A stretch of DNA of 60,145 bases from Bacteriovorax sp. Lineage in GTDB: Bacteria; Bdellovibrionota; Bacteriovoracia; Bacteriovoracales; Bacteriovoracaceae. The translations under genes and the position numbers were made by a program. Of this stretch, positions 1 to 60,145 are shown piece by piece. How positions within the stretch are numbered: the stretch's first letter is position 1; every line of letters begins with the position of its first letter. The notes beneath the pieces were generated by a model. The model saw only the letters and a program-made list of their open reading frames with translations, was not told where the DNA came from and ran no database searches. Location of the stretch: assembly GCA_028710485.1 (NCBI GenBank), contig JAQTTZ010000014.1, positions 1 to 60,145 of the forward strand, in the 5' to 3' direction.

Positions 1-363
1 CACTTGGCTCAGGTTTGAAAAGTTATCAGAGCACCACATGATATGCTTTCTAAAGCGCTCAGTGGTTCTAAATCCTTTTCTGATTCCAGTGACTGGCTCA
101 GTGAAAGGCTTCTTACATTTTTTACAATAGAAGCGTCTTTTTTTGATTTTAAGATAGATGTGGCGGTCGCGAATGGGAGCATCTTTTATACGAACCCAGA
201 CATGATCGTAGATGGCCCAAGACCGAGTCGCGCACTTTGGGCAAACTTCAAACTTGGAAGTCTTTTCAAGTTCAAATTCAGAATCTAGCTTGCCAGTTCG
301 GAGGCACTTAATAATTTTTAGTTCCGGAAGCTGAAGCGTTTGTGTAAACTCATTGGTGAGCAT
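1..363 (-). CDS. ISL3-family transposase, N-terminal part (truncated by the window edge)
   Basis: The first 121 codons of a transposase. The visible part carries the N-terminal zinc-ribbon of ISL3/IS204/IS1001-type transposases: Cys41-x2-Cys44 and Cys80-x2-Cys83, with an aromatic and basic stretch between and after them (RRFYCKKCKKPF around residues 76-87). The ATG at 363 is preceded by GGAGAA at good spacing. The helix-turn-helix and catalytic DDE domain would lie beyond the left edge. Nothing visible suggests decay: the frame is open from the start codon to the edge. Confidence 0.75.
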   Translation of the reverse strand, partial: MLTNEFTQTLQLPELKIIKCLRTGKLDSEFELEKTSKFEVCPKCATRSWAIYDHVWVRIKDAPIRDRHIYLKIKKRRFYCKKCKKPFTEPVTGIRKGFRTTERFRKHIMWCSDNFSNLSQV

Positions 364-480
364 GGGTTCTCCGTAAAAAGTTATGTGGTAATAAAATTTT
401 ACAAGAGTTTTAAATTCATGCTCGTTATCAGATTAAAACATTCAAGAAACACTGCTTCCCACTATTAAAAACGGAGACCC
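1..480 (-). mobile_element. Terminal part of an ISL3-family insertion sequence
   Basis: The element is cut by the left window edge; only its transposase-start end is visible. Reading inward from 480 on the minus strand, the end begins GGGTCTCCGTTTTTAATAG, which resembles the terminal inverted repeats of ISL3-family elements as I remember them. The transposase starts about 117 bp inside this end, a normal arrangement. ISL3 elements usually make 8-bp target duplications, so ATAAGTAA (481-488) is the expected duplication. The other end lies outside the window, so neither boundary nor duplication can be confirmed. Confidence 0.6.
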
Positions 481-501
481 ATAAGTAAGTCCAATTTAAA
501 A

Positions 502-539
502 GTTCCAGCAGGATTAATTCCTGCTGGAACATTTTTGTT
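502..539. terminator. Bidirectional rho-independent terminator
   Basis: A perfect 12-bp stem (502-513 with 519-530, GTTCCAGCAGGA and its complement) with a 5-nt loop. It is followed by ATTTTTGTT on the plus strand and by TTTTAA on the minus strand. It probably ends the minus-strand collagen-like gene and separates it from the IS. Confidence 0.8.
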
Positions 540-565
540 AATATTATGTTGGGGTTTCTAGTCCA

Positions 566-1201
566 CTAGTCCACTAGTCCAGTTAGACCTTGAGGTCCAG
601 TATCTCCAGTAGGTCCTTGAGGACCAGTATCTCCTTGAGGTCCTTGAGGTCCTTGAGGACCAGTATCTCCTTGAGGTCCTTGAGGTCCTTGAGGTCCAGC
701 TGGTCCTTGAGGACCTGTCTTGCCTTTGTGTTGAGTAAGGCAACAAACGATTAGGATGATCACTCCTAACACAAGTGCCACATGAACACCGATTCTGCTT
801 CCCGACCAACTAGTTCCTTGAGCATAGGTGCTGTTTAGTTTAGAAAGGGCAAAAGCGCGTGCTTCGTCCGAATTCATTTGATTATCGTTAATCACTTTGG
901 TGATTTCAGTAATTTCTTTTTGAGTTTCTTTATCTTTAATTTTTTCCAGTGTGAACTGAACTAATTCTTTGTTAGAAAGACCTTTTTCTTGAAGAGCGGA
1001 AACGTCTCTTTCAAAGCCATCAACCGATTCATTGAAAAATTTAGAATCAGTCTGATTCCACTCAACATTTAGTTTGTAGTTGAGTTCATCAAAAGTTCTA
1101 TTCAATTCATTCGCTAGAGCGAAAGATTGCTGAACAGGTGTGACTGCATACGCTTGTGTGAATGCTGTAATTAGAAAAATAGCAGTAAACTTTTTAAACA
1201 T
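566..1201 (-). CDS. Collagen-like Gly-X-Y repeat protein with signal peptide and membrane segment
   Basis: A 211-residue protein of unknown role. It has an N-terminal signal peptide ([19 protein letters not shown]), a helical, charged middle region, one strongly hydrophobic segment ([19 protein letters not shown]), and 16 consecutive Gly-X-Y triplets rich in GPQ and GDT, ending with GLVD. Bacterial collagen-like proteins form triple helices on cell surfaces, but here the order places the repeat after the membrane segment, so its side of the membrane depends on whether the N-terminal segment is cleaved. The ATG at 1201 is chosen over one at 1213 because GGAGGG sits 4 nt before it. The gene is alone, with a terminator after it. 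Confidence 0.75.
581..724 (-). repeat. Collagen Gly-X-Y coding repeat (9-bp units)
   Basis: Sixteen tandem 9-bp codon triplets inside the collagen-like gene. Longer 27- to 36-bp blocks are nearly identical, giving a tract able to change length by slippage. The adjacent ACTAGTCC motif is also repeated three times at 558-580. Confidence 0.85.
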
Positions 1202-1354
1202 AAAACCCTCCAAGAAATTTTTTAGAACCGCGACGTGTTCTAGTCATTAAAAAAGAAGGAGGCAATAGAATTTAATTTAAGATTTATTCAAGATTTTCAA
1301 TCAATAGTCGCTAGTTATTAGACTCATAATTAAACCAAATTGGTTAGTCGAGTA

Positions 1355-2626
1355 TTAAAACTTAATCATGACATCGACGCGACGGTTCTGAGCTCGTCCT
1401 GACGGTGTCTTGTTCGATGCTATTGGATTTTGTTCGCCTGATCCGATCGCTTTAATTCTTTTTTCAGGAATAACATCTGCGGATAGAAGATACTCTCTCA
1501 CTGTCTGTGCACGTTTTTTGGAAAGTTTTTCATTTAGAGCAACAGTGCCGCTTGAGTCTGTATGTCCTTCAACCACGACTGCGCTTCTACCAAACTCTTC
1601 GATCACTCGTCTGACTTTACCAAGAATTGGAAAATTAGAATCCTTCAGAACCGCTTGGGAAATTGGGAACTCCAATCCGCGTAAGCGGATTATTAAAGTA
1701 TTTTTTCGTTTTATTACTTCGGCTTCATTATTGGAAAATTGGCGACGAGCTTGTTTCAATTTTTCATCAATAGATTTCTCAGACTCACGAGTTTCCTTTT
1801 TTAAAATAGCGCTCTGGCGAGTTGTAATAATGTCTTCTTTCATAGATGCCAATCTTTCCGGGGACTTTTTTTGAGGCCCTGTTGATTCATGAGTAATTTG
1901 TAAAAGTTGATAAGCACTCTGGTTTGCAGCTAATGAGCGAGTTTTTATTTGATCAACTTCATGTCGATTGGAATCGATGTAAACAGAAGCATTTTGGTAA
2001 TCATTTATCGCAGTCTCAAGACTTTTTGGAGCATATTTCTTTGCACCATCTTTAATTGCCATGGCGATTGTCGATCGCGCTTGAGCTAGATTTTGATGTT
2101 TAATTGCAGCTAATTCTAGCTTCAAATAAATAGTTTTGAGTGCCTTGCGATTTCTTTCTACATTCACAATATTATTGTATTCAAGATCAGAGGTTATATT
2201 TCGAAGAAGATCATCTGTTTTTTGAAAGTCCGAAGCAAAGAAACCAGCTGCTCCGGCCTTAACTGCTAGTTGACGAGCAATGACAACGTCCTCAATATTT
2301 CTATGAGAAAGCATTGATGCTCCATTTGCACGATTAAGATAAGTTCGAGCAGTAGCAATCTGATTGAGTGTTTCCTTCGGATCAATTTGCTTCTCTAAGC
2401 TCTTCCTTGCATCTTCTAAATACTCATTTGCTACATGGAAATTACGAGGAGATAATACATCTACTTGATTTGCAAGTGCTGTATTCATGTCAGTGTCTAA
2501 AGACTTAAACTCTTGAGCCACGTTCGCTATATTTGGAATTTCGTTATTAAGTTGGCCACTACTACAGCCACCGAAAAATAAAAAAATAAAAAAACAAGCG
2601 GTTAAATTATTAGATTTCAATTTCAT
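1355..2626 (-). CDS. OmpA-family lipoprotein with C-terminal peptidoglycan-binding domain
   Basis: A 423-residue predicted lipoprotein. The signal peptide ends in FFGGC, placing the lipidated Cys at residue 21. A long alpha-helical region rich in Ala, Lys and Asn follows (about residues 25-300, resembling DUF4398 helical repeats). The last 110 residues are an OmpA C-terminal domain, with VVVEGHTDSSG and the diaminopimelate-binding pattern NEKLSKKRAQTVREYL. It should tether the outer membrane to murein. The start at 2626 has AGGGAG a few bases upstream; an in-frame ATG at 2644 is less likely because it adds charged residues before the signal peptide. Single-gene unit. Confidence 0.88.
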   Translation of the reverse strand: MKLKSNNLTACFFIFLFFGGCSSGQLNNEIPNIANVAQEFKSLDTDMNTALANQVDVLSPRNFHVANEYLEDARKSLEKQIDPKETLNQIATARTYLNRANGASMLSHRNIEDVVIARQLAVKAGAAGFFASDFQKTDDLLRNITSDLEYNNIVNVERNRKALKTIYLKLELAAIKHQNLAQARSTIAMAIKDGAKKYAPKSLETAINDYQNASVYIDSNRHEVDQIKTRSLAANQSAYQLLQITHESTGPQKKSPERLASMKEDIITTRQSAILKKETRESEKSIDEKLKQARRQFSNNEAEVIKRKNTLIIRLRGLEFPISQAVLKDSNFPILGKVRRVIEEFGRSAVVVEGHTDSSGTVALNEKLSKKRAQTVREYLLSADVIPEKRIKAIGSGEQNPIASNKTPSGRAQNRRVDVMIKF

Positions 2627-2795
2627 GATCTCCCTTCTAGACACCCAGAGTAAGTTGGAGATTAAAATTTTTAATAAGAAAAATAAAATACATTAAGACT
2701 ATTAATTAGATCTGAAATCGTATGAGTTCCCTTTATGGAAAATTTTCTGCTCTGTTGTAACAAAAACAGACGTGAATCATTGAAGTGATTTACTC

Positions 2796-2819
2796 GGGTG
2801 TTGGAACTACTCAACACCC
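2796..2819. other. Hairpin in the intergenic region
   Basis: An 8-bp perfect stem (GGGTGTTG, 2796-2803, with 2812-2819) and an 8-nt loop lie in the 293-bp gap between the divergent OmpA-like gene and the 2920 operon. There is no U-tract, so it does not look like an intrinsic terminator. It could be a leader structure of the rightward operon. The rest of the gap is AT-rich and should hold two divergent promoters, which I could not place. Confidence 0.4.
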
Positions 2820-2919
2820 AAGAGCTTAGGCAAAATGTTATGGCTATTTTCTTTTTCAGACAAAAGGTACACTAAAAGGCGCGCGTATTTAAATAAACGA
2901 GCTCTGAAGGATAAACACG

Positions 2920-3396
2920 ATGACAAAGACAAGATTTATATTTTTTATAACGTTTCTTTTTTGTATTCAACATTCTTGGGCTTTTTCAGCGTCTTCTAAT
3001 TTTATTAGTCTTTCTGCTGGCAAAAATTATCTTAGTTTTCCAAAAAATACCAATATCGAATGGAGTGATTTTTGTTATGACAAGAAGATGGGATGTGCTC
3101 GTTTTCAAAGCAAGCAAGCAAGGAACCCTCGTTTTGGATTTATCAAGGTTGTTTCTGATAAAATAGAGAGAAAAAAATTTAAAAATTATTGTAAAGAGGT
3201 TTTTGAGCTTAGTAAATCTACGGACACAAACCTAAAGAATTTTATCAATTCTTCAGAGGCGACACTACCACATTGTTCCTGGTCGGGATTAAAGGATGCA
3301 ACTCACTTTTTTTGGAAAGATGGCATTACTTTAGTCGTAACGACTTCTGATCAACATGATGTTCAAAAAATGATTAGTGAGGCAAAGTTGAAATGA
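2920..3396 (+). CDS. Secreted protein of unknown function
   Basis: A 158-residue protein with a clear signal peptide (hydrophobic residues 6-20, cleavage likely after SWA). The mature part is basic, has five Cys and no motif I recognise; disulfides in the periplasm are plausible. The start has AAGGA at 8 nt. The stop overlaps the next start by 4 nt (ATGA), so it is translationally coupled to the larger secreted protein at 3393 and the two probably work together. Confidence 0.7.
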   Translation: MTKTRFIFFITFLFCIQHSWAFSASSNFISLSAGKNYLSFPKNTNIEWSDFCYDKKMGCARFQSKQARNPRFGFIKVVSDKIERKKFKNYCKEVFELSKSTDTNLKNFINSSEATLPHCSWSGLKDATHFFWKDGITLVVTTSDQHDVQKMISEAKLK

Positions 3397-5174
3397 AAAA
3401 AATTAGTTTGATTTTACCAGTATTTCTATCAATAAATTGTAGCTTAATTTTTGCAGCTGATTCGTTTCAAATCCTGGAAGAAAATAAAAGACTTACTGCT
3501 TTGAAGACAGAAAGAGATCCAGCTAAAAAAGAAGATTTGATTAAAGAGCTGGGATCTAAGTGCCCTTTTAATGAAACCAATTCTCAGCTTGCAGCATTGA
3601 TTCCAAGTTCAACCAGTTTGAACCTTTCTGCAAATCTTTCGGATCAAAAAAGGGCCGAGTGCACTACCCATCTTCAAGGGTTCAATCAAAGCCTAGACAA
3701 GACGAAGGGGATTCAGGATATGGTTGCAGATCCTTCTCTCAAAATTAATGATGAGCAAAAAAAAGCTTTAGAGGATAATCTCAAAAATGCAGTGAGCGCA
3801 ACGAGCGGTCTTCGCTCAATGCTTGAGGCACAGTGTGAATTTGGCAATAGTAGCGAAGAAGTTTCAAGTATCAGTAATAATCTTATCAATGTTGTTGAAG
3901 GAGGATCATCTGCTCTCGCTTCTATTAACCCCATCGCTGGCCTGATTGGGGCCGGTGCAGCGGCCACTGGTCGCTTGGTGTCTTCTCTCGGAGGCTGGTT
4001 ATTCGGAAAAGCTAAAAATGAACTTGGTCGCGAGGCTACCGATTCTGATCGCTTCATCAATGATCTGTGTTCCTTTAGAAATTTAGCTCAAAAGTATGAC
4101 AAGCTTTACACTGATCCATTTGAGAAGAGTCTTAATAGAGAAAAACAATTAGCAGAAAGAAAAAATGCCAGAGATAGAGCGTCTGAAGCGACTAAAAATC
4201 TACAAGTGTGTGCAGAACAATTAAAATCATCTGTTGATAAGTTGCAAGCATTTTCGCTTGAGTTGACCACCTCTTCAGATCTACCAAGTTCCCAGAGGCA
4301 ATGTTTAAGCCTTTTAAATAAGTATATCGACACCAAAAAGAGCGAAGATGCAGATCCACTACAGGTCCTGGCTTCAAAATATGGCTGCTTCACACCGGAG
4401 GAGGATCATAGTTCTTATTGTAATAACTTAAGTGCTATTGAATCTATGACTGAGGGGGATATCTACAATAAATGTGAGAAAGAAGATTTTCAAAAAGCGG
4501 CTTCCGCAAAGTTTATCAATTTGTCAGATATTCTTTTTAGAAGTGTACAAGAAGATGTGATAAGGATTTCTCCCATTACTGATGAGCTCCAAAGGATTCG
4601 AGACGCTGAAGAAAATGAGAGGATCGCCTCTGAACAATTCGATGCCATTCAGAATCTTATAGATGCTAATCCAATAACCAATGTAAATACTTCGAAATCT
4701 ATGACTAATTTAGGTCGAAATTTGTTAGGTTCTCGTTTTGATAAATTTGTGAAAAGTTCTTTGAAATCTGCCTCGATTGATTTTGAGGAAGCTAGCGATG
4801 TTCTTGATGATCTCGTCGATCAAAAAAAGGAACTAAATGAAGGGAGCTTTTTTTCATGGGGAAAAAAAGACGATTCGGAAAAGGCTAAAATACAAAAAGA
4901 GATTTGCGATAATGCTTCTCAGGTTATAAGACAGTTGGCGACTGCTTATCGATCCAACGCCGGTGTTAAGGATATTTGTGACTTTATGAAAGGGGATGGA
5001 GTTCCTTCACTTAAGACCGAGGGCTTTAATTACGACAGTTATTCAGCAGCGATTAGCGATCAAAGTAACAATCTCTCAAATCGTTGCAATGCTATTTATA
5101 AGGTGGTGACTACAAACTTCACTGAGATTAAGGTCCAGATGAATATTGCTACAAATTTAGGTTGTAGTAAGTAA
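3393..5174 (+). CDS. Large secreted helical protein of unknown function
   Basis: A 593-residue protein with an N-terminal signal peptide (cleavage probably near LIFAA-D). It is mostly charged helix and contains many spaced Cys residues. A single Gly/Ala-rich hydrophobic stretch (about residues 174-205, including GLIGAGAAATGRLV) could insert into a membrane. No family is recognised by eye. It is coupled by a 4-nt overlap to the small secreted protein upstream and is followed after 73 bp by a glucosaminidase on the same strand. Confidence 0.7.
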   Translation: MKKISLILPVFLSINCSLIFAADSFQILEENKRLTALKTERDPAKKEDLIKELGSKCPFNETNSQLAALIPSSTSLNLSANLSDQKRAECTTHLQGFNQSLDKTKGIQDMVADPSLKINDEQKKALEDNLKNAVSATSGLRSMLEAQCEFGNSSEEVSSISNNLINVVEGGSSALASINPIAGLIGAGAAATGRLVSSLGGWLFGKAKNELGREATDSDRFINDLCSFRNLAQKYDKLYTDPFEKSLNREKQLAERKNARDRASEATKNLQVCAEQLKSSVDKLQAFSLELTTSSDLPSSQRQCLSLLNKYIDTKKSEDADPLQVLASKYGCFTPEEDHSSYCNNLSAIESMTEGDIYNKCEKEDFQKAASAKFINLSDILFRSVQEDVIRISPITDELQRIRDAEENERIASEQFDAIQNLIDANPITNVNTSKSMTNLGRNLLGSRFDKFVKSSLKSASIDFEEASDVLDDLVDQKKELNEGSFFSWGKKDDSEKAKIQKEICDNASQVIRQLATAYRSNAGVKDICDFMKGDGVPSLKTEGFNYDSYSAAISDQSNNLSNRCNAIYKVVTTNFTEIKVQMNIATNLGCSK

Positions 5175-5247
5175 TTATCCAACCTTTAATATCAAAGGGT
5201 TGAAAAAATGGCTCAAGTAAAATGTCTTTGTTGTCGATAGAGACGAC

Positions 5248-6063
5248 ATGAAGTTTTTTATACTCTTTCTTTTAATTCTCGCGATGTCACAAGTTGAAAC
5301 CTTTGCCAAAGAAGGCAATGGAAAGTGTTTACGAGAATTTGATGGATATCCGCTTGGCCCAGAGAAATTAGAATTTATTGATCGTCTCCAAAAGATACTA
5401 GATGATAATTTATCAGCAAAGAAACTTGCTTTCATGAAAGAGATTATGCCGATGGCGGTAAATGCTACTGAAAAGGTGGAAGTGGAACGCGATTTTTTAG
5501 CCAAATTAATGGCAAAAAAAGAGTTTTCGGAAGAAGAAAAAAGTAAACTTGCAGCTCTTCATGTAAAATATAAAACCGACGACATTAAAGATAAAGAGGG
5601 TGCGCTTAAAGAATTAAAAATGAGAATAAATGTTATTCCCTTAGATTTAATTTTAACCCAAGCAGCGCTCGAGTCAGGATGGGGAGCAACACCTGTCGCA
5701 ATAAAATGTAATAATCTTTTTGGAATTCACAATAGTAATGGTCTATCAACCTGTAATACTCCCTCTCGAAAAATTGCACAATTTGAGTCGATACAAACCT
5801 CTATTGAGTATCACATTCTTAATCTCAACAGAGGCGTTAGTTACAAAGCCTTTAGAGAGCATCGCCAAAAAATTCTCGACAAAAAAGAAACACTCACGGG
5901 AGTTGCGCTAGCGCCTCACTTAATAAACTATTCAACACGTAAAACAGCTTACACCAACGAGCTTGTCAAAGTAGATAACAGCAATAAGTTATCATCATCT
6001 GTAGTTGAGGCCATTAGACTCACTGAAAGCTATGAATGGTCGCCAAAGGATGATGGGCAATAG
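5248..6063 (+). CDS. Bax-like glucosaminidase (endo-beta-N-acetylglucosaminidase domain)
   Basis: A 271-residue secreted protein. The signal peptide covers residues 1-20. The C-terminal half carries the glucosaminidase fold seen in Bax and FlgJ: AALESGWG with the catalytic Glu at 142, CNNLFGIHNS, and a tail pattern LINYSTRKTAYTNELVKV typical of Bax proteins. It should cleave glycan strands of peptidoglycan in the periplasm, either its own wall or a prey wall. The N-terminal part (about 21-120) is helical and unassigned. No strong Shine-Dalgarno sequence precedes the ATG. Convergent with the next gene, only 22 bp apart. Confidence 0.85.
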   Translation: MKFFILFLLILAMSQVETFAKEGNGKCLREFDGYPLGPEKLEFIDRLQKILDDNLSAKKLAFMKEIMPMAVNATEKVEVERDFLAKLMAKKEFSEEEKSKLAALHVKYKTDDIKDKEGALKELKMRINVIPLDLILTQAALESGWGATPVAIKCNNLFGIHNSNGLSTCNTPSRKIAQFESIQTSIEYHILNLNRGVSYKAFREHRQKILDKKETLTGVALAPHLINYSTRKTAYTNELVKVDNSNKLSSSVVEAIRLTESYEWSPKDDGQ

Positions 6064-6085
6064 TCGCAAGGCGGTCTAATTCTTA

Positions 6086-7234
6086 TCATTGCGAAAGGGG
6101 ATTGGCCTTGGTGGCATCACAATCTTTTTCAGTAAGACATTTGGTATGGAGATTGCTGATTTGCTCAAGCAGGTTGCTATTTTCGGAATAGGATAATTTT
6201 ACTTGTCCTATGTCGGGAAGCTTCTTCCATTTGCTGTAAGAAATTGTGCCTTCTTTGGAAAGAATCAACTTATTTTCACAATCCAGGCTTCTTGCTGGTG
6301 AAAAATTATTATCTCTAATACAAATAAACCGTTCCCCTTTGGGGGTAGTGCCGGAGCCATTCACCAGAACAGTATGGACCTTGGTGGATTTATCGCGGGC
6401 ATTGAAAACGATCGCGGGGGATTGATTATTCTTAAGTCTGAATTCCAGATCATCAAATAATTTATGGTAATAGTCAGCTCCTTGTGGTTCACCGGAGGCA
6501 ATTATTGATAAACCTTGAGTGCTCATTGCATTTTCAGCCCAGTTCTTTTTGGCCGCTTCTTCAAGCAGGTCTCTGACTTCGGGATCACTTGAAAATTCAT
6601 GTAAATTCTTGAAGCCTGGAATATCCACTGGCTCATTGTTATCCAGCTTTGCGATGATATCTTTATATTCTCTTAAACGCTCAGAGGATTGATCGTCCTC
6701 AGCAAATTTTTTAGGCAATTTCGGATTGAATCTCACAAGCCTGTTGAAACGTTGTGTGATCAGCGCATGACCCCAGCAAAAACCCGAATAATCATAATAT
6801 TTTTTATGAAAATCAATATCCTGGTTGGTAAACGAAAGTGAGTTTTCCTCACTGTCATCGTTTTTGTGATTATTCATTTTTAAAATATCAAAATTATTCG
6901 GACATAAGACTTCACAGCTGCATGAATTCTTATCACATGCTCCCCAGGTTTCGCATGAGCAGAGGTGGTCTTTTATCTTGTTCATTGCCGACATGTTTTT
7001 CACAGGTAAAATAAATGTGTCTTCGCTTAGACAGGTAGTTTTTTCAGAGGATGTTGAATTGCTTGGACTTATTTTAGCATTTTTCATTTCCTCGTAAAGT
7101 TGGTCGCTAGATGAATCTTGAAATCCACTACCCGTAAATAGATTGGTAAAGGCGGCGCCGACAGCCGTTCCAATTTGGGACTCACATGACGAAAACAAGA
7201 ATAGCATTGGCGCTAGCATGAGGAGCTTTTTCAT
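6086..7234 (-). CDS. Lipoprotein, possible papain-like cysteine peptidase
   Basis: A 382-residue predicted lipoprotein (LFLFSSC, lipidated Cys17). A Cys-dense segment (about residues 92-111: CSC..C..CSC..C) may bind metal or form disulfides. Farther on are three elements in the order expected for a papain-fold peptidase: GFCWGHAL with Cys153, KVHTVLVNG with His287, and ICIRDNNF with Asp308. This is inference from residue order; I do not recognise a family. The start overlaps the end of the upstream gene (ATGA), so the two are co-translated. Confidence 0.6.
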   Translation of the reverse strand: MKKLLMLAPMLFLFSSCESQIGTAVGAAFTNLFTGSGFQDSSSDQLYEEMKNAKISPSNSTSSEKTTCLSEDTFILPVKNMSAMNKIKDHLCSCETWGACDKNSCSCEVLCPNNFDILKMNNHKNDDSEENSLSFTNQDIDFHKKYYDYSGFCWGHALITQRFNRLVRFNPKLPKKFAEDDQSSERLREYKDIIAKLDNNEPVDIPGFKNLHEFSSDPEVRDLLEEAAKKNWAENAMSTQGLSIIASGEPQGADYYHKLFDDLEFRLKNNQSPAIVFNARDKSTKVHTVLVNGSGTTPKGERFICIRDNNFSPARSLDCENKLILSKEGTISYSKWKKLPDIGQVKLSYSENSNLLEQISNLHTKCLTEKDCDATKANPLSQ

Positions 7235-8058
7235 TTTTTAATCTCCTTCACCAGCTCGAATAAATAATTTTTTTCAGGGTTATCGTTTAAAAAATAGCTT
7301 GTAGCTCGTTTCATTTTTTTGTCAGAAAATTTTCCGGATTCTAAATAGTCCGTTAATAACCCGCAGATGATAATGCTGTAGGTATAGGCTTTAGGGTATT
7401 TTTTATACTCCGTTGCACAGTTGAGTTCTTTCACGCCTTTTTTATTCATAAGAACATTTAAGCTGTCATAGACCGTAATGTTAAAATTGTTAGTCGATTT
7501 TTTTAAGCCTGCTGGATTGATTGAAATAAAAGCTTTCTGATATTCTTTATTTTTTAGGAGATTGATTAAATCTTCTTCGCGGGCAAATGTCGCATAAAAT
7601 CCGTCTATCTGCTTTGCCTTTTTGTCGGACAGATAGTTGGCTACGGCATTTAAATAATAATCAATATCGCGGGTTTTAAAAGCACTCTTTTTTTCATAAT
7701 AGTTTTGAGCCTCTTCATACAGGCTTCTCACTTTTTCTTTGTCTGATTTATTAATGGCAATTGCGATCAAGTTGACTAGAGCTTCTGTTTTATTTTCAGA
7801 GGTATTAATTTTTAGCGCGTTTTCATAATAAATTTGAGACTTATCATAAAAGCGGTATTGATAGAGTTCTCTACCGGCAATAATATTGATCAAAAATTTT
7901 TTATCGTCACTGAGTACCGGTGATTTAAGCTCACTCTGAACTTTGTCTTCAATCATTTTTAGATCATTTGGGGCTATGATTTTTGAGTTGTTCTGAGCGT
8001 AGGCGCTTAAAACATAAAAGGTCATCAGGGCCATCAATTGGATCGTTATTCTGAGCAT
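7231..8058 (-). CDS. Secreted TPR-like helical protein of unknown function
   Basis: A 275-residue protein with a signal peptide (about residues 1-21, ending SAYA). The remainder is built of helical pairs such as GRELYQYRFYDKSQIYYENA, which look like degenerate TPR units, so a protein-binding role is plausible. It is the first gene of a two-gene operon with the lipoprotein at 6086, joined by a 4-nt overlap. No enzyme motif is visible. Confidence 0.65.
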   Translation of the reverse strand: MLRITIQLMALMTFYVLSAYAQNNSKIIAPNDLKMIEDKVQSELKSPVLSDDKKFLINIIAGRELYQYRFYDKSQIYYENALKINTSENKTEALVNLIAIAINKSDKEKVRSLYEEAQNYYEKKSAFKTRDIDYYLNAVANYLSDKKAKQIDGFYATFAREEDLINLLKNKEYQKAFISINPAGLKKSTNNFNITVYDSLNVLMNKKGVKELNCATEYKKYPKAYTYSIIICGLLTDYLESGKFSDKKMKRATSYFLNDNPEKNYLFELVKEIKK

Positions 8059-8141
8059 CTTGATATCCGGTGAAAAGACTAATCTCAGTTCTCATTATAG
8101 AGAGAGAAGCCATAATTTCATAGGAGGTAAATTAATCAGGT

Positions 8142-8240
8142 ATGAGGACTGATCTTTTTTATCAGAGATACTGGGTGGTTAGAACGACGTGCCCAAGAAT
8201 TAGACAGGGTCCGGAAAGGCAAGAGACGCAAAATATTTGA
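8142..8240 (+). CDS. Possible 32-residue small protein
   Basis: A short frame beginning MRTDLFYQRYWVV, 14 nt after a perfect AGGAGG (8123-8128). The spacing is longer than ideal. The peptide is basic, has no membrane segment and has no recognised relative. It lies on the strand opposite both neighbours and overlaps a possible RNA structure, so it may not be translated. Listed because of the ribosome-binding sequence only. Confidence 0.2.
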   Translation: MRTDLFYQRYWVVRTTCPRIRQGPERQETQNI

Positions 8241-8262
8241 GCTAAGTCCTCCCAAACCCAGT
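8170..8262. other. Possible structured RNA element
   Basis: A 7-bp perfect complement (ACTGGGT 8170-8176 with ACCCAGT 8256-8262) encloses about 80 nt. The enclosed part is less AT-rich than its surroundings and contains GGAAAGG and GACGCAAA. The latter recalls part of the c-di-GMP-I riboswitch core, but the other conserved half is absent. The strand cannot be decided. It lies between two minus-strand genes. Confidence 0.25.
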
Positions 8263-8275
8263 TTAATAACTATAA

Positions 8276-9607
8276 TTATTTCTTTTTATACAGCAATCCT
8301 ATATCACCACAGTAATCATCCCCGGCCTCTTTTTCAGTTGGAGTGTATGTGTAATATAAACTTCCTCCCTTAGGACCTTGACCTTTAATCTGATCTATTA
8401 TCTTTCCTGCGTATACAGGAGGAAGCCCAGTGCATCCCTCTGTTAAAGGTTGTGCCTCAAATACGGTCATTGGTGAATCGTTTGTATTAGAACTTAGCAT
8501 TTGATTACTCGTCGTATCGTAAGGATGCATATGTATTTCTCGACGAAATGAATTGTCGTTAATACCTGCTTGTAGTCCATAGAGTCTCATTCGATAGCGC
8601 CATGTTTTTCCTTTCGTTGGTTGCCTGCTTTCGCGATTTCCCGTAATGAAAAAACCTCGTGGTGTTAAGTAGGATTCATTAGCATTTGAAAACTGATCAG
8701 TTTTCACAAACGGATTAAATTTAAAATGTCCTGGATTAAAAGGTGAATAGGCCCTAATGGCCTTCTTATCTCCTTCCCCATGCCCTGTAAAATAAGAGGT
8801 AACTTCATTAGTCTCTAGGTTTAAAATAAAAAGACGATTTGTGGTATCTTCTTTATTCTGATCATTAATTGTAATAAAGTGTTCATTACCTATTGTTAGC
8901 CCATTGCTTTTACCAGGATCTCCTTTTGCCTGAAAAGTAGCATTTTTATTTTTATCAAAGAAGCAAAGTGCCTGCCTTAGGGCCGTTGGATCACCGCCAA
9001 GTTTTGTATAATTACTCATCAATATTTCGCGGGGACTAGAAGCTTTCGAGGGTTCGGACTGTTGTTTGATCTTTTGTGCAGAGTCTGAGCAATTCTTCCC
9101 GGATGTAACAGGACTAGTGCTATGGTCGATGTCTTTTTTTATTGATTGCAAATCAATAAATGATTCAACGATATCTTCTTCCGGATTTGCCACAATGGTT
9201 TTTTGATCTTCAGTAAGTTTGGCAGATTTTGCTTCTTCTATGGTCGCTGAGGAGGTTGCCGTGTTTTCAAAATCATCGGCAACCGCATTTGTTGCTTTTG
9301 AGAGTTTCATCAATGGTTTTTGTGTGTTGTAGTAAATCCAAAATGATTGATCCTTGTTTTTACCATTTGCAACGGCTATTTTTATTCCGTAATTTCCAGT
9401 AGGAAGCTTAATCTTTTTTTGTATTTTTCCCAGGGTTCCTTTAGGTAGTATTTTTTTTATATTGTCGGTTTGTCTTCTAAAGTCGAGACTTCCTCTCGCG
9501 TTTACCGCACTAGAGAGTTCGATCATATCATCTTTTTCGAAAGCAATTATAGCTTGTGAAAAAAAGGATAAAACAATGAGACCAATTGTTAGTTTTTTAT
9601 TTGTCAT
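8276..9607 (-). CDS. Secreted murein L,D-transpeptidase of the YkuD_2 type
   Basis: A 443-residue protein. A signal peptide (about 1-22) is followed by an SH3-like region (about 23-105), a Ser/Thr/Lys-rich linker, and a C-terminal catalytic domain. That domain has the order seen in PF13645-type L,D-transpeptidases: GFFITGNRESRQ, RREIHMHPYD with the active-site His, and LTEGCTGLPP with catalytic Cys392. It should form or exchange meso-Dap cross-links in peptidoglycan. In predatory bacteria such enzymes are known to modify the prey wall as well as their own. The gene appears monocistronic; the Shine-Dalgarno sequence is weak. Confidence 0.85.
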   Translation of the reverse strand: MTNKKLTIGLIVLSFFSQAIIAFEKDDMIELSSAVNARGSLDFRRQTDNIKKILPKGTLGKIQKKIKLPTGNYGIKIAVANGKNKDQSFWIYYNTQKPLMKLSKATNAVADDFENTATSSATIEEAKSAKLTEDQKTIVANPEEDIVESFIDLQSIKKDIDHSTSPVTSGKNCSDSAQKIKQQSEPSKASSPREILMSNYTKLGGDPTALRQALCFFDKNKNATFQAKGDPGKSNGLTIGNEHFITINDQNKEDTTNRLFILNLETNEVTSYFTGHGEGDKKAIRAYSPFNPGHFKFNPFVKTDQFSNANESYLTPRGFFITGNRESRQPTKGKTWRYRMRLYGLQAGINDNSFRREIHMHPYDTTSNQMLSSNTNDSPMTVFEAQPLTEGCTGLPPVYAGKIIDQIKGQGPKGGSLYYTYTPTEKEAGDDYCGDIGLLYKKK

Positions 9608-9929
9608 GGTTTTTTACCAATTGTTACCGTTCACTGATTTCAATTATTAAACTAATTGATAGATTGCTCTGCTCTTTCTTATCGGAAATTTATTGATATA
9701 ACTTGAGTAATGGCCAATTGGATCTGGTTTAAATAGAGGAAATTAGATGTTCGCATTAAGGCCCAAAAGCACAACGATGAACCTTTGCTTGCTTATCACT
9801 TGTTTTCTTGTAGATTAATTTAAGTCTAACTAAAGAAAAAATACTTACACGGAAGGTATAATTTATTTAGTAATTAGTGTAGGTTCAGCCTCGTATATTT
9901 TTTCGCACTTAATCTATTACGAGGCAAGA
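9608..9929. promoter_or_regulatory. 322-bp divergent intergenic region
   Basis: The gap separates the leftward L,D-transpeptidase from the rightward sensor kinase and must hold promoters for both. It is AT-rich. Apart from the small frame at 9747-9818 I see no strong hairpin, terminator or clear operator. Confidence 0.4.
9747..9818 (+). CDS. Possible 23-residue small membrane peptide
   Basis: A short frame with GAGGA 6 nt before its ATG. It encodes MFALRPKSTTMNLCLLITC followed by FLVD: a basic N-terminus and a short hydrophobic stretch with two Cys. It could be a small membrane peptide or a leader peptide of the sensor-kinase transcript. Only the ribosome-binding site and the hydrophobic character support it. 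Confidence 0.25.
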   Translation: MFALRPKSTTMNLCLLITCFLVD

Positions 9930-11978
9930 ATGGCTTTAATAAAGAATATGGTGAATTCGACTGAGTTCCTCTCTGGTGGTGGAGAGATCGGGGCACTTAT
10001 TCGCACCCTAAACTGGAGCCAAACACCTGTCGGATCGCCTGAGACCTGGCCTGCATCGCTTAAAAATACTATTCGTCTCATTCTGGACAATGGCTCTCCA
10101 ATGTATGTGGTCTGGGGAAGTGAATATATTCAATTTTATAATGATGCTTTTAACTCCGTACTCGGGAAGGATAGTCGGCCAGTTGCGATGGGGATGGGAG
10201 CACGGGGAACATTTACTGAAGCCTGGAAAACACTTGAGCCAATATTTGAAGAAGTGCTGAGCGGGAAAACCGTCTTTTTTAAAGATCGCTTATTGCCTCT
10301 TTTTCGAAATGGTTCTTTGGAAGAATGTTATTTCAATCTTTCATTTAGTCCTATTCGTGATGATTCAGGTTATCTGGCCGGAGTCATGGCCATTTTTCAT
10401 GATGTCACTGAACAGGTGCTAACAAGAAAAAAGATGGAAGAAAGTGAAAAGCGTTACCGGTCACAGGCAGATACAATTCCTCATATGATGTGGACTTCAA
10501 CTCCTGATGGAGTTGTTAACTACGCCAATAGGTTCTGCCTGGAATATTCCGGTATGGTCTCTCAAAAAAAATATAGTGATGGCTGGATTCAAGCTATTCA
10601 TCCTTATGATCTTCCGAGTGTTTCAAGAGCGTGGATCTCAAGCGTTAGAACTGGAAAACCTTTTAAAGAAGAATATCGCATTCGAAGAGTAGACGGGGAG
10701 TATCGCTGGTTTTTAGGAAGAGCTCTTCCGATAAAAAATAATAGCGATGTTATTTTATATTGGAATGGAACCGCCACTGATATTGAAGACTATAAAAGAA
10801 TTGAGCGGGAACTCGAAGCTGCTAAAGAAAATGCGGAAAATGCCAATGCTACTAAAACAGCTTTCTTAGCGAATATGAGTCATGAAATCCGAACGCCGTT
10901 AGGGGCAATCTTAGGATTCAGTGAACTTTTAAAAAGTGCAAATTTGGAGCATGTACTACGCGACCAATATATAGAAACCATAAGTAGAAATGGTCAGAAT
11001 TTAACTAGAATTATAGATGATATTTTGGATATTGCTAAAGTTGAAGCGGGAAGACTTGATGTCGAGCATATCGACTTTGCACTTTTTGATTTACTTACTG
11101 AAGTTATAAATCTCTTGAGTGGAAAGGCAAAGCAGAAGGGGATTTATCTCACACTTTCAATCAATAAAAATGTTCCTAAGAATATTTACTCTGATCCAAC
11201 CAGGCTTCGCCAAATATTTATTAATATCATTGGCAATGCCATCAAATTTACAGATATGGGGGGGGTTGCCGTTCATGTGAAATCTAAGCAGCATATGGAT
11301 GGGACTTTAAAGTTGAGTGTTGAAGTAACTGATACAGGGCGTGGACTAACTGAAGAACAGAAAAATCGTCTTTTTGAACCATTTACTCAAGCAGATAATA
11401 CAACCACTCGTCAATTTGGTGGAACAGGCCTTGGGCTTGCTCTATCAAAACGTCTTTCAGAAGCACTGGGGGGAACAATCACTATCGATAAATATGAAGA
11501 AGATAGAGGTTGTACATTTATTGTGAGTTTCGTTGCAATGCTTGGAAAAGAAGAATTGATGAAGGTTGATTCTGCGTCTGATTGTTTTTGTCCTTCTAAA
11601 AATCTTCCTCTTAAGGGAATGCATGTTCTCTTTGCTGATGATTCTCCAGATAATCAATTTCTTATAGAGCATTTTCTTACAATAAATGGAGCGGAAGTGA
11701 GCCTTGCAAGTGATGGCAGTGAAGCGGTTGATAAGGCGCTTGCAGGGAAATTTGATCTTGTCTTAATGGATATTCAAATGCCAAAGATGGATGGATATCA
11801 AGCGACGAAAGTTTTATTGAAACGCGGTTATAAAACTCCAATCGTAGCACTTACAGCTCACGCAATGGCAGAAGAGCGAACGAGAACTAAAGCCGTAGGT
11901 TTTTCTGGGCATCTGACCAAGCCGCTCAATTTTACCGAATTACTTCAAACGATCGTTAGTCATGCGATTACAAATTGA
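9930..11978 (+). CDS. Hybrid sensor histidine kinase with PAS domains and receiver
   Basis: A 682-residue cytoplasmic protein without membrane segments. In order: an N-terminal PAS-like domain (about 15-150), a PAS/PAC domain (about 172-290), HisKA with FLANMSHEIRTPLG (phospho-acceptor His318), an ATPase domain with an N-box (IFINIIGNAIKFT), G1 (DTGRGL) and F-box (FEPFTQAD), and a receiver domain (about 560-680) with phospho-acceptor Asp614 in LVLMDIQMP. It senses a soluble or internal signal and passes phosphate to its own receiver; an Hpt partner must be elsewhere. GAGG lies 5 nt before the ATG. No cognate regulator is adjacent, and the fimbrial operon follows after 300 bp. Confidence 0.92.
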   Translation: MALIKNMVNSTEFLSGGGEIGALIRTLNWSQTPVGSPETWPASLKNTIRLILDNGSPMYVVWGSEYIQFYNDAFNSVLGKDSRPVAMGMGARGTFTEAWKTLEPIFEEVLSGKTVFFKDRLLPLFRNGSLEECYFNLSFSPIRDDSGYLAGVMAIFHDVTEQVLTRKKMEESEKRYRSQADTIPHMMWTSTPDGVVNYANRFCLEYSGMVSQKKYSDGWIQAIHPYDLPSVSRAWISSVRTGKPFKEEYRIRRVDGEYRWFLGRALPIKNNSDVILYWNGTATDIEDYKRIERELEAAKENAENANATKTAFLANMSHEIRTPLGAILGFSELLKSANLEHVLRDQYIETISRNGQNLTRIIDDILDIAKVEAGRLDVEHIDFALFDLLTEVINLLSGKAKQKGIYLTLSINKNVPKNIYSDPTRLRQIFINIIGNAIKFTDMGGVAVHVKSKQHMDGTLKLSVEVTDTGRGLTEEQKNRLFEPFTQADNTTTRQFGGTGLGLALSKRLSEALGGTITIDKYEEDRGCTFIVSFVAMLGKEELMKVDSASDCFCPSKNLPLKGMHVLFADDSPDNQFLIEHFLTINGAEVSLASDGSEAVDKALAGKFDLVLMDIQMPKMDGYQATKVLLKRGYKTPIVALTAHAMAEERTRTKAVGFSGHLTKPLNFTELLQTIVSHAITN

Positions 11979-12201
11979 TCAATAAATTTTGAAAGCAAGA
12001 CCAATCTCAAGCTTCTAGTTAAATTGTTTAGAAAAAACAATAATCCCAAATAAACAGTCACTATTTTATTCGATCAACAGATAGGCGCTATTTGCCGGAA
12101 GTGCATATCATTTTGACACTAATTTCGAAGTAATGTTCAATTGATATACGGCCAACTTGAGATCCGTTAAGTAAATAACGATCTTTAGGTAAAATTTTGA
12201 T

Positions 12202-12217
12202 TGGCATGAAAGGTGCT
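12202..12217 (+). promoter_or_regulatory. Candidate sigma-54 promoter for the fimbrial pilin
   Basis: TGGCATGAAAGGTGCT contains the GG-N10-GC core of -24/-12 promoters and five of six bases of the TGGCAC element. It lies about 60 bp before the pilin ATG, leaving a roughly 50-nt leader. The rest of the 300-bp gap (11979-12278) is AT-rich without other clear signals; enhancer-like sites for an activator were not found by eye. Confidence 0.45.
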
Positions 12218-12278
12218 CTCTTTAACAACAGAACTAATAGAAATGATTCCAAACAACTTACTAACCTACCGGAGCCTT

Positions 12279-12749
12279 ATGAAAAAATTATTCTTAGCTA
12301 CAACTCTTTTGGCCTTAACAACGACATCGTTTGCAGCAACAACTGGAACGTTATTACTACAAGGAATAGTGGCTCAAAAAATAAGTTTAAGTGTTACTTC
12401 ACAGGCGATCGCTTCAACTCTTGATCTTTCAACTTCACAAACTGACTTGGCAGTTGCCTCTGTAAATGAGCAATCAAACTCAAAATGTGGTTATAAAGTA
12501 ACAATCTCTTCAGCGAACTTAAGCAAACTTAAAAGAGCAGACGGCGCTGACGTTCTTTCATACACCATGAAATATAATGGGTCTGCTGTCGCACTTACTT
12601 CAGCGGCCGGAACTACAATTACTAATTCATCTGCTTCTTCTGTGAACTTTAATAAGGGCGTATCGATTAGCTATACTGGTGTCGCCGCTGAATCAATGGT
12701 TGAAGGTACATATGCTGATACTGTAACTTTCACAATTGCTGCTAATTAA
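12279..12749 (+). CDS. Major fimbrial subunit, spore-coat-U (SCPU)/Csu-like domain
   Basis: A 156-residue secreted protein: signal peptide (MKKLFLATTLLALTTTSFAA), then a Thr/Ser/Ala-rich beta-strand protein. The alternating pattern ending in GTYADTVTFTIAAN is typical of pilin subunits of archaic chaperone-usher systems, whose last strand accepts donor-strand exchange. The ATG at 12279 follows GGAG; an in-frame start at 12213 would add an implausible leader. It heads the cluster of chaperone, usher and tip protein downstream and is likely the most abundant subunit. Confidence 0.8.
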   Translation: MKKLFLATTLLALTTTSFAATTGTLLLQGIVAQKISLSVTSQAIASTLDLSTSQTDLAVASVNEQSNSKCGYKVTISSANLSKLKRADGADVLSYTMKYNGSAVALTSAAGTTITNSSASSVNFNKGVSISYTGVAAESMVEGTYADTVTFTIAAN

Positions 12750-12779
12750 TTTATATTACTAGTCTTTTATATGTCCGCT

Positions 12780-12811
12780 AAAGCTTGTCGGGTATTAACC
12801 CGATAAGCTTT
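12780..12811 (+). promoter_or_regulatory. Strong hairpin between the pilin gene and the rest of the fimbrial operon
   Basis: A 14-bp stem (AAAGCTTGTCGGGT, 12780-12793, with 12798-12811; one G-T wobble) closed by ATTA. It ends one base before the ATG of the next gene and lacks a U-run. It may partly terminate or protect the pilin mRNA so that pilin exceeds the assembly proteins. Confidence 0.65.
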
Positions 12812-12812
12812 C

Positions 12813-13178
12813 ATGAGAAAAAGTTTGTTTTTCGTCTTCTTATTTTTAATCCAAAGTTTGAGCCTGGAGCTTAAAGCAGAATCGCGCGCAGTCCTTTTTC
12901 TTCGTGCTTATGTACCGGCCTCTATCAGCACCAAAGTCAATGAATCAAGATTAAGTGCCACTCAATCCTTATGGCTTATTTCAAGCCTGACAAACTCTCG
13001 TTATCCTAGTGAAAGTCAAAAAATTGAAGTTGAAGGATTAGATCAAGTCGGTATAGAAGCTCATATTAAAAAGGTTGTGGGAGTAGATCGTACCATTCAA
13101 TATGAAGTTCTAATTAATCGCTTAAAATCTTCAATGCCTGTTAATAAACCAATATTTTTAAAAATATCCGCAAATTAG
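12813..13178 (+). CDS. Small secreted protein of the fimbrial cluster
   Basis: A 121-residue protein with a signal peptide (about 1-22, MRKSLFFVFLFLIQSLSLEL). The mature part is short and beta-rich (RAVLFLRAYVPASISTKVN), reminiscent of the first half of a pilin domain, but it has no Cys and lacks a clear C-terminal donor-accepting strand. Its position between major pilin and chaperone suggests a minor subunit, like CsuA or CsuB in Csu clusters. The start codon has no Shine-Dalgarno sequence and directly follows a strong hairpin. Confidence 0.6.
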   Translation: MRKSLFFVFLFLIQSLSLELKAESRAVLFLRAYVPASISTKVNESRLSATQSLWLISSLTNSRYPSESQKIEVEGLDQVGIEAHIKKVVGVDRTIQYEVLINRLKSSMPVNKPIFLKISAN

Positions 13179-13239
13179 CTTTTCCCTCTATTCATTTATA
13201 GATAAGATTATCATGACTTTAACAAGGTAGTTTCAAGGA

Positions 13240-13974
13240 ATGAAGCGGACACTCTTTTTATTTATCATCAGTTTTCTGAGCTTTCTTTTTAGTGCAAATT
13301 CTTACGCATTTAAATTTTCTCCGATGTCCTTATCGCTTGGGGTGAAGGGCCCTAATAGCAGCGCACTTTTTTTTTTAGAAAATGATTCCAATCAAGCTAT
13401 TGCAGTTCAAGTAAGTTTAGCGAAGAGAGAGATGGATGTGAATGGGGTTGAGAGCAATCCTAAAATCTCAGATGAACTTACACTTTACCCCTCTCAGCTA
13501 ATTATTCCGCCCAACGAAAAACGTTCAGTAAAAGTAGCGTGGTTTGGAAAAATATTACCGACGAAGGAATTAGCTTATCGCTTAATCGCCGAGCAACTCC
13601 CAATTGAATTGGAAAAAAGCAAGAATAAAAAAGCCAGCATTAAAGTATTGCTTCGTTATATTGCTGCTCTTTATGTGAAAGCAGAAGATTACAATTCAGT
13701 GATCTTGATAACGGAAGTAAAAAATAGTGATAAGAAAATTTCAATTCAAGTTGAAAACTCTGGCAAAAAACATCAAGTCTTAGCGAATCTTAATTTGAAA
13801 TTTATTAATGAAAAGAATAAAAAAGAAATTCTTTTTAATGCCGATAACTTGAAGGGGATGAGTGGTGAAAATATTTTAGCGGAATCAAAACGTATTTTTG
13901 TTTTCCCAAAGTCTGGTAAATTTGCTGAGATTAATTCAGCTGATAAGGTAAAAATTAGTTTTGATAAAGATTAA
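13240..13974 (+). CDS. Periplasmic fimbrial chaperone (PapD/CsuC-like)
   Basis: A 244-residue protein with a signal peptide (about 1-23) and the immunoglobulin-like chaperone fold. Diagnostic parts are the N-terminal strand FKFSPMSLSL, YPSQLIIPPNEKRSVKVAW with the conserved basic residues, and ELAYRLIAEQLPIEL. It should bind pilin subunits in the periplasm, complete their fold and deliver them to the usher. Length and lack of a disulfide fit the FGL/archaic type. The usher start overlaps its 3' end by 14 nt. Confidence 0.88.
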   Translation: MKRTLFLFIISFLSFLFSANSYAFKFSPMSLSLGVKGPNSSALFFLENDSNQAIAVQVSLAKREMDVNGVESNPKISDELTLYPSQLIIPPNEKRSVKVAWFGKILPTKELAYRLIAEQLPIELEKSKNKKASIKVLLRYIAALYVKAEDYNSVILITEVKNSDKKISIQVENSGKKHQVLANLNLKFINEKNKKEILFNADNLKGMSGENILAESKRIFVFPKSGKFAEINSADKVKISFDKD

Positions 13975-16408
13975 CCTGATTTTTCTTTTTTCTTCTTTTT
14001 ATTTAATCATGGCCACATTGATAAATGTCCACGCTGAAACACCCGATGATCTTTTTAAAAAAGTTTTTGGGAAAAATCAGGAAATTAAAAAATTAGTTAT
14101 TGATGCCACCTTAGGAGATTTTTATCTTGGCGAAATTGCAGTTTCTATGGTGGGCGAAAAAATTCAAACTTTATCAGGAGCTGATCTCAATAGTGTTTTG
14201 AAAGATAAAATTCGCAATGAAAAAATTCCTCTTTATACTTTTGGGGCTATCGATATTGAGCCAAAGAAGCTTCCTTTTAAGATTACCTATTTTCCAGCTG
14301 AATTAAGAGTTGCCCTGGAAGTTTCTCCCAACGACTTAAGGCCTCATGATGCTAATGTCTTTGATGAACTGATTCCGTACTACTCAAGAAAAGCCGTTGA
14401 ACCGGCACCTTTTAGTTTTGGAACTAATTATAAACTTGAAGATGTACAAGTTAGAAATTTAGATCAACTGCATTCGTTTCAAGCTCAAACAGATTCATTT
14501 ATGAATATCAAGGGCGTGGTAGTTGAAAATCAAATGAACTATCTTTCAACTCGCCCAAATAATCCATGGTATCGACAAAATTCTAAATTAACTTACGACC
14601 GTCCTAATCGTATGCAACGACTAGAGATGGGAGATATCAATTATCCGATTATTGGTTTTCAACAGTCTCGCCCTTTAGGTGGTGTTTCTTTCTATCGGGA
14701 TTTTTCACTCAATCCCTATCGGGCAACCGGACCGACTTCATCTTTTGAATATGATGTGGAGACACGTTCGCTAGTGAGAACTTACGTAAATAACACTATT
14801 TTAAAAACGGAGTACATGAACCCCGGACGATATTCGGTGAAGGATATTCCGCTGAACAATGGTATTAATAAAATTATCATTGAACTCACTGACGATTTTG
14901 GAAAAAAGAAAATCCTGATTTTCAACGAAGCCGGCTCTCTTGATCTTTTAGCACCTGGATTAAATCGTTATTCATTGGCCGTAGGTTATCCCTCGACCGA
15001 TAACGACACAATTAAAAAATATGACGAAAAAAATGGAGCCTTTTTAACGGGGTTTTATCAGCATGGATTTGGTAGGCGCTGGAGTGCTGGAGGTTATGCT
15101 CAAGGAAATAAAAATTTCACCTTACTTGGAACTAATAATATTTTAGCGACTAGCTATGGGAATTGGGCGTTTGATGCCGTCGGATCAAAAAATAAAAACA
15201 ATACCGGTGAAGCCGCTCAGGTTACCTATCAACTCAATCTCTTTGGATCTTATTGGTATGATAGTCATACCTTAACTTCTAAAATTGAATACCGTTCACC
15301 TTGGTTTAATGAAGCGGGGGAGAATTTTGAAAATCGTTTTGACATTATTACAAGTATCTCTTACAGCGTTCCACTTTTTGAAAAATTTAATTTAGCCCTT
15401 GGTGGAAATTATCAGAACCCTCGGATTGGTAACGATGCCAAGTTAGGTTTTGATACCAGTTTAACTGCTAAAGTTTTTGAATCGAGTTCTCTCACTTTTT
15501 ATTTGGCACGGAATCGCGATGAAAATAAATTGTGGTCTACTCAGCTTTATTTTTTCTTAAACATGACATTTGGTGACAGCTCGACTTTTGCCTCAGCTTT
15601 TTATGAAAAACAATCTCAAACCAAACGCTTAACAGTTATTCACGATAACGGAAAACAATTAAATAATTTAAAAATGTCAGCGAGCGTTGATAACAATATT
15701 AGTACACGTGATGGAACACTCGATTTGCAATACAATACGACTCTTGCTGATTTAGGTGCACGTGAAGAGGTGATCCATATTAAAGGTCGCCAAACTGGAA
15801 CCAAAACATCTCTTAGATTTTTGAGTGCATTCGCCTTTGTTCATAATGGAACTGATGCAGGCTTTTCAATTTCACGACCTATCGCTAATAGTTATGTCCT
15901 TTTTAAGCCACAGGTTGGGTGGAAAGGCCAGCGCTTTGGAGTTCAATCAACTGGTGGCACTGACTCAAGCACAGGGCTGCTCGGTGAATCTTTGGTTTCA
16001 GGTCTTACTCCTTATCAATTCAGACGTTTGCAACTTGATCCTAGCCAGCTAGAGCCGGGGTATATTCTAGGGCAGGAGAGTTTTGTGGTTTATCCACATT
16101 ACCGCAGTGGGCATTTATTTGTCGTGGGTAAATCGGGAATGTTGGTACTGAAGGGTATTATTGTTGATAAAGATAAAAAGCCTCAGCCACTTAAAGTTGG
16201 TTTTTGGACTTCAAAATCAGGAACAGTTACTCCTTTTTTTACAGGACGAGAAGGGGAGTTTTTTGTTGAGGGTGTTGAACCTACTGTTGGGAAAATTCAA
16301 CTTGATGACGAGCAATTTGAGGCAAGAGAAATTAATTTAGAATCCAATAAAAAAGGATTGATCGATATTGGAAATATCGAGCTCCCTTACAAAGAGAGTC
16401 GCTTATGA
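13961..16408 (+). CDS. Outer-membrane fimbrial usher (CsuD-like)
   Basis: An 815-residue protein: signal peptide (ends NVHA), N-terminal chaperone-binding domain, a long beta-barrel with alternating aromatic strands (such as NFTLLGTNNILATSYGNW), a plug region, and C-terminal beta domains (residues about 730-810). It exports and polymerises the subunits. The start is taken as TTG at 13961, inside the chaperone gene; the first in-frame ATG (14009) would remove most of the signal peptide. No good Shine-Dalgarno sequence is visible, so translational coupling is likely. The end overlaps the tip-protein start by 4 nt. Confidence 0.9.
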   Translation: MIKINLIFLFSSFYLIMATLINVHAETPDDLFKKVFGKNQEIKKLVIDATLGDFYLGEIAVSMVGEKIQTLSGADLNSVLKDKIRNEKIPLYTFGAIDIEPKKLPFKITYFPAELRVALEVSPNDLRPHDANVFDELIPYYSRKAVEPAPFSFGTNYKLEDVQVRNLDQLHSFQAQTDSFMNIKGVVVENQMNYLSTRPNNPWYRQNSKLTYDRPNRMQRLEMGDINYPIIGFQQSRPLGGVSFYRDFSLNPYRATGPTSSFEYDVETRSLVRTYVNNTILKTEYMNPGRYSVKDIPLNNGINKIIIELTDDFGKKKILIFNEAGSLDLLAPGLNRYSLAVGYPSTDNDTIKKYDEKNGAFLTGFYQHGFGRRWSAGGYAQGNKNFTLLGTNNILATSYGNWAFDAVGSKNKNNTGEAAQVTYQLNLFGSYWYDSHTLTSKIEYRSPWFNEAGENFENRFDIITSISYSVPLFEKFNLALGGNYQNPRIGNDAKLGFDTSLTAKVFESSSLTFYLARNRDENKLWSTQLYFFLNMTFGDSSTFASAFYEKQSQTKRLTVIHDNGKQLNNLKMSASVDNNISTRDGTLDLQYNTTLADLGAREEVIHIKGRQTGTKTSLRFLSAFAFVHNGTDAGFSISRPIANSYVLFKPQVGWKGQRFGVQSTGGTDSSTGLLGESLVSGLTPYQFRRLQLDPSQLEPGYILGQESFVVYPHYRSGHLFVVGKSGMLVLKGIIVDKDKKPQPLKVGFWTSKSGTVTPFFTGREGEFFVEGVEPTVGKIQLDDEQFEAREINLESNKKGLIDIGNIELPYKESRL

Positions 16409-17355
16409 AATGGACAAAGGTTTTCTTTTTATTTTTTATTACGATCACCATGTCCAGCGAAATGGTGATGGCCAATTGTGGTTATAGTTTAGATACACCT
16501 ACACTTTCTTATCGTGTTTCGGATTATAATTCAACCTCGCAATCAACGGTCTCGATCACTCGCAATAAAGACAATGGCAATCCTTGTTCTCTTTTTTTTC
16601 TAGCTTTTACTAAGGGGGGGGCCGGAAGTTACAATCGCCGTGCAACCAATTTATCCAATGGAAATACCATCTATTATAATATTTATAAAAATAGTAATTC
16701 GACGGGGATTTTAAAGGAGTCCAGTGACATTTCATCACCTGATGAAACTTTTTTCGGAACAATAAATAAAGATCAAACTAATTATTATACCTACTACATG
16801 ACCCTAGCTCCTTTTGGATCAATTCCTCCTGCTGCTGGAACTTATGTCGATAATATTCAAGTCCAAGCTTATGCTGGGACTTATACCAAAATAAATAGCG
16901 TTGAAGGTCATCGCGATATGAATATTTATATCGTTGTTTCAAAATTTACTTCTATTTCACTAGTTGATAGCGGGGGAACATATGATCCTGCCCAAACTTC
17001 AAAAACACTGGACTTCGGTGAGTTAACTACGGGGGAAGAGTTAGGTTTTGATGTGCGAGTAGCGAGCAATGCTGGATACCGCTTAAAAATTTCTTCGTCG
17101 AATAACGGTCACCTAAAACTAATAGGGGCAAGTGGATCGAAATCACAAATTGATTATAGCTTTTATTCAAATGGAACTCAGGTTGGACTTGGTAATTCAT
17201 CTAGTTCTCCTGTCACCATTGCTTCAGGATCTGGAGTAACCCCGGCCCAAGGAGTTAAGGTTCCGATTCGGGTGGTGATTGGAACTGTCGATAACACCAA
17301 GGTTCCAGGAACCTATCAAGATTATATAACTCTCACCACCATTTCTACCGACTAA
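16405..17355 (+). CDS. Fimbrial tip adhesin, two SCPU-like domains (CsuE-like)
   Basis: A 316-residue secreted protein. After a signal peptide (ends VMA) come two beta-sandwich domains: residues about 25-165, with Cys24 and Cys58 placed for a disulfide, and about 170-316, ending GTYQDYITLTTISTD, which matches the terminal strand of SCPU pilins. Position as last gene after the usher, larger size and two-domain build fit the tip adhesin of archaic chaperone-usher pili. The ATGA overlap couples it to the usher. Confidence 0.82.
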   Translation: MKWTKVFFLFFITITMSSEMVMANCGYSLDTPTLSYRVSDYNSTSQSTVSITRNKDNGNPCSLFFLAFTKGGAGSYNRRATNLSNGNTIYYNIYKNSNSTGILKESSDISSPDETFFGTINKDQTNYYTYYMTLAPFGSIPPAAGTYVDNIQVQAYAGTYTKINSVEGHRDMNIYIVVSKFTSISLVDSGGTYDPAQTSKTLDFGELTTGEELGFDVRVASNAGYRLKISSSNNGHLKLIGASGSKSQIDYSFYSNGTQVGLGNSSSSPVTIASGSGVTPAQGVKVPIRVVIGTVDNTKVPGTYQDYITLTTISTD

Positions 17356-17370
17356 GTAATTTATTGATCT

Positions 17371-17427
17371 TTCCTCTTTTCTGAACGCTTTAAAATTGTA
17401 AAAATAAGGCGTTCAAGAAAAGAGGAA
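17371..17427 (+). promoter_or_regulatory. trpS leader hairpin that hides the ribosome-binding site
   Basis: The arms TTCCTCTTTTCTGAACGC (17371-17388) and 17409-17427 form 18 base pairs with a single bulged A and a 20-nt AT-rich loop. The right arm contains AGAGG, the trpS Shine-Dalgarno sequence, and ends 3 nt before the ATG. No U-run follows, so control of translation is more likely than termination. Confidence 0.7.
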
Positions 17428-17430
17428 ATT

Positions 17431-18429
17431 ATGTCAAAAAAAGTCTGCCTAACAGGTATTAAGGCCACAGGGATGCCCCATTTGGGAAACTATATCGGAG
17501 CCATTAAACCGGCAATCGATATGGCTAACTCCGGCCTTTATGAAAGTTATTATTTCATTGCTGATTACCATTCATTAATTTCAATTCACGATCCTAAGCT
17601 TATGAGAAGCTATAGTTATGAAGTTGCAGCTGCCTGGCTAGCAATGGGTTTAGATCCAAGTAAAGTCACTCTTTACAAGCAAAGTGATATTCCTGAAATC
17701 TTAGAACTCCACTGGATTTCTTCGTGTTTTACGATCAAAGGACTTATGAATCGCGCCCATGCTTACAAAGCAGTAGTGCAGGACAATGAGGAACATGAGC
17801 GAGACCCTGATCACAGTGTGAATATTGGTTTGTATACTTACCCGGTTCTGATGGCAGCCGACATTATGATTTTGAATGCAGATGTCGTTCCAGTAGGGGC
17901 CGATCAACTTCAGCACATCGAAATCGCACGCGATATCGCGACTGCTTTTAATAATGCTTACGGAGTTAAACTCAAACTTCCAAAGGCCATTGTTCGCGAA
18001 GGGAATAAACTTTTAGCAGGACTCGATGGCCGTAAAATGAGCAAGAGCTACAGCAATCACATCCCGTTATTTTCAAGTGATAAAGATCTTAAAAAACTCA
18101 TCAATCGAATCACTACTGATTCGAGCGGTCCCACAGAACCTAAAAAACCAGAAGAGTCTTTGATTTTTGATTTTTACAGTGAATTTGCAACGCCTGAGCA
18201 GACCGAGACACTTAGAGCTTGGTACCACAGAGGAATTGGCTGGGGAGAGGCTAAAATGGAGCTTCTGTCAGTCTTAAATAAGACCTTGGCAGAACCTCGA
18301 GAAATTTATGCTGAGCTGATAGCCAATACAACTAAGATTGATAGAATTTTAGAAGAGGGAGCTGCGAAAGTTAGACCCCAAGCTCAAGCATTAATAAAAG
18401 ATTTGAAGCATACAATTGGCGTGAAATAA
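17431..18429 (+). CDS. trpS: Tryptophanyl-tRNA synthetase
   Basis: A 332-residue class I aminoacyl-tRNA synthetase that charges tRNA-Trp. Visible signatures are the HIGH-type motif (GMPHLGNYIGA, about residues 14-24), GADQLQHIEIARDIA in the Rossmann core, and the KMSKS loop at residues 202-206 (GRKMSKSYSN). The length matches bacterial TrpRS. Its ribosome-binding sequence AGAGG lies inside a long hairpin, which may couple expression to another signal. The fimbrial operon ends upstream and an envelope protein follows 19 bp downstream. Confidence 0.95.
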   Translation: MSKKVCLTGIKATGMPHLGNYIGAIKPAIDMANSGLYESYYFIADYHSLISIHDPKLMRSYSYEVAAAWLAMGLDPSKVTLYKQSDIPEILELHWISSCFTIKGLMNRAHAYKAVVQDNEEHERDPDHSVNIGLYTYPVLMAADIMILNADVVPVGADQLQHIEIARDIATAFNNAYGVKLKLPKAIVREGNKLLAGLDGRKMSKSYSNHIPLFSSDKDLKKLINRITTDSSGPTEPKKPEESLIFDFYSEFATPEQTETLRAWYHRGIGWGEAKMELLSVLNKTLAEPREIYAELIANTTKIDRILEEGAAKVRPQAQALIKDLKHTIGVK

Positions 18430-18448
18430 AATTTAGTCAGGAGACTTT

Positions 18449-19234
18449 ATGAAAATACTAGGATGGTTGTTTTTACTTTCTTCAATTTCCCTTTGCGCTC
18501 AAGACGTGATTATCAGTCCTCCTCTTAGTATTGAGCCGGGAGCTGAAAGAGAAATGGTTCAGGACCACGCTCCGGTAGGCAGTCTTGTTCCGGCAAAAAT
18601 TGATCCAGTAGATGGCCAGTTAAAACTTGGTGAACAAAAATCTGCTGAAAAATCTGAAGTCAAATCCGAAGCAAAATCCGAAGCAAAATCCGAAATCAAA
18701 TTGGTAGAACCTACTAGATATTATCCATCACAAAAATATCTTCAATTCTCTTTTGGATATCTAAATTCAAAATGGGACAGAGTTGATTCTTCTCTCGATA
18801 ACGGATCAACTTTGACTGATTTTAGAATCGTCTCGGACATGAATGAACACAATCAATTTGGGTTCGCTATCGAGATGATTCACGACACCACTCAAGAGGC
18901 CATTCCTGAAAATATTCGAATTCTTCAATACAAGCTTTTTATGGATTATCACCACACCATTTTCGCAGACAAACTCGATTGGATGGCGGGCCTTGCCCTC
19001 TCTATCGGGGACTATAGTATTCGCAAATTAAGCCTAAACGGCAATGGTGAGAAAGTTTATACCAAGCTTCAAAGTGGAACGATTTACGGATTAATCCCAA
19101 GTGCTGGTCTTAGATTTTATTTAGGTGGACGCAATAGCATCGATATTTCAGTTGAATACCATCAATATCTATCCAAACCTCAAAGCTATATTGGAGGATT
19201 TGCCTTCGTTCCACGCTTCAGTTTTGTCTTCTAA
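18449..19234 (+). CDS. Probable outer-membrane beta-barrel protein with KSEA repeat linker
   Basis: A 261-residue protein: signal peptide (ends SLCAQ), a Pro/Glu/Lys linker with four KSE[AVI] repeats, then about 165 residues of alternating polar and hydrophobic strands ending in F (RFSFVF), the usual end of an outer-membrane barrel. Family not recognised. AGGAG precedes the start. It follows trpS closely and may share its transcript. Confidence 0.65.
   Translation: MKILGWLFLLSSISLCAQDVIISPPLSIEPGAEREMVQDHAPVGSLVPAKIDPVDGQLKLGEQKSAEKSEVKSEAKSEAKSEIKLVEPTRYYPSQKYLQFSFGYLNSKWDRVDSSLDNGSTLTDFRIVSDMNEHNQFGFAIEMIHDTTQEAIPENIRILQYKLFMDYHHTIFADKLDWMAGLALSIGDYSIRKLSLNGNGEKVYTKLQSGTIYGLIPSAGLRFYLGGRNSIDISVEYHQYLSKPQSYIGGFAFVPRFSFVF
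18650..18697 (+). repeat. 12-bp tandem repeat coding KSEA
   Basis: Four tandem copies of a 12-bp unit close to AAATCCGAAGCA, coding KSEV-KSEA-KSEA-KSEI in the linker of the barrel protein. Units two to four are almost identical, so copy number may vary between strains. Confidence 0.8.
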
Positions 19235-19397
19235 TCTTTTTTACACATAGGGCTAGTCAGAACGCATCTTATGTCGTAGAAGGACCTACAAATAAAACGA
19301 ATCTTTCCTCGTTTGTGCTTTTTTTGCGTTATAAATGTTGCGGTTTTCATTTAAAGCAAAGGTGCGAGGTGAAGATCCACATTCAACGGAGTAAAAA

Positions 19398-21173
19398 GTG
19401 ACATTTCAAGAATTGCCACTACGTGAGTCATTGCTTAAAGCAATTACAGAAAGAGGTTACGTAGAACCTACAGAGATCCAACAACTAGCTATTCCAGCAC
19501 TTGCAACTACAGACACAGATTTTGTAGGACAAGCTCAAACTGGAACTGGAAAAACAGCTGCATTCGTTCTTCCATTGCTTCACAAGATTGATTCATCTTC
19601 TCGTGACGTTCAGGCGCTAATCCTGACACCTACAAGAGAACTTGCAAATCAAATCAATGACGAGATTAAAAAATTCTCGACTTATGAAAAAATCAAAACA
19701 ATTCCTGTTTATGGCGGTGTTTCTCTAGAAGGCCAAGTACGTGGTCTTCGTCGTGATCGTCCTCAAATCGTAGTAGGAACTCCAGGACGTGTTCTGGATC
19801 TTATCGAACGCGGTGTTCTTATATTAGATCAAGCGAAATTCGCCGTATTAGACGAAGCAGATGAAATGCTTGATATGGGATTTATCGATGACGTTAAGTC
19901 GATTCTTTCTAACTTAGGTACATCTAAGAAAACTTGGATGTTCTCGGCAACCATGCCAGCTCAAATCCTAAACTTGATCAAAACTTATTTAAAAGATCCT
20001 TTGGTTGTTAAAGTTCAAAAGAAAACTTTGTCTAACGAATCAATTGAACAAAAACATTATGTCGTTCGTCACTCTCAAATGAGCGAAGCCGTTTGTAGAA
20101 TTCTAGACTCTCTAGATGATTATTACGGAATGATTTTTTGTAGAACCAAGATCGATACAAAATCATTAGCAGACGAATTGAATGCTCGTGGATATCCATC
20201 AGATTCTATGCACGGGGATATGTCACAACAACAACGTGATATTACAATGAGAAACTTTAAGAACAAAAAAATAAACATGCTTGTATGTACTGACGTTGCC
20301 GCTCGCGGGATCGATGTAGATAACCTTACTCATGTTATTAACTTTGGACTTCCACAAGATATCGAATCTTATGTTCACCGTATTGGGAGAACAGGACGTG
20401 CTGGTCAGACAGGTGTAGCAATTACACTTGTTGAGCCAAGTGAGCGCTATAGACTTCGTATGGTAGAAAACAATACTAAAGCTCGTATTGTTCAAGCTAT
20501 CCTTCCAACTCCAAAAGATTTGAAGCAAGTTCTTGTTCGTAAAGAACTTAAGAAGTTTGATTCTCTAATTGAAAAATTAGGCAGCTTAGAAACTGATGAA
20601 GTGTTTGCTGAAAAATTCGAATCAATGGATAAAGGTGATTTATTAAAAGTTATGTATAACCATTTGTTTCAATCTCAAATCACTCGTTACGATTCAGCTC
20701 CTTCACTTGAAGTTGCAGAGCAACGCCGTCCGGATAACAACCGTGGTGATAATCAAGGTCGTGATTCTCGTGGAAATTCAGCATCAGCAGCTGCTCCACG
20801 CGCAAATAACGGCAATATGCGCTTTTTCGTAAATATTGGAAAAGATCATGGCTTAACGCTTAAAACTCTTCTTGGTTCAATCGCTGGAATGGTTAATGTT
20901 GATGAAAGAATGATTCGCAATGTTGATATGAAAGAAACATTCTCTTTCTTAGAAGTTCCAGAAAACTTTGGTGACGCGCTATTGAAAGTTGCTGGGCCAA
21001 CTATTAATGAACGCAATGTTCGTTTTGAGTTAACTAGATCAGCACCGATGAGCAGACCAGCTTATGGTGGTGGTGATCGCGATCGTCGTCCAAGTTTCCG
21101 TGGCCGTTCAGGTGGCGGTGGAAATAGTTCATCAGATCGTGGGCAGTCATCAGAAAGATCTTTTCGCGCTTAA
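19398..21173 (+). CDS. deaD: DEAD-box RNA helicase of the DeaD/CsdA type
   Basis: A 591-residue ATP-dependent RNA helicase, with roles in ribosome assembly and cold adaptation in this family. Motifs in order: Q motif (TEIQQLAIP), AQTGTGKT (46-53), PTRELA, TPGR, DEAD (152-155), SAT, and HRIGRTGRAG in the second RecA domain. A DbpA-type RNA-binding domain follows (MRFFVNIGKDHGLTLKTLLG), then an Arg/Gly-rich tail. The start is GTG with GGAG 7 nt before it. The roughly 160-bp leader is long, as is common for deaD genes. A strong terminator follows. Confidence 0.93.
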   Translation: MTFQELPLRESLLKAITERGYVEPTEIQQLAIPALATTDTDFVGQAQTGTGKTAAFVLPLLHKIDSSSRDVQALILTPTRELANQINDEIKKFSTYEKIKTIPVYGGVSLEGQVRGLRRDRPQIVVGTPGRVLDLIERGVLILDQAKFAVLDEADEMLDMGFIDDVKSILSNLGTSKKTWMFSATMPAQILNLIKTYLKDPLVVKVQKKTLSNESIEQKHYVVRHSQMSEAVCRILDSLDDYYGMIFCRTKIDTKSLADELNARGYPSDSMHGDMSQQQRDITMRNFKNKKINMLVCTDVAARGIDVDNLTHVINFGLPQDIESYVHRIGRTGRAGQTGVAITLVEPSERYRLRMVENNTKARIVQAILPTPKDLKQVLVRKELKKFDSLIEKLGSLETDEVFAEKFESMDKGDLLKVMYNHLFQSQITRYDSAPSLEVAEQRRPDNNRGDNQGRDSRGNSASAAAPRANNGNMRFFVNIGKDHGLTLKTLLGSIAGMVNVDERMIRNVDMKETFSFLEVPENFGDALLKVAGPTINERNVRFELTRSAPMSRPAYGGGDRDRRPSFRGRSGGGGNSSSDRGQSSERSFRA

Positions 21174-21204
21174 TAAAATCTCAGTATAATATCTTATAGA
21201 TTTT

Positions 21205-21240
21205 TAAGAAAGGCACTCCTTTGGGAGTGCCTTTCTTATT
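21205..21240 (+). terminator. Terminator after the DEAD-box helicase gene
   Basis: A perfect 15-bp stem (arms 21205-21219 and 21224-21238, sequence TAAGAAAGGCACTCC and its complement) with loop TTTG, ending in TTTCTTATTT. Confidence 0.85.
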
Positions 21241-21305
21241 TCCAGGATGGAATGTATGCATGCGAGAGGCAGGAGCCGAAGCAGACAACAATTGTAGGAT
21301 AAAAT

Positions 21306-22370
21306 ATGACCAAGACACTTATCTTTACAGGCGGCGGCAGCGGTGGCCATGTTATGCCGGCCCTTACAGTTCTTAAAAAAGTAAACGCAAAAAACGAATT
21401 CGATATCCATTATATTGGTGGTATTAATAGTATTGAGCGCGAACTTGTTGCCGACTATCAACTGACATATCACCCGATTCATACGGGAAAACTTCGCCGC
21501 TATCTTTCAATTGAAAATTTTAAAGACACTTTAAAAGTTTTTATGGGGCTAATTGATGCCTTTAAAGTTTTATGGAAATTTAGCCGTCGTGAAACTCTAA
21601 TTTTTTCAACGGGCGGTTTCGTTTGTGTTCCTGTTGTTATTGCAGCCAAGCTTCAATGCAAAAAAGTTTTTATTCATGAACAAACCAGTAGAGTTGGGCT
21701 CGCTAATAAGATCAGTTCAATATTTGCAGACAAAGTTTTTATAAGCTTTGAAGATTCATTTAAATATTTTGATGAGAAAAAAACTTTTTATTCAGGTTAT
21801 CCTTTAAGAGAGGAGTGTTATACCGATACTATTAATCCTGTCGTGATCAACGGAAGACTTTTGAATGATGTAAGTCTTCCTATTCTCTTCGTTACAGGCG
21901 GTGGCAACGGCGCTCAATTAATTAATAAACTTATTCAACGAAATTTAGATGTTCTCACTTCTCGTTATGTGATCGTTCATCAAGTTGGAAAAGCATTTAT
22001 AAATGAATATATAAACTATAAGCATCCAAATTATTTACCGGTTGCCTTTATCGGACCGGAGATGATTGATTTATTTAAATTGGCGACAGTAACTGTTTCT
22101 AGATCTGGAGCGGGAACAGTGTGTGAATTGATTGCGGTGGGGAAAAGATCAATCTATATACCGTTAAAAATCGCTCAAAAAAACGAGCAATTTTTTAATG
22201 CACTGGAAGCTCATAAAAAATTAGGTTCTATTATCATTGAAGAGAAAGAATTAACGGACGACTCTTTTCTGGTAGCCTTACACCAAATAGGTATGACGAA
22301 TCCGATGAAAAAAATCCAAAAACAAAATGGATTAGATTATCTCGTTCGCGAAATTCAAAGATCGCTATGA
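21306..22370 (+). CDS. MurG-like UDP-N-acetylglucosamine transferase (GT28 family)
   Basis: A 354-residue GT-B glycosyltransferase. It shows the MurG hallmarks: GGGSGGHVMPAL at residues 8-19, STGGFVCVP, HEQTSRVGLANK, a second-domain GGGNGAQLINK, and SRSGAGTVCELIAVGK. MurG adds GlcNAc to lipid I on the inner face of the cytoplasmic membrane. MurG is normally encoded in the division/murein cluster; here none of those genes are near, so this may be a paralogue acting on another undecaprenyl or lipid substrate. AGGA precedes the ATG. Its 3' end overlaps the convergent CBS gene by 16 bp. Confidence 0.8.
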   Translation: MTKTLIFTGGGSGGHVMPALTVLKKVNAKNEFDIHYIGGINSIERELVADYQLTYHPIHTGKLRRYLSIENFKDTLKVFMGLIDAFKVLWKFSRRETLIFSTGGFVCVPVVIAAKLQCKKVFIHEQTSRVGLANKISSIFADKVFISFEDSFKYFDEKKTFYSGYPLREECYTDTINPVVINGRLLNDVSLPILFVTGGGNGAQLINKLIQRNLDVLTSRYVIVHQVGKAFINEYINYKHPNYLPVAFIGPEMIDLFKLATVTVSRSGAGTVCELIAVGKRSIYIPLKIAQKNEQFFNALEAHKKLGSIIIEEKELTDDSFLVALHQIGMTNPMKKIQKQNGLDYLVREIQRSL

Positions 22371-22789
22371 GTAGCAATAAAATTTAAAACATCTATTCTT
22401 GAAACTACTCCCAGGACGTAGTTTTCTTTATTAATGATTGGCATCCATTTTAATTTCTGCTTATAAAAAATTACTAAAACTTCCTTGAGAGTTGTATCAG
22501 GATGGATAGAAGTGATATTTGTCTTGAAGATTATATGGTCTGATAATTGTCCAGAAGCGGCCTGAATGAGAAGATCATGTTCAGAAATAACTCCTATAAT
22601 CTTATCTTGATAGTCGACTATGGGAGCTCCACTAATATGGTGGGTGCGAAATATTTCGATAGTGCTCTTAATAGAAAAATCAGATTTGAGCAAGAGCACG
22701 GGAGTGTCCATGTATTGTGAGACAGGAGTTTCACCAATGTTAGCCTGATGAACTTGATCTAAAATTTTCTTGTGATTACTATCACTCAT
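22355..22789 (-). CDS. CBS-domain-pair protein
   Basis: A 144-residue cytoplasmic protein made of two CBS domains (about 15-75 and 80-140), with typical ISGAPIVDYQDKIIGVISEHD and TLKEVLVIFYKQKLKWMPI segments. CBS pairs bind adenine nucleotides and act as energy or signal sensors. The start codon overlaps the stop of the response regulator (TAATG), so the two are co-translated; it may modulate that regulatory pathway. Confidence 0.85.
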   Translation of the reverse strand: MSDSNHKKILDQVHQANIGETPVSQYMDTPVLLLKSDFSIKSTIEIFRTHHISGAPIVDYQDKIIGVISEHDLLIQAASGQLSDHIIFKTNITSIHPDTTLKEVLVIFYKQKLKWMPIINKENYVLGVVSRIDVLNFIATHSDL

Positions 22790-23454
22790 TAGCCAATTCT
22801 TAGAATATAGCCGCGAGATTTAATCGTTTTAATATAACGAGAAAATGGCATCAATTTTTTTCTTAGATTAGACAGGTGAGTATCGATATTTTGGTTTTGA
22901 ACATGAACGTTCGGCCAAAGAAGATTCGTAATATACTCGCGGCTGAAAACTTTATTTGGATTTTTAGCAAGTAAATGGATAAGTTTGAATTCAATTGGTG
23001 TTAATTGTATTTTTTCTTCTGCGATTTCCGCCATCTGCATATCACAGTAAAGCTTAAACCCTTCAAAAGATAAAATATTATCTGGAGAATTCGAAGCTGG
23101 TTTTAAAGTTATTTTATTCTTTATACGAGCAACGAGTTCACGTAGTGAAACTGGCTTTACAATAAAGTCATCTGCTCCAAGGTTGAGTCCCCTAATGATA
23201 GATTCCTCTGAAGGATCTCCACTAAGAAAAATAACAGGTAGATCAGGATGCGTGACTTTGAATTTTTGATAAAGTTCGAAACCATTTATTGTTGGCATAT
23301 GTAAATCAAGAAGAATTAAATCGGTTTGAGTTTTACCAAGGAATCCTAAGAGATCGAGTGGATTTTGAATAAGCTCTAAGTTAAATGTTGGTGATAAAAG
23401 TTCATTATAACTTTTTAGATTGTCTCTAACATCATCAACAATCGTAATGTGCAT
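22789..23454 (-). CDS. OmpR/PhoB-family response regulator
   Basis: A 221-residue two-domain regulator. The receiver domain (1-115) has the acidic pair Asp7/Asp8, phospho-acceptor Asp50 in LILLDLHMP and the conserved Lys in FIVKPVSL. The C-terminal winged-helix DNA-binding domain (about 125-221) has LTPIEFKLIHLLAKN and SNLRKKL. The ATG at 23454 is preferred because GGAG lies 6 nt before it; an ATG at 23466 is possible. No sensor kinase is adjacent. It is coupled to the CBS protein downstream. Confidence 0.88.
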   Translation of the reverse strand: MHITIVDDVRDNLKSYNELLSPTFNLELIQNPLDLLGFLGKTQTDLILLDLHMPTINGFELYQKFKVTHPDLPVIFLSGDPSEESIIRGLNLGADDFIVKPVSLRELVARIKNKITLKPASNSPDNILSFEGFKLYCDMQMAEIAEEKIQLTPIEFKLIHLLAKNPNKVFSREYITNLLWPNVHVQNQNIDTHLSNLRKKLMPFSRYIKTIKSRGYILRIG

Positions 23455-23642
23455 TTTCCGCTCCATAAATCAAATTTCCCTTAAGGTTGTTTATATATGA
23501 AGTATAAACCTAAACTCTGTAATCAATTAGGGAATACACCTAAAAAACTAAGATCTTGAGTTTATAACTACAACTTCTTGATTTTTAACTTTTTAAAAGG
23601 GTATGAAAAGGGGCGAAGGGCCAAGGATTTATGAAGAAAAGA

Positions 23643-23664
23643 GCGCCCTTAAGGTTAAGGGCGC
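23643..23664 (-). terminator. Terminator of the typA-chalcone isomerase-like transcript
   Basis: A 9-bp GC-rich stem (GCGCCCTTA, 23643-23651, with 23656-23664) and a 4-nt loop, followed on the minus strand by CTCTTTTCTTC. It lies 17 bp after the chalcone-isomerase-like gene. Confidence 0.7.
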
Positions 23665-23681
23665 GAAATCTTTGAGTTTAT

Positions 23682-24227
23682 TTACAATCCGAGTAGTCCA
23701 TTACGAAGGTTTTCATCACGTGGATTAGTAAACCAAATATTCAATAGGGCACGAGAAAACTCAGCCCCAGCGATTTTTTCGGCCTGTTTCCCTTTAACGT
23801 TTAGAGAAACACCATCATTTGTGAAAGTGATAATGATTAAATCATTTTTCACGACATCAACGATATTTGAATTAAATTTATCCAAAAGAGCTTTGAAGCT
23901 CGCATGGTTTTTATTAGCAGCTTCCATTCCTTCAGTAAAAGCATCACGCAATTTTTTAGCATCAACGTCGCGAACAAAGTGCATAACAATTTGTTTTGGA
24001 GCAGTTGTTGTTAAAAAAGTTGCAGGGTCTTTTGTCTTTTGTTCAAGATAAAGAGCACCATAATAAACTTTTATCTTTAGGATTGTAGCTTTTCTTATTC
24101 CAATTCCATTGAGAATAAGTTCTTTCCCTTCAACGTTTACCTTATCAGCGAATGTTACACTGTCTAGGGTTGCAGCCGTCAGATTGAAAGAGACTGCTAG
24201 TAAAATTAATCCAATAATTTTTCTCAT
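23682..24227 (-). CDS. Secreted chalcone isomerase-like protein
   Basis: A 181-residue protein with a signal peptide (ends NLTAA) and the chalcone-isomerase-like fold typical of bacterial secreted members: GKELILNGIGIRKATILKIKVYYGALYLEQ and MHFVRDVDAKKLRDAFTEG segments. Bacterial relatives have no proven flavonoid activity; lipid or fatty-acid binding is a common guess. ATG at 24227 has AAGGA at 5 nt; the ATG one codon earlier overlaps the typA stop (TAATG). It is co-transcribed with typA. Confidence 0.78.
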   Translation of the reverse strand: MRKIIGLILLAVSFNLTAATLDSVTFADKVNVEGKELILNGIGIRKATILKIKVYYGALYLEQKTKDPATFLTTTAPKQIVMHFVRDVDAKKLRDAFTEGMEAANKNHASFKALLDKFNSNIVDVVKNDLIIITFTNDGVSLNVKGKQAEKIAGAEFSRALLNIWFTNPRDENLRNGLLGL

Positions 24228-24229
24228 CA

Positions 24230-26065
24230 TTATCCTTTTCTGATTACCGAACGTTTGTTTCCTATAAGCTCTTTTTTTCTGATACGGATTGATTGAGGAG
24301 TAATTTCTACCCATTCATCATTATCGATCCAGTCCAGTGCCCATTCTAATGTTCTGTTTACGATTGGAGGTAGGATTGGGTTTTCATCTTTACCTGCAGT
24401 TCTTACAGAAGTTAAATGTTTTTCACGAACACAGTTAAGAACAAGATCGTTTGGACGAGTTGCTTCTCCAATAACCATTCCTTCGTAAGTCATTTCACCT
24501 GGCTTAACGAATTGTTTACCACTCGATAAAAGGTTGAATAGTGCATATGGAGTCATTTTTCCAGCTCTGTCAGAAACAAGAGCTCCATTTTGTCTTCCTA
24601 GCATATCTCCAGTATATGGACGGTATCCCATAAATTCAGATGACATTAATCCAGCACCGCGAGTATCAGTTAAGAAAATCCCGCGGTAACCAATTAATCC
24701 ACGTGATGGAATAACGAAAACCATACGAGTTCTATCTTCACCAAGCGGCATCATGTTTTCCATGATTCCTTTTCTGATTGATAGTCTTTCAGTGATTGCT
24801 CCAGTTGCTTCGTTTGGAATATCAAGAACTACTTTTTCGAATGGCTCTAACTTAGTTCCATCTTCAGCAATTTGGAAAAGAACTTGAGGACGACCAACCA
24901 TTAACTCAAATCCTTTACGGCGAAGTTGTTCGAAAACGATTGCGAGTTGAAGTTCTCCACGTCCTTTTAGTAAGAATACCTTTGGATCGTCAGTTGGTTC
25001 ATACTGAAGAGCAACGTTAGTTTTAATTGAGTCTTGTAAAAATTCTTCAAGTTTTCTAGAAGTTAAGTATTCACCTTCTTGGCCAGACATTGGGCTTGTA
25101 GAAACTGAAACTTGAACCCCAACTGTTGGTGGTTCAACTGTAATACGAGGAAGTGGTTCAATTTTTGTTGTAGTAACAATGGTGTCACCGATTTTTGCAT
25201 TGTCGATCCCTGCAACAATAACAATTTCTCCAGCGTCAGCTGATTCTACTTCTGAAATTTTTAAAGCAGAAAATTCCTGGATAGCAGAAATTTTATAAGT
25301 TTTGTTTTTTGCATCTGCATCGCAAAGAGTGTAGTTACCACCTTTTTTGATTGATCCCCTTTGAATACGACCAATAGCTAGAGGTCCTAGGTATGGTGAG
25401 TAAGAAAGGTTTGTAACAAGAAGTTGAAGTTCTGGACCTTCAGAAACTCTTGGTTGTGGGAAAAAATCCGAAACCATCAAATCAAGAATTGGATTGATGT
25501 CTGTTCTAACAACTTTTGGATCGTGTGTTGCCCAACCAGCGCGAGCTGATGAGTAAATAATTGGAATATCTAAATCGAAGTCTTCGATATTTAACATTGA
25601 AGCCAATTCTAAGAAGAGTTCTTCGATATCGTGTTTAACTTCTTCAATACGCTCATCTGGTCTATCAATTTTATTGATAACGACTGCGATTTTTAATCTT
25701 TGTTCCATTGCTTTTGTAAGAACGAAACGAGTTTGAGGAAGAGGTCCTTCAGAAGCATCAACTAAAAGAAGAATACCATCTACCATCATTAGAGATCTTT
25801 CAACTTCACCACCGAAGTCAGCATGGCCAGGAGTATCTAGAAGATTAATTTTTGTATCTTTCCAAACGAATGCACAGTTTTTTGCAGTAATTGTGATTCC
25901 GCGTTCTTTTTCAATTTCACCAGAGTCCATTACCCTGTCAGTCATTTGTTCGCGCTCATCAAATGTTCCTGATTGTCTTAAGAGACAGTCTACAAGTGTC
26001 GTTTTTCCATGGTCGACGTGAGCTACGACGGCAATGTTTTTTAATTTAGAATAATTCTTAGACAT
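24230..26065 (-). CDS. typA: Translational GTPase TypA/BipA
   Basis: A 611-residue translation-factor GTPase that binds ribosomes and affects large-subunit assembly and stress adaptation. G1 is VAHVDHGKTT (residues 14-23), followed by RGITITAKN, DTPGHADFGGEV and NKIDRPDER. The C-terminal part has the TypA-specific VIPSRGLIGYRG and the MTYEGMVIGE region. The start at 26065 gives the normal N-terminus; the frame stays open 41 codons further upstream, but that extension overlaps the divergent ABC-F gene and is not family-like. AGGA lies 9 nt upstream. Confidence 0.95.
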   Translation of the reverse strand: MSKNYSKLKNIAVVAHVDHGKTTLVDCLLRQSGTFDEREQMTDRVMDSGEIEKERGITITAKNCAFVWKDTKINLLDTPGHADFGGEVERSLMMVDGILLLVDASEGPLPQTRFVLTKAMEQRLKIAVVINKIDRPDERIEEVKHDIEELFLELASMLNIEDFDLDIPIIYSSARAGWATHDPKVVRTDINPILDLMVSDFFPQPRVSEGPELQLLVTNLSYSPYLGPLAIGRIQRGSIKKGGNYTLCDADAKNKTYKISAIQEFSALKISEVESADAGEIVIVAGIDNAKIGDTIVTTTKIEPLPRITVEPPTVGVQVSVSTSPMSGQEGEYLTSRKLEEFLQDSIKTNVALQYEPTDDPKVFLLKGRGELQLAIVFEQLRRKGFELMVGRPQVLFQIAEDGTKLEPFEKVVLDIPNEATGAITERLSIRKGIMENMMPLGEDRTRMVFVIPSRGLIGYRGIFLTDTRGAGLMSSEFMGYRPYTGDMLGRQNGALVSDRAGKMTPYALFNLLSSGKQFVKPGEMTYEGMVIGEATRPNDLVLNCVREKHLTSVRTAGKDENPILPPIVNRTLEWALDWIDNDEWVEITPQSIRIRKKELIGNKRSVIRKG

Positions 26066-26162
26066 GCGGGCTAATCCTTGGTTGGGCACTTTCTGCGCTA
26101 GAAAAATATATAATGAATTTCGGGAGAGAATAGCATAAGATGGCCCTTTAAGCGAGATAACA
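26066..26162. promoter_or_regulatory. Divergent promoter region between typA and the ABC-F gene
   Basis: This 97-bp gap must drive typA leftward and the ABC-F gene rightward. A consensus -10 hexamer TATAAT at 26109-26114 (plus strand) fits a start about 40 nt before the ABC-F ATG, but no good -35 element is spaced to it. Confidence 0.4.
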
Positions 26163-27995
26163 ATGATCCAAGCAAAAAATTTATCCAAACATTTCGGTGG
26201 GCAGGAGCTCTTTGACCGTGTCAGTTTTCAGTTAGGAAGCCGCGAAAGAGTGGGCCTTGTTGGACGCAATGGCTCGGGAAAATCTACCCTTTTTAAGCTA
26301 ATTCTCGGAGAGTTATCAGTTGATTCTGGAGAAATTACTATTCCAAAAGGTTATAGACTCGGCGCTCTGGAGCAGCATATTCATTTCACTAAGCCTACGG
26401 TTTTAGAAGAGTGCATCCAGGTACTCGATCCTGACGATTTTTTAGAGCACGAAGCAGAAAAAATACTTTTTGGTTTAGGCTTTTCTGATGAAGACATGCA
26501 AAAAGACCCGAAGAGTTTTTCGGGCGGTTATCAAATCAGAATCAATCTCACTAAAGTATTATTGCAAGCTCCAAGTCTTTTGCTTTTAGATGAGCCTACC
26601 AACTATCTCGATATCGTTTCGATGAGATGGTTGAAGTCATTTCTTAAAAATTTTCCCGGTGAAATTATGCTAATCACCCATGATCGAGAATTTATGGACG
26701 ATGTTGTAACCCACACGATGGGACTTCACCGCCAGCAATTAAAAAAAATCAAAGGTGACACTTCCAAATTTTATGAACAGATTCTTCAAGATGAAGAGAT
26801 GTATGAAAAGACTCGCGAAAATTTAGATAAGAAAAGAAAAGAGATGGAGGCTTTTGTCGAAAGATTTAAGGCCAAGGCTTCAAAAGCCGCTCAAGCACAG
26901 TCAAGAATGAAGGCTCTGCAGAAAATGAGCACTATGGACAAGTTGAGTGATGTCGATATTTTAGGATTTCGTTTTCGTTTTATTGAATGCCCAGGGAAGC
27001 AGATTGCCGAAATAAAGCATCTTTCATTTTCTTATGACGGCGACAAAGAAAATGCCCTTTTTCACAATTTAAGTTTTCCTATTAACCGTGAAGACCGCAT
27101 CGGAATTATCGGGAAAAACGGAAAAGGAAAATCAACTTTACTCAATGTTATCGGCGGAATGTTCGATCCCGTCCTTGGGAAAGTAAGCTTTCACCCATCG
27201 GCCCAAGTTGGTCACTTTGGTCAGACCAATATTAATCGCCTCAATATGGAAAATACCATTGTTGAAGAAATTCAAGAAGAGAATTCCAACTTGAGTATTT
27301 CGGGGGTGAGAAATATTTGTGGAACGATGATGTTTGAAGGCGATCTCGCCAAGAAAAAAATTAAAGTTCTATCTGGTGGTGAGCGCGCACGCGTTCTGCT
27401 CGGCAAAATATTAGCAAAACCGGCCAATCTTTTATTATTAGATGAACCTACCAACCATTTGGATATGGAATCAATCGAATCTCTCACTGAGGAGATTGGA
27501 AGTTTTCCAGGGGCCGTCGTGATTGTCACTCACAGCGAGATCATGCTGCGCAATCTGGCGACAAAGTTAATTATTTTTCACAACGGAAATGCAGAGCTTT
27601 TCAATGGAACCTATGACGAGTTTCTTGAGAAAATTGGGTGGGAGAGCGAAGAAAACAAGCCCAATAAAACAGGTAAACGCAAGCTTACTGAAAAAGAAAT
27701 TAAACAACGCCGTGCTGAGATCGCCGTTGAGCGTGCAAAGATTTGTAAACCAATGAAGGAAGAGATTGAAATTTCTGAAAATGAAATTACAAAGAACGAA
27801 AATCTACTTCTGCGGATCAATGCCGAGCTCGAAAAAGCGGCCATAAGTCAAGATAGTGCCAAGTTAAATGACTACACTCATGCTGTAGGTAAACTTAATC
27901 AATTGATTGAGAACTTATTTGAAAAATTAACTAATGCGAATGAGAGTTTAGATTTTATTAATAAAAAATATGATCAAGAATTGGAGCAATTATGA
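26163..27995 (+). CDS. ABC-F family ATPase (Uup/EttA/YheS group)
   Basis: A 610-residue soluble protein with two ABC cassettes and no membrane domain, as in ABC-F translation factors that act at the ribosomal E site. First cassette: GRNGSGKST, FSGGYQIR, LLLLDEPTNYLD. Second: GKNGKGKST, LSGGERARV, LLLLDEPTNHLD. The linker (about 205-270) is a charged helix pair, and the C-terminal about 100 residues form another coiled coil. The exact subgroup cannot be decided by eye. The stop overlaps the next start by 4 nt. Confidence 0.9.
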   Translation: MIQAKNLSKHFGGQELFDRVSFQLGSRERVGLVGRNGSGKSTLFKLILGELSVDSGEITIPKGYRLGALEQHIHFTKPTVLEECIQVLDPDDFLEHEAEKILFGLGFSDEDMQKDPKSFSGGYQIRINLTKVLLQAPSLLLLDEPTNYLDIVSMRWLKSFLKNFPGEIMLITHDREFMDDVVTHTMGLHRQQLKKIKGDTSKFYEQILQDEEMYEKTRENLDKKRKEMEAFVERFKAKASKAAQAQSRMKALQKMSTMDKLSDVDILGFRFRFIECPGKQIAEIKHLSFSYDGDKENALFHNLSFPINREDRIGIIGKNGKGKSTLLNVIGGMFDPVLGKVSFHPSAQVGHFGQTNINRLNMENTIVEEIQEENSNLSISGVRNICGTMMFEGDLAKKKIKVLSGGERARVLLGKILAKPANLLLLDEPTNHLDMESIESLTEEIGSFPGAVVIVTHSEIMLRNLATKLIIFHNGNAELFNGTYDEFLEKIGWESEENKPNKTGKRKLTEKEIKQRRAEIAVERAKICKPMKEEIEISENEITKNENLLLRINAELEKAAISQDSAKLNDYTHAVGKLNQLIENLFEKLTNANESLDFINKKYDQELEQL

Positions 27996-28456
27996 TTTTA
28001 AGATTAGTTATTTTGGCCTTGTTGTCTCAAATTACTTTTGCTGAAGAAACTGTTAAAGCTCCTGTTCCTGCTGCCACGGCGGCAGAATGCCATGGAGACT
28101 TTAAAATGATCGTCACTGGATTAGACAGTGATGAAGGACAAATTAAATTTGATCTCGATAATGCAGCTGATACCTTCAAGCCTAAAGAAAATGGGAAACC
28201 TGCTTTTACTAAAGGTCGATCACCAATAAAAGACAAACGGGTGGAATACACTTTTAAAGATATTCCCTGTGGTGAATATGCAGTCAAGTTGTATCACGAT
28301 GCCAATATGAATCAGACACTGGATAAGAATTTTATAGGTGTTCCAAAAGAGCAGTATGGATTCTCTAATTGCAAGGGGTGCATGCTTCCCCCTAATTGGA
28401 AGAAGGCCAAGTTCACGTTTGATAAAGAACATCCAACAATTACGATTGAACTTTAA
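27992..28456 (+). CDS. Secreted DUF2141-family protein
   Basis: A 154-residue protein with a signal peptide (ends ITFAEE). The mature part matches DUF2141: DSDEGQIKFDLDN, YTFKDIPCGEYAVKLYHDAN and NQTLDKNFIGVPKEQYGFSN. Its beta-sandwich fold suggests a periplasmic binding or structural role; the function is unknown. It is translationally coupled to the ABC-F gene, probably through shared transcription only. Its stop lies 2 bp from that of the convergent barrel gene. Confidence 0.85.
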   Translation: MILRLVILALLSQITFAEETVKAPVPAATAAECHGDFKMIVTGLDSDEGQIKFDLDNAADTFKPKENGKPAFTKGRSPIKDKRVEYTFKDIPCGEYAVKLYHDANMNQTLDKNFIGVPKEQYGFSNCKGCMLPPNWKKAKFTFDKEHPTITIEL

Positions 28457-28458
28457 AA

Positions 28459-29655
28459 TTAGAGCTTTAAACCCACGTTAAAATGTATATGGGATGACTT
28501 GTCCTGAATATTATACCCATACTCAACATTGATTCCTGGAATGCTTATCTTCTTTAAGTAATAACGAAATCCAGTCCCAATAGTATTTTCATTAAGGTGT
28601 ACTCCTCCGTAAATGGGATTGATTAAAACGGTGCGGGTATTTTCAAAAAAAGCGACCGCGTATAAGCGATCCCAAACATGGTGTTGATACTGAAACATGG
28701 TGGCCGCATATCTTTGCATATGAATTGATTCACCATCGTATCCTCTGAAACCTTCGTGGGCCCCTTCTGAGAAATTATAAAAAAATGTTTTTGCAGAAGC
28801 GAGACCCAGGTTTTCAGAGAAGTTAACGAAATGCTGATCAAATATTGGATAAGTAGAAATGAATTCAGCTTTGCCATGAAAAAAAGTATCTCCTCCATTT
28901 TTTGGGCGAAGAGCATAGGCATTTGCTGTTATGTAATACCCTTTAAAAAGAGTGTCTAGTTGCTCATAAAATTTAATATTAAAACGCGAACGCAATCCTC
29001 CACCTTCAAACTTTTGCTCAATATTGGAGTTGCTTTGGACAATATCTTTCTTGAAGAAAATAGGTCCTGTTTTAAAAACCATATTCTTGTAGAAAAAATT
29101 TGGAGTGACCTCAAAAGCAGTCGTGCGAGATTCAAATTGCGTTTGAATGACTTTGTGGCGGTAAAAACGGGAGAGAGTATTTAAGCGAACAACTAGAGCT
29201 GAAATACCAAGATTAGGTGAGAAGAAATTTTCAGAGTTATAAAGTAAAAGATAATTTATTCCAGAATTCGTCCAGGCAACTGCTGGAACTAATGTTTCCA
29301 GACGGCCCATGAAATTGTTTTCAAACAGTCCAACCCCTCGCATATGGTAGTCGCCCGACTGAGAAATGAGAGGCACCGGAATGATCGACCACTTATCCTC
29401 TATATCAATTTTTAAAATTCCATTTTCAAGTTTGAATGACTTTAAAATATACTGAGCGTTTTGAGAGACGCGAATTCTCAAGTCTTCGAGTTCTAGAGGA
29501 GTAAGATCGTCGCCTATTTGAACGTTCACTCTTCGCAGCAAAGCCCATGGTTTGGTCTTCGTTTGGCCAGTAACTTGAATATCTTTAATGACTTCTGCTT
29601 TTAGCTGAGCAATAAATAAAATACTTATCCAAATAATTAAAAAGACAGCTTTCAT
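28459..29655 (-). CDS. POTRA-containing outer-membrane beta-barrel protein (Omp85-like)
   Basis: A 398-residue protein. After the signal peptide (ends QLKA) comes one POTRA-type domain (about 20-95: EVIKDIQVTGQTKTKPWALL, then LEDLRIRVSQNAQYILKSF), then a barrel of about 300 residues of alternating strands ending GLKL. It resembles a small Omp85 protein with a single POTRA domain. The substrate is unknown. GAGAGG lies about 9 nt before the start. Convergent with the DUF2141 gene and divergent from the phosphonate operon. Confidence 0.8.
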   Translation of the reverse strand: MKAVFLIIWISILFIAQLKAEVIKDIQVTGQTKTKPWALLRRVNVQIGDDLTPLELEDLRIRVSQNAQYILKSFKLENGILKIDIEDKWSIIPVPLISQSGDYHMRGVGLFENNFMGRLETLVPAVAWTNSGINYLLLYNSENFFSPNLGISALVVRLNTLSRFYRHKVIQTQFESRTTAFEVTPNFFYKNMVFKTGPIFFKKDIVQSNSNIEQKFEGGGLRSRFNIKFYEQLDTLFKGYYITANAYALRPKNGGDTFFHGKAEFISTYPIFDQHFVNFSENLGLASAKTFFYNFSEGAHEGFRGYDGESIHMQRYAATMFQYQHHVWDRLYAVAFFENTRTVLINPIYGGVHLNENTIGTGFRYYLKKISIPGINVEYGYNIQDKSSHIHFNVGLKL

Positions 29656-29749
29656 ACAGGGGGCCTCTCGTCGATATTTTTACTTTCTTTTTACAAGGAA
29701 TAATTGCCAATGTCATGAAACATTTGACTAAGAAATAGACTCATAGAAG

Positions 29750-29778
29750 TTGAATTCTCTAATGGGCAATGCTATTTT
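29750..29778 (+). promoter_or_regulatory. Candidate promoter of the phosphonate operon
   Basis: TTGAAT and TATTTT are separated by exactly 17 bp (4 of 6 matches each to the sigma-70 consensus), about 30 bp before the first gene. The call rests on spacing and position. Confidence 0.35.
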
Positions 29779-29807
29779 GATTCCCTAAACATTCCAGGAA
29801 TAACGCC

Positions 29808-30737
29808 ATGCTAAATGATAATTTTTATTACTCGTTCTCGAGTGATGCTCAAAATGAAATCTATGACTATATAAAAGCTCTTCATATTTATAGCAGACCA
29901 GAAGAGGCAAAAGTTTTAGATACTGATGACTGTCCGACTTTTAAACGTGAAGTGGAAGAAGTCAGAAATGAACTTGAAAATGGAAAGCGCATTGTTATTG
30001 TAAAACCATTTATTGATATTCATAATAAATATACAATTTTAGAACAAAGAACGATCAACTGGTTAATAGGAAATGTATTAGGCGAAACGCTTGTTCAAAA
30101 TGAAGCGGGCGATAGAGCGATTTTAGTCTATGACCGCGACAGAACAAACTCCATGACAAAGGGCGCTCGCTACCATCAAACACGCGAAGGTGGAACAATC
30201 CATACTGATAATGTGAATGTTCCTTTTAAATGGGAATATCTGTTACTCGCTTGTATTGCTCCGGCCATGGCAGGTGGAGAAAATATTTTGGTTAATGCTT
30301 TAAATGTTCTTAAAATATTAAAAGAAAAATACCCTGATGTTTTAGCAATCCTTGAAAATAATTTCTTATGGGAGCAACGTGGAGTGGCCGATGCTACTTA
30401 TGAAGCACCAATCATTTCTTATAATCAAAAAGGCGAACCAGAATTCCGTCACCTTCGTCCGTATATGGAATCAGCCCATAATAAATTAGATCGTCCTTTA
30501 ACAGATGAACAAATGTATGCACTGGATACTCTCGATGCCATTTTAGAGCATTCAGATAATCAATACCGCCATACTTTTATGGCCGGTGAAATACTTCTTA
30601 CCTACGACGCTCAAGTTCTTCATGGCCGCACTAGTTTTTCAGACTCCTTCAATGCAGTCGTCATCCACGATTGGGTTAAAGATCATCACAAGCCGTTGAA
30701 GAGAACGATGGACCGCCTTTGGGCCAAAAAGAGATAA
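29808..30737 (+). CDS. TauD/TfdA-type Fe(II)/2-oxoglutarate oxygenase of the phosphonate operon
   Basis: A 309-residue cytoplasmic protein with the double-stranded beta-helix iron site: HTD at residues 132-134 (GGTIHTDNVN) and distal His272 (QVLHGRTSFSD). In TauD an Arg about 11 residues after the distal His binds 2-oxoglutarate; here that stretch (SFNAVVIHDW) has no Arg, so co-substrate binding may be altered or supplied from elsewhere. As the first gene of a phosphonate operon, the likely substrate is 2-aminoethylphosphonate or its lipid or nucleotide form, with C1 hydroxylation as the attractive reaction (compare PhnY). That is inference. AGGA lies 8 nt before the ATG; the next gene follows after 36 bp. 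Confidence 0.78.
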   Translation: MLNDNFYYSFSSDAQNEIYDYIKALHIYSRPEEAKVLDTDDCPTFKREVEEVRNELENGKRIVIVKPFIDIHNKYTILEQRTINWLIGNVLGETLVQNEAGDRAILVYDRDRTNSMTKGARYHQTREGGTIHTDNVNVPFKWEYLLLACIAPAMAGGENILVNALNVLKILKEKYPDVLAILENNFLWEQRGVADATYEAPIISYNQKGEPEFRHLRPYMESAHNKLDRPLTDEQMYALDTLDAILEHSDNQYRHTFMAGEILLTYDAQVLHGRTSFSDSFNAVVIHDWVKDHHKPLKRTMDRLWAKKR

Positions 30738-30773
30738 ATAGCAAAGATAAAAAAAGATAAAGAAAGGAAGCCT

Positions 30774-31517
30774 ATGTCACAATTAACAGCACTTATTTTA
30801 GCCGCAGGGTATGGCTCTCGTATATCGGACGTTACCACTGACCCGAAAAGCTTACTGAAAATCAATGAGAAATCATTAATGGACTGGCATTTCGAAGCGT
30901 TGAAAGAAGTAGGGATTAGAAATGTTATCGTCGTTACAGGTTACAAACGCGATGTGCTTGAAGCTTATCTTGCAAAATTTAAATTGGATTTCGATATTCA
31001 TTTTGCCATCAATGATGATTACCGTGTAAAAGGAAATACATATTCTTTTTATTACGGCCTTGAAAAAACTCACGGTGATTTTTTATTGTTTGATGCTGAC
31101 CTTATATACGACACTAAAATTTTAAAAGAATTTGTTAATGATAAAAACTCTAACCAAATCCTAGTCGGGGAGAGTTCAATCGATGATATCGAATCCGCTA
31201 AGGCCATGATTGATAAAGATGGGTTTGTCCGCATGACAATAGACAAACGAGCTGTCTCTGAAGAAGAGCGCACAAACTTTTCGTTTGCAGGAGAAGCTAT
31301 TGGTATTTTGAAATTCTCGAAGGCATACAGAGACGATATGTACCAGGCTTGCAAAAGTTTTCTAGCAGAAGAAAAAAATATTTCAAAAAACTGGGAACAT
31401 GTCATGAATGAGTTTTTACTTAATCACGACATGAGCATGCACCTTGCAGTCAGTGACCGCTGGGTAGAGATTGATAATAAAGAAGACTTGGAAAAAGCTA
31501 AAAGATTGTTTGAATGA
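30774..31517 (+). CDS. Stand-alone sugar-phosphate/phosphonate nucleotidyltransferase
   Basis: A 247-residue nucleotidyltransferase with an intact signature LILAAGYGSRI at residues 6-16, then DPKSLLKINEKSL and the metal-binding FDADLIYD. The family includes CTP:phosphocholine cytidylyltransferases (LicC) and the phosphonate cytidylyltransferase PntC. Translational coupling (4-nt overlap) to a CDP-alcohol phosphatidyltransferase suggests that it makes a CMP-activated head group, probably CMP-aminoethylphosphonate or its hydroxylated form. A second, degenerate domain of the same fold is fused to PEP mutase in this operon, so which one activates what is open. Confidence 0.82.
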   Translation: MSQLTALILAAGYGSRISDVTTDPKSLLKINEKSLMDWHFEALKEVGIRNVIVVTGYKRDVLEAYLAKFKLDFDIHFAINDDYRVKGNTYSFYYGLEKTHGDFLLFDADLIYDTKILKEFVNDKNSNQILVGESSIDDIESAKAMIDKDGFVRMTIDKRAVSEEERTNFSFAGEAIGILKFSKAYRDDMYQACKSFLAEEKNISKNWEHVMNEFLLNHDMSMHLAVSDRWVEIDNKEDLEKAKRLFE

Positions 31518-32383
31518 ATTGGTTACAAGAATACAAAATGTCCCTTAAAAACCTTCACGCAGAAGAGCCGCTTGACGTCTATTTTTATAGACCGTTAGCA
31601 TTTTTACTTGTGAAGACATTTTATTCATTACCCATTACTCCTAATCATTACTCTCTCGCTGCCTTGCTGGCCGGAATAGCGGCAGGATATAATTTCTTAC
31701 AAGGAACTTCTCTGGGGTTTAAATGGGGAGCCTTCTACTTTTTACTTTCTGCTATTTTTGATTGTTGCGATGGCATGGTTGCCAGACTCAAGAAAAATGG
31801 AACAGAGTTTGGTCGTTTAATTGACGGGGTGGTTGATTATGCAGTCAATGTTATAATTTATGTGACCCTAGCTCTAGGATTAAAAAAACAATACTCACCA
31901 GATTTATTTCAGCCTTGGCTTTTAGTTGTGGTGGCCGGAGTTTCAAAAGCGATCCACTCTATTTCATATGATCATTATCTCACCGAGTATTTGTCATACG
32001 AAAAAGGTGACGGCGGTTTTGTGGTTCGAGAAATAGAAGATCTAAGAAATAGACTTGATCAGAGCGAAAAATCAAATGCTCCATTTATTCGTCGCTTGGC
32101 CTTGAAACTTTATTTAGTTTATTCCAGTCTTCAGGCCGGGAATCAAGAACGCACTTTAGTTTTCAATCCAAGAATATATTGTGAGAGAAATCTTCGCGCA
32201 CTTAAAATGTGGTCATTTATTGGTCCTTCGGTTCATATTTCAGTTTTAATTATCACTTGTATATTAAATGAGCCTTACCTTCTGTTCTTCTATACGGTTG
32301 GCTTTGGTAATTTGTGGTTGATGATGATGTTTATTTATCAATTTAAAATTAACCAAGAACTGTCTGAGGAAAGAGCAGCATGA
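31514..32383 (+). CDS. CDP-alcohol phosphatidyltransferase (phosphonolipid synthase candidate)
   Basis: A 289-residue membrane protein with the exact family motif DG-x2-AR-x8-G-x3-D-x3-D: Asp86-Gly87, Ala90-Arg91, Gly100, Asp104 and Asp108. Hydrophobic helices occur around residues 45-65, 70-85, 110-130, 235-255 and 260-280. Such enzymes move a CMP-linked head group onto an alcohol, or the reverse, at the inner membrane. In this operon the likely reaction is CMP-phosphonate plus diacylglycerol or ceramide to phosphonolipid plus CMP. A roughly 50-residue insert (about 165-215) is charged and unusual. It overlaps both neighbours by 4 nt. Confidence 0.88.
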   Translation: MNWLQEYKMSLKNLHAEEPLDVYFYRPLAFLLVKTFYSLPITPNHYSLAALLAGIAAGYNFLQGTSLGFKWGAFYFLLSAIFDCCDGMVARLKKNGTEFGRLIDGVVDYAVNVIIYVTLALGLKKQYSPDLFQPWLLVVVAGVSKAIHSISYDHYLTEYLSYEKGDGGFVVREIEDLRNRLDQSEKSNAPFIRRLALKLYLVYSSLQAGNQERTLVFNPRIYCERNLRALKMWSFIGPSVHISVLIITCILNEPYLLFFYTVGFGNLWLMMMFIYQFKINQELSEERAA

Positions 32384-33018
32384 TTATCGCATTGCTCATT
32401 GGTTTAATCACAGGCTTTCTCATCTGCATTCCGGTCGGCCCGATTAATGTATGGGTTGTGAATACTTTGATCAAACATGATTTTAAATCTGCCTTCGCCA
32501 TCGCCGTAGGTGGGTCTTTAATGGATTTTATTTACTTCATGGTTATCTTAAGCGGTCTTTCATTATTTCATTTTTCTCCAAGGACAATTCTGATTTTAAA
32601 AATTGTCGGAGTGGTCTTTTTACTGGTGTTTGGTCTTAACGAATTATTAGTAAAAAAACAAAATTTCGCCCTAGATAAAGATTTAGAAAAAAAAGAGCCG
32701 ACAGCATTCGGCTTTTTTCTATTGGGTGTAGCAATTTATTCTTCTAACCCAACTCTTGTTGCAACGATGTCGGGCTTGGCAGCAATCATTAAATCGTGGA
32801 ATCTTTTTTTAAACGATTTCATGAGTTATTTCGCGCTCTCATTAGGGCTAGCTTTGGGTTCTGCTTCTTGGTTCTACTTACTCTTAAGAATTGTTATGAA
32901 ATATCAAAATAAAATCCCTGAAAGATTTTTTATTAATTTTAGTCGTGCTTGTGGCGCCCTAATTGTCCTCTTTGGTCTATATATGGCATTTAATGTTTAT
33001 AAGGAAAACTTTGTATGA
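32380..33018 (+). CDS. LysE/RhtB-family membrane transporter
   Basis: A 212-residue membrane protein with six probable helices and the LysE-family N-terminal GPIN-type motif ([16 protein letters not shown]). The family exports amino acids and related compounds. ATGA overlaps join it to the phosphatidyltransferase before it and PEP mutase after it, which implies a role in the phosphonate pathway: export of a phosphonate, relief of excess intermediate, or movement of a head group. No direct evidence for the substrate. Confidence 0.82.
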
Positions 33019-34652
33019 AAAAACCAATTATCAGAAAAACAACTCAACTAAGAAATATGTTGAATTCAAGTGAACTAGAATTTTTAATGGAAGCTCATAA
33101 CGGCATGTCTGCGAAAATTGCTGAAGAAGCAGGTTTCAAGGGTATCTGGGGTTCTGGACTTTCTATTTCTGCGGCCCTTGGAGTTCGCGATAATAACGAA
33201 GCGTCTTGGACTCAAGTTTTAGAAGTTGTAGAATTTATGAGTGATGCGACTACTATTCCTATCCTTCTTGATGGTGATACTGGTTACGGTAACTTTAATA
33301 ATATGAGAAGACTTGTAACAAAGCTTGAGCAACGTGGAGTTGCCGGTGTTTGCATCGAAGATAAAGTTTTTCCTAAAACAAATTCGTTCCTTCGCACAGA
33401 GGCGCAGCCGCTAGCTGATATGGATGAATTTTGTGGAAAAATTAAAGCAGGTCAGGATACTAAGCTAGATTCCGACTTCAATATCATCGCGCGCGTTGAA
33501 GCTTTGATTGCTGGATGGGGAATGGGAGAGGCACTAAAAAGAGCTGATGCTTACCGTCTGGCCGGAGCAAACGGAATTCTTATGCACTCAAAAATTTCTA
33601 AGCCGGATGAAATCCTGGCTTTCATGAAAGAATGGGGAGAAAGAAGCAAATCGTGTCCGATCGTTATAGTTCCAACAAAATATTATGCAACTCCGACAAA
33701 TGCTTTTAGAGAAGCGAATATCTCTGTTTGTATCTGGGCCAACCACCAAATGAGAATGGCGGTAACGGCAATGCAAAATGTAACAAAGACTATCTTTGAA
33801 GAGCAATCTTTAATGAATGTGGAAGATAAGATTGTTTCGGTTGCAGAACTTTTCCGCCTTCAAAATGATAAAGAGCTTGAAGCTGCAGAAAAACTTTATT
33901 TATCAGTGGCCGATGCTGATAAACCAAGAGCGATTTTCTTAGCTGCTTCAAGAGGAGCTGAGCTTAAAGAATTAACTGAAGACAAACCCAAAGTTCTAAT
34001 CGATATCAATGGGAAGCCGTTAATTGAGCAATCAATTAATAACTTCTACGAACACAATATCAAAGATATCTCAATCGTTCGTGGATATAAAAAAGAAGCA
34101 TTCAAACTTCAAAACATTAAATATTTTGATAATGATAATTTCGAAACGACAAGCGAGCTTTCTTCGCTTTTCTTAGCGAAAAAAGAAATTGTTGATCATA
34201 CAGTTATTTCTTACGGGGATATCCTTTATAGAAAGTATATCTTGTCTCGTTTGCTAGAAGAAAAAGGCGACATCACAATTGTAGTTGATGCAACAATCGG
34301 TGATCGCGCTCCAAGTTATGTTGGAGACTTTGTACTTTGTTCACGGCCTCATCGTAATGTTTTCAATGAAGCACCAGCTGAGTTGAAAGGGGTTAGATTT
34401 GGGCAAGCGGGGGATAACAAAGAAGTTCAAGGTGAATGGATTGGATTGATTAAAACAAATAAAGTTGGCTCTGAAGTACTTTCTAAAACATTAGAAGAAC
34501 TATCAACTACGAGTGAATTTAGTAAACTTAAGCTTCCAGATCTTATGAATAAACTTCTAGAGAAAAAAGTCAGAATTAATGTAATGTATATTGATGGCCA
34601 TTGGCTAGATATAGACAATTATGCCGACGTTTCACGCGGTCAGAAATTTTAA
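33015..34652 (+). CDS. Phosphoenolpyruvate mutase fused to a nucleotidyltransferase domain
   Basis: A 545-residue fusion. Residues about 1-295 are PEP mutase, which rearranges PEP to phosphonopyruvate and makes the C-P bond. The diagnostic EDK-x5-NS motif is present ([10 protein letters not shown], 115-124), as are [10 protein letters not shown] and [14 protein letters not shown]. Residues about 303-545 are a nucleotidyltransferase domain ([41 protein letters not shown]). Its first loop is AASRGAEL rather than LAAGxGSRL, so activity is uncertain. PepM-nucleotidyltransferase fusions are known for making CMP-phosphonates. It is coupled to the LysE gene, and ppd follows 16 bp later. Confidence 0.93.
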
Positions 34653-34668
34653 TTTAAAAGAGGAACCT

Positions 34669-35826
34669 ATGATATCAGCAGACAAGTTTTTAATACCAGC
34701 TCGAGAGTTGGGATTTAATTTTTTTACAGGAACACCTTGTTCTTATTTAAAACCATTTATTAATTACGTTATAGACACAGATGGTTTTGATTTTATTGAT
34801 AGTGTAAATGAAGGTGAAGCTGTGGCCATCGCAGCAGGAGCTACCGTAGCAGGAAAGCGCGCTGTCGTTATGTTTCAAAACTCAGGTTTGGGAAATGCAG
34901 TTAATCCTCTTACTTCTCTAACTTATACTTTTAACTTACCGGTAATGGTGATTACAACTTTAAGAGGAGAGCCAGGTGGGGCCCACGATGAACCACAGCA
35001 TGAGTTGATGGGACAAATCACCACTGACCTGCTTGAGGCCATGAAATTGAAATGGGCTTTTTTTCCCAACATTGAATCAGATATTATGCCTGCTTTAAAA
35101 TTGGCCGATGATTATATGAAATCGACTAATCAGCCATTTGTATTTGTGATGAGAAAAGATGATATCGCTGAATACAAATTACAAAAGAAACCTGCAATTT
35201 CACAAAAATCTTTTTCAGTAAATCATGCCGATTTATTTGAGCTTGACTATAAAGAGCGCACAACAAGAACTCCTGTTCTTGAAGTGATTCAAAAAGAACT
35301 AGGAACAGAAGTGGCCGTGATTGCAACCACTGGAAAAACTGGACGTGAACTCTACGAAGTTGGCGATCTTCATAATCAATTTTATATGGTTGGTTCAATG
35401 GGATGCGCTTTAGCTTTTGGTCTTGGAATCGCTCTTACAAAACCAAATTTAAAAGTGGTCGTTATTGATGGCGATGGTGCTCTTTTAATGAGAACCGGAA
35501 CAATGGCAACAGTTGGTGCTTACCGTCCGAAAAATTTAGTTCATATTTTAATTGATAATGAAGCTCATGATTCAACTGGTGGGCAAGGGACTGTGACTGG
35601 TGGAGTTTCCTTTGGCGCAATAGCCCGTGGGTTTGGATATGAGCAAGTTTACTCAACTGATAAGCTAGACGCTTTCAAAAATATACTTAATGAAGTGAAA
35701 AATACAAAAGCTTCAACTTTTATTCATTTGAAAACACAGAAAGGTTCTCCTGAAAAACTCGGAAGACCAAAGGTTACGCCGGCAGAAGTTAGTGTCCGTT
35801 TTGCGGAATTTGTTCAGTCTAAATAA
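34669..35826 (+). CDS. Phosphonopyruvate decarboxylase
   Basis: A 385-residue thiamine diphosphate enzyme that pulls the unfavourable mutase reaction forward by converting phosphonopyruvate to phosphonoacetaldehyde. Evidence: TGTPCSYLKPFINYV and NEGEAVAIAAGA (cofactor-activating Glu) at the N-terminus, and VVIDGDGALLMRTGTM with a downstream Asn (ILIDNEAHDSTGGQ), the ThDP/Mg motif. It is shorter than general ThDP decarboxylases, as usual for this family. The ATG at 34669 follows AGAGGA; an in-frame ATG at 34621 lies inside the mutase gene. A terminator follows. Confidence 0.93.
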   Translation: MISADKFLIPARELGFNFFTGTPCSYLKPFINYVIDTDGFDFIDSVNEGEAVAIAAGATVAGKRAVVMFQNSGLGNAVNPLTSLTYTFNLPVMVITTLRGEPGGAHDEPQHELMGQITTDLLEAMKLKWAFFPNIESDIMPALKLADDYMKSTNQPFVFVMRKDDIAEYKLQKKPAISQKSFSVNHADLFELDYKERTTRTPVLEVIQKELGTEVAVIATTGKTGRELYEVGDLHNQFYMVGSMGCALAFGLGIALTKPNLKVVVIDGDGALLMRTGTMATVGAYRPKNLVHILIDNEAHDSTGGQGTVTGGVSFGAIARGFGYEQVYSTDKLDAFKNILNEVKNTKASTFIHLKTQKGSPEKLGRPKVTPAEVSVRFAEFVQSK

Positions 35827-35837
35827 TAATTACAATT

Positions 35838-35860
35838 GGCAGGAGAAATCCTGCCTTTCT
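35838..35860 (+). terminator. Terminator after the phosphonopyruvate decarboxylase gene
   Basis: A 7-bp stem GGCAGGA (35838-35844) with 35849-35855, a GAAA loop, followed by TTTCTT. It ends the first part of the phosphonate operon. The M13 peptidase and aminotransferase genes lie beyond it. Confidence 0.75.
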
Positions 35861-36028
35861 TATTCCAATACCTGTCTAAATTAATTCCAAAAATAATCCA
35901 AGGGAAAACAATCAAAGAGAAACAAGCAAAGAGAAACTAGTCTATTTTTTAGACTGTTGATTGCCATTTTATTGAGCTAGAATTAGATCAAGATATTACT
36001 ATACAGGAATGAATTTCTAGGAGAAATC

Positions 36029-38011
36029 ATGTTTACTCATTTTGCTTTATTGGCGAGTCTTTTCGCTGTCACCAGCTCTTATGGGGCCTCGAGTGAGATA
36101 CCATTAAAGAGAGAATTTCCGCTCAATAATAAAATCAATCCATGTGAAAATCTTTATGAACATGCTTGTTCAAAAACAATTGAAAGTTTTCAATTGCGCG
36201 CTGACCGCAGAAGACACTCTTTTGCTTTTAGTGATTCGGCCGAACGTATTTTGGAATTTAAAAAGAATTATATTAAAGAGCTGACTTCCAAAGAAGCGGA
36301 TTCGCCGGTTTCAGGTCAAATTAAAAACTTTTATATTTCTTGCATGAATAAAGAGGCAAGAGCAAAAGAAGAAAGTAGTGAAATCCAAAAAATGATGGAA
36401 GATCAGAAAAAAATTACCAATAAAAAAGACTGGCTAAAATCGCAGGCAGAAAAAATTCATAGCGGTAAAAGTGGATTTATTGGTTACTCCGCGACTGATA
36501 ATTTTGATGATGCCAGAAAGTCGGATTTAATGTTGAGTCCAGGGTATTCTTTATTGCCTGAAAAAAGTTATGCTAAAAATGAAGAACTAATTAAGGCGCT
36601 TGAAGTGCTTGTTACTGATTATTTCAACACGATTGGTGCGGATCGCCCAACTGATCGAGCAAAGACAGTTCTTAAATATGAAATTGATCAGCAAAACAAT
36701 CGCTTCTATCCAGTTGAAGCTCGCATTGCTTATTCTCAACGAAGATTCGTTACTAAAAAAGAATTGATTAAAAAATATCCTGATCTTCAGCTGAAAGTTT
36801 TTCTCAATCAAATTCCCGACACAACTCTTGTTCGCAATATGAATCCAAAAACAATTCCTTTCCTCAATAAAATTGCCAAAGATTATTCTCTTGATGAACT
36901 AAAGACGCTGGAAATGTTTTATGAATTTAAATCGAAGTTAGACCAAGGGTATCCAAAGTTTTACGACGAAGCTTTTGTTTTTGCTAATAAGTTTCTTGGT
37001 GGAAAAAATAAAAGATCTGAGTTAGATGAAGAGTGTACAACGCTCGCGATGCATCGATTCGGAGCTGAGTTTGACTACCTCGTATTGCCTAAAATGTTTC
37101 CGAACTTTTCTTCAGAAAAAGTAGCGGACTTAGTTGGTAAAATTAAAAGCAGCATCCTGACTTCTTTATCTAAAAATACCTGGCTAACTCCTCCTGCTAA
37201 AAAAGAGGCCGAGAGAAAAATATCAACTGCTTTTATGCGTTTAGTTTCACCTCAAAAATTTGAAGACTGGAAATTTCTTCCAATTGCCGAATATGGAAAG
37301 GACACTTATCTGGCCAATATTGAAAAACGCAATGAGATTTCTGAAAACCGAGAATTTAAGTTTTTTAGAGAACTTAAAGATATCCGTTCTTGGGAAGGAG
37401 TTGAGCCATTAGAAGTTAATGCTTTTTATCAGTCTTCATATAATCAATTCACAATGCTTCAGGGGATTTTACAATACCCATTCTATGATCAAAAGAGCTC
37501 TGAGATTGAAAACCTTGCGGGCGTTGGAATGGTCGTGGGCCATGAGCTCGGCCATGCCATTGATGACCAAGGCTCAAAGTATGATGCCGATGGAAAGCTT
37601 AGAGATTGGATGACGGCCAAAGATCTTAAAAAGTTTAAAGAATTAACAAAGTCTTTAATTGATCAATACTCAAAAGCAGGAATGAATGGCGCGTATACAC
37701 TTGGTGAAAACATTGGTGACCTCGTGGGTTTAACAGCTGCTTACGATGCTTCTTTTTCACCGGCAAATACTGCGTCTGAAGCAGATTTAAAAACACAAAA
37801 GAAAAATTTCTTTTTAAACTATGCTCGTTCTTGGTGTGAGGTTCAGCTCCCTGGAGTTAGAGATTTGCGTCTCAAGTCTGATCCGCATTCACTTGGAGTG
37901 GCCAGAGTTAATGAAGTGGTAAAACACTTTGCTGGTTTCAAAGAAGCATTCAATTGTCTTGACTCTGATCCAATGGTCTTATCCGCTGAGCAAAGAGTTC
38001 ATATCTGGTAG
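36029..38011 (+). CDS. Secreted M13-family metallopeptidase (neprilysin-like)
   Basis: A 660-residue zinc endopeptidase. A signal peptide (residues 1-19) is followed by the N-terminal M13 helical domain (NPCENLYEHAC) and the catalytic domain: HELGH with His505, Glu506 and His509, the third-ligand motif ENIGD with Glu560, and the family C-terminus (SLGVARVNEVV, FKEAFNC). It should act in the periplasm or outside and cut small peptides. It sits between the phosphonate decarboxylase and aminotransferase genes, 33 bp before the latter, which suggests a shared transcript; a functional link is not evident. GGAG precedes the ATG. Confidence 0.92.
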   Translation: MFTHFALLASLFAVTSSYGASSEIPLKREFPLNNKINPCENLYEHACSKTIESFQLRADRRRHSFAFSDSAERILEFKKNYIKELTSKEADSPVSGQIKNFYISCMNKEARAKEESSEIQKMMEDQKKITNKKDWLKSQAEKIHSGKSGFIGYSATDNFDDARKSDLMLSPGYSLLPEKSYAKNEELIKALEVLVTDYFNTIGADRPTDRAKTVLKYEIDQQNNRFYPVEARIAYSQRRFVTKKELIKKYPDLQLKVFLNQIPDTTLVRNMNPKTIPFLNKIAKDYSLDELKTLEMFYEFKSKLDQGYPKFYDEAFVFANKFLGGKNKRSELDEECTTLAMHRFGAEFDYLVLPKMFPNFSSEKVADLVGKIKSSILTSLSKNTWLTPPAKKEAERKISTAFMRLVSPQKFEDWKFLPIAEYGKDTYLANIEKRNEISENREFKFFRELKDIRSWEGVEPLEVNAFYQSSYNQFTMLQGILQYPFYDQKSSEIENLAGVGMVVGHELGHAIDDQGSKYDADGKLRDWMTAKDLKKFKELTKSLIDQYSKAGMNGAYTLGENIGDLVGLTAAYDASFSPANTASEADLKTQKKNFFLNYARSWCEVQLPGVRDLRLKSDPHSLGVARVNEVVKHFAGFKEAFNCLDSDPMVLSAEQRVHIW

Positions 38012-38044
38012 TCGCTAATAGTTGCAACAAATGATGAGGTTTTT

Positions 38045-39157
38045 ATGAAACAAGTTAAACGAAATATTCTTCTTAATCCAGGGCCAGCTACGACAACTGA
38101 TACCGTGAAAAATGCAATGGTTGTTTCTGATATTTGTCCGCGTGAATTAGAGTTTGGTGAACTTACTCTTTCAGTTCGCAATGATTTGATAAAGGCTGCC
38201 TACGGAGAAAAAAATCATACCTGTGTAATGCTTACTTCTTCGGGAACTGGTGGAGTTGAAGCATGTTTAACATCAGTTATTCCTCATGATAAAAAAGTTT
38301 TGATTTTAAATAATGGCGCTTACGGCGAAAGAATGCAAAAAATTTGTGATGCTTACAGCGTTGGACACGTGGACTATAATCAAGAGTGGGGATTTCCGCT
38401 GGACTTAAACGCTGTCGAAAAACTTCTTCAAGAACACCTTGGAGAAATTTCTCATTTGGCCTTTATTCACCATGAAACAACAGTGGGAATCCTAAATCCA
38501 CTTACTGAAATTTCAGCTCTTTCTCAAAAATATAAAGTAGAGACAATCGTCGATGCTATGTCGTCTTTTGCTGGAATGATGATCGATGTAGAAAAAGATA
38601 ATATTCATTATCTCGTATCTTCATCTAATAAATGTATTCAGGGAATGGCCGGGATAAGTTTTGTCATAGCTAATACCAAGTCTCTTCTTAAAACCGGAGA
38701 AATCAAGGCCCGCAATTTTTATTTCAATCTACTTGAGAATCATCTTTATCTAGAGAGAAATAAGCAATTCCTTTTTACTCCTCCAGTGCAAACACTTTAT
38801 GCTTTAAGACAAGCCGTGACTGAGTACTTCGAAGAAGGTCCAAAGAATCGATTTGCTCGTTACGCTTCAATGTATGAAATCATGAAGAAAAAAGTTCGCG
38901 AATTAGGGTTTGAATTTTTAATTGAAGAAAAATATCACGCAAAATTATTAACGGCCATTATGGACCCAAAATCTCCAGACTACTCGTTCAATGAAATGCA
39001 CGATTATTTATTCGAGCGCGGATTTACAATTTACCCAGGTAAGGTTGGAAATAAAAATACTTTTAGACTTTCTAATATTGGAGCTATTTATCCAAAAGAT
39101 ATAGAAGATTTTCTAAAAGTTTTTGAAGAGTATCTTCGCATCAAAAAAATTATCTAA
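38045..39157 (+). CDS. phnW: 2-Aminoethylphosphonate:pyruvate aminotransferase
   Basis: A 370-residue class V PLP aminotransferase. It matches PhnW: ILLNPGPATTTDTVKNAM, DICPRELEFGEL, SGTGGVEACLTSVIP, HHETTVGILNPL, DAMSSFAGM, and the PLP Lys196 in SSSNKCIQG. PhnW interconverts phosphonoacetaldehyde and 2-aminoethylphosphonate. Next to PEP mutase and without a phosphonatase gene, it should run in the biosynthetic direction. It follows the M13 gene by 33 bp and is separated from the YkgJ-type gene by a single base. Confidence 0.92.
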   Translation: MKQVKRNILLNPGPATTTDTVKNAMVVSDICPRELEFGELTLSVRNDLIKAAYGEKNHTCVMLTSSGTGGVEACLTSVIPHDKKVLILNNGAYGERMQKICDAYSVGHVDYNQEWGFPLDLNAVEKLLQEHLGEISHLAFIHHETTVGILNPLTEISALSQKYKVETIVDAMSSFAGMMIDVEKDNIHYLVSSSNKCIQGMAGISFVIANTKSLLKTGEIKARNFYFNLLENHLYLERNKQFLFTPPVQTLYALRQAVTEYFEEGPKNRFARYASMYEIMKKKVRELGFEFLIEEKYHAKLLTAIMDPKSPDYSFNEMHDYLFERGFTIYPGKVGNKNTFRLSNIGAIYPKDIEDFLKVFEEYLRIKKII

Positions 39158-39158
39158 G

Positions 39159-39620
39159 ATGCGCAATAGAGAATTAGCAAAGACCATCAATCAGAAATTA
39201 ATCGAAGTTTCTGATGTTTTTGGGCAATTTCAGCAGAAGACCGGGCTTCTTTGTCCTGCAGGCTGTGGAAGATGCTGCTTTAATGCCGATATTTCTTGCT
39301 CGCCTTACGAGCTTTTGCCTATGGCCTTTCACTTGATTGACACTGGAAGAGCGGAAGAAGTTTTAGAGAAAGCTAGATTACATGAAGGGAAGGGGTGCTT
39401 CTTTTTAGAGGTTAGTGATGAAGCCCTTGGAACTGGCCGCTGTCGTGAGTACCAACATCGTCCTTTTATTTGTAGGGCCTTCGGACTTTCTGCCCGACAT
39501 GGAAAGCACGAAAAAATAGAGCGCTCAATTTGTAAAACCTTGAGTGAAATAGAAGCTGCTAGGCCTGATATACAGATTGTTAATAATGAAATTCCTTTGA
39601 TAGATTTGTGGAAAAAATGA
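39159..39620 (+). CDS. YkgJ-family cysteine-cluster protein
   Basis: A 153-residue cytoplasmic protein with the Zn/Fe-chelating YkgJ pattern: CPAGCGRCC (about residues 28-36), CSPYELLP, GKGCFF, GRCREYQHRPFICRAFG. Such proteins bind a metal through clustered Cys; their role is poorly known. ATG at 39159 is one base after the phnW stop; a longer frame inside phnW is unlikely. Co-transcription with phnW is very likely, so it could assist a metal-dependent step such as the iron oxygenase, but this is speculation. Confidence 0.82.
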   Translation: MRNRELAKTINQKLIEVSDVFGQFQQKTGLLCPAGCGRCCFNADISCSPYELLPMAFHLIDTGRAEEVLEKARLHEGKGCFFLEVSDEALGTGRCREYQHRPFICRAFGLSARHGKHEKIERSICKTLSEIEAARPDIQIVNNEIPLIDLWKK

Positions 39621-39680
39621 TTGGAATCAATTGATCCTCATCTGTTAAACGAAGAAGTTCCTATTTATCAGGGGATTGCT

Positions 39681-39828
39681 ACAGTCTTAGAGAGACTGTT
39701 GTTGTGGAAAAATTTATCTGAGCAAACTTGATCTGGGCCCCTTTTTACAAGAGGGGCATAATATTTTTATAGGTGTGTGATTATAGACAAAGGGATTAAT
39801 TACAAAGTAATGGTTAGAAACCATTACT
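39681..39828. other. Three consecutive hairpins in a 286-bp intergenic region
   Basis: Stem 1: ACAGTCT 39681-39687 with 39693-39699. Stem 2: GCCCCT 39737-39742 with 39752-39757, followed by ATAATATTTTTAT, terminator-like. Stem 3: AGTAATGGTT 39806-39815 with 39819-39828, loop AGA. The first two may terminate the phnW-ykgJ transcript. The third could be a leader structure for the next gene or part of a small RNA. Confidence 0.5.
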
Positions 39829-39906
39829 CAAAAAATCAGAAATTTTGATGACTAGCAGATTTGTCATTTGTTACAATTTAATAAATTTAAATCAAAAGGA
39901 TAATTG

Positions 39907-40473
39907 ATGAAGTTTGCAATCGTTGCATTTTTAAATATTTTAATATCAATGAACGTGTTCGCGGCTAAAGAAACTTTTTCAAAAAGTGAGATTATTTTCC
40001 CTCTCGGTAAAAAGGGAATTGTAAAATTTCTTGATCTCTTAAAAGATCCCATTAATCAAAAAGTTATTGATCTTCAAAATGGGCCAGTTTCATTTCAAGA
40101 AATCCCCCAAGAAGATAGTGCAGTGTTTTTTATCGGGCCTGATTCATATTTACTTTATTTGAATGAACTAAATAATGACGGAAAAAAAGAATATCTTTTA
40201 ACGTATTTACATTCTGGTTCTGGAGATTATAGCGGAATTAAAGGCGCATACACTATTAATTCAGGTAAAGTAACCTCTTTAAATTTTGATAAGATTATTG
40301 TTAAAAATCTTTTTCCAAATGGTGATATGTCTAGGTTTCATCTTTACCTAGCAAATCCTTTTGTCGTTCGAGTTGACGGGAAAATTTATTTAAGGTTTCA
40401 AGATCAACGTTCCGCTAAAAATATATTCACCTATTTCTGGCATGAATCAGAATTTAAAAAAATAGACTTATAA
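39907..40473 (+). CDS. Secreted protein of unknown function
   Basis: A 188-residue protein with a signal peptide (MKFAIVAFLNILISMNVFAA). The mature part includes a FG-GAP-like or calcium-loop-like stretch, LNELNNDGKKEYLLTYLHSG, but only one copy. No family recognised. AAGGA lies 7 nt before the ATG. Preceded by a hairpin-rich gap, it seems to be a single-gene unit. Confidence 0.65.
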   Translation: MKFAIVAFLNILISMNVFAAKETFSKSEIIFPLGKKGIVKFLDLLKDPINQKVIDLQNGPVSFQEIPQEDSAVFFIGPDSYLLYLNELNNDGKKEYLLTYLHSGSGDYSGIKGAYTINSGKVTSLNFDKIIVKNLFPNGDMSRFHLYLANPFVVRVDGKIYLRFQDQRSAKNIFTYFWHESEFKKIDL

Positions 40474-40578
40474 ACCTCTAGCTTGAGAACTGAATCGCGA
40501 ATCGAAAATTTATTTGCCTCCAACTTTCGTTGTGATACGCTTGTTAAAATTATTTCATCTCCAAGTTGTTTTTAATAA

Positions 40579-41562
40579 ATGAAGATCATTTTAACATCGC
40601 TTTTATTTATTTTTGCTGGGCTTAGTTTTGCCTACGAGCGCGAATTCATTGTTACAGATATCGTCAGTGACCAAAGTTTACAGATCCAGCGACTCGATAA
40701 ACAAGTCGTTGTTGCTCCGGGCGATATTCTTGTTATTTATTCTCATGAATCTAAGCTGGTCCTGGGCTATGCCAGAGTGGCCTCTATTACTGATAACTCA
40801 GATCTTTTTATTGCAATTATTGAGACACATAATAAAAATGGTCTGATTCGCCCTGAAAACTATTTGCGAAAATTAGACTTAACCAAAATTAATAATGATA
40901 TTCCAGCTCGCTATGACCTTGCCTACAAAGCTGAAAGTAGTGTGGCGGCCAAATACCGTCCATTAGTGTATGCGGGATTGGCCCAAGGAATGACAGCTTC
41001 TAACTTAAATAAAAAAGAATGGCTTTTAGGTCCATCAATTCTGGCCTATGGGTTAACGTCGAATACTCAACTTGATGTCAATTTAGCCTCTACAATTTTC
41101 GGTGTTGCCAATTTAGCAGTAAAAAATAAATTGATTGATACTGATGATTACGAACTCTCAGTCGAAAATGGTTTTCAGTATTATCACACCAGCAGAAAGG
41201 GTTCTTATCAGTTTACTGGAAATTTGGACATGACCTCCAATTCCAATTTTAAATCCTATGCCAAATTTAAATTATTCACCAAGAAGCCCGAAGATCAGTC
41301 ACTCAGTAATAGTGAAGAGTACACGCGAGATTTAAACTTAGAATTGCAATTATTTTACGGATATATTTTTTCAAGCTGGAATCAATTAATCTTCGGACCA
41401 AAGATTGATGTTAATAAGAAAAATGTTGGGGGAGTGATTGGGTATTATATCGTCGATAAGAATATCAACACCATGTTTGGTGTTTCTTCTACCGATTTTT
41501 CAGAATTACGTTTAGGAAAACAAGCCTATCTTCTTAATTTAGATTTTTGGTGGAGATTTTAA
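40579..41562 (+). CDS. Predicted outer-membrane beta-barrel protein
   Basis: A 327-residue protein with a signal peptide (ends LSFAYE). An N-terminal small beta domain (about 20-105, YEREFIVTDIVSDQSLQIQR) is followed by about 210 residues of alternating strands ending LDFWWRF, a typical barrel C-terminus with terminal Phe. No family recognised. The stop overlaps the convergent mtnC stop region by 4 bp. Confidence 0.65.
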   Translation: MKIILTSLLFIFAGLSFAYEREFIVTDIVSDQSLQIQRLDKQVVVAPGDILVIYSHESKLVLGYARVASITDNSDLFIAIIETHNKNGLIRPENYLRKLDLTKINNDIPARYDLAYKAESSVAAKYRPLVYAGLAQGMTASNLNKKEWLLGPSILAYGLTSNTQLDVNLASTIFGVANLAVKNKLIDTDDYELSVENGFQYYHTSRKGSYQFTGNLDMTSNSNFKSYAKFKLFTKKPEDQSLSNSEEYTRDLNLELQLFYGYIFSSWNQLIFGPKIDVNKKNVGGVIGYYIVDKNINTMFGVSSTDFSELRLGKQAYLLNLDFWWRF

Positions 41563-42239
41563 AATCTAATATCCTCAAATGTTTTTACCTGATCATGACC
41601 TGTATAGGGAACATCTTCTAAGCGCACCAATTGAATGGTTTTCAGCCCAGCTTTTTTAGCAGCATCCAATTCTTCTGAAATATCGGAGAGAAAAAGAATT
41701 TCTTTTGGATCAAGTTTTAATTCTTTACTGATATTGAGGTAGGAGTTTTCATCACGCTTGTGACCGATAGAAGTATCAAAATTATTTGAGATAAAATGGT
41801 TGAGATCACCATAGATTGAGTAACCAAAAAGAACTTTTTGGGCCTCTACTGAGCCAGATGAATATATTCCGAGAGAAATATTGGCATTTTTCCATTTTTC
41901 CAAAGCAACCGGGACATCTTGATAGACATGACCTTTGAGCTCTCCCGAATTGTATCCTTCACTCCAGATTAACCCCTGAATTTTTTTTAAAGAAGGATGT
42001 TTACGATCTATTCTAATCCATTCGATTAATTGTGCGATTGATTGCTCATCATCTATTTGGATTTTTTTTTCTTCTGCCACCGTTTTTTTAGTTTCTACTA
42101 AAATGTCTTTTATCGTCTCTTCATTACGATGTAATTTGATATAAGAAGCAATTCTATCTTTTGAATAGGGGAAAAGAATATCGTGAACAAAGCTAATCGA
42201 AGTGGTTGTTCCTTCAATATCCATTAAAATATATTTCAT
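41559..42239 (-). CDS. mtnC: Enolase-phosphatase E1 (methionine salvage)
   Basis: A 226-residue HAD-superfamily enzyme that enolises and dephosphorylates 2,3-diketo-5-methylthiopentyl-1-phosphate to acireductone. The N-terminal MDIEGTTTSISFVHDILFPY is diagnostic for E1, with nucleophile Asp7; IYSSGSVEAQ and LFLSDISEELDAAKKAGL supply the remaining HAD motifs. It is the last gene of the mtnB-mtnD-mtnC operon, overlapping mtnD by 4 nt. Confidence 0.95.
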   Translation of the reverse strand: MKYILMDIEGTTTSISFVHDILFPYSKDRIASYIKLHRNEETIKDILVETKKTVAEEKKIQIDDEQSIAQLIEWIRIDRKHPSLKKIQGLIWSEGYNSGELKGHVYQDVPVALEKWKNANISLGIYSSGSVEAQKVLFGYSIYGDLNHFISNNFDTSIGHKRDENSYLNISKELKLDPKEILFLSDISEELDAAKKAGLKTIQLVRLEDVPYTGHDQVKTFEDIRF

Positions 42240-42769
42240 GGAGTATGTGCTTTGTTATATTCGTTATCAATTCCAGATTCAGTATAATTTGGAACCCAGC
42301 CTTCCATGTTTGAAAATATTCGAATGGCCTTTACAAAATATTCAGGAGCAAGATCAAACCAGTGACGAAAATTTTTGGGAACTGACATGAAGTCGCCACG
42401 CTCACAAGTTACGCAGAGAATTTCTTCATTATCCAAGTGAAACCAAAATTTACCAACACCATCTACAAAGAAGCGTATTTCATCTTCGCTATGAGTGTGC
42501 TCTTTCATAAATTTTTCTCTTAAGCCCGTGAGGTTTGGAGTAAGTGGGTGGACGTTGATAACGTCTGCTACGGCGTAACCATTTTTATCCATGAAAGGCT
42601 TTAGTTCATGAGCGTAAGCTTCAAGAATCGTCTCTTGGCTTGCATCGTCGGCCAGTGGCTTAGATGCTTCCCACTTCTCAATCTTAATTCCGTGTTGAGA
42701 TAATAGATTTTTAATTGTTTTAAAATCTGTAACCGTAATATTTTCTTTTGCCAATAAAAGTTTAGCCAT
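42236..42769 (-). CDS. mtnD: Acireductone dioxygenase (methionine salvage)
   Basis: A 177-residue cupin. The metal site HTHSEDEIRFF provides two His and a Glu, and FRHWFDL the last His; GVGKFWFHLDNE fits the family core. With Fe it makes the keto acid KMTB and formate; with Ni it makes an off-pathway product plus CO. The start overlaps the mtnB stop (TAATG) and the end overlaps mtnC. Confidence 0.95.
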   Translation of the reverse strand: MAKLLLAKENITVTDFKTIKNLLSQHGIKIEKWEASKPLADDASQETILEAYAHELKPFMDKNGYAVADVINVHPLTPNLTGLREKFMKEHTHSEDEIRFFVDGVGKFWFHLDNEEILCVTCERGDFMSVPKNFRHWFDLAPEYFVKAIRIFSNMEGWVPNYTESGIDNEYNKAHTP

Positions 42770-43416
42770 TAATAACCTCTGCGTGAGTTTAAGTAGTACT
42801 TAAAGATATATTCTAATACTTCCAAGTGTCTTTTTGCTTCTTCTACACTGTCGCCCCAGACATAGACGCCATGGCCACGCAGGAGAAGTCCGTAATTGTT
42901 TTTTTGCTCTAAGATAGACGGTTTGATTTGTTCAGCTAGTAGAGCAATGTCTTGGGTATTATCAAAACATGGAATATTAATTTTTAACTCGTGAGTTTTA
43001 ATTCCTCTGAAGCCTTTTAAAAGTTCAAGATTTTCAATCGTGGCGTATGGAAGACCTTTAAAGAGATCGGCAAATAAAAGTGAATCTAGCAGATGGCTAT
43101 GAAGAACACAGTTCGCTTTAGTTATTTGATAAATGGTTAAGTGAATATCTGTCTCATCAGAAGACTTTCGACCTGTGTCTATATAATCAGGATGCATTTT
43201 TCTTGTTTCAAAATAAATTGGAAGAAAATTATCTTCAGTAAATTTACTTTTATCAATCCCTGATTCTGATACGAGGGCGATGTCAGGACTGGTTTTAGAA
43301 CGCAGGGAGTAGTTACCACTGGTCGCTGGGTTATGGCCTAAACTATTCATCACTCGGACAAGCATGGCCAGTTTTTTCATTTCTTCGTAATCTTGAGCAC
43401 TAATAATAAAGGACAA
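42769..43416 (-). CDS. mtnB: Methylthioribulose-1-phosphate dehydratase (methionine salvage)
   Basis: A 215-residue zinc enzyme of the class II aldolase fold. The metal-binding pattern is CVLHSHLLDS plus LLRGHGVYVWG, with GHNPATSGNYSLR at the N-terminus. It dehydrates methylthioribulose-1-phosphate to the diketo compound used by MtnC. It is the first gene of the operon and faces the aminotransferase gene across 128 bp. The upstream steps (mtnA and mtnN, mtnK or mtnP) are not in this window. Confidence 0.93.
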   Translation of the reverse strand: MSFIISAQDYEEMKKLAMLVRVMNSLGHNPATSGNYSLRSKTSPDIALVSESGIDKSKFTEDNFLPIYFETRKMHPDYIDTGRKSSDETDIHLTIYQITKANCVLHSHLLDSLLFADLFKGLPYATIENLELLKGFRGIKTHELKINIPCFDNTQDIALLAEQIKPSILEQKNNYGLLLRGHGVYVWGDSVEEAKRHLEVLEYIFKYYLNSRRGY

Positions 43417-43436
43417 TGGGGAGCCTCGGTAAAAGT

Positions 43437-43499
43437 ATTTACTGTATATAGTAAATCTTACTTTTTTTGGCCATGAGTATGTAGTAAAGATGTAGTAAA
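43437..43499. promoter_or_regulatory. Candidate operator in the mtnB/aminotransferase divergent region
   Basis: An inverted repeat ATTTACT-N6-AGTAAAT (43437-43456) is followed by two copies of ATGTAGTAAA (43479-43488 and 43490-43499), which resemble its right arm (TATAGTAAAT). Spaced repeats between divergent genes of one pathway suggest a regulator site. No regulator gene is adjacent. Confidence 0.4.
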
Positions 43500-43544
43500 A
43501 ATAGTCTATAAACTAAAAAAATGAATACCTATCTAAGGACGATA

Positions 43545-44705
43545 ATGAAGCCATTAAATCATACAGTGACAGAATTCAAGGAATCAATCTTTTCCACCAT
43601 GACTAAGTTGGCGATTGACCATGAAGCCATTAACCTCTCTCAAGGATTTCCTGACTTTGATGGACCTCAATGGATTATCGACCTTGCTAAAAATGCCATG
43701 GATCAAGGCAATAAATTAGGCTATGTCGGGAAAAATCAATACGCTCCTTCATCTGGTATTCTTCCACTTCGAGAGGCCATATCTAAGAATTATAAACGTT
43801 TCTATAATCTAGATTTTGATCCCGCCAGCGAGATTGTCGTCACGAATGGTGCGACAGAAGCGATTTTTTGCGCCTGTATGGCGCTAATTAATCCGGGCGA
43901 TGAGGTTATTGTTTTTGAGCCTTTTTATGATTCTTATTTAGCATCATTACAAATGGCCGGAGCTCGCGTAGTGCCAGTTACATTAAAGGCACCAAATTTT
44001 TCTTTTGATAGTGAAGAGTTGATTGCCGCTATCAATCCAAAAACAAAAATGGTTATTTTGAATAATCCTCATAATCCAACAGGAAAAATATTTTCTAGTG
44101 AAGAGATTAAGTCAATTGCTGAACTTGCTAGAAAATTTGATTTTTATATTTTATCTGATGAAGTTTACGAGTTTTTAACTTATGAAACTAGTCATACACC
44201 GACTGCTTGTTTTGAAGATCTTGCTAACCGAACTATAACTATATCTTCTACTGGAAAGACTTTTGGTTTAACCGGATGGAAAATAGGGTGGGCCTGTGGT
44301 CCAAAAGAAATCATTAAGGCCATTCACAATGTACATCAGTTTACAACTTTCTGTGTCGCTCATCCGCTGCAAGTTGCGATGGCAGAAGCTCTAAATAATA
44401 TGGACCAATACTTAATTGAATTTAAGGCCGACTATTTGAAAAAAAGAAATACTTTGGTCAAGGGGCTAAAAGAATGTGGCTTTAATATTTTAAATCCTCA
44501 AGGAACATATTTTGCGATGGCCCTTTTGCCTGAGGGCGAAAACGATGTGGATTATTGCAAAAGGCTTATCGTTGAGAAAAAAGTAGCAACAATTCCGACT
44601 TCGGCTTTTTATTTGAAATCTAATGAAGGATCAAAAATGATTCGTTTTTGTTTTGCCAAGAAGGATGAGACTCTGAAAAATGCGATCAAAAATTTAACTT
44701 TATAA
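43545..44705 (+). CDS. PLP-dependent aminotransferase, probably methionine salvage (KMTB to methionine)
   Basis: A 386-residue fold-type I aminotransferase of the YbdL/KAT group. Signatures: INLSQGFPDFDGP, NGATEAIFCACMALI, NNPHNPTGKIF, LSDEVYEFLTY, and the PLP Lys238 in SSTGKTFGLTGWKIGW. Divergent placement beside mtnBDC suggests that it performs the last step, transamination of 4-methylthio-2-oxobutyrate to methionine. ATG at 43545 has AAGGA 5 nt upstream, so it is chosen over the ATG at 43521, which lacks a ribosome-binding site. Confidence 0.88.
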   Translation: MKPLNHTVTEFKESIFSTMTKLAIDHEAINLSQGFPDFDGPQWIIDLAKNAMDQGNKLGYVGKNQYAPSSGILPLREAISKNYKRFYNLDFDPASEIVVTNGATEAIFCACMALINPGDEVIVFEPFYDSYLASLQMAGARVVPVTLKAPNFSFDSEELIAAINPKTKMVILNNPHNPTGKIFSSEEIKSIAELARKFDFYILSDEVYEFLTYETSHTPTACFEDLANRTITISSTGKTFGLTGWKIGWACGPKEIIKAIHNVHQFTTFCVAHPLQVAMAEALNNMDQYLIEFKADYLKKRNTLVKGLKECGFNILNPQGTYFAMALLPEGENDVDYCKRLIVEKKVATIPTSAFYLKSNEGSKMIRFCFAKKDETLKNAIKNLTL

Positions 44706-44708
44706 AAA

Positions 44709-44736
44709 AAGCCCTCAATTTAAGAGGGCTTCGTTT
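44709..44736. terminator. Bidirectional terminator between the aminotransferase and RND genes
   Basis: An 8-bp stem AAGCCCTC (44709-44716) with 44724-44731, preceded by an A-run and followed by CGTTTATTTT. It can terminate both convergent transcripts. Confidence 0.8.
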
Positions 44737-44745
44737 ATTTTCTAA

Positions 44746-47700
44746 TCATGTTGCCATAAAAATTTTCTTCATAATATTTCCCGACCATACTCTGAATCTT
44801 TCGATATAAGTATAAGCAGCAGGAATAACCACAAGAGTAAGGATTGTTGAAGAAATCAAACCACCGATAACTGCAATGCCCATTGAAGTTCTTTGTTTTG
44901 AAGCTTCGTTTAATCCGATTGCAAGAGGAACCATCCCGGCAATTAGAGCAAATGAAGTCATAAGAATTGGACGAAGTCTTGATTTGCCAGAAGCAATAAT
45001 TGCATCGTAAAGACTAAGACCCTGTTGTACCTGTTGATTAGCATAGTCGACCAGTAGAATAGAGTTTTTAGTCGCTACTCCAAGTAACATAATACAACCA
45101 ATCATCGAGAAGAGATCCAATGACGAATGGGTGATAGCAAGTGCATAGAAAGCTCCACACATTGCAAGTGGAAGAACCAGCATGATGGTAAGAGGTGTAA
45201 CAAACGACTCATAAAGAGAAGCAAGAACGAAGTAGATGAACATAATACCAAGTCCACCGGCAACCATCATATTGGCCATCAATTCTTGAAAGTTTTCAGC
45301 TTGTCCAACAAATTGGTAGTGCATAGTGTTTGGAAGTTTGATTTCATCACTTAACATACGTTTAATATCTGTAATCGCTCCCCCCATTCCCGGACCATCT
45401 GGTGCGATGTCGGCTGAGATTTGGATATAACGACCGCGGTCCTGACGATTGATATTGGCAGGCCCTATTGTTTCCAATGGAGTTGTCATACTACTTAACT
45501 TAATAAGTGAGTTGTTAATGTTTGGAACGTAAGTATCGTAATAACCTTTTTTTAAATCCCGTTGATCTTCTTGTAAGCGTACGCGGATATCATACTCTTC
45601 ACCTTTCTCTCTAAAGACAGCAGCTTTTGTTCCTTCAATCATGGTACGAAGTTCTGCCCCCATAATCGTTGTAGAGACACCAAGTTTTTCCGCTTTGCTT
45701 CGATCTGGTATAACTTGGAATTCAGGTTTACCTGGACGTTTAGTTGAATCAACATCTTTTAGTGCCGGGTGATGCTTAATTTTTTCAAATAATAATCCGG
45801 AATATTTTTCAATTTCTTTCATATCGTCTCCAACGATATTTATATTGAAAGGACGCTGGCCACCACCAACATTATCAATGTCTCTTACCGCCGGGTTGGC
45901 GTAGGCGAAAGGTTTCAATTGGGTTCTCACTCTTTCTTTAAACTTTGAAGTATTAAGTCCGGGGCGGAGCTTTCCTGAAATTAGATTTACAAAGATACTT
46001 GCTTTTTCTGGCTGTCCATTGGCATCGCCTACCATTAATACAGTATTCAATACTTCTTTATTTTTTCTTATCAGAGTATCAATTTCAGTAGCAACAGTGT
46101 TCATTCCATCTAAGCTGGTTCCTGGTTTTAAATCAATTGAAACGAGGAATTCACCGGAATCGGGAGCAGGGATAAATGTTTTTGGAACAGTTTTTAGTGC
46201 TGCAAAACTTGCAAGAAAAATAACCAGAGCACTGAGAAGAACAACCATAGGTCTTTTAAGAGAGAATTTTAAAACACTAACATAAATTTCTTCAAGCCAA
46301 TTTTGGAACTGATTAAATTGTTCTAAAATGGCCCCTAGAGTATGATCATAAAATCCTTTTTTAATTTTTACATGACCTGGTTCATGCTGCTCAATTCTTC
46401 CAGCAAAATAAGCTGAGAGCATAGGGGCCATGGTTAATGCATCAAAAAGAGAAATGATTAGGGCAAAACACACAGTCAGTCCGAACTCTTTAAAGAATTG
46501 ACCAACAACACCCTCAAGGAAAGCAATTGGACCAAAAACCGCAACAACAGTTAAGGTTGTTGCAACTACAGCAAGTGTTACTTCATTGGTTCCCTTGATC
46601 GCAGCGGTAACTGGATCTGCTCCCATTTCAATATGCCTGAAAATATTTTCGCGTACAACAATCGCATCATCTATCAAGAGACCTACGGCAAGCGATAAAG
46701 CTAGTAGAGTCATAATATTTACGGTAAAACCCGCAGCCGCAAGTAGAATGAATGAACCGAGAAGAGAGTTGGGAAGTGCGAGACCTGTAATAATGGTAGA
46801 GCGCCCAGAACCCAAGAAAAAATATACAACTAAAATCGTTAGAATAACTCCAAAGATAATTGTTTCATAAACATCGTCAACGTTGGCCTTAATTTGTCTT
46901 GCACCATCGCGAACAACTTCTAAGTGAATCAGACTATTTTCATTTTTTAGAGTGTCATTAATTTTAAGAGCTTTCTTTTTTATAGCTTCGGCTACACCAA
47001 TTGTGTTCGAACCAGATTGTTTATAGATAGAAAGTAGAATGGCTTTTTGGCCGTTGTAATACCCATAACCCTTTCTCTCTTCTAATGAATCTTTTACTGA
47101 TCCAATATCTTTTACTGTGACAGGAATATCATTACCAATGAAGTTAACAATCGTGGATTCAATTTCATTGATAGTTTTGTATTCACCTAGAGTTCTAAAA
47201 ACAAAATCTTTGGTGCTGCTTGAAACTTTTCCTGCAGGTATATTTTGACCAGAAATTTGCAAACGAGCGGCAACTTGAGACGCTGAAATTTCGCGCGATT
47301 TTAATTTATTGCGATCGAGTTCAATTTTAATTTCCCTTTTTCTACCACCGACGATATCAACAAGACCTACTTGGTTAACTTGTTCAAATTGCGGCTTAAT
47401 CTTTTTATCAACAACCTGGTACAGCTCGCCATCTGGCAAATTAGACTGAACAGCGATTGTGATTATTGGTTGATCTGCAGGATCAATTTTTCGAATAACT
47501 GGTTCATTTATTTCAGTTGGGAGTTTTTTTCTAGCAGCAGAAACTTTATCGCGAACTTGTTGTTCTGCGTATTTTACATCTGTAGAAAGATTAAATTCAG
47601 CAATAATGATCGAAACATTTTCTAAGTTTTGAGAAGATAATTTTTTTAAACCAGGAACGTTTGAAAGTTCCTCTTCGTAAACTTTAGAAACTAAAGTCTC

Positions 47701-47877
47701 AACTTCTTCTGGTCCTGCTCCGGGATAAACAGTTGTAACAGTAACAATTGGAAAAGTTACATTTGGAAATAAGTCAACAGGAAGTTTCTTAAGAGAAAGC
47801 CATCCGACAACTAAAATAACTGTTACGATACATGTGATGAAGACGGGACGTTTAATAGATAGGCTGGCCAAATTCAT
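44746..47877 (-). CDS. RND-family efflux pump inner-membrane transporter
   Basis: A 1043-residue proton-driven RND permease: an N-terminal membrane helix (after SIKRPVFITC), large periplasmic loops, helices 2-6 with the proton-relay GLLIDDAIVVREN, a second periplasmic loop and a final helix set (LLGVATKNSILLVDYANQ). It should expel hydrophobic or amphipathic compounds. GGAGG lies 7 nt before the start, inside the TolC gene, and the genes overlap by 4 nt. No periplasmic adaptor gene is next to it, which is unusual for a tripartite pump. Confidence 0.93.
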   Translation of the reverse strand: MNLASLSIKRPVFITCIVTVILVVGWLSLKKLPVDLFPNVTFPIVTVTTVYPGAGPEEVETLVSKVYEEELSNVPGLKKLSSQNLENVSIIIAEFNLSTDVKYAEQQVRDKVSAARKKLPTEINEPVIRKIDPADQPIITIAVQSNLPDGELYQVVDKKIKPQFEQVNQVGLVDIVGGRKREIKIELDRNKLKSREISASQVAARLQISGQNIPAGKVSSSTKDFVFRTLGEYKTINEIESTIVNFIGNDIPVTVKDIGSVKDSLEERKGYGYYNGQKAILLSIYKQSGSNTIGVAEAIKKKALKINDTLKNENSLIHLEVVRDGARQIKANVDDVYETIIFGVILTILVVYFFLGSGRSTIITGLALPNSLLGSFILLAAAGFTVNIMTLLALSLAVGLLIDDAIVVRENIFRHIEMGADPVTAAIKGTNEVTLAVVATTLTVVAVFGPIAFLEGVVGQFFKEFGLTVCFALIISLFDALTMAPMLSAYFAGRIEQHEPGHVKIKKGFYDHTLGAILEQFNQFQNWLEEIYVSVLKFSLKRPMVVLLSALVIFLASFAALKTVPKTFIPAPDSGEFLVSIDLKPGTSLDGMNTVATEIDTLIRKNKEVLNTVLMVGDANGQPEKASIFVNLISGKLRPGLNTSKFKERVRTQLKPFAYANPAVRDIDNVGGGQRPFNINIVGDDMKEIEKYSGLLFEKIKHHPALKDVDSTKRPGKPEFQVIPDRSKAEKLGVSTTIMGAELRTMIEGTKAAVFREKGEEYDIRVRLQEDQRDLKKGYYDTYVPNINNSLIKLSSMTTPLETIGPANINRQDRGRYIQISADIAPDGPGMGGAITDIKRMLSDEIKLPNTMHYQFVGQAENFQELMANMMVAGGLGIMFIYFVLASLYESFVTPLTIMLVLPLAMCGAFYALAITHSSLDLFSMIGCIMLLGVATKNSILLVDYANQQVQQGLSLYDAIIASGKSRLRPILMTSFALIAGMVPLAIGLNEASKQRTSMGIAVIGGLISSTILTLVVIPAAYTYIERFRVWSGNIMKKIFMAT

Positions 47878-49301
47878 TTGGTACCTCCGGCGCTGTAGAT
47901 TTTAAGTTGCGAATAGATATTTAGAATATTTGTTTCATTTTGAATTCTGGCCAATTCAGATTGTGCATAATCTTGTTCAAAGTTTAAAACTTGAAAAGTT
48001 ACGGTACGACCTTTGCTCAAGCGGTCTCTTTCATTAGATGCTTTGATCTTTTGTGCTTCTTCAATTTTTTCAACGAGTGATAGTTTCACTTTCGCGTCTT
48101 CAAACCGAGCGGCCAGATCATTCCATTGTTGTTCTTGTTCAAAGAGCTTGCGTTGAAAGTTTTGAGTAGCTGCAATTTGCTCTTTTCTATATCCGTTAAT
48201 ATTGTCGCTGGTGGTTCCAAAATCAAGGGGGGCTACAAAACGCAGACCAATTGCCTTCGTATCGTGATTGGTTTTAAATGAATTAGTAACCGCTTGGTCA
48301 GCTTGTGGATCTCGGCCGTTTAGCGCATAAGTTCCATACATTTCGAAAGTTGGTTTATTCTTTTCTATCGAAAGATCAGCACTCGCTTTTGAAATTTTTT
48401 GAATTTCGAGGGCAGCCTTGGTGTCTTCTCTTAATTCTTCTTTGGAAGGCAGAGCAAGTTTTTTAATAATTTCAGAGTCGACTGATTCGAGGTCTTCATC
48501 CAAGGCTTCGCTATCAACTCCTCTTAATGAATTAACTGACCGTTGAAGAGTTTTTAAATCTTGCATCGCGCTTTTTAGTTCATATTCGCGTGCCTTGTAG
48601 TTGGCATCAGATTGTAAAAAATCAGAATTTTCTGCTAATCCACTCTTAAGTCTATTTTGGTTCCAGACTCTGATTTTTTGAGCGCGTTCCAGACTTTCTT
48701 TTTGAACCCGCACTACTTTTCTAATCTGTGAAAGTGACCAATACAGCAATTCTGCCTGAGCAAGTGTAGCTTTAATTTTATAATTCTCAGTATGTTTTGT
48801 CGCTTGTGCTTGAGAAGTGATAATTACTTCTTGTGAACGGCTTTCTCGCCCCAAGAAGTTTCTCCAGAGAGATTGGGAAAGTTCAAGTGTGGCCACTCCA
48901 TCATGAAAATTATTTATCGGCAAAAATGCCGGGCTGGCATCATAAATTCTCGTATGAGAAAAATTATAACCAAGTTTTCCCTGAAGACCGAAATTAAATT
49001 GTTGCAATATTCCAGCAGTTACAAAATTATTATCAGTGCGATCACCTTGAGCATTAACATTGGCCGTAGGTCTTTTATCAATAGTAGATTGAGCCTGTGC
49101 AAAGATATTAGGTCTGAAGATCAACTTGCCTTCATTCGCTCGCTCTTGGGCCCCTTCAGCAATTAATTTACTAGCAGTCATTGATTGGTTTTTTCCTTCT
49201 ACTTGTTTTAAGAAATCATCCAAAGTTAATTGAGCCGAAAAACCCACAGTAGGGATCGCTATCAGTAGCGCTAATAGCGTGCTCATACGAAAAAGCAACA
49301 T
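47874..49301 (-). CDS. TolC-family outer-membrane efflux protein
   Basis: A 475-residue protein: signal peptide (ends VGFSAQ), then the two-fold repeat of long helices and short barrel strands typical of TolC (LTLDDFLKQVEGKNQ; SLWRNFLGRESR; a second repeat from about residue 270). It forms a trimeric exit channel. AGGAG stands 7 nt before the ATG at 49301. It lies 4 bp after the tetR stop and overlaps the RND gene, so one transcript covers regulator, channel and pump. Confidence 0.9.
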   Translation of the reverse strand: MLLFRMSTLLALLIAIPTVGFSAQLTLDDFLKQVEGKNQSMTASKLIAEGAQERANEGKLIFRPNIFAQAQSTIDKRPTANVNAQGDRTDNNFVTAGILQQFNFGLQGKLGYNFSHTRIYDASPAFLPINNFHDGVATLELSQSLWRNFLGRESRSQEVIITSQAQATKHTENYKIKATLAQAELLYWSLSQIRKVVRVQKESLERAQKIRVWNQNRLKSGLAENSDFLQSDANYKAREYELKSAMQDLKTLQRSVNSLRGVDSEALDEDLESVDSEIIKKLALPSKEELREDTKAALEIQKISKASADLSIEKNKPTFEMYGTYALNGRDPQADQAVTNSFKTNHDTKAIGLRFVAPLDFGTTSDNINGYRKEQIAATQNFQRKLFEQEQQWNDLAARFEDAKVKLSLVEKIEEAQKIKASNERDRLSKGRTVTFQVLNFEQDYAQSELARIQNETNILNIYSQLKIYSAGGTK

Positions 49302-49305
49302 AAGA

Positions 49306-49959
49306 TTACTCCTGAATTTTTATACCATCAAAAAAGATGGTGATTATATTATTGATAAATAATTCTGAATAGATGGGGTCGCGAAGTGATCTTTTAAAAT
49401 ATTTTTCTCCCACGTGGTTCACTCTTAGAGAGGTCGTGAGGTTGTGAAAAAATGCGGCAGTAAAGATCATGGTATCGAGATCTTTTCTGATAAGATTCTT
49501 AGCTTTTGCATCTTCAAACATTTCTGTAAGAGTGGTGTAGATTTTAAGGAAAGTATCTTGAAAAATATCGTCGATTAATGGATTTTCCGTTTCAATCTCT
49601 CTACAAATCATTTTAGTGGTGTACATATTATCCAGGCCTTCTTTGATGAAATCTTCACAGAAAAGTTTGATTCTGAGTTTTAGTTCTTCAACAGAATTTG
49701 CTTTGGTTAATATTTTTGAGGCCGAGTTTAGTCGGCTTTCTCCATATATTTTGAAACATTCGCGATAGAGACCTTCCTTTCCCCCAAAGTGATATTTGAT
49801 CGCACTCACATTTACTTTTGCACCATCACAAATATCTCGGACAGAAGCACCGGCAAATCCTTTTTCACAGAAATGTTTGCGAGCTTCATCTAAGATGAGG
49901 TCCCGCGTGTCTGCTGTAATAATTTTTTTGCCAAAAAAGGAACAAACCTTTTCAACCAT
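49306..49959 (-). CDS. TetR-family transcriptional regulator of the efflux operon
   Basis: A 217-residue repressor. The N-terminal helix-turn-helix is clear (ILDEARKHFCEKGFAGASVRDI, then VNVSAIKYHFGGKEGLYREC), with a helical ligand domain after it. The C-terminal part resembles the YbiH/CerR group. Two palindromic sites just upstream are probable operators, giving autoregulation of the tetR-tolC-RND operon. GAGAGG lies 7 nt before the ATG. Confidence 0.9.
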   Translation of the reverse strand: MVEKVCSFFGKKIITADTRDLILDEARKHFCEKGFAGASVRDICDGAKVNVSAIKYHFGGKEGLYRECFKIYGESRLNSASKILTKANSVEELKLRIKLFCEDFIKEGLDNMYTTKMICREIETENPLIDDIFQDTFLKIYTTLTEMFEDAKAKNLIRKDLDTMIFTAAFFHNLTTSLRVNHVGEKYFKRSLRDPIYSELFINNIITIFFDGIKIQE

Positions 49960-49988
49960 AGATGCCTCTCAAGTCGATAAATAAATAT

Positions 49989-50045
49989 AAAGCGATCGTT
50001 TGAGATACTAACATGAGTGTTTAAAATATTAAAACGATTGTTTGA
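49989..50045. promoter_or_regulatory. Two candidate TetR operator sites
   Basis: AAAGCGATCGTTTGA (49989-50003) and AAAACGATTGTTTGA (50031-50045) are near-identical, 42 bp apart centre to centre (about four helical turns), and each contains an AAACGATCGTTT-like palindrome. They lie 30-86 bp upstream of the TetR start. Confidence 0.6.
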
Positions 50046-50072
50046 AAATAAACTTACTGTCTTTTCAAAAAA

Positions 50073-51011
50073 TCAGGATTTATGATGTTTTAGAGCGATA
50101 GAGTTAATACAGTATCTTAGGCCTGTTGGCCTTGGGCCATCCTCGAAAACATGCCCTAAATGTGAATCGCAATAGCTACATCTTACTTCTACACGCTTCA
50201 TCCCGAGGCTTTGATCTTCTATTAATCGAATGTTTTTAGTTCCAATAACGTCGTAAAAAGCGGGCCATCCACTACCGGAGTCATATTTTGTTTCCGAGCT
50301 AAAGAGTTCATGGCCACAACCGGCGCAAGTGTAAATTCCAGATTCAAAGAATAAATAATATTCGCCTGCAAAGGGGCGCTCAGTTCCGCACATGCGAAGA
50401 ATTTTATACTCTTCTTCGTTTAGTTTTGTTTTCCAATCGTCATTATTAATATTCTTAAGTTCTGGCATGGAAAATTCTTCGCGCTCACGAATCTTTTTGT
50501 AAGCTTTAATTGCAATCATTAAGATGGCCACTAAAACAAAAAGACCGACTATTCCATATACCATACTCAAGACATTTTTTAAGACAACGAGAAAGACGAT
50601 TGCCACTAAAAAGATAGTCGAAATCTCGTTAATAACTCTCAATGCCAGAGGGGAAAATGAGATATTATTATTTTGCTGCTGTTTAAATATAGCGTGCAGG
50701 AAAATATGATATGCATAGAGTAAAGCTACAAAACCAAGTTTTAAAACTAGCCATGGATATTGAGTAATAGGCCAGAATTGAGCTGCGAGAATTGAACCAA
50801 AAATTAAAACTGCAATAGCTGATGGCCAGGTAATTCCGTACCACAATCTTCGTTGCATGATTTTAAATTGGTCTTGGAGAATTTTTTTTTCGGCAGGATT
50901 TTTTGTTTCTGCCTCAGCAAAATAAACAAAGAGCCTAGGCATATAAAATAGACCTGCAAACCAGGTAACAACTGAAATAATATGAAGTGATTTAAAAACT
51001 AAGTAGTTCAT
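50073..51011 (-). CDS. HemJ-MsrB fusion: protoporphyrinogen oxidase-like membrane domain plus methionine-R-sulfoxide reductase
   Basis: A 312-residue two-domain protein. Residues about 1-180 resemble HemJ (UPF0093): LHIISVVTWFAGLFYMPRLF with the conserved His and Arg, WPSAIAVLIFGS, LVLKLGFVALLYAYHIFLH, and further helices. A charged linker follows. Residues about 190-308 are MsrB: YTCAGCGHELFSS and CSYCDSHLGH (zinc Cys pairs), SGSGWPAFYD, and GLRYCINSIAL with catalytic Cys301. HemJ oxidises protoporphyrinogen IX in heme synthesis; MsrB repairs oxidised methionine. Topology should place MsrB on the cytoplasmic side if the helix count is even. No frameshift is needed. The divergent phosphatase gene starts only 31 bp away. 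Confidence 0.85.
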   Translation of the reverse strand: MNYLVFKSLHIISVVTWFAGLFYMPRLFVYFAEAETKNPAEKKILQDQFKIMQRRLWYGITWPSAIAVLIFGSILAAQFWPITQYPWLVLKLGFVALLYAYHIFLHAIFKQQQNNNISFSPLALRVINEISTIFLVAIVFLVVLKNVLSMVYGIVGLFVLVAILMIAIKAYKKIREREEFSMPELKNINNDDWKTKLNEEEYKILRMCGTERPFAGEYYLFFESGIYTCAGCGHELFSSETKYDSGSGWPAFYDVIGTKNIRLIEDQSLGMKRVEVRCSYCDSHLGHVFEDGPRPTGLRYCINSIALKHHKS

Positions 51012-51042
51012 AATTTTTGGATTCTAGGATAGATTATCGACT

Positions 51043-51645
51043 ATGAATAGAGTGTTTTACATTTTTCGTCACGGGGAAACTGACTGGAATCGGGAGCGAC
51101 GATGCCAAGGTCATACTAACACTGGCCTCAACGAGAAAGGATTGCAGCAGGCCCTTGAACTTGCTCAGAAGATGCTCGATTTTCCTATCGAGATAATCGT
51201 TTCAAGCGATCTCGATCGAGCTCTTAGTACTGGAGCAATAGTGGCAGAAAAAAAAGGTGTGCCTTTGATGGTCGATCCACGTCTAAGAGAGATGAGTTAT
51301 GGAGAAGCCGAAGGGATGCTCTATGATGAAGCTGTGTGCGTCTATGGAGCTGAATTATGGCAAAAACTTCAATGCTTTAAACGCGATAACGACCATGTCG
51401 GTTTTCCAGGTGGCGAGACCAGAAAAATTGCCAGAGAGAGATTTCATGCAGCCTTGATGGAATTAATCGAAAGCACTACTTATCAATCAATTGGAATTAG
51501 CACTCACGGAGGGGCCCTTCGCAATCTTCTTCATAGTTTTTTGCCAGAAGATCACCTCATGCTGCCGATTCCTAATTGTGTCGTTTATAAATGTGAGTAT
51601 TTTTCTCAAAATAAAATATTTTTAGTCGACCCTAAACCGCTTTAA
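51043..51645 (+). CDS. Histidine phosphatase family protein (phosphoglycerate-mutase-like)
   Basis: A 200-residue phosphatase with RHGETDWN (His10 as phospho-acceptor, residues 9-16), GLNEKGLQQALELA, VSSDLDRALSTGAIVA, MSYGEAEGM and the second His in ISTHGGALRN. This is the branch containing GpmB and CobC; the substrate cannot be told. AGGATAG precedes the start. The promoter must overlap the start of the divergent HemJ-MsrB gene, as the gap is 31 bp. Confidence 0.88.
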   Translation: MNRVFYIFRHGETDWNRERRCQGHTNTGLNEKGLQQALELAQKMLDFPIEIIVSSDLDRALSTGAIVAEKKGVPLMVDPRLREMSYGEAEGMLYDEAVCVYGAELWQKLQCFKRDNDHVGFPGGETRKIARERFHAALMELIESTTYQSIGISTHGGALRNLLHSFLPEDHLMLPIPNCVVYKCEYFSQNKIFLVDPKPL

Positions 51646-51753
51646 TATCCTACTAAAACACTAAGATAATTAACTAAAAAATGCCGTTTATTGCCTCTTA
51701 GTTGAAAGAGACCAAGGAAATAGATTAAACTAATTGAAGTGAGGTTTCTTATT

Positions 51754-52617
51754 ATGAAATTTAAATACATTGCTTTCGTCCTATCTTTAGCTTCAATTTC
51801 CTATGCGCAAGGAGCACAAAGAAATCTTTGTGATGATCTTGTGGACAGTGGAACATCATCATCAGAACAAATTAAAAAATGTTTGGACGATCCAAGGTTT
51901 GGTGCTTCTGATTATTATAAAGAAGAAGAAAGTAGTAGAAAAAATAAAATAGAGGCCCGGCTAAGTGAAGCTGCAAAAGCGGAAGCTGCAGAAGTTGAGG
52001 CTGCGAAAGTTGAAGCTGCAAAACGTGAAGCTGCAAAAGCTGAAGAAGCTAGAAAGAAAGACAATCTTGAAATAAAAAAATTCACTTCAGATGATCTTTT
52101 TGATGCAGGATTTGGAAAGCCGTTTTATGCAATCAGAGGGGATTATCGCAATCACCGTTATAAAGAAAAAAGAATTACTGAAGGAGATGCCCTTTGTTCT
52201 TACTTAGGTTATGAAAAGGCCATCAAGAGTATTGTTTCTCCTGAACTTTGGGAAAATAAAAATGGAAATGTTAAAGTTGATAAACAAGGCTTGATAGTTG
52301 ACACAACTCTGTTGGGAAATGTTAGTAAAACTCCAGAAATCTATCGTGATGAAGATTACAAATTCACCGTAAGGAAATATGTAGAGATCACTTGCATGAG
52401 AAGAAAAAACAAGGATATTGATGGTTCGAACGATGCCCTTAAAGTTGTGACAGAAGATCTGTTGATGCTGAATGAAGAATTAAATGCATTGCCAATGAGT
52501 AATTCGAATTCAAGTGTAAATAATGGCGCACGAACGAACACAGGCAAGGACGAAAAAACAACTAATGGGTACAACCCACCCGATTGGACAAAAGATTCAC
52601 AAACTATAAGTAAATAA
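51754..52617 (+). CDS. Secreted protein with Ala/Glu/Lys coiled-coil repeat
   Basis: A 287-residue protein with a signal peptide (ends SISYAQ). Residues about 55-110 form a charged helix built from five tandem EAAKx units. The rest is a small domain with GDYRNHRYKEKRITEGDALC and LGYEKAIKS, then a low-complexity Asn/Ser/Thr tail. Function unknown. ATG at 51754 follows GAGG at 9 nt; an upstream in-frame GTG is unlikely. Confidence 0.65.
   Translation: MKFKYIAFVLSLASISYAQGAQRNLCDDLVDSGTSSSEQIKKCLDDPRFGASDYYKEEESSRKNKIEARLSEAAKAEAAEVEAAKVEAAKREAAKAEEARKKDNLEIKKFTSDDLFDAGFGKPFYAIRGDYRNHRYKEKRITEGDALCSYLGYEKAIKSIVSPELWENKNGNVKVDKQGLIVDTTLLGNVSKTPEIYRDEDYKFTVRKYVEITCMRRKNKDIDGSNDALKVVTEDLLMLNEELNALPMSNSNSSVNNGARTNTGKDEKTTNGYNPPDWTKDSQTISK
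51970..52044 (+). repeat. 15-bp tandem repeat coding AAKxE
   Basis: Five consecutive 15-bp units close to GCTGCAAAAGTTGAA, coding the charged helical repeat of the secreted protein. The units differ by a few bases, mainly in the codons for the variable residue. Confidence 0.8.
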
Positions 52618-52666
52618 TTTATCTGTCTGCTCAAGTTGATAAAGATTTGGGCAGCTTCATGTTTAA

Positions 52667-53359
52667 TTATCTTTCATTAAAATTTTGTAGCTGATCCCTT
52701 GAAGGATTAATAATAATTGTTCCCGCATCTCCATCAAAAAAAATTTGATCTCCAGCTTTTATTCTCGAAGTTATATTTTCTAAACCCACAATTGCAGGAA
52801 TCTTTAGACCGCGAGCAATGATCGCAGCTTGAGTTGAAATTCCACCCAACTCGGTTAGAAAACCCAGAATATTTTTTGGATTCATTAAAGCAACTTGAAT
52901 AAAATTTAAATCGCGGGCCACAATAATTGCCGGTTCAGTTAATGTGTTTGTCGGTTTAGTTTTATTTTTTAAAAGAATATAAATTAAATTCGATATTACA
53001 TCACTGATAATACTTGCCCTTGGCTCAGTGCCCGCAATGAATTGAGCTGCAATCTTTTTTAGCGCCCATTCAGCGTTTACACTTTCGTTTCTAATTTTAG
53101 TAAGTGCTTGCTTTAAGAGTTCAGGATCCTCCAGGCCTATTAGATAAGTTTTAAAGATCTTGCTAATGCCTATAAGCTGGTTGAGTTTTAGTTTTGAAGA
53201 TTGAATGGCCTGTCCCAAGCGAGCCTGCTCCAGGTCAAAGGAGCTTATATAATGGGGGACGATAAGTTCTTCATCTTCATTAAGTCCTTTAAGAATAAAA
53301 ACTTTTCCAAATGCTTTTCCCGGTGAAACGGGAATTCCTAAAGTTTTCGTGTTATTCAT
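52667..53359 (-). CDS. Shortened Enzyme I/PEP-synthase-like protein lacking the phospho-histidine
   Basis: A 230-residue protein matching only the N-terminal part of PTS Enzyme I: GIPVSPGKAFGKVFIL, a helical segment like the HPr-binding domain (about 35-125), and the swivelling phospho-His domain (about 140-225) with LGFLTELGG and AIIARGLKIPAIVGLE. The usual GGxTSHxA active site reads GGISTQAA here, with Gln177 where the phosphorylated His should be. The PEP-binding barrel is absent. It may be a non-catalytic scaffold or regulator. The ATG overlaps the stop of the upstream lipoprotein gene (ATGA); no HPr gene is nearby. Confidence 0.8.
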   Translation of the reverse strand: MNNTKTLGIPVSPGKAFGKVFILKGLNEDEELIVPHYISSFDLEQARLGQAIQSSKLKLNQLIGISKIFKTYLIGLEDPELLKQALTKIRNESVNAEWALKKIAAQFIAGTEPRASIISDVISNLIYILLKNKTKPTNTLTEPAIIVARDLNFIQVALMNPKNILGFLTELGGISTQAAIIARGLKIPAIVGLENITSRIKAGDQIFFDGDAGTIIINPSRDQLQNFNER

Positions 53360-54621
53360 TGTGTTTTTATAGACACAAATCCCTTCATTAGGCTTAGGTA
53401 TTCTGTTGCAACATTTTTGGCAGCAATATTGGGAACTGTTTCTATATTGCAAGATCCGGGAATTGGTCCATCGTCACCAGTCGTTTTATATTTGCAAATT
53501 ACCTTGGCGTGACATGAATGAAAGTCACAATTTAGTTCATTGGTAGGATGAGATTGGTACACAAGATCTCCTCTTGCTATGGCATCTTGGATGCCATAGA
53601 CGCATTTTCGGAAATAGCTCATGCCTTTGCCGGTCGAACAAAGCCAATCGTAAACAACCTCTTTATAATCGTCTTTATTCGAGTCTAAATTGACTGGATG
53701 CTTTGAGGGAAAACTTAAGAGAGACAATGCCATTCCTCTTTCACATTTTCCATCGTTATTATTTTCATAGTTACAGAAAAATTTATCGAAACTAAGTCCC
53801 CCCTCACTAAATGTTCCCCAGAAAGAAGAATAATTTGCTCTTGACGATTTCATTCGAGTGCAAAGACCATCTGAGCAAGACTGATTTGTTTTATAACTGA
53901 ATCGATTACTTAGAACATAACCTCTTTCATTCCAATCTTCTTCTTTATACCAAAACCCATCGGATTCAATTCGCTCAAACATGGAACTGGTTAAAGATCC
54001 TGAAACAGGGAGAGCAAGACCGCGACTTAAATCAGGAGCGAGATAGAATCCAGTATTGCATCCATTGAGAGTCGCATAGGCATCTGGAAGAAATTTAGGT
54101 CTTAATTGTTTGAGGGCCTCAATGTGGGCGCTTGGATCAAAAGCCGCACTTGATTTTCCTATAATCATTGCCCAAGGAGATGCGTGTCCATAAAAGTCTA
54201 AGCTAGCAATTTTTTCAAATTCTCCAATTTCATTTAAGAGCAATGGAGCTGTAAATTTTTGGAAAACTCGTTTGACCACAGCGATATTGTATTTATCAAA
54301 GACTCGTTCGTCAGAAGTGCCTTTTACATCAGGGCTACTCATCAACACTATTTGATGATCAGGCCATAACTCTTTATAGCGTTGCGCTCGCGAGACTCCC
54401 GATTGAAAAAATTGATCAGAGTCTTCTTTAACAGCTGAACCAACAACAATAATATGGGTAATTTTTTGAGGATCTAATTGCTCGCTGCTATTTTTATAAA
54501 GACCGATGCGATATTCTCCGCTACGAAATAGATCAACTTTCGAGTGGACATTTAAATGATTTGGTTTGCATGAAATATTAAAAATAAGAATCATAAGGAT
54601 TAGAATAATATTAATGTTCAT
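53356..54621 (-). CDS. Lipoprotein with a possible clan CD (caspase-fold) peptidase domain
   Basis: A 421-residue predicted lipoprotein (FNISC, Cys18). Two segments have the geometry of clan CD cysteine peptidases: a hydrophobic strand ending in His (SLDFYGHASPW, His146) and a later strand ending in Cys (ATLNGCNTGF, Cys188), as in gingipain, clostripain or CHAT proteins. Eight or more further Cys lie in the C-terminal half. Family not otherwise recognised. It is translationally coupled to the Enzyme I-like gene downstream. Confidence 0.6.
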   Translation of the reverse strand: MNINIILILMILIFNISCKPNHLNVHSKVDLFRSGEYRIGLYKNSSEQLDPQKITHIIVVGSAVKEDSDQFFQSGVSRAQRYKELWPDHQIVLMSSPDVKGTSDERVFDKYNIAVVKRVFQKFTAPLLLNEIGEFEKIASLDFYGHASPWAMIIGKSSAAFDPSAHIEALKQLRPKFLPDAYATLNGCNTGFYLAPDLSRGLALPVSGSLTSSMFERIESDGFWYKEEDWNERGYVLSNRFSYKTNQSCSDGLCTRMKSSRANYSSFWGTFSEGGLSFDKFFCNYENNNDGKCERGMALSLLSFPSKHPVNLDSNKDDYKEVVYDWLCSTGKGMSYFRKCVYGIQDAIARGDLVYQSHPTNELNCDFHSCHAKVICKYKTTGDDGPIPGSCNIETVPNIAAKNVATEYLSLMKGFVSIKTQ

Positions 54622-54914
54622 GACTATAGCCTCCAGAGAGAAAAATAGAAAATAGCTGCTTAAGGAAATCTCAAATGAACTCTACCCGTCAATGGAATAC
54701 GGTTACAGTTAGAGGATGTTATTAATTGAAAATTTGATTGCGTAAACAATTTGTTTGAGTGATTGACAAGAATCAAAATATTATTTGAAGTCTGTTTCAA
54801 TATATATATTTAAATTTTGGATGATGCTTGTGTTGGTCTATCTACAGGTATAAAATCACCTTCACGCAATTTACATAGAGATTTATTATATATATCTCAT
54901 TCAAGGAAGTTAAT

Positions 54915-56771
54915 ATGCCATATATGATTTGGATTTTTGCTGCGATTGTTGCCATTTTTCTTTTTGTAAAATTTGCAGTCGGACTAGTTATTATTGGCGA
55001 AGCTCAAGTTGGTATAGTCGTTAAAAAAATTGGTAAACCGCTTGCTAATCATCGCTTCATCGCAACAGCTGGAGAAGCAGGGTATCAAGCAGGTACACTG
55101 GCACCAGGCTGGCATTTGTGGTTATGGGCCTTTATGTACGATGTAATCAAACAACCAATTACCATTATAAAAGAAGGTGAGATTGGGTTAGTTGTTGCTC
55201 GTGATGGTGAACAAATTCCTGCCAATCGTATTTTGGGCGGAGTTGTTGAATGTAATAACTTTCAAGACGCAACTAAGTTTTTAGAGAACGGAGGAGAAAA
55301 GGGGCGTCAGTTGGGGCTGCTAACCGCTGGAGTTTATCGTATTAATACTTCTTTATTTGAAGTTATATCGACAGACAATATTGAACAAAAAAATTTAACG
55401 GGTGTAACAAAAGAATTTTTGAAGATGACTCAAGTCAAATCTGACTTTGTGGGCCTTGTGACTGTTCTTGATGGACAGCCTTTAGTTGAAGGGAGAATTG
55501 CTGGGACTAGTATTCCAGGGCACTCTTCTTTTCAAGATGGAAAAGCCTTCATCAGCAACGGTGGATTTAAAGGATTACAAGAAGATGTTTTGAGACCCGG
55601 TTCATACACTATCAATCCATGGTTTGCTAAAATTGAACAAATACCAATGACAGAAATTGATATTGGTTATGTAGGAGTTGTCGTTTCTTCTTCAGGGGAT
55701 TCTGATGAAGATGTTTCGGGGACAGAGTTCACTCATAGTAATCTTGTTAAAAAAGGTAACCGCGGTATTTGGGCAGAGCCTTTATTTCCAGGGAAACATG
55801 CCCTAAATATTAAAATTCTAAAAGTTGAAAAAATTCCTACTACCAATATTGTTTTAAATTGGGGAAGAGAGAGTTCATCGCATAAATATGATGAAAATTT
55901 AAATTCAATCACGACAAGAACTAAAGACGGGTTCTCGATGAGTTTAGATGTTTCGCAAATTATCCATGTTGGTGCAGGTATGGCCTCGAAAGTTATTGCC
56001 AGGGTAGGATCTATGCAAAATTTAGTCGATAATATTCTTCAGCCAATTATTGGTAACTATTTTAGAAACTCTTGCCAGGCTTCTGAAGCCTTGGACTATA
56101 TTAAAACCAGAGCGGAGAGACAAAGAGAAGCAGCAAAATTTATTAAAGAAGCGCTGCTTGATTATGACGTTGAAGCAGTTGATACATTAATCGGGGACCT
56201 GGTTCCACCTGAACAATTAATGCTTACTTTAACCAATCGTAAAATAGCAGATGAGGAAAAAACAACCTATGCTTCTCAGAAATTAGCTCAGGACGAAAGA
56301 AAAAAACTCTTGGAGGCAATTGCGATGGCCGAATCGCAAGCTGAAGTTGTTAAGCAAGAACAAGGAATTCGAATTGCTAATTCTCGTGCTCAACAATCAA
56401 TTGAAGAGGCAAAAGGACAGTCTGAAAAAGTTAAGGTTCAGGCCTTAGCCGAAGCAGAATCTCTTCGTGTGAGCTCAATTGCACAAGCTGAATCAGTCCG
56501 TGTAAAAGCGATTGCTGAAGCAGAGTCGATTGAAAAAATCGGTGAAGCAAGAGCGAAAGCTTATCAGGCCAGTGCAAATGCATTAGGTCCAAAAAATTTA
56601 GCGGCACTTGAAATAATCAACAAGCTGGCCGATAAAAATATCAAAATCACTCCAGATATTTATGCCGGCGGCGGTGAAGCTGGTGGGGGAATGCAAGGCT
56701 TGATCATGGCTTCAATTCTTTCCAATCTTCAGGACAAATCAGAAATTAAAACTCAAAATCCTGCTATTTAA
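54915..56771 (+). CDS. SPFH/band-7 (flotillin-like) membrane protein
   Basis: A 618-residue protein: one N-terminal membrane helix (about 4-28), repeated beta segments (GEAQVGIVVKKIGKPL, GEIGLVVARDGEQIPANRI and IGYVGVVVSSSG), an SPFH core (about 300-420), and a long Ala/Glu/Gln coiled coil with AEAESLRVSSIAQAESVRV repeats (about 440-565), then a Gly-rich end. Flotillin-type proteins build membrane microdomain scaffolds. The domain before the SPFH core is longer than in standard flotillins. AAGGAAG precedes the ATG. The 293-bp upstream gap is very AT-rich with no clear element. Confidence 0.88.
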   Translation: MPYMIWIFAAIVAIFLFVKFAVGLVIIGEAQVGIVVKKIGKPLANHRFIATAGEAGYQAGTLAPGWHLWLWAFMYDVIKQPITIIKEGEIGLVVARDGEQIPANRILGGVVECNNFQDATKFLENGGEKGRQLGLLTAGVYRINTSLFEVISTDNIEQKNLTGVTKEFLKMTQVKSDFVGLVTVLDGQPLVEGRIAGTSIPGHSSFQDGKAFISNGGFKGLQEDVLRPGSYTINPWFAKIEQIPMTEIDIGYVGVVVSSSGDSDEDVSGTEFTHSNLVKKGNRGIWAEPLFPGKHALNIKILKVEKIPTTNIVLNWGRESSSHKYDENLNSITTRTKDGFSMSLDVSQIIHVGAGMASKVIARVGSMQNLVDNILQPIIGNYFRNSCQASEALDYIKTRAERQREAAKFIKEALLDYDVEAVDTLIGDLVPPEQLMLTLTNRKIADEEKTTYASQKLAQDERKKLLEAIAMAESQAEVVKQEQGIRIANSRAQQSIEEAKGQSEKVKVQALAEAESLRVSSIAQAESVRVKAIAEAESIEKIGEARAKAYQASANALGPKNLAALEIINKLADKNIKITPDIYAGGGEAGGGMQGLIMASILSNLQDKSEIKTQNPAI

Positions 56772-56777
56772 AAATCA

Positions 56778-56866
56778 CCAGAAGAGGGGGATATGTTCTC
56801 TTTTCTGGATGAATTTTTGATCCGCAATAATACGCACCTCGTAATGACATTGGGCCCTTAGGCCCA
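56778..56866 (+). terminator. Two hairpins after the SPFH gene
   Basis: Hairpin 1: CCAGAAGAG (56778-56786) with 56798-56808, one bulged T, followed by ATGAATTTTTGA; likely terminator. Hairpin 2: TGGGCC (56851-56856) with 56861-56866, loop CTTA, no U-run. Confidence 0.5.
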
Positions 56867-56905
56867 TTATCCTGCTTAAGTAATATTTAGAACAAGGATT
56901 TTCTA

Positions 56906-57364
56906 ATGAAGCTATTATTTTTTATATCTACCCTTTCGTATTCCCTCAGCTCTTATGCATGCCCACAACTCCAAGGACGATATAATAAATGTTTTTCTGA
57001 AATCAGAAAAATTAACGGTGAATATATTGTCGACCAACATCAAGAAAATAATTATGAAGTCTATAATGTCGAGTACAGCGATGATGAAACTGGCGAGAAT
57101 CGCAAAGACCTAATCAAAACGAATAATCAAAAAGACTCTAGAAAAGAATCGCTTCCAAGAATGGGCGTTACCGTGACAGTTGAAGCTCGCTCTAACTGCG
57201 TAGGCGATGCTGTTGTTTCAGGCGCCGATGTCTTTTTCTTGGGTGCAAAGGTTGGAAGTTTTGTGTCAAAAATATTTGTCGAAGGAAAGAATCTAAAAAG
57301 TAATGTTGACGGTTCTTACTTAGGTAAAGATGTTCATAAACGCATTGTTTGCGAATTAAAATAA
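56906..57364 (+). CDS. Small secreted protein of unknown function
   Basis: A 152-residue protein with a signal peptide (ends LSSYAC). The mature part has four Cys, an acidic middle (NVEYSDDETGENRKD) and a beta-rich C-terminal half (GVTVTVEARSNCVGDAVVSG). No family recognised. Convergent with the L,D-transpeptidase gene, 32 bp apart. Confidence 0.65.
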   Translation: MKLLFFISTLSYSLSSYACPQLQGRYNKCFSEIRKINGEYIVDQHQENNYEVYNVEYSDDETGENRKDLIKTNNQKDSRKESLPRMGVTVTVEARSNCVGDAVVSGADVFFLGAKVGSFVSKIFVEGKNLKSNVDGSYLGKDVHKRIVCELK

Positions 57365-57396
57365 AAATTTATCTTAATTAAGGTTTATCGCGGGGG

Positions 57397-58767
57397 TCAC
57401 TTTGCCATCATCCAAGAAGGGGTGACTTCATCGGGAAAACCACTGGTTTCAAGGACTACTGAAGGGTGCTTGTATTTGTTAAGAATGCCGGTATCGACAT
57501 AATAAATCCCGGACATATTCCAAGATTTAATTCCGTAAATATTACCGTTACGATGAATTTTTCTTTCAAACTTCGACATCTTTTCGCCGGGAGTATACGT
57601 AATCGCATCTGGATGAGTATCCAGATTATATGTTCCTACTTCAATAACTTGATTGAGTGGATTTTTGGGGTCGAGAATAATTACATCTCCTAAGCGTTTT
57701 GTTTCCCAGTAGCGATCGAGTTCTATTGAAGTGATGCCGAAAGTTTTAAGTACATCTTCGCGATCTGCTTTTAGCGTTTTATTTTTAGTCAGTACATAGT
57801 TCCAATTTACAATTTTCGATGGATACTTTGATAAAGTAGGATCAAAAATTTTTTCTTTTGCATAGATCTTGATTACAGGAGTTCCAATATCAATCATCTG
57901 TCTTAAGTAAGCGATGGCTTCATTATTGTTTCTGGCGCAACCAGAACTTCTCGGATTAGTGAAAATATTTGGCAACATTTTTTTGATGGCCTTAATATAA
58001 TAATCTTTATCTTCTCCCCAACCAATTGTTCCGTGAACCCATTGACCGAAGGGTTTAGGGGCTAAAAACATGGTATACCAACCAAAAGCTCCTCTCGTCT
58101 TGCCGTTTTTACTTCCGTCGTTGTTTTCTGGCATATATTGATTTGTAAACCACAGGACAATATTATGATCATTTGCTTTTGGAACTTCTGGATAACCATC
58201 TTTATACCAAGCTGGGTAATGGCCTTCACTATCTTCATAAAACTTGCTCCAGCCAGTGACTCTAAAGCTTCCAAGAATGCTTCGTCCTTTTCCCTTTACG
58301 TCCTTGGGAGTATTTTTATCTTCTCCCACGACAACTTCCGTTTCCATAATCATTTTATTGGAACAGCCTTTATTGATACAGCTTCTTTCATAAAGTCGAA
58401 GAGTTTCTGAAGCGACATTTAAAACAATAAAATATTTACCAGTAAATTTTTTATAATCAACGGTTTTTTCCTGCAGAAATTCTTTGGCGATGAAATATTT
58501 TTCAGAATAAATAATTGGTTCATCCGTTTTGATAATTTGGATTTCAATATATTTATCATTGGAAACTGGAGAGGAATTATGAAGTCTAACTTCATCATTT
58601 AAATTCAGCAATCCAAGCACTTGAGCATTTTCTTCTGGAGCTGCACGTACTCGAACGCCATTATTAGAGACATAATAGGTTTGCTGATCTTCACTTAATA
58701 CTTGGGCAGTTGCGTAGTAAGGAATTGCGAAAAAGAATAAAAATATTAAGGGAAATTTTTTTTTCAT
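57397..58767 (-). CDS. Secreted SH3b plus L,D-transpeptidase (YkuD) protein
   Basis: A 456-residue protein: signal peptide (ends YYATAQ), a bacterial SH3 domain (about 28-95, YYVSNNGVRVRAAPEENAQV), then a YkuD domain (about 110-300) with QWVHGTIGWG (catalytic His) and PRSSGCARNNN (catalytic Cys277). A C-terminal extension of about 150 residues is unassigned. It should act on peptidoglycan, linking or exchanging meso-Dap. It belongs to a different branch than the enzyme at 8276. The Shine-Dalgarno sequence is weak. Confidence 0.88.
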   Translation of the reverse strand: MKKKFPLIFLFFFAIPYYATAQVLSEDQQTYYVSNNGVRVRAAPEENAQVLGLLNLNDEVRLHNSSPVSNDKYIEIQIIKTDEPIIYSEKYFIAKEFLQEKTVDYKKFTGKYFIVLNVASETLRLYERSCINKGCSNKMIMETEVVVGEDKNTPKDVKGKGRSILGSFRVTGWSKFYEDSEGHYPAWYKDGYPEVPKANDHNIVLWFTNQYMPENNDGSKNGKTRGAFGWYTMFLAPKPFGQWVHGTIGWGEDKDYYIKAIKKMLPNIFTNPRSSGCARNNNEAIAYLRQMIDIGTPVIKIYAKEKIFDPTLSKYPSKIVNWNYVLTKNKTLKADREDVLKTFGITSIELDRYWETKRLGDVIILDPKNPLNQVIEVGTYNLDTHPDAITYTPGEKMSKFERKIHRNGNIYGIKSWNMSGIYYVDTGILNKYKHPSVVLETSGFPDEVTPSWMMAK

Positions 58768-58977
58768 TTTTGAAGCCTTTTTTATTTTAAGCGCTCAAGA
58801 AAAATGCCAGAACTCGCAACATAGTAAAAATACATAAATTGGATAGGGCCTATAGCTTGTCCTTCACTCTACGCATATATGATGATGCATATATTTCATC
58901 TATATTTGAGCCACATTGATAGTATTTGTCAGAGATTAATACTTTGAAAAAACCATTGTATATTACATAGTTTATAT

Positions 58978-59331
58978 ATGAAAAAAATCCTAGTCGTTGA
59001 GGATGACACATCTATCCGAGAGTTACTAGTTGAGATCTTAGAGGGCCAAGGCTACCTAGTTTTTTCTAGTGTAAATGGATCTGATGGTATCAAGTCTCTG
59101 GAAACTCTCATTCCCGATCTCATCATTATGGATGTTATGATGCCTATTATGGATGGTTACGCTTTTAGAAAAGAATTACTGCTTAATCCCAAATGGAATC
59201 TAATTCCCGTTGTTGCAATGTCAGCTCAGGATCAAGGGAAGGAAAAATTAGCAGACTACGGAATCACCAATTTCATCAGTAAGCCACTTGAGCTTAATCA
59301 CTTGCTGGAAACACTAAAAAATATTGCTTAA
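58978..59331 (+). CDS. Stand-alone receiver domain (CheY-like)
   Basis: A 117-residue single-domain response regulator: acidic residues Glu8-Asp9-Asp10, phospho-acceptor Asp52 (LIIMDVMMP), conserved Ser in VAMSAQ and Lys102 in FISKPLEL. It has no output domain, so it must act by protein contact or in a phosphorelay. No Shine-Dalgarno sequence is visible in the AT-rich sequence before the ATG. The 210-bp upstream gap holds a near-palindrome ATAGGGCCTAT (58843-58853) and two GCATATAT repeats, of unknown meaning. Confidence 0.88.
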   Translation: MKKILVVEDDTSIRELLVEILEGQGYLVFSSVNGSDGIKSLETLIPDLIIMDVMMPIMDGYAFRKELLLNPKWNLIPVVAMSAQDQGKEKLADYGITNFISKPLELNHLLETLKNIA

Positions 59332-59429
59332 CTCTTAGCCATTCTTTCATAGAATTTTGATTCATAGATAATTTCTAATTCTTCTATTGATCATAAATAG
59401 AAGTGACGCCTACATAGACTTGTGTTGGA

Positions 59430-60145
59430 CTGAAAACCAAGAAAAAAAAATCGTCCATAACATTTTTTTTTATTTTTATATTTCTCATTAGCTTCTCGGT
59501 CTTTGGTGAAACTCTCACTTCATCTGCGATAGGCGCTACAGAATATACAAAACCTAAGTTCTTTGATTTTATCACAGATATTCCCCAATCGTTAAAGGAA
59601 GGATGGCAATTTTCTTTTAATACAAAACCAAAAACTCTTTGGATGTGGGGAGGAGTCATCTCTTCATCGGTGATCTTTTATATTTACGATGAAAAAATTT
59701 ATAAACACACCCGAATTTTTGCAAAAAATATCGGGCTGGGTAATGATGATCATACCAAGCCAATGGTGAGACTTGGAGAATTCAATATTTTTCGAGGGCC
59801 AACAGATCTCGGTTCGACGATACATTTTATTGGAGATGGTTGGATGCAGGTTTTTACCGCAGCTTCATTTGCCCTTAACGGATCAATTAATAATGACAAC
59901 CGAGCAATGCAAACTGGTTCTCAAATTATGAACTCATTAGTCTCTGCTTCTATTCCTACTCAAATTATTAAAAGGGCCACTGGACGCGAAGACCCGAACC
60001 GGGTCACTACCTACCGAGGAAAATGGAAACCCTTTAACAAAAATTATAATAATGATGTGTCAGCTTACGATGCAGTTCCATCGGGACATATTATGGCGGC
60101 AACTTCCACACTCACTGTGATAGATGCAAATTACCCCGAATACCG
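59430..60145 (+). CDS. PAP2-family membrane/secreted phosphatase, 3' end cut by the window
   Basis: The visible 238 codons encode a Lys-rich N-terminus, a hydrophobic signal or membrane segment (ITFFFIFIFLISFSVFGET), and then PAP2 motifs: IKRATGREDPNR (C1 type) and VPSGHIMAATS (C2). PAP2 enzymes dephosphorylate lipid phosphates or undecaprenyl diphosphate at the outer face of the inner membrane. No ATG, GTG or TTG is in frame between the upstream stop (59415-59417) and the hydrophobic segment, so CTG at 59430 is given as a nominal start. A frameshift in the A9 or T9 run is another explanation. Confidence 0.65.
   Translation, partial: MKTKKKKSSITFFFIFIFLISFSVFGETLTSSAIGATEYTKPKFFDFITDIPQSLKEGWQFSFNTKPKTLWMWGGVISSSVIFYIYDEKIYKHTRIFAKNIGLGNDDHTKPMVRLGEFNIFRGPTDLGSTIHFIGDGWMQVFTAASFALNGSINNDNRAMQTGSQIMNSLVSASIPTQIIKRATGREDPNRVTTYRGKWKPFNKNYNNDVSAYDAVPSGHIMAATSTLTVIDANYPEY

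Follow-up and report, generated by a model that had tools for sequence, protein, structure and literature searches.

A conserved phosphonate locus of Bacteriovoracaceae and its proposed role in attaching a hydroxylated aminoethylphosphonate head group to ceramide

Described phosphonolipid systems and the Bacteriovorax locus

Bacteriovorax (Bdellovibrio) stolpii reportedly contains sphingophosphonolipids with a 1-hydroxy-2-aminoethylphosphonate head group, as Watanabe in 2001 and Jayasimhulu in 2007 are said to have described. A passage of PMC8154272 gives the B. stolpii lipid a hydroxy-AEP head group (AEP, 2-aminoethylphosphonate; hydroxyl at position 1), and the part of a review that treats the serine palmitoyltransferase (SPT) and phosphonate head group of this species singles the head group out as unique (PMC6148460). 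Our literature search found no head-group gene assignment for this lipid, and excerpts of papers on Bacteriovorax As-1 and HI3 contained nothing on phosphonolipid genes; a paper on sphingolipids of the Black Sea had no match to any of six terms. In the Pnt pathway, according to excerpts of Rice et al. 2019 (PMC6697681), a fusion of PEP mutase (PepM) to a PF12804 domain likewise occurs with a separate PntC-like gene and AEP is activated with CMP; the clusters in those excerpts carry LicD-like or glycosyltransferase genes, whereas the locus described here has a CDP-alcohol phosphotransferase (CAPT). A Nostoc pepM cluster, presented in a passage of PMC5987646 adapted from earlier work, comprises the same set of CDP-alcohol phosphatidyltransferase, 2OG-Fe(II) oxygenase, NTP transferase, pepM, ppd and AEP transaminase genes. 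The likeness is one of gene types, and that passage does not tie the Nostoc cluster to ceramide, whereas the CAPT or operon described here is linked with sphingolipid-type genes. Similar phosphonolipid clusters have already been proposed, and what is new is the variant with this linkage.

The window, that is, the whole stretch of 60,145 nucleotides analysed, comes from a draft genome in a family of predators, has Bacteriovorax sp. and Bacteriovoracaceae as its nearest named relatives and contains the following features.

29808..30737, + strand: Fe(II)/2-oxoglutarate dioxygenase of the TauD family (PF02668, 74.2 bits), proposed AEP 1-hydroxylase
30774..31517, + strand: PntC/LicC-like cytidylyltransferase (PF12804, 50.5 bits), proposed CTP:(hydroxy)AEP cytidylyltransferase
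31514..32383, + strand: CAPT (PF01066, 45.3 bits, cut-off 22), proposed CMP-phosphonate:ceramide phosphonotransferase
32380..33018, + strand: LysE-type membrane protein (PF01810, 65.9 bits)
33015..34652, + strand: PEP mutase (TIGR02320, EDKxxxxxNS) fused to a C-terminal nucleotidyltransferase-like domain
34669..35826, + strand: phosphonopyruvate decarboxylase, Ppd (TIGR03297, 416.5 bits, cut-off 312.5)
35838..35855, + strand: terminator-like stem-loop directly 3' of Ppd (7-pair stem with 5 G-C pairs, then TTTCTTATTC)
38045..39157, + strand: AEP transaminase, PhnW (TIGR03301, 411.8 bits, cut-off 360.8)

We consider it likely that this locus directs the synthesis of a hydroxylated AEP head group and its transfer to ceramide, and we propose that the resulting sphingophosphonolipid is like those described from B. 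stolpii. The reported head group and backbone match the predicted product, and the genus name is shared with the nearest named relatives; the B. stolpii system is known by its chemistry.

Gene content and conserved gene order

Profile matches and motifs confirmed, within positions 29808-39157, the enzymes that a first-pass annotation had named: PEP mutase, Ppd, PhnW, two PF12804 nucleotidyltransferase domains (one a stand-alone gene and one fused to the C terminus of PepM) and a CAPT with its catalytic motif. That annotation had also linked four genes by ATGA overlaps, and three such overlaps (31514, 32380 and 33015) do join the nucleotidyltransferase, CAPT, LysE and PepM genes. Its description of a complete pathway locus is too strong, since the ceramide part lies elsewhere in the genome and both the acceptor and the hydroxylation are predictions. 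The TauD-family dioxygenase, the first gene (29808-30737), had not been named.

The order dioxygenase-nucleotidyltransferase-CAPT is kept in 17 of 20 family loci, which were fetched around CAPT matches and drawn by CAPT score from 48 genomes, leaving out the window's own locus and G041. PepM comes next in 16 of the 17 order-keeping loci, and in the remaining one the contig stops within CAPT. This conservation indicates that the grouping of the genes is not due to chance. Judged by the dioxygenase, the operon is present in 20 of 368 genomes of the phylum, all 20 from one family. Among the 16 operons of relatives in which PepM is visible, 14 also have the LysE gene, whose product is a candidate exporter or flippase. 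An M13 peptidase gene (36029-38011) separates Ppd from PhnW in the window; it was ruled out as part of the pathway, being missing at that position in five relatives (L039, L047, L049, L050 and L052) in which PhnW directly adjoins Ppd. The region contained 12 terminator-like sites where shuffled sequences averaged 7.2 (sd 3.3), which is weak for the class as a whole, and a promoter scan of the region gave 18 sites, fewer than in shuffles (28.9).

Synthesis, hydroxylation and activation of the head group

Gene content, motifs, conserved synteny, co-occurrence and linkage with sphingolipid-type genes were observed directly; the acceptor, each catalytic step, and where and when the hydroxyl is added are inferred. 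PepM, which scores 393.3 bits against TIGR02320 (cut-off 319.55) and has the EDKxxxxxNS motif at residue 115, would convert PEP to phosphonopyruvate, which Ppd would decarboxylate to phosphonoacetaldehyde. The Ppd reading frame opens at 34621, and the ATG at 34669 is the probable start because the alignments of 11 of 12 homologues begin at residue 17 when the longer frame is used. PhnW would form AEP from phosphonoacetaldehyde by transamination; we propose that it works in the AEP-forming direction here, and it falls below the cut-off of the narrower model TIGR02326 (347.6 vs 400.8).

The stand-alone PntC-like enzyme would couple AEP or hydroxy-AEP to CMP. It matches the PntC of Treponema denticola (Tde1415, 6pd1) over residues 6-243 of 247 (E 3.1e-13) and LicC (1jyk) over residues 4-110, and it shows the full-length homology with T. 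denticola PntC, the catalytic loop and the metal residues that serve to recognise PntC. Residues G12, G14, R16, P24-K25, D107, D109, E208, E232 and D234 are invariant among 20 sequences. At the positions that align with the amine-contacting Glu104 and Glu196 of the Tde enzyme it has Asp107, which resembles LicC, and Glu208, which resembles PntC; a passage of PMC6697681 places Ari-PntC closer to LicC. In the nucleotidyltransferase fused to PepM, none of the 15 full-length sequences aligned has the usual loop Arg, the position being taken by E, D or G, which disfavours this domain as the main CMP-transfer enzyme. The nucleotidyltransferase alignment was made of near-full-length proteins, the stand-alone enzyme coming from all 20 sets and the PepM fusion from 15 of 20, the others being truncated at contig ends.

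The dioxygenase would hydroxylate C1, probably of free AEP, as PhnY* does. Its iron ligands (H132-x-D134 and H272) are invariant among 21 sequences, its AlphaFold model has a pLDDT of 84.5, and it shares the 2OG dioxygenase fold and iron ligands with TmpA and FrbJ. Among PDB sequences it best matches FrbJ, a phosphonate hydroxylase (5eqn, E 1.6e-12), so the enzyme could supply the 1-hydroxyl of the B. stolpii head group. PhnY* forms the same product as proposed here, R-hydroxy-AEP, according to a passage of PMC8154272; it belongs to a degradation pathway, whereas the window dioxygenase lies in a biosynthetic operon, and the likeness is one of products. TmpA is the top NCBIfam match (NF049936), and the dioxygenase was not filed as TmpA because it scores 46.6 bits against a cut-off of 400. 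This low score would also suit an enzyme that acts on the finished lipid, on the ceramide chains or at another position, as would the rank of the fold matches, of which TtnM of tautomycetin biosynthesis is first, FrbJ third and TmpA 25th, and the presence in the genome (G000) of a second dioxygenase paralogue (G000:C148), which adjoins none of the reference phosphonate genes and was set aside as a pathway gene. We regard such a role as unlikely: the PntC-like gene immediately follows that of the dioxygenase in all 17 family operon loci and in the five outside loci, the best PDB sequence match is a phosphonate hydroxylase, and a 1-hydroxyl is present on the B. stolpii head group as reported in that passage of PMC8154272.

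The phosphotransferase and its acceptor

In the final step, CAPT would transfer the head group of CMP-(1-hydroxy-2-aminoethyl)phosphonate to the primary hydroxyl of ceramide, displacing CMP and yielding the sphingophosphonolipid. The motif D-x2-D-G-x2-A-R-x8-G-x3-D-x3-D begins at residue 83, with its fixed residues invariant among 17 sequences, and the model (pLDDT 88) has AF2299 as its top fold match (E 2.8e-5). Its best sequence and fold matches are AF2299 and inositol-phosphate synthases, none of them a ceramide enzyme. The activity proposed for CAPT, joining a CMP-activated head group to a lipid alcohol, has its parallel in eukaryotic cholinephosphotransferase-type (Kennedy) enzymes, to which its fold match is weak (8ul9, E 1.1); for CAPT a C-P donor and a ceramide acceptor are proposed. 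Some enzymes of the CDP-alcohol phosphotransferase family use non-lipid acceptors, and the earlier argument that a phosphatidyltransferase implies transfer to a lipid is for this reason weak on its own; lipid transfer is carried instead by linkage to sphingolipid-type genes.

This linkage was found in two relatives. The phosphonate operon of G015 (L081, identified as G015 by its coordinates) lacks CAPT, and the CAPT gene of this genome lies outside the operon, between a second GNAT acyltransferase gene and the gene for a Lipid_DES protein (a sphingolipid-desaturase homologue passing PF08557 with 33.2 bits vs a cut-off of 23). On the CAPT tree it groups with the operon CAPTs of the genus. In G016 a Lipid_DES-family gene directly precedes LysE-PepM-Ppd within the phosphonate operon; the contig begins inside the desaturase gene, and both genomes are draft assemblies whose labels point to a single sampling series. 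The desaturase had no match in G000 at 1e-20, and a PDB search with the desaturase protein gave chance-level matches only. The CAPT tree was built without L027, L028, L087 and L045 and has 10 open forks among 25 inner branches and a flagged long-branch join; we therefore relied only on the placement of the G015 CAPT in the genus clade (92/90) and on the separate clade of the second CAPT. The latter is encoded in the same genome as the window (G000:C129, L077), near genes for a myo-inositol-1-phosphate synthase and another nucleotidyltransferase, and was rejected as the pathway transferase.

Ceramide would be supplied by genes unlinked to the phosphonate operon. In G000 an SPT-type gene (G000:C222) is followed by GNAT-like acyltransferase and SDR reductase genes; its product has serine palmitoyltransferases (8guh, 3a2b) as best PDB matches (E 8e-108), and the curated SPT NCBIfam is its top library match, yet below the cut-off (486.7 vs 640). 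The GNAT gene, a putative ceramide synthase gene, lies beside SPT in 16 of 17 family SPT loci examined, the sphingolipid loci being hand-picked from 71 SPT and 43 desaturase genomes. GNAT similarity of the G000 protein is under the Pfam cut-off (18.2 vs 20.7) and that of the G015 homologue above it; searches gave no relevant NCBIfam match and only chance-level PDB matches. Genomes with the dioxygenase have GNAT in 20 of 20 cases and SPT in 19 of 20, compared with 67 and 71, respectively, of 129 genomes of the order (65 with both); four of the 71 (G065, G066, G074 and G109) match SPT at only 44-50% identity and may encode other enzymes. G012 has the operon together with GNAT and desaturase genes, and no SPT was found in it at 1e-90 or 1e-20. 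By genus, co-occurrence is seen in 8 of 8 genera with PepM vs 33 of 48 (p=0.037), a weak association because 13 of the 20 PepM genomes belong to one genus. Finally, the gammaproteobacterial draft UBA2778 (Methylococcaceae) carries the dioxygenase-to-PepM run together with an SPT from a different lineage that passes the curated cut-off of its model (634 vs 500) and has GNAT and SDR homologues no more than 5 kb away.

The linkage of CAPT or operon with sphingolipid-type genes in two relatives, the co-occurrence and UBA2778 favour ceramide as the acceptor. Transfer to diacylglycerol or alkylacylglycerol, giving glycerophosphonolipids, with sphingolipid genes co-occurring just because the family commonly has them, appears quite improbable. 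It would fit the Nostoc cluster of the same enzyme types, which the passage of PMC5987646, with a comparison to Burkholderia and with DAG and AAG among its abbreviations, presents as a phosphonolipid pathway, and it would fit the wide occurrence of SPT in the order (71 of 129). Pelagibacteraceae, with dioxygenase and PntC-like genes, point the same way: SPT had no match at 1e-20 in four of four such assemblies (0.7-1.0 Mb and possibly incomplete), and a CAPT-like protein was present in all three tested. Against glycerolipid acceptors stand the position of the G015 CAPT beside GNAT acyltransferase and sphingolipid-desaturase genes, the desaturase inside the G016 operon, the different ceramide-type genes of UBA2778 and the description of the B. 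stolpii lipid as a sphingolipid in part of PMC6148460.

It is very improbable that a surface glycan or another polyol carries the phosphonate, CAPT using a non-lipid acceptor in the manner of di-inositol-phosphate-phosphate synthases. The nucleotidyltransferase and CAPT both match the IPCT-DIPPS family NF041135, far under its cut-off (66.2 and 35.5, respectively, vs 580), and G053, which belongs to the same bacterial family and to the 20 genomes with PepM, combines PepM with Ppd, PhnW and an NT2-like gene but has neither dioxygenase nor operon CAPT; these genes lie among neighbours that read like sugar-nucleotide metabolism. However, the ten window genes scanned gave no LicD or glycosyltransferase family match, and CAPT is linked to sphingolipid-type genes.

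The first-pass annotation had proposed AEP synthesis, CMP activation and lipid transfer, possibly yielding the B. stolpii sphingophosphonolipid, and this outline is supported by the SPT-GNAT-reductase run, the linkage in two relatives, the candidate hydroxylase in the operon and the nearest named relatives, Bacteriovorax sp. and Bacteriovoracaceae. We lean towards seeing in CAPT a new transferase of sphingolipid head groups, one that takes the hydroxylated C-P group off a CMP-phosphonate and places it directly on ceramide. It would represent a bacterial Kennedy-type route to complex sphingolipids. Parts of this route would have been reassorted, as modules, with genes for ceramide acyltransferases and eukaryote-like sphingolipid desaturases, and would be shared by a gammaproteobacterium whose ceramide pathway is its own. 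If so, the CDP-alcohol phosphotransferase family extends to ceramide with a phosphonate donor. The gene set would account for an unusual membrane lipid of bacteria whose genes have been missing, make the B. stolpii head group testable by knockout and reconstitution, and offer genomic markers of C-P sphingolipids. In addition, the locus points to a biosynthetic origin of hydroxy-AEP, a compound that may be rather abundant, as the authors of PMC8154272 deduce from degradation genes in the passage concerned. Phosphonolipids are said, in part of PMC5987646, to resist regular phospholipases, a property that could be important to a predator that lives within its prey.

Organization and predicted chemistry of the phosphonate locus

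The draft genome carrying the window (4.3 Mb, 99.93% complete, 8.04% contamination) has the following features in and around its phosphonate genes:

29808-39157, +: phosphonate locus, in the order TauD-family dioxygenase, PntC-like nucleotidyltransferase, CDP-alcohol phosphotransferase (CAPT), LysE-type protein, PEP mutase (PepM)-nucleotidyltransferase fusion, phosphonopyruvate decarboxylase (Ppd), M13 peptidase and 2-aminoethylphosphonate (AEP) transaminase (PhnW)
28459-29655, -: 398-residue protein
41559-43416, -: three genes that look like candidates for methionine salvage (an enolase-phosphatase, an acireductone dioxygenase and an MtnB-like aldolase)

From the dioxygenase to PhnW, successive intergenic spacings were 36, -4, -4, -4, 16, 202 and 33 bases. 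Because a scan of the region revealed a terminator-like stem directly 3' of Ppd, PhnW may be transcribed separately in the window strain. PepM, Ppd and PhnW all exceeded the curated cut-offs of their NCBIfam profiles and, with the nucleotidyltransferases and CAPT also present, the first-pass description of the locus stands.

Alignment of the stand-alone nucleotidyltransferase with Treponema denticola PntC covered residues 6-243 of 247; the catalytic residues were retained in all 20 aligned sequences, and Asp and Glu occupied the two amine-contacting positions set out by Rice et al. (PMC6697681). The loop arginine of the PepM-fused nucleotidyltransferase was replaced by E, D or G in 15 of 15 sequences, separate plus fused nucleotidyltransferases being a known layout (PMC6697681). 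The dioxygenase, whose iron ligands were invariant in the alignment, had FrbJ as its best PDB sequence match and both FrbJ and TmpA among its fold matches, with TtnM ranked first; this enzyme is presumably the source of the 1-hydroxyl of the head group. A paralogue (43%) of the operon dioxygenase is encoded elsewhere in the genome (G000:C148:98280-99179; L176:10242-11186), away from reference phosphonate genes, and second copies also occur in genomes G006, G008, G009 and G014.

Near fold neighbors of CAPT included inositol-type enzymes. A second CAPT locus in the window genome (G000:C129, L077:6537-12012), carrying myo-inositol-1-phosphate synthase, a weakly LPG_synthase_TM-like protein and another nucleotidyltransferase, is probably a separate inositol-type head-group system. 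Near each CAPT locus, a 398-residue protein is encoded on the opposite strand (window 28459-29655, -; L077:4015-5211, -); the two proteins share 34% identity across 395 residues, one has POTRA similarity below the cut-off, and they may be outer-membrane proteins associated with the lipids in question. The gene had no match in the related locus L039.

Conservation of the operon within and beyond the family

CAPT matches at E 0.001, many of them weak and short, were found in 48 of 129 genomes of the order, and the surroundings of the better matches were retrieved as 20 loci. The dioxygenase-nucleotidyltransferase-CAPT order was kept in 17 of these, PepM came next after the CAPT region in 16 of the 17, and LysE preceded PepM in 14 of the 16; PhnW immediately followed Ppd in five retrieved loci. 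One locus (L038) had CAPT without the remaining operon genes and another (L053) a lone CAPT relative, while L046, from genome G061, combined CAPT and LysE with a nucleotidyltransferase-PhnW fusion. Neither a dioxygenase nor, at 1e-60, PepM was found in G061, and the predicted product of this variant is perhaps a plain AEP lipid. The fusion gene (L046:8993-10849), which adjoins LysE and CAPT, has a layout like that of T. denticola Tde1415.

Within the phylum, a dioxygenase search of 368 genomes at E 1e-40 gave 20 positive genomes, all from one family and among them every one of the 14 examined from the genus. Genome G053 had PepM and lacked the dioxygenase and operon CAPT; its PepM-Ppd-nucleotidyltransferase-PhnW cluster (L152), likewise without either gene and with neighbors that read like sugar-nucleotide metabolism, is perhaps a glycan-directed phosphonate cluster within the same family.

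By record title, five of 23 loci in a scan of genome contigs belonged to other groups. A Methylococcaceae draft supplied one of them, which spans the run from dioxygenase to PepM; in the other four, from Pelagibacteraceae assemblies (L095, L097, L099, L100), the dioxygenase gene adjoins the PntC-like gene. Pfam identified a CAPT-like protein in the three Pelagibacteraceae loci tested (L095, L097, L099), and the N-terminus of an L100 protein was nearly identical to that of one of these three CAPT-like proteins. L095 additionally encodes a cytidylyltransferase-PepM fusion. Serine palmitoyltransferase-type (SPT) genes had no match at 1e-20 in any of the four Pelagibacteraceae assemblies (0.7-1.0 Mb), so either the dioxygenase-PntC-CAPT logic extends beyond sphingolipid makers or these small assemblies miss SPT.

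Association with ceramide-type genes

In the window genome, an SPT homologue is followed by a GNAT-like gene and an NAD-dependent reductase gene. These were 95, 94 and 81% identical to their counterparts in genome G009 and the operon proteins 87-95%, a similar closeness that makes contamination an unlikely source of the SPT contig. The layout parallels the spt, bcerS and cerR set in what PMC11087976 describes for Caulobacter, and the GNAT protein is presumably a ceramide synthase. GNAT lay beside SPT in 16 of 17 family SPT loci examined, the exception being G061.

All 20 order genomes with PepM at E 1e-60 (of 129) were also among the 71 positive for SPT at 1e-90 (p = 1.6e-6 per genome, which is overstated because the genomes are related, and 0.037 per genus). 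Dioxygenase-positive genomes had GNAT in 20 of 20 cases and SPT in 19 of 20; SPT was not found in G012, an 84% complete genome with GNAT and desaturase genes. Of the 129 genomes, 43 contained genes of the Lipid_DES family, that of sphingolipid delta-4 desaturases, and 42 of these 43 also had SPT or GNAT. In the Bacteriovorax stolpii lipid the long-chain base is mostly phytosphingosine; in some relatives a DES-type hydroxylase could account for this. The window genome had no desaturase match. Among desaturase-family homologues across the order (e.g., L101-L130), the match contained a stop in G038, G044, G051 and G074 and was split in G048.

Physical linkage was seen in G015 and G016, drafts labelled from one sampling series. 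In the G015 operon (L081), the nucleotidyltransferase and LysE genes overlap with no CAPT in between; its CAPT, which groups with the genus clade (92/90), lies on a separate contig, with a second GNAT copy on one side and, on the other, a gene whose protein exceeds the Lipid_DES cut-off of Pfam. In G016 (L131), where CAPT was not found in the draft, a Lipid_DES-family gene, inside which the contig starts, immediately precedes LysE-PepM-Ppd. The Methylococcaceae draft, with the operon at 55% GC, has an SPT gene at 58% GC that scores above the NCBIfam SerpalmtaseBetaP cut-off, with GNAT and SDR reductase homologues nearby; the phosphonate operon is thus shared and the ceramide-type genes differ.

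A candidate gene set for sphingophosphonolipids

PMC8154272 cites the occurrence of hydroxy-AEP in the lipid of B. stolpii, and PMC6148460 mentions both the SPT of this species and the unusual phosphonate linkage. A literature search, with subscription journals mostly outside its reach, found no gene assignment for a bacterial sphingophosphonolipid head group. A Nostoc cluster of the same enzyme types as the operon is presented in PMC5987646, in a scheme adapted from earlier work, as a phosphonolipid pathway; what is new here is a variant of such previously proposed pepM clusters.

The initial proposal that the locus directs AEP synthesis, CMP activation and transfer to a lipid, possibly of the B. 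stolpii type, is strengthened by the SPT/GNAT co-occurrence, the linkage in G015 and G016, and the Methylococcaceae draft. Counting against it are the missing SPT matches of the Pelagibacteraceae assemblies, the inositol-type enzymes among near fold neighbors of CAPT, the shared sampling series of G015 and G016, the presence in G053 of PepM with neither dioxygenase nor operon CAPT, and the lack of a desaturase match in the window genome. As predicted from the genes, the acceptor of the CAPT transfer would most likely be ceramide, and the operon is the best candidate known to us for the genes that encode synthesis of the B. stolpii-type lipid.
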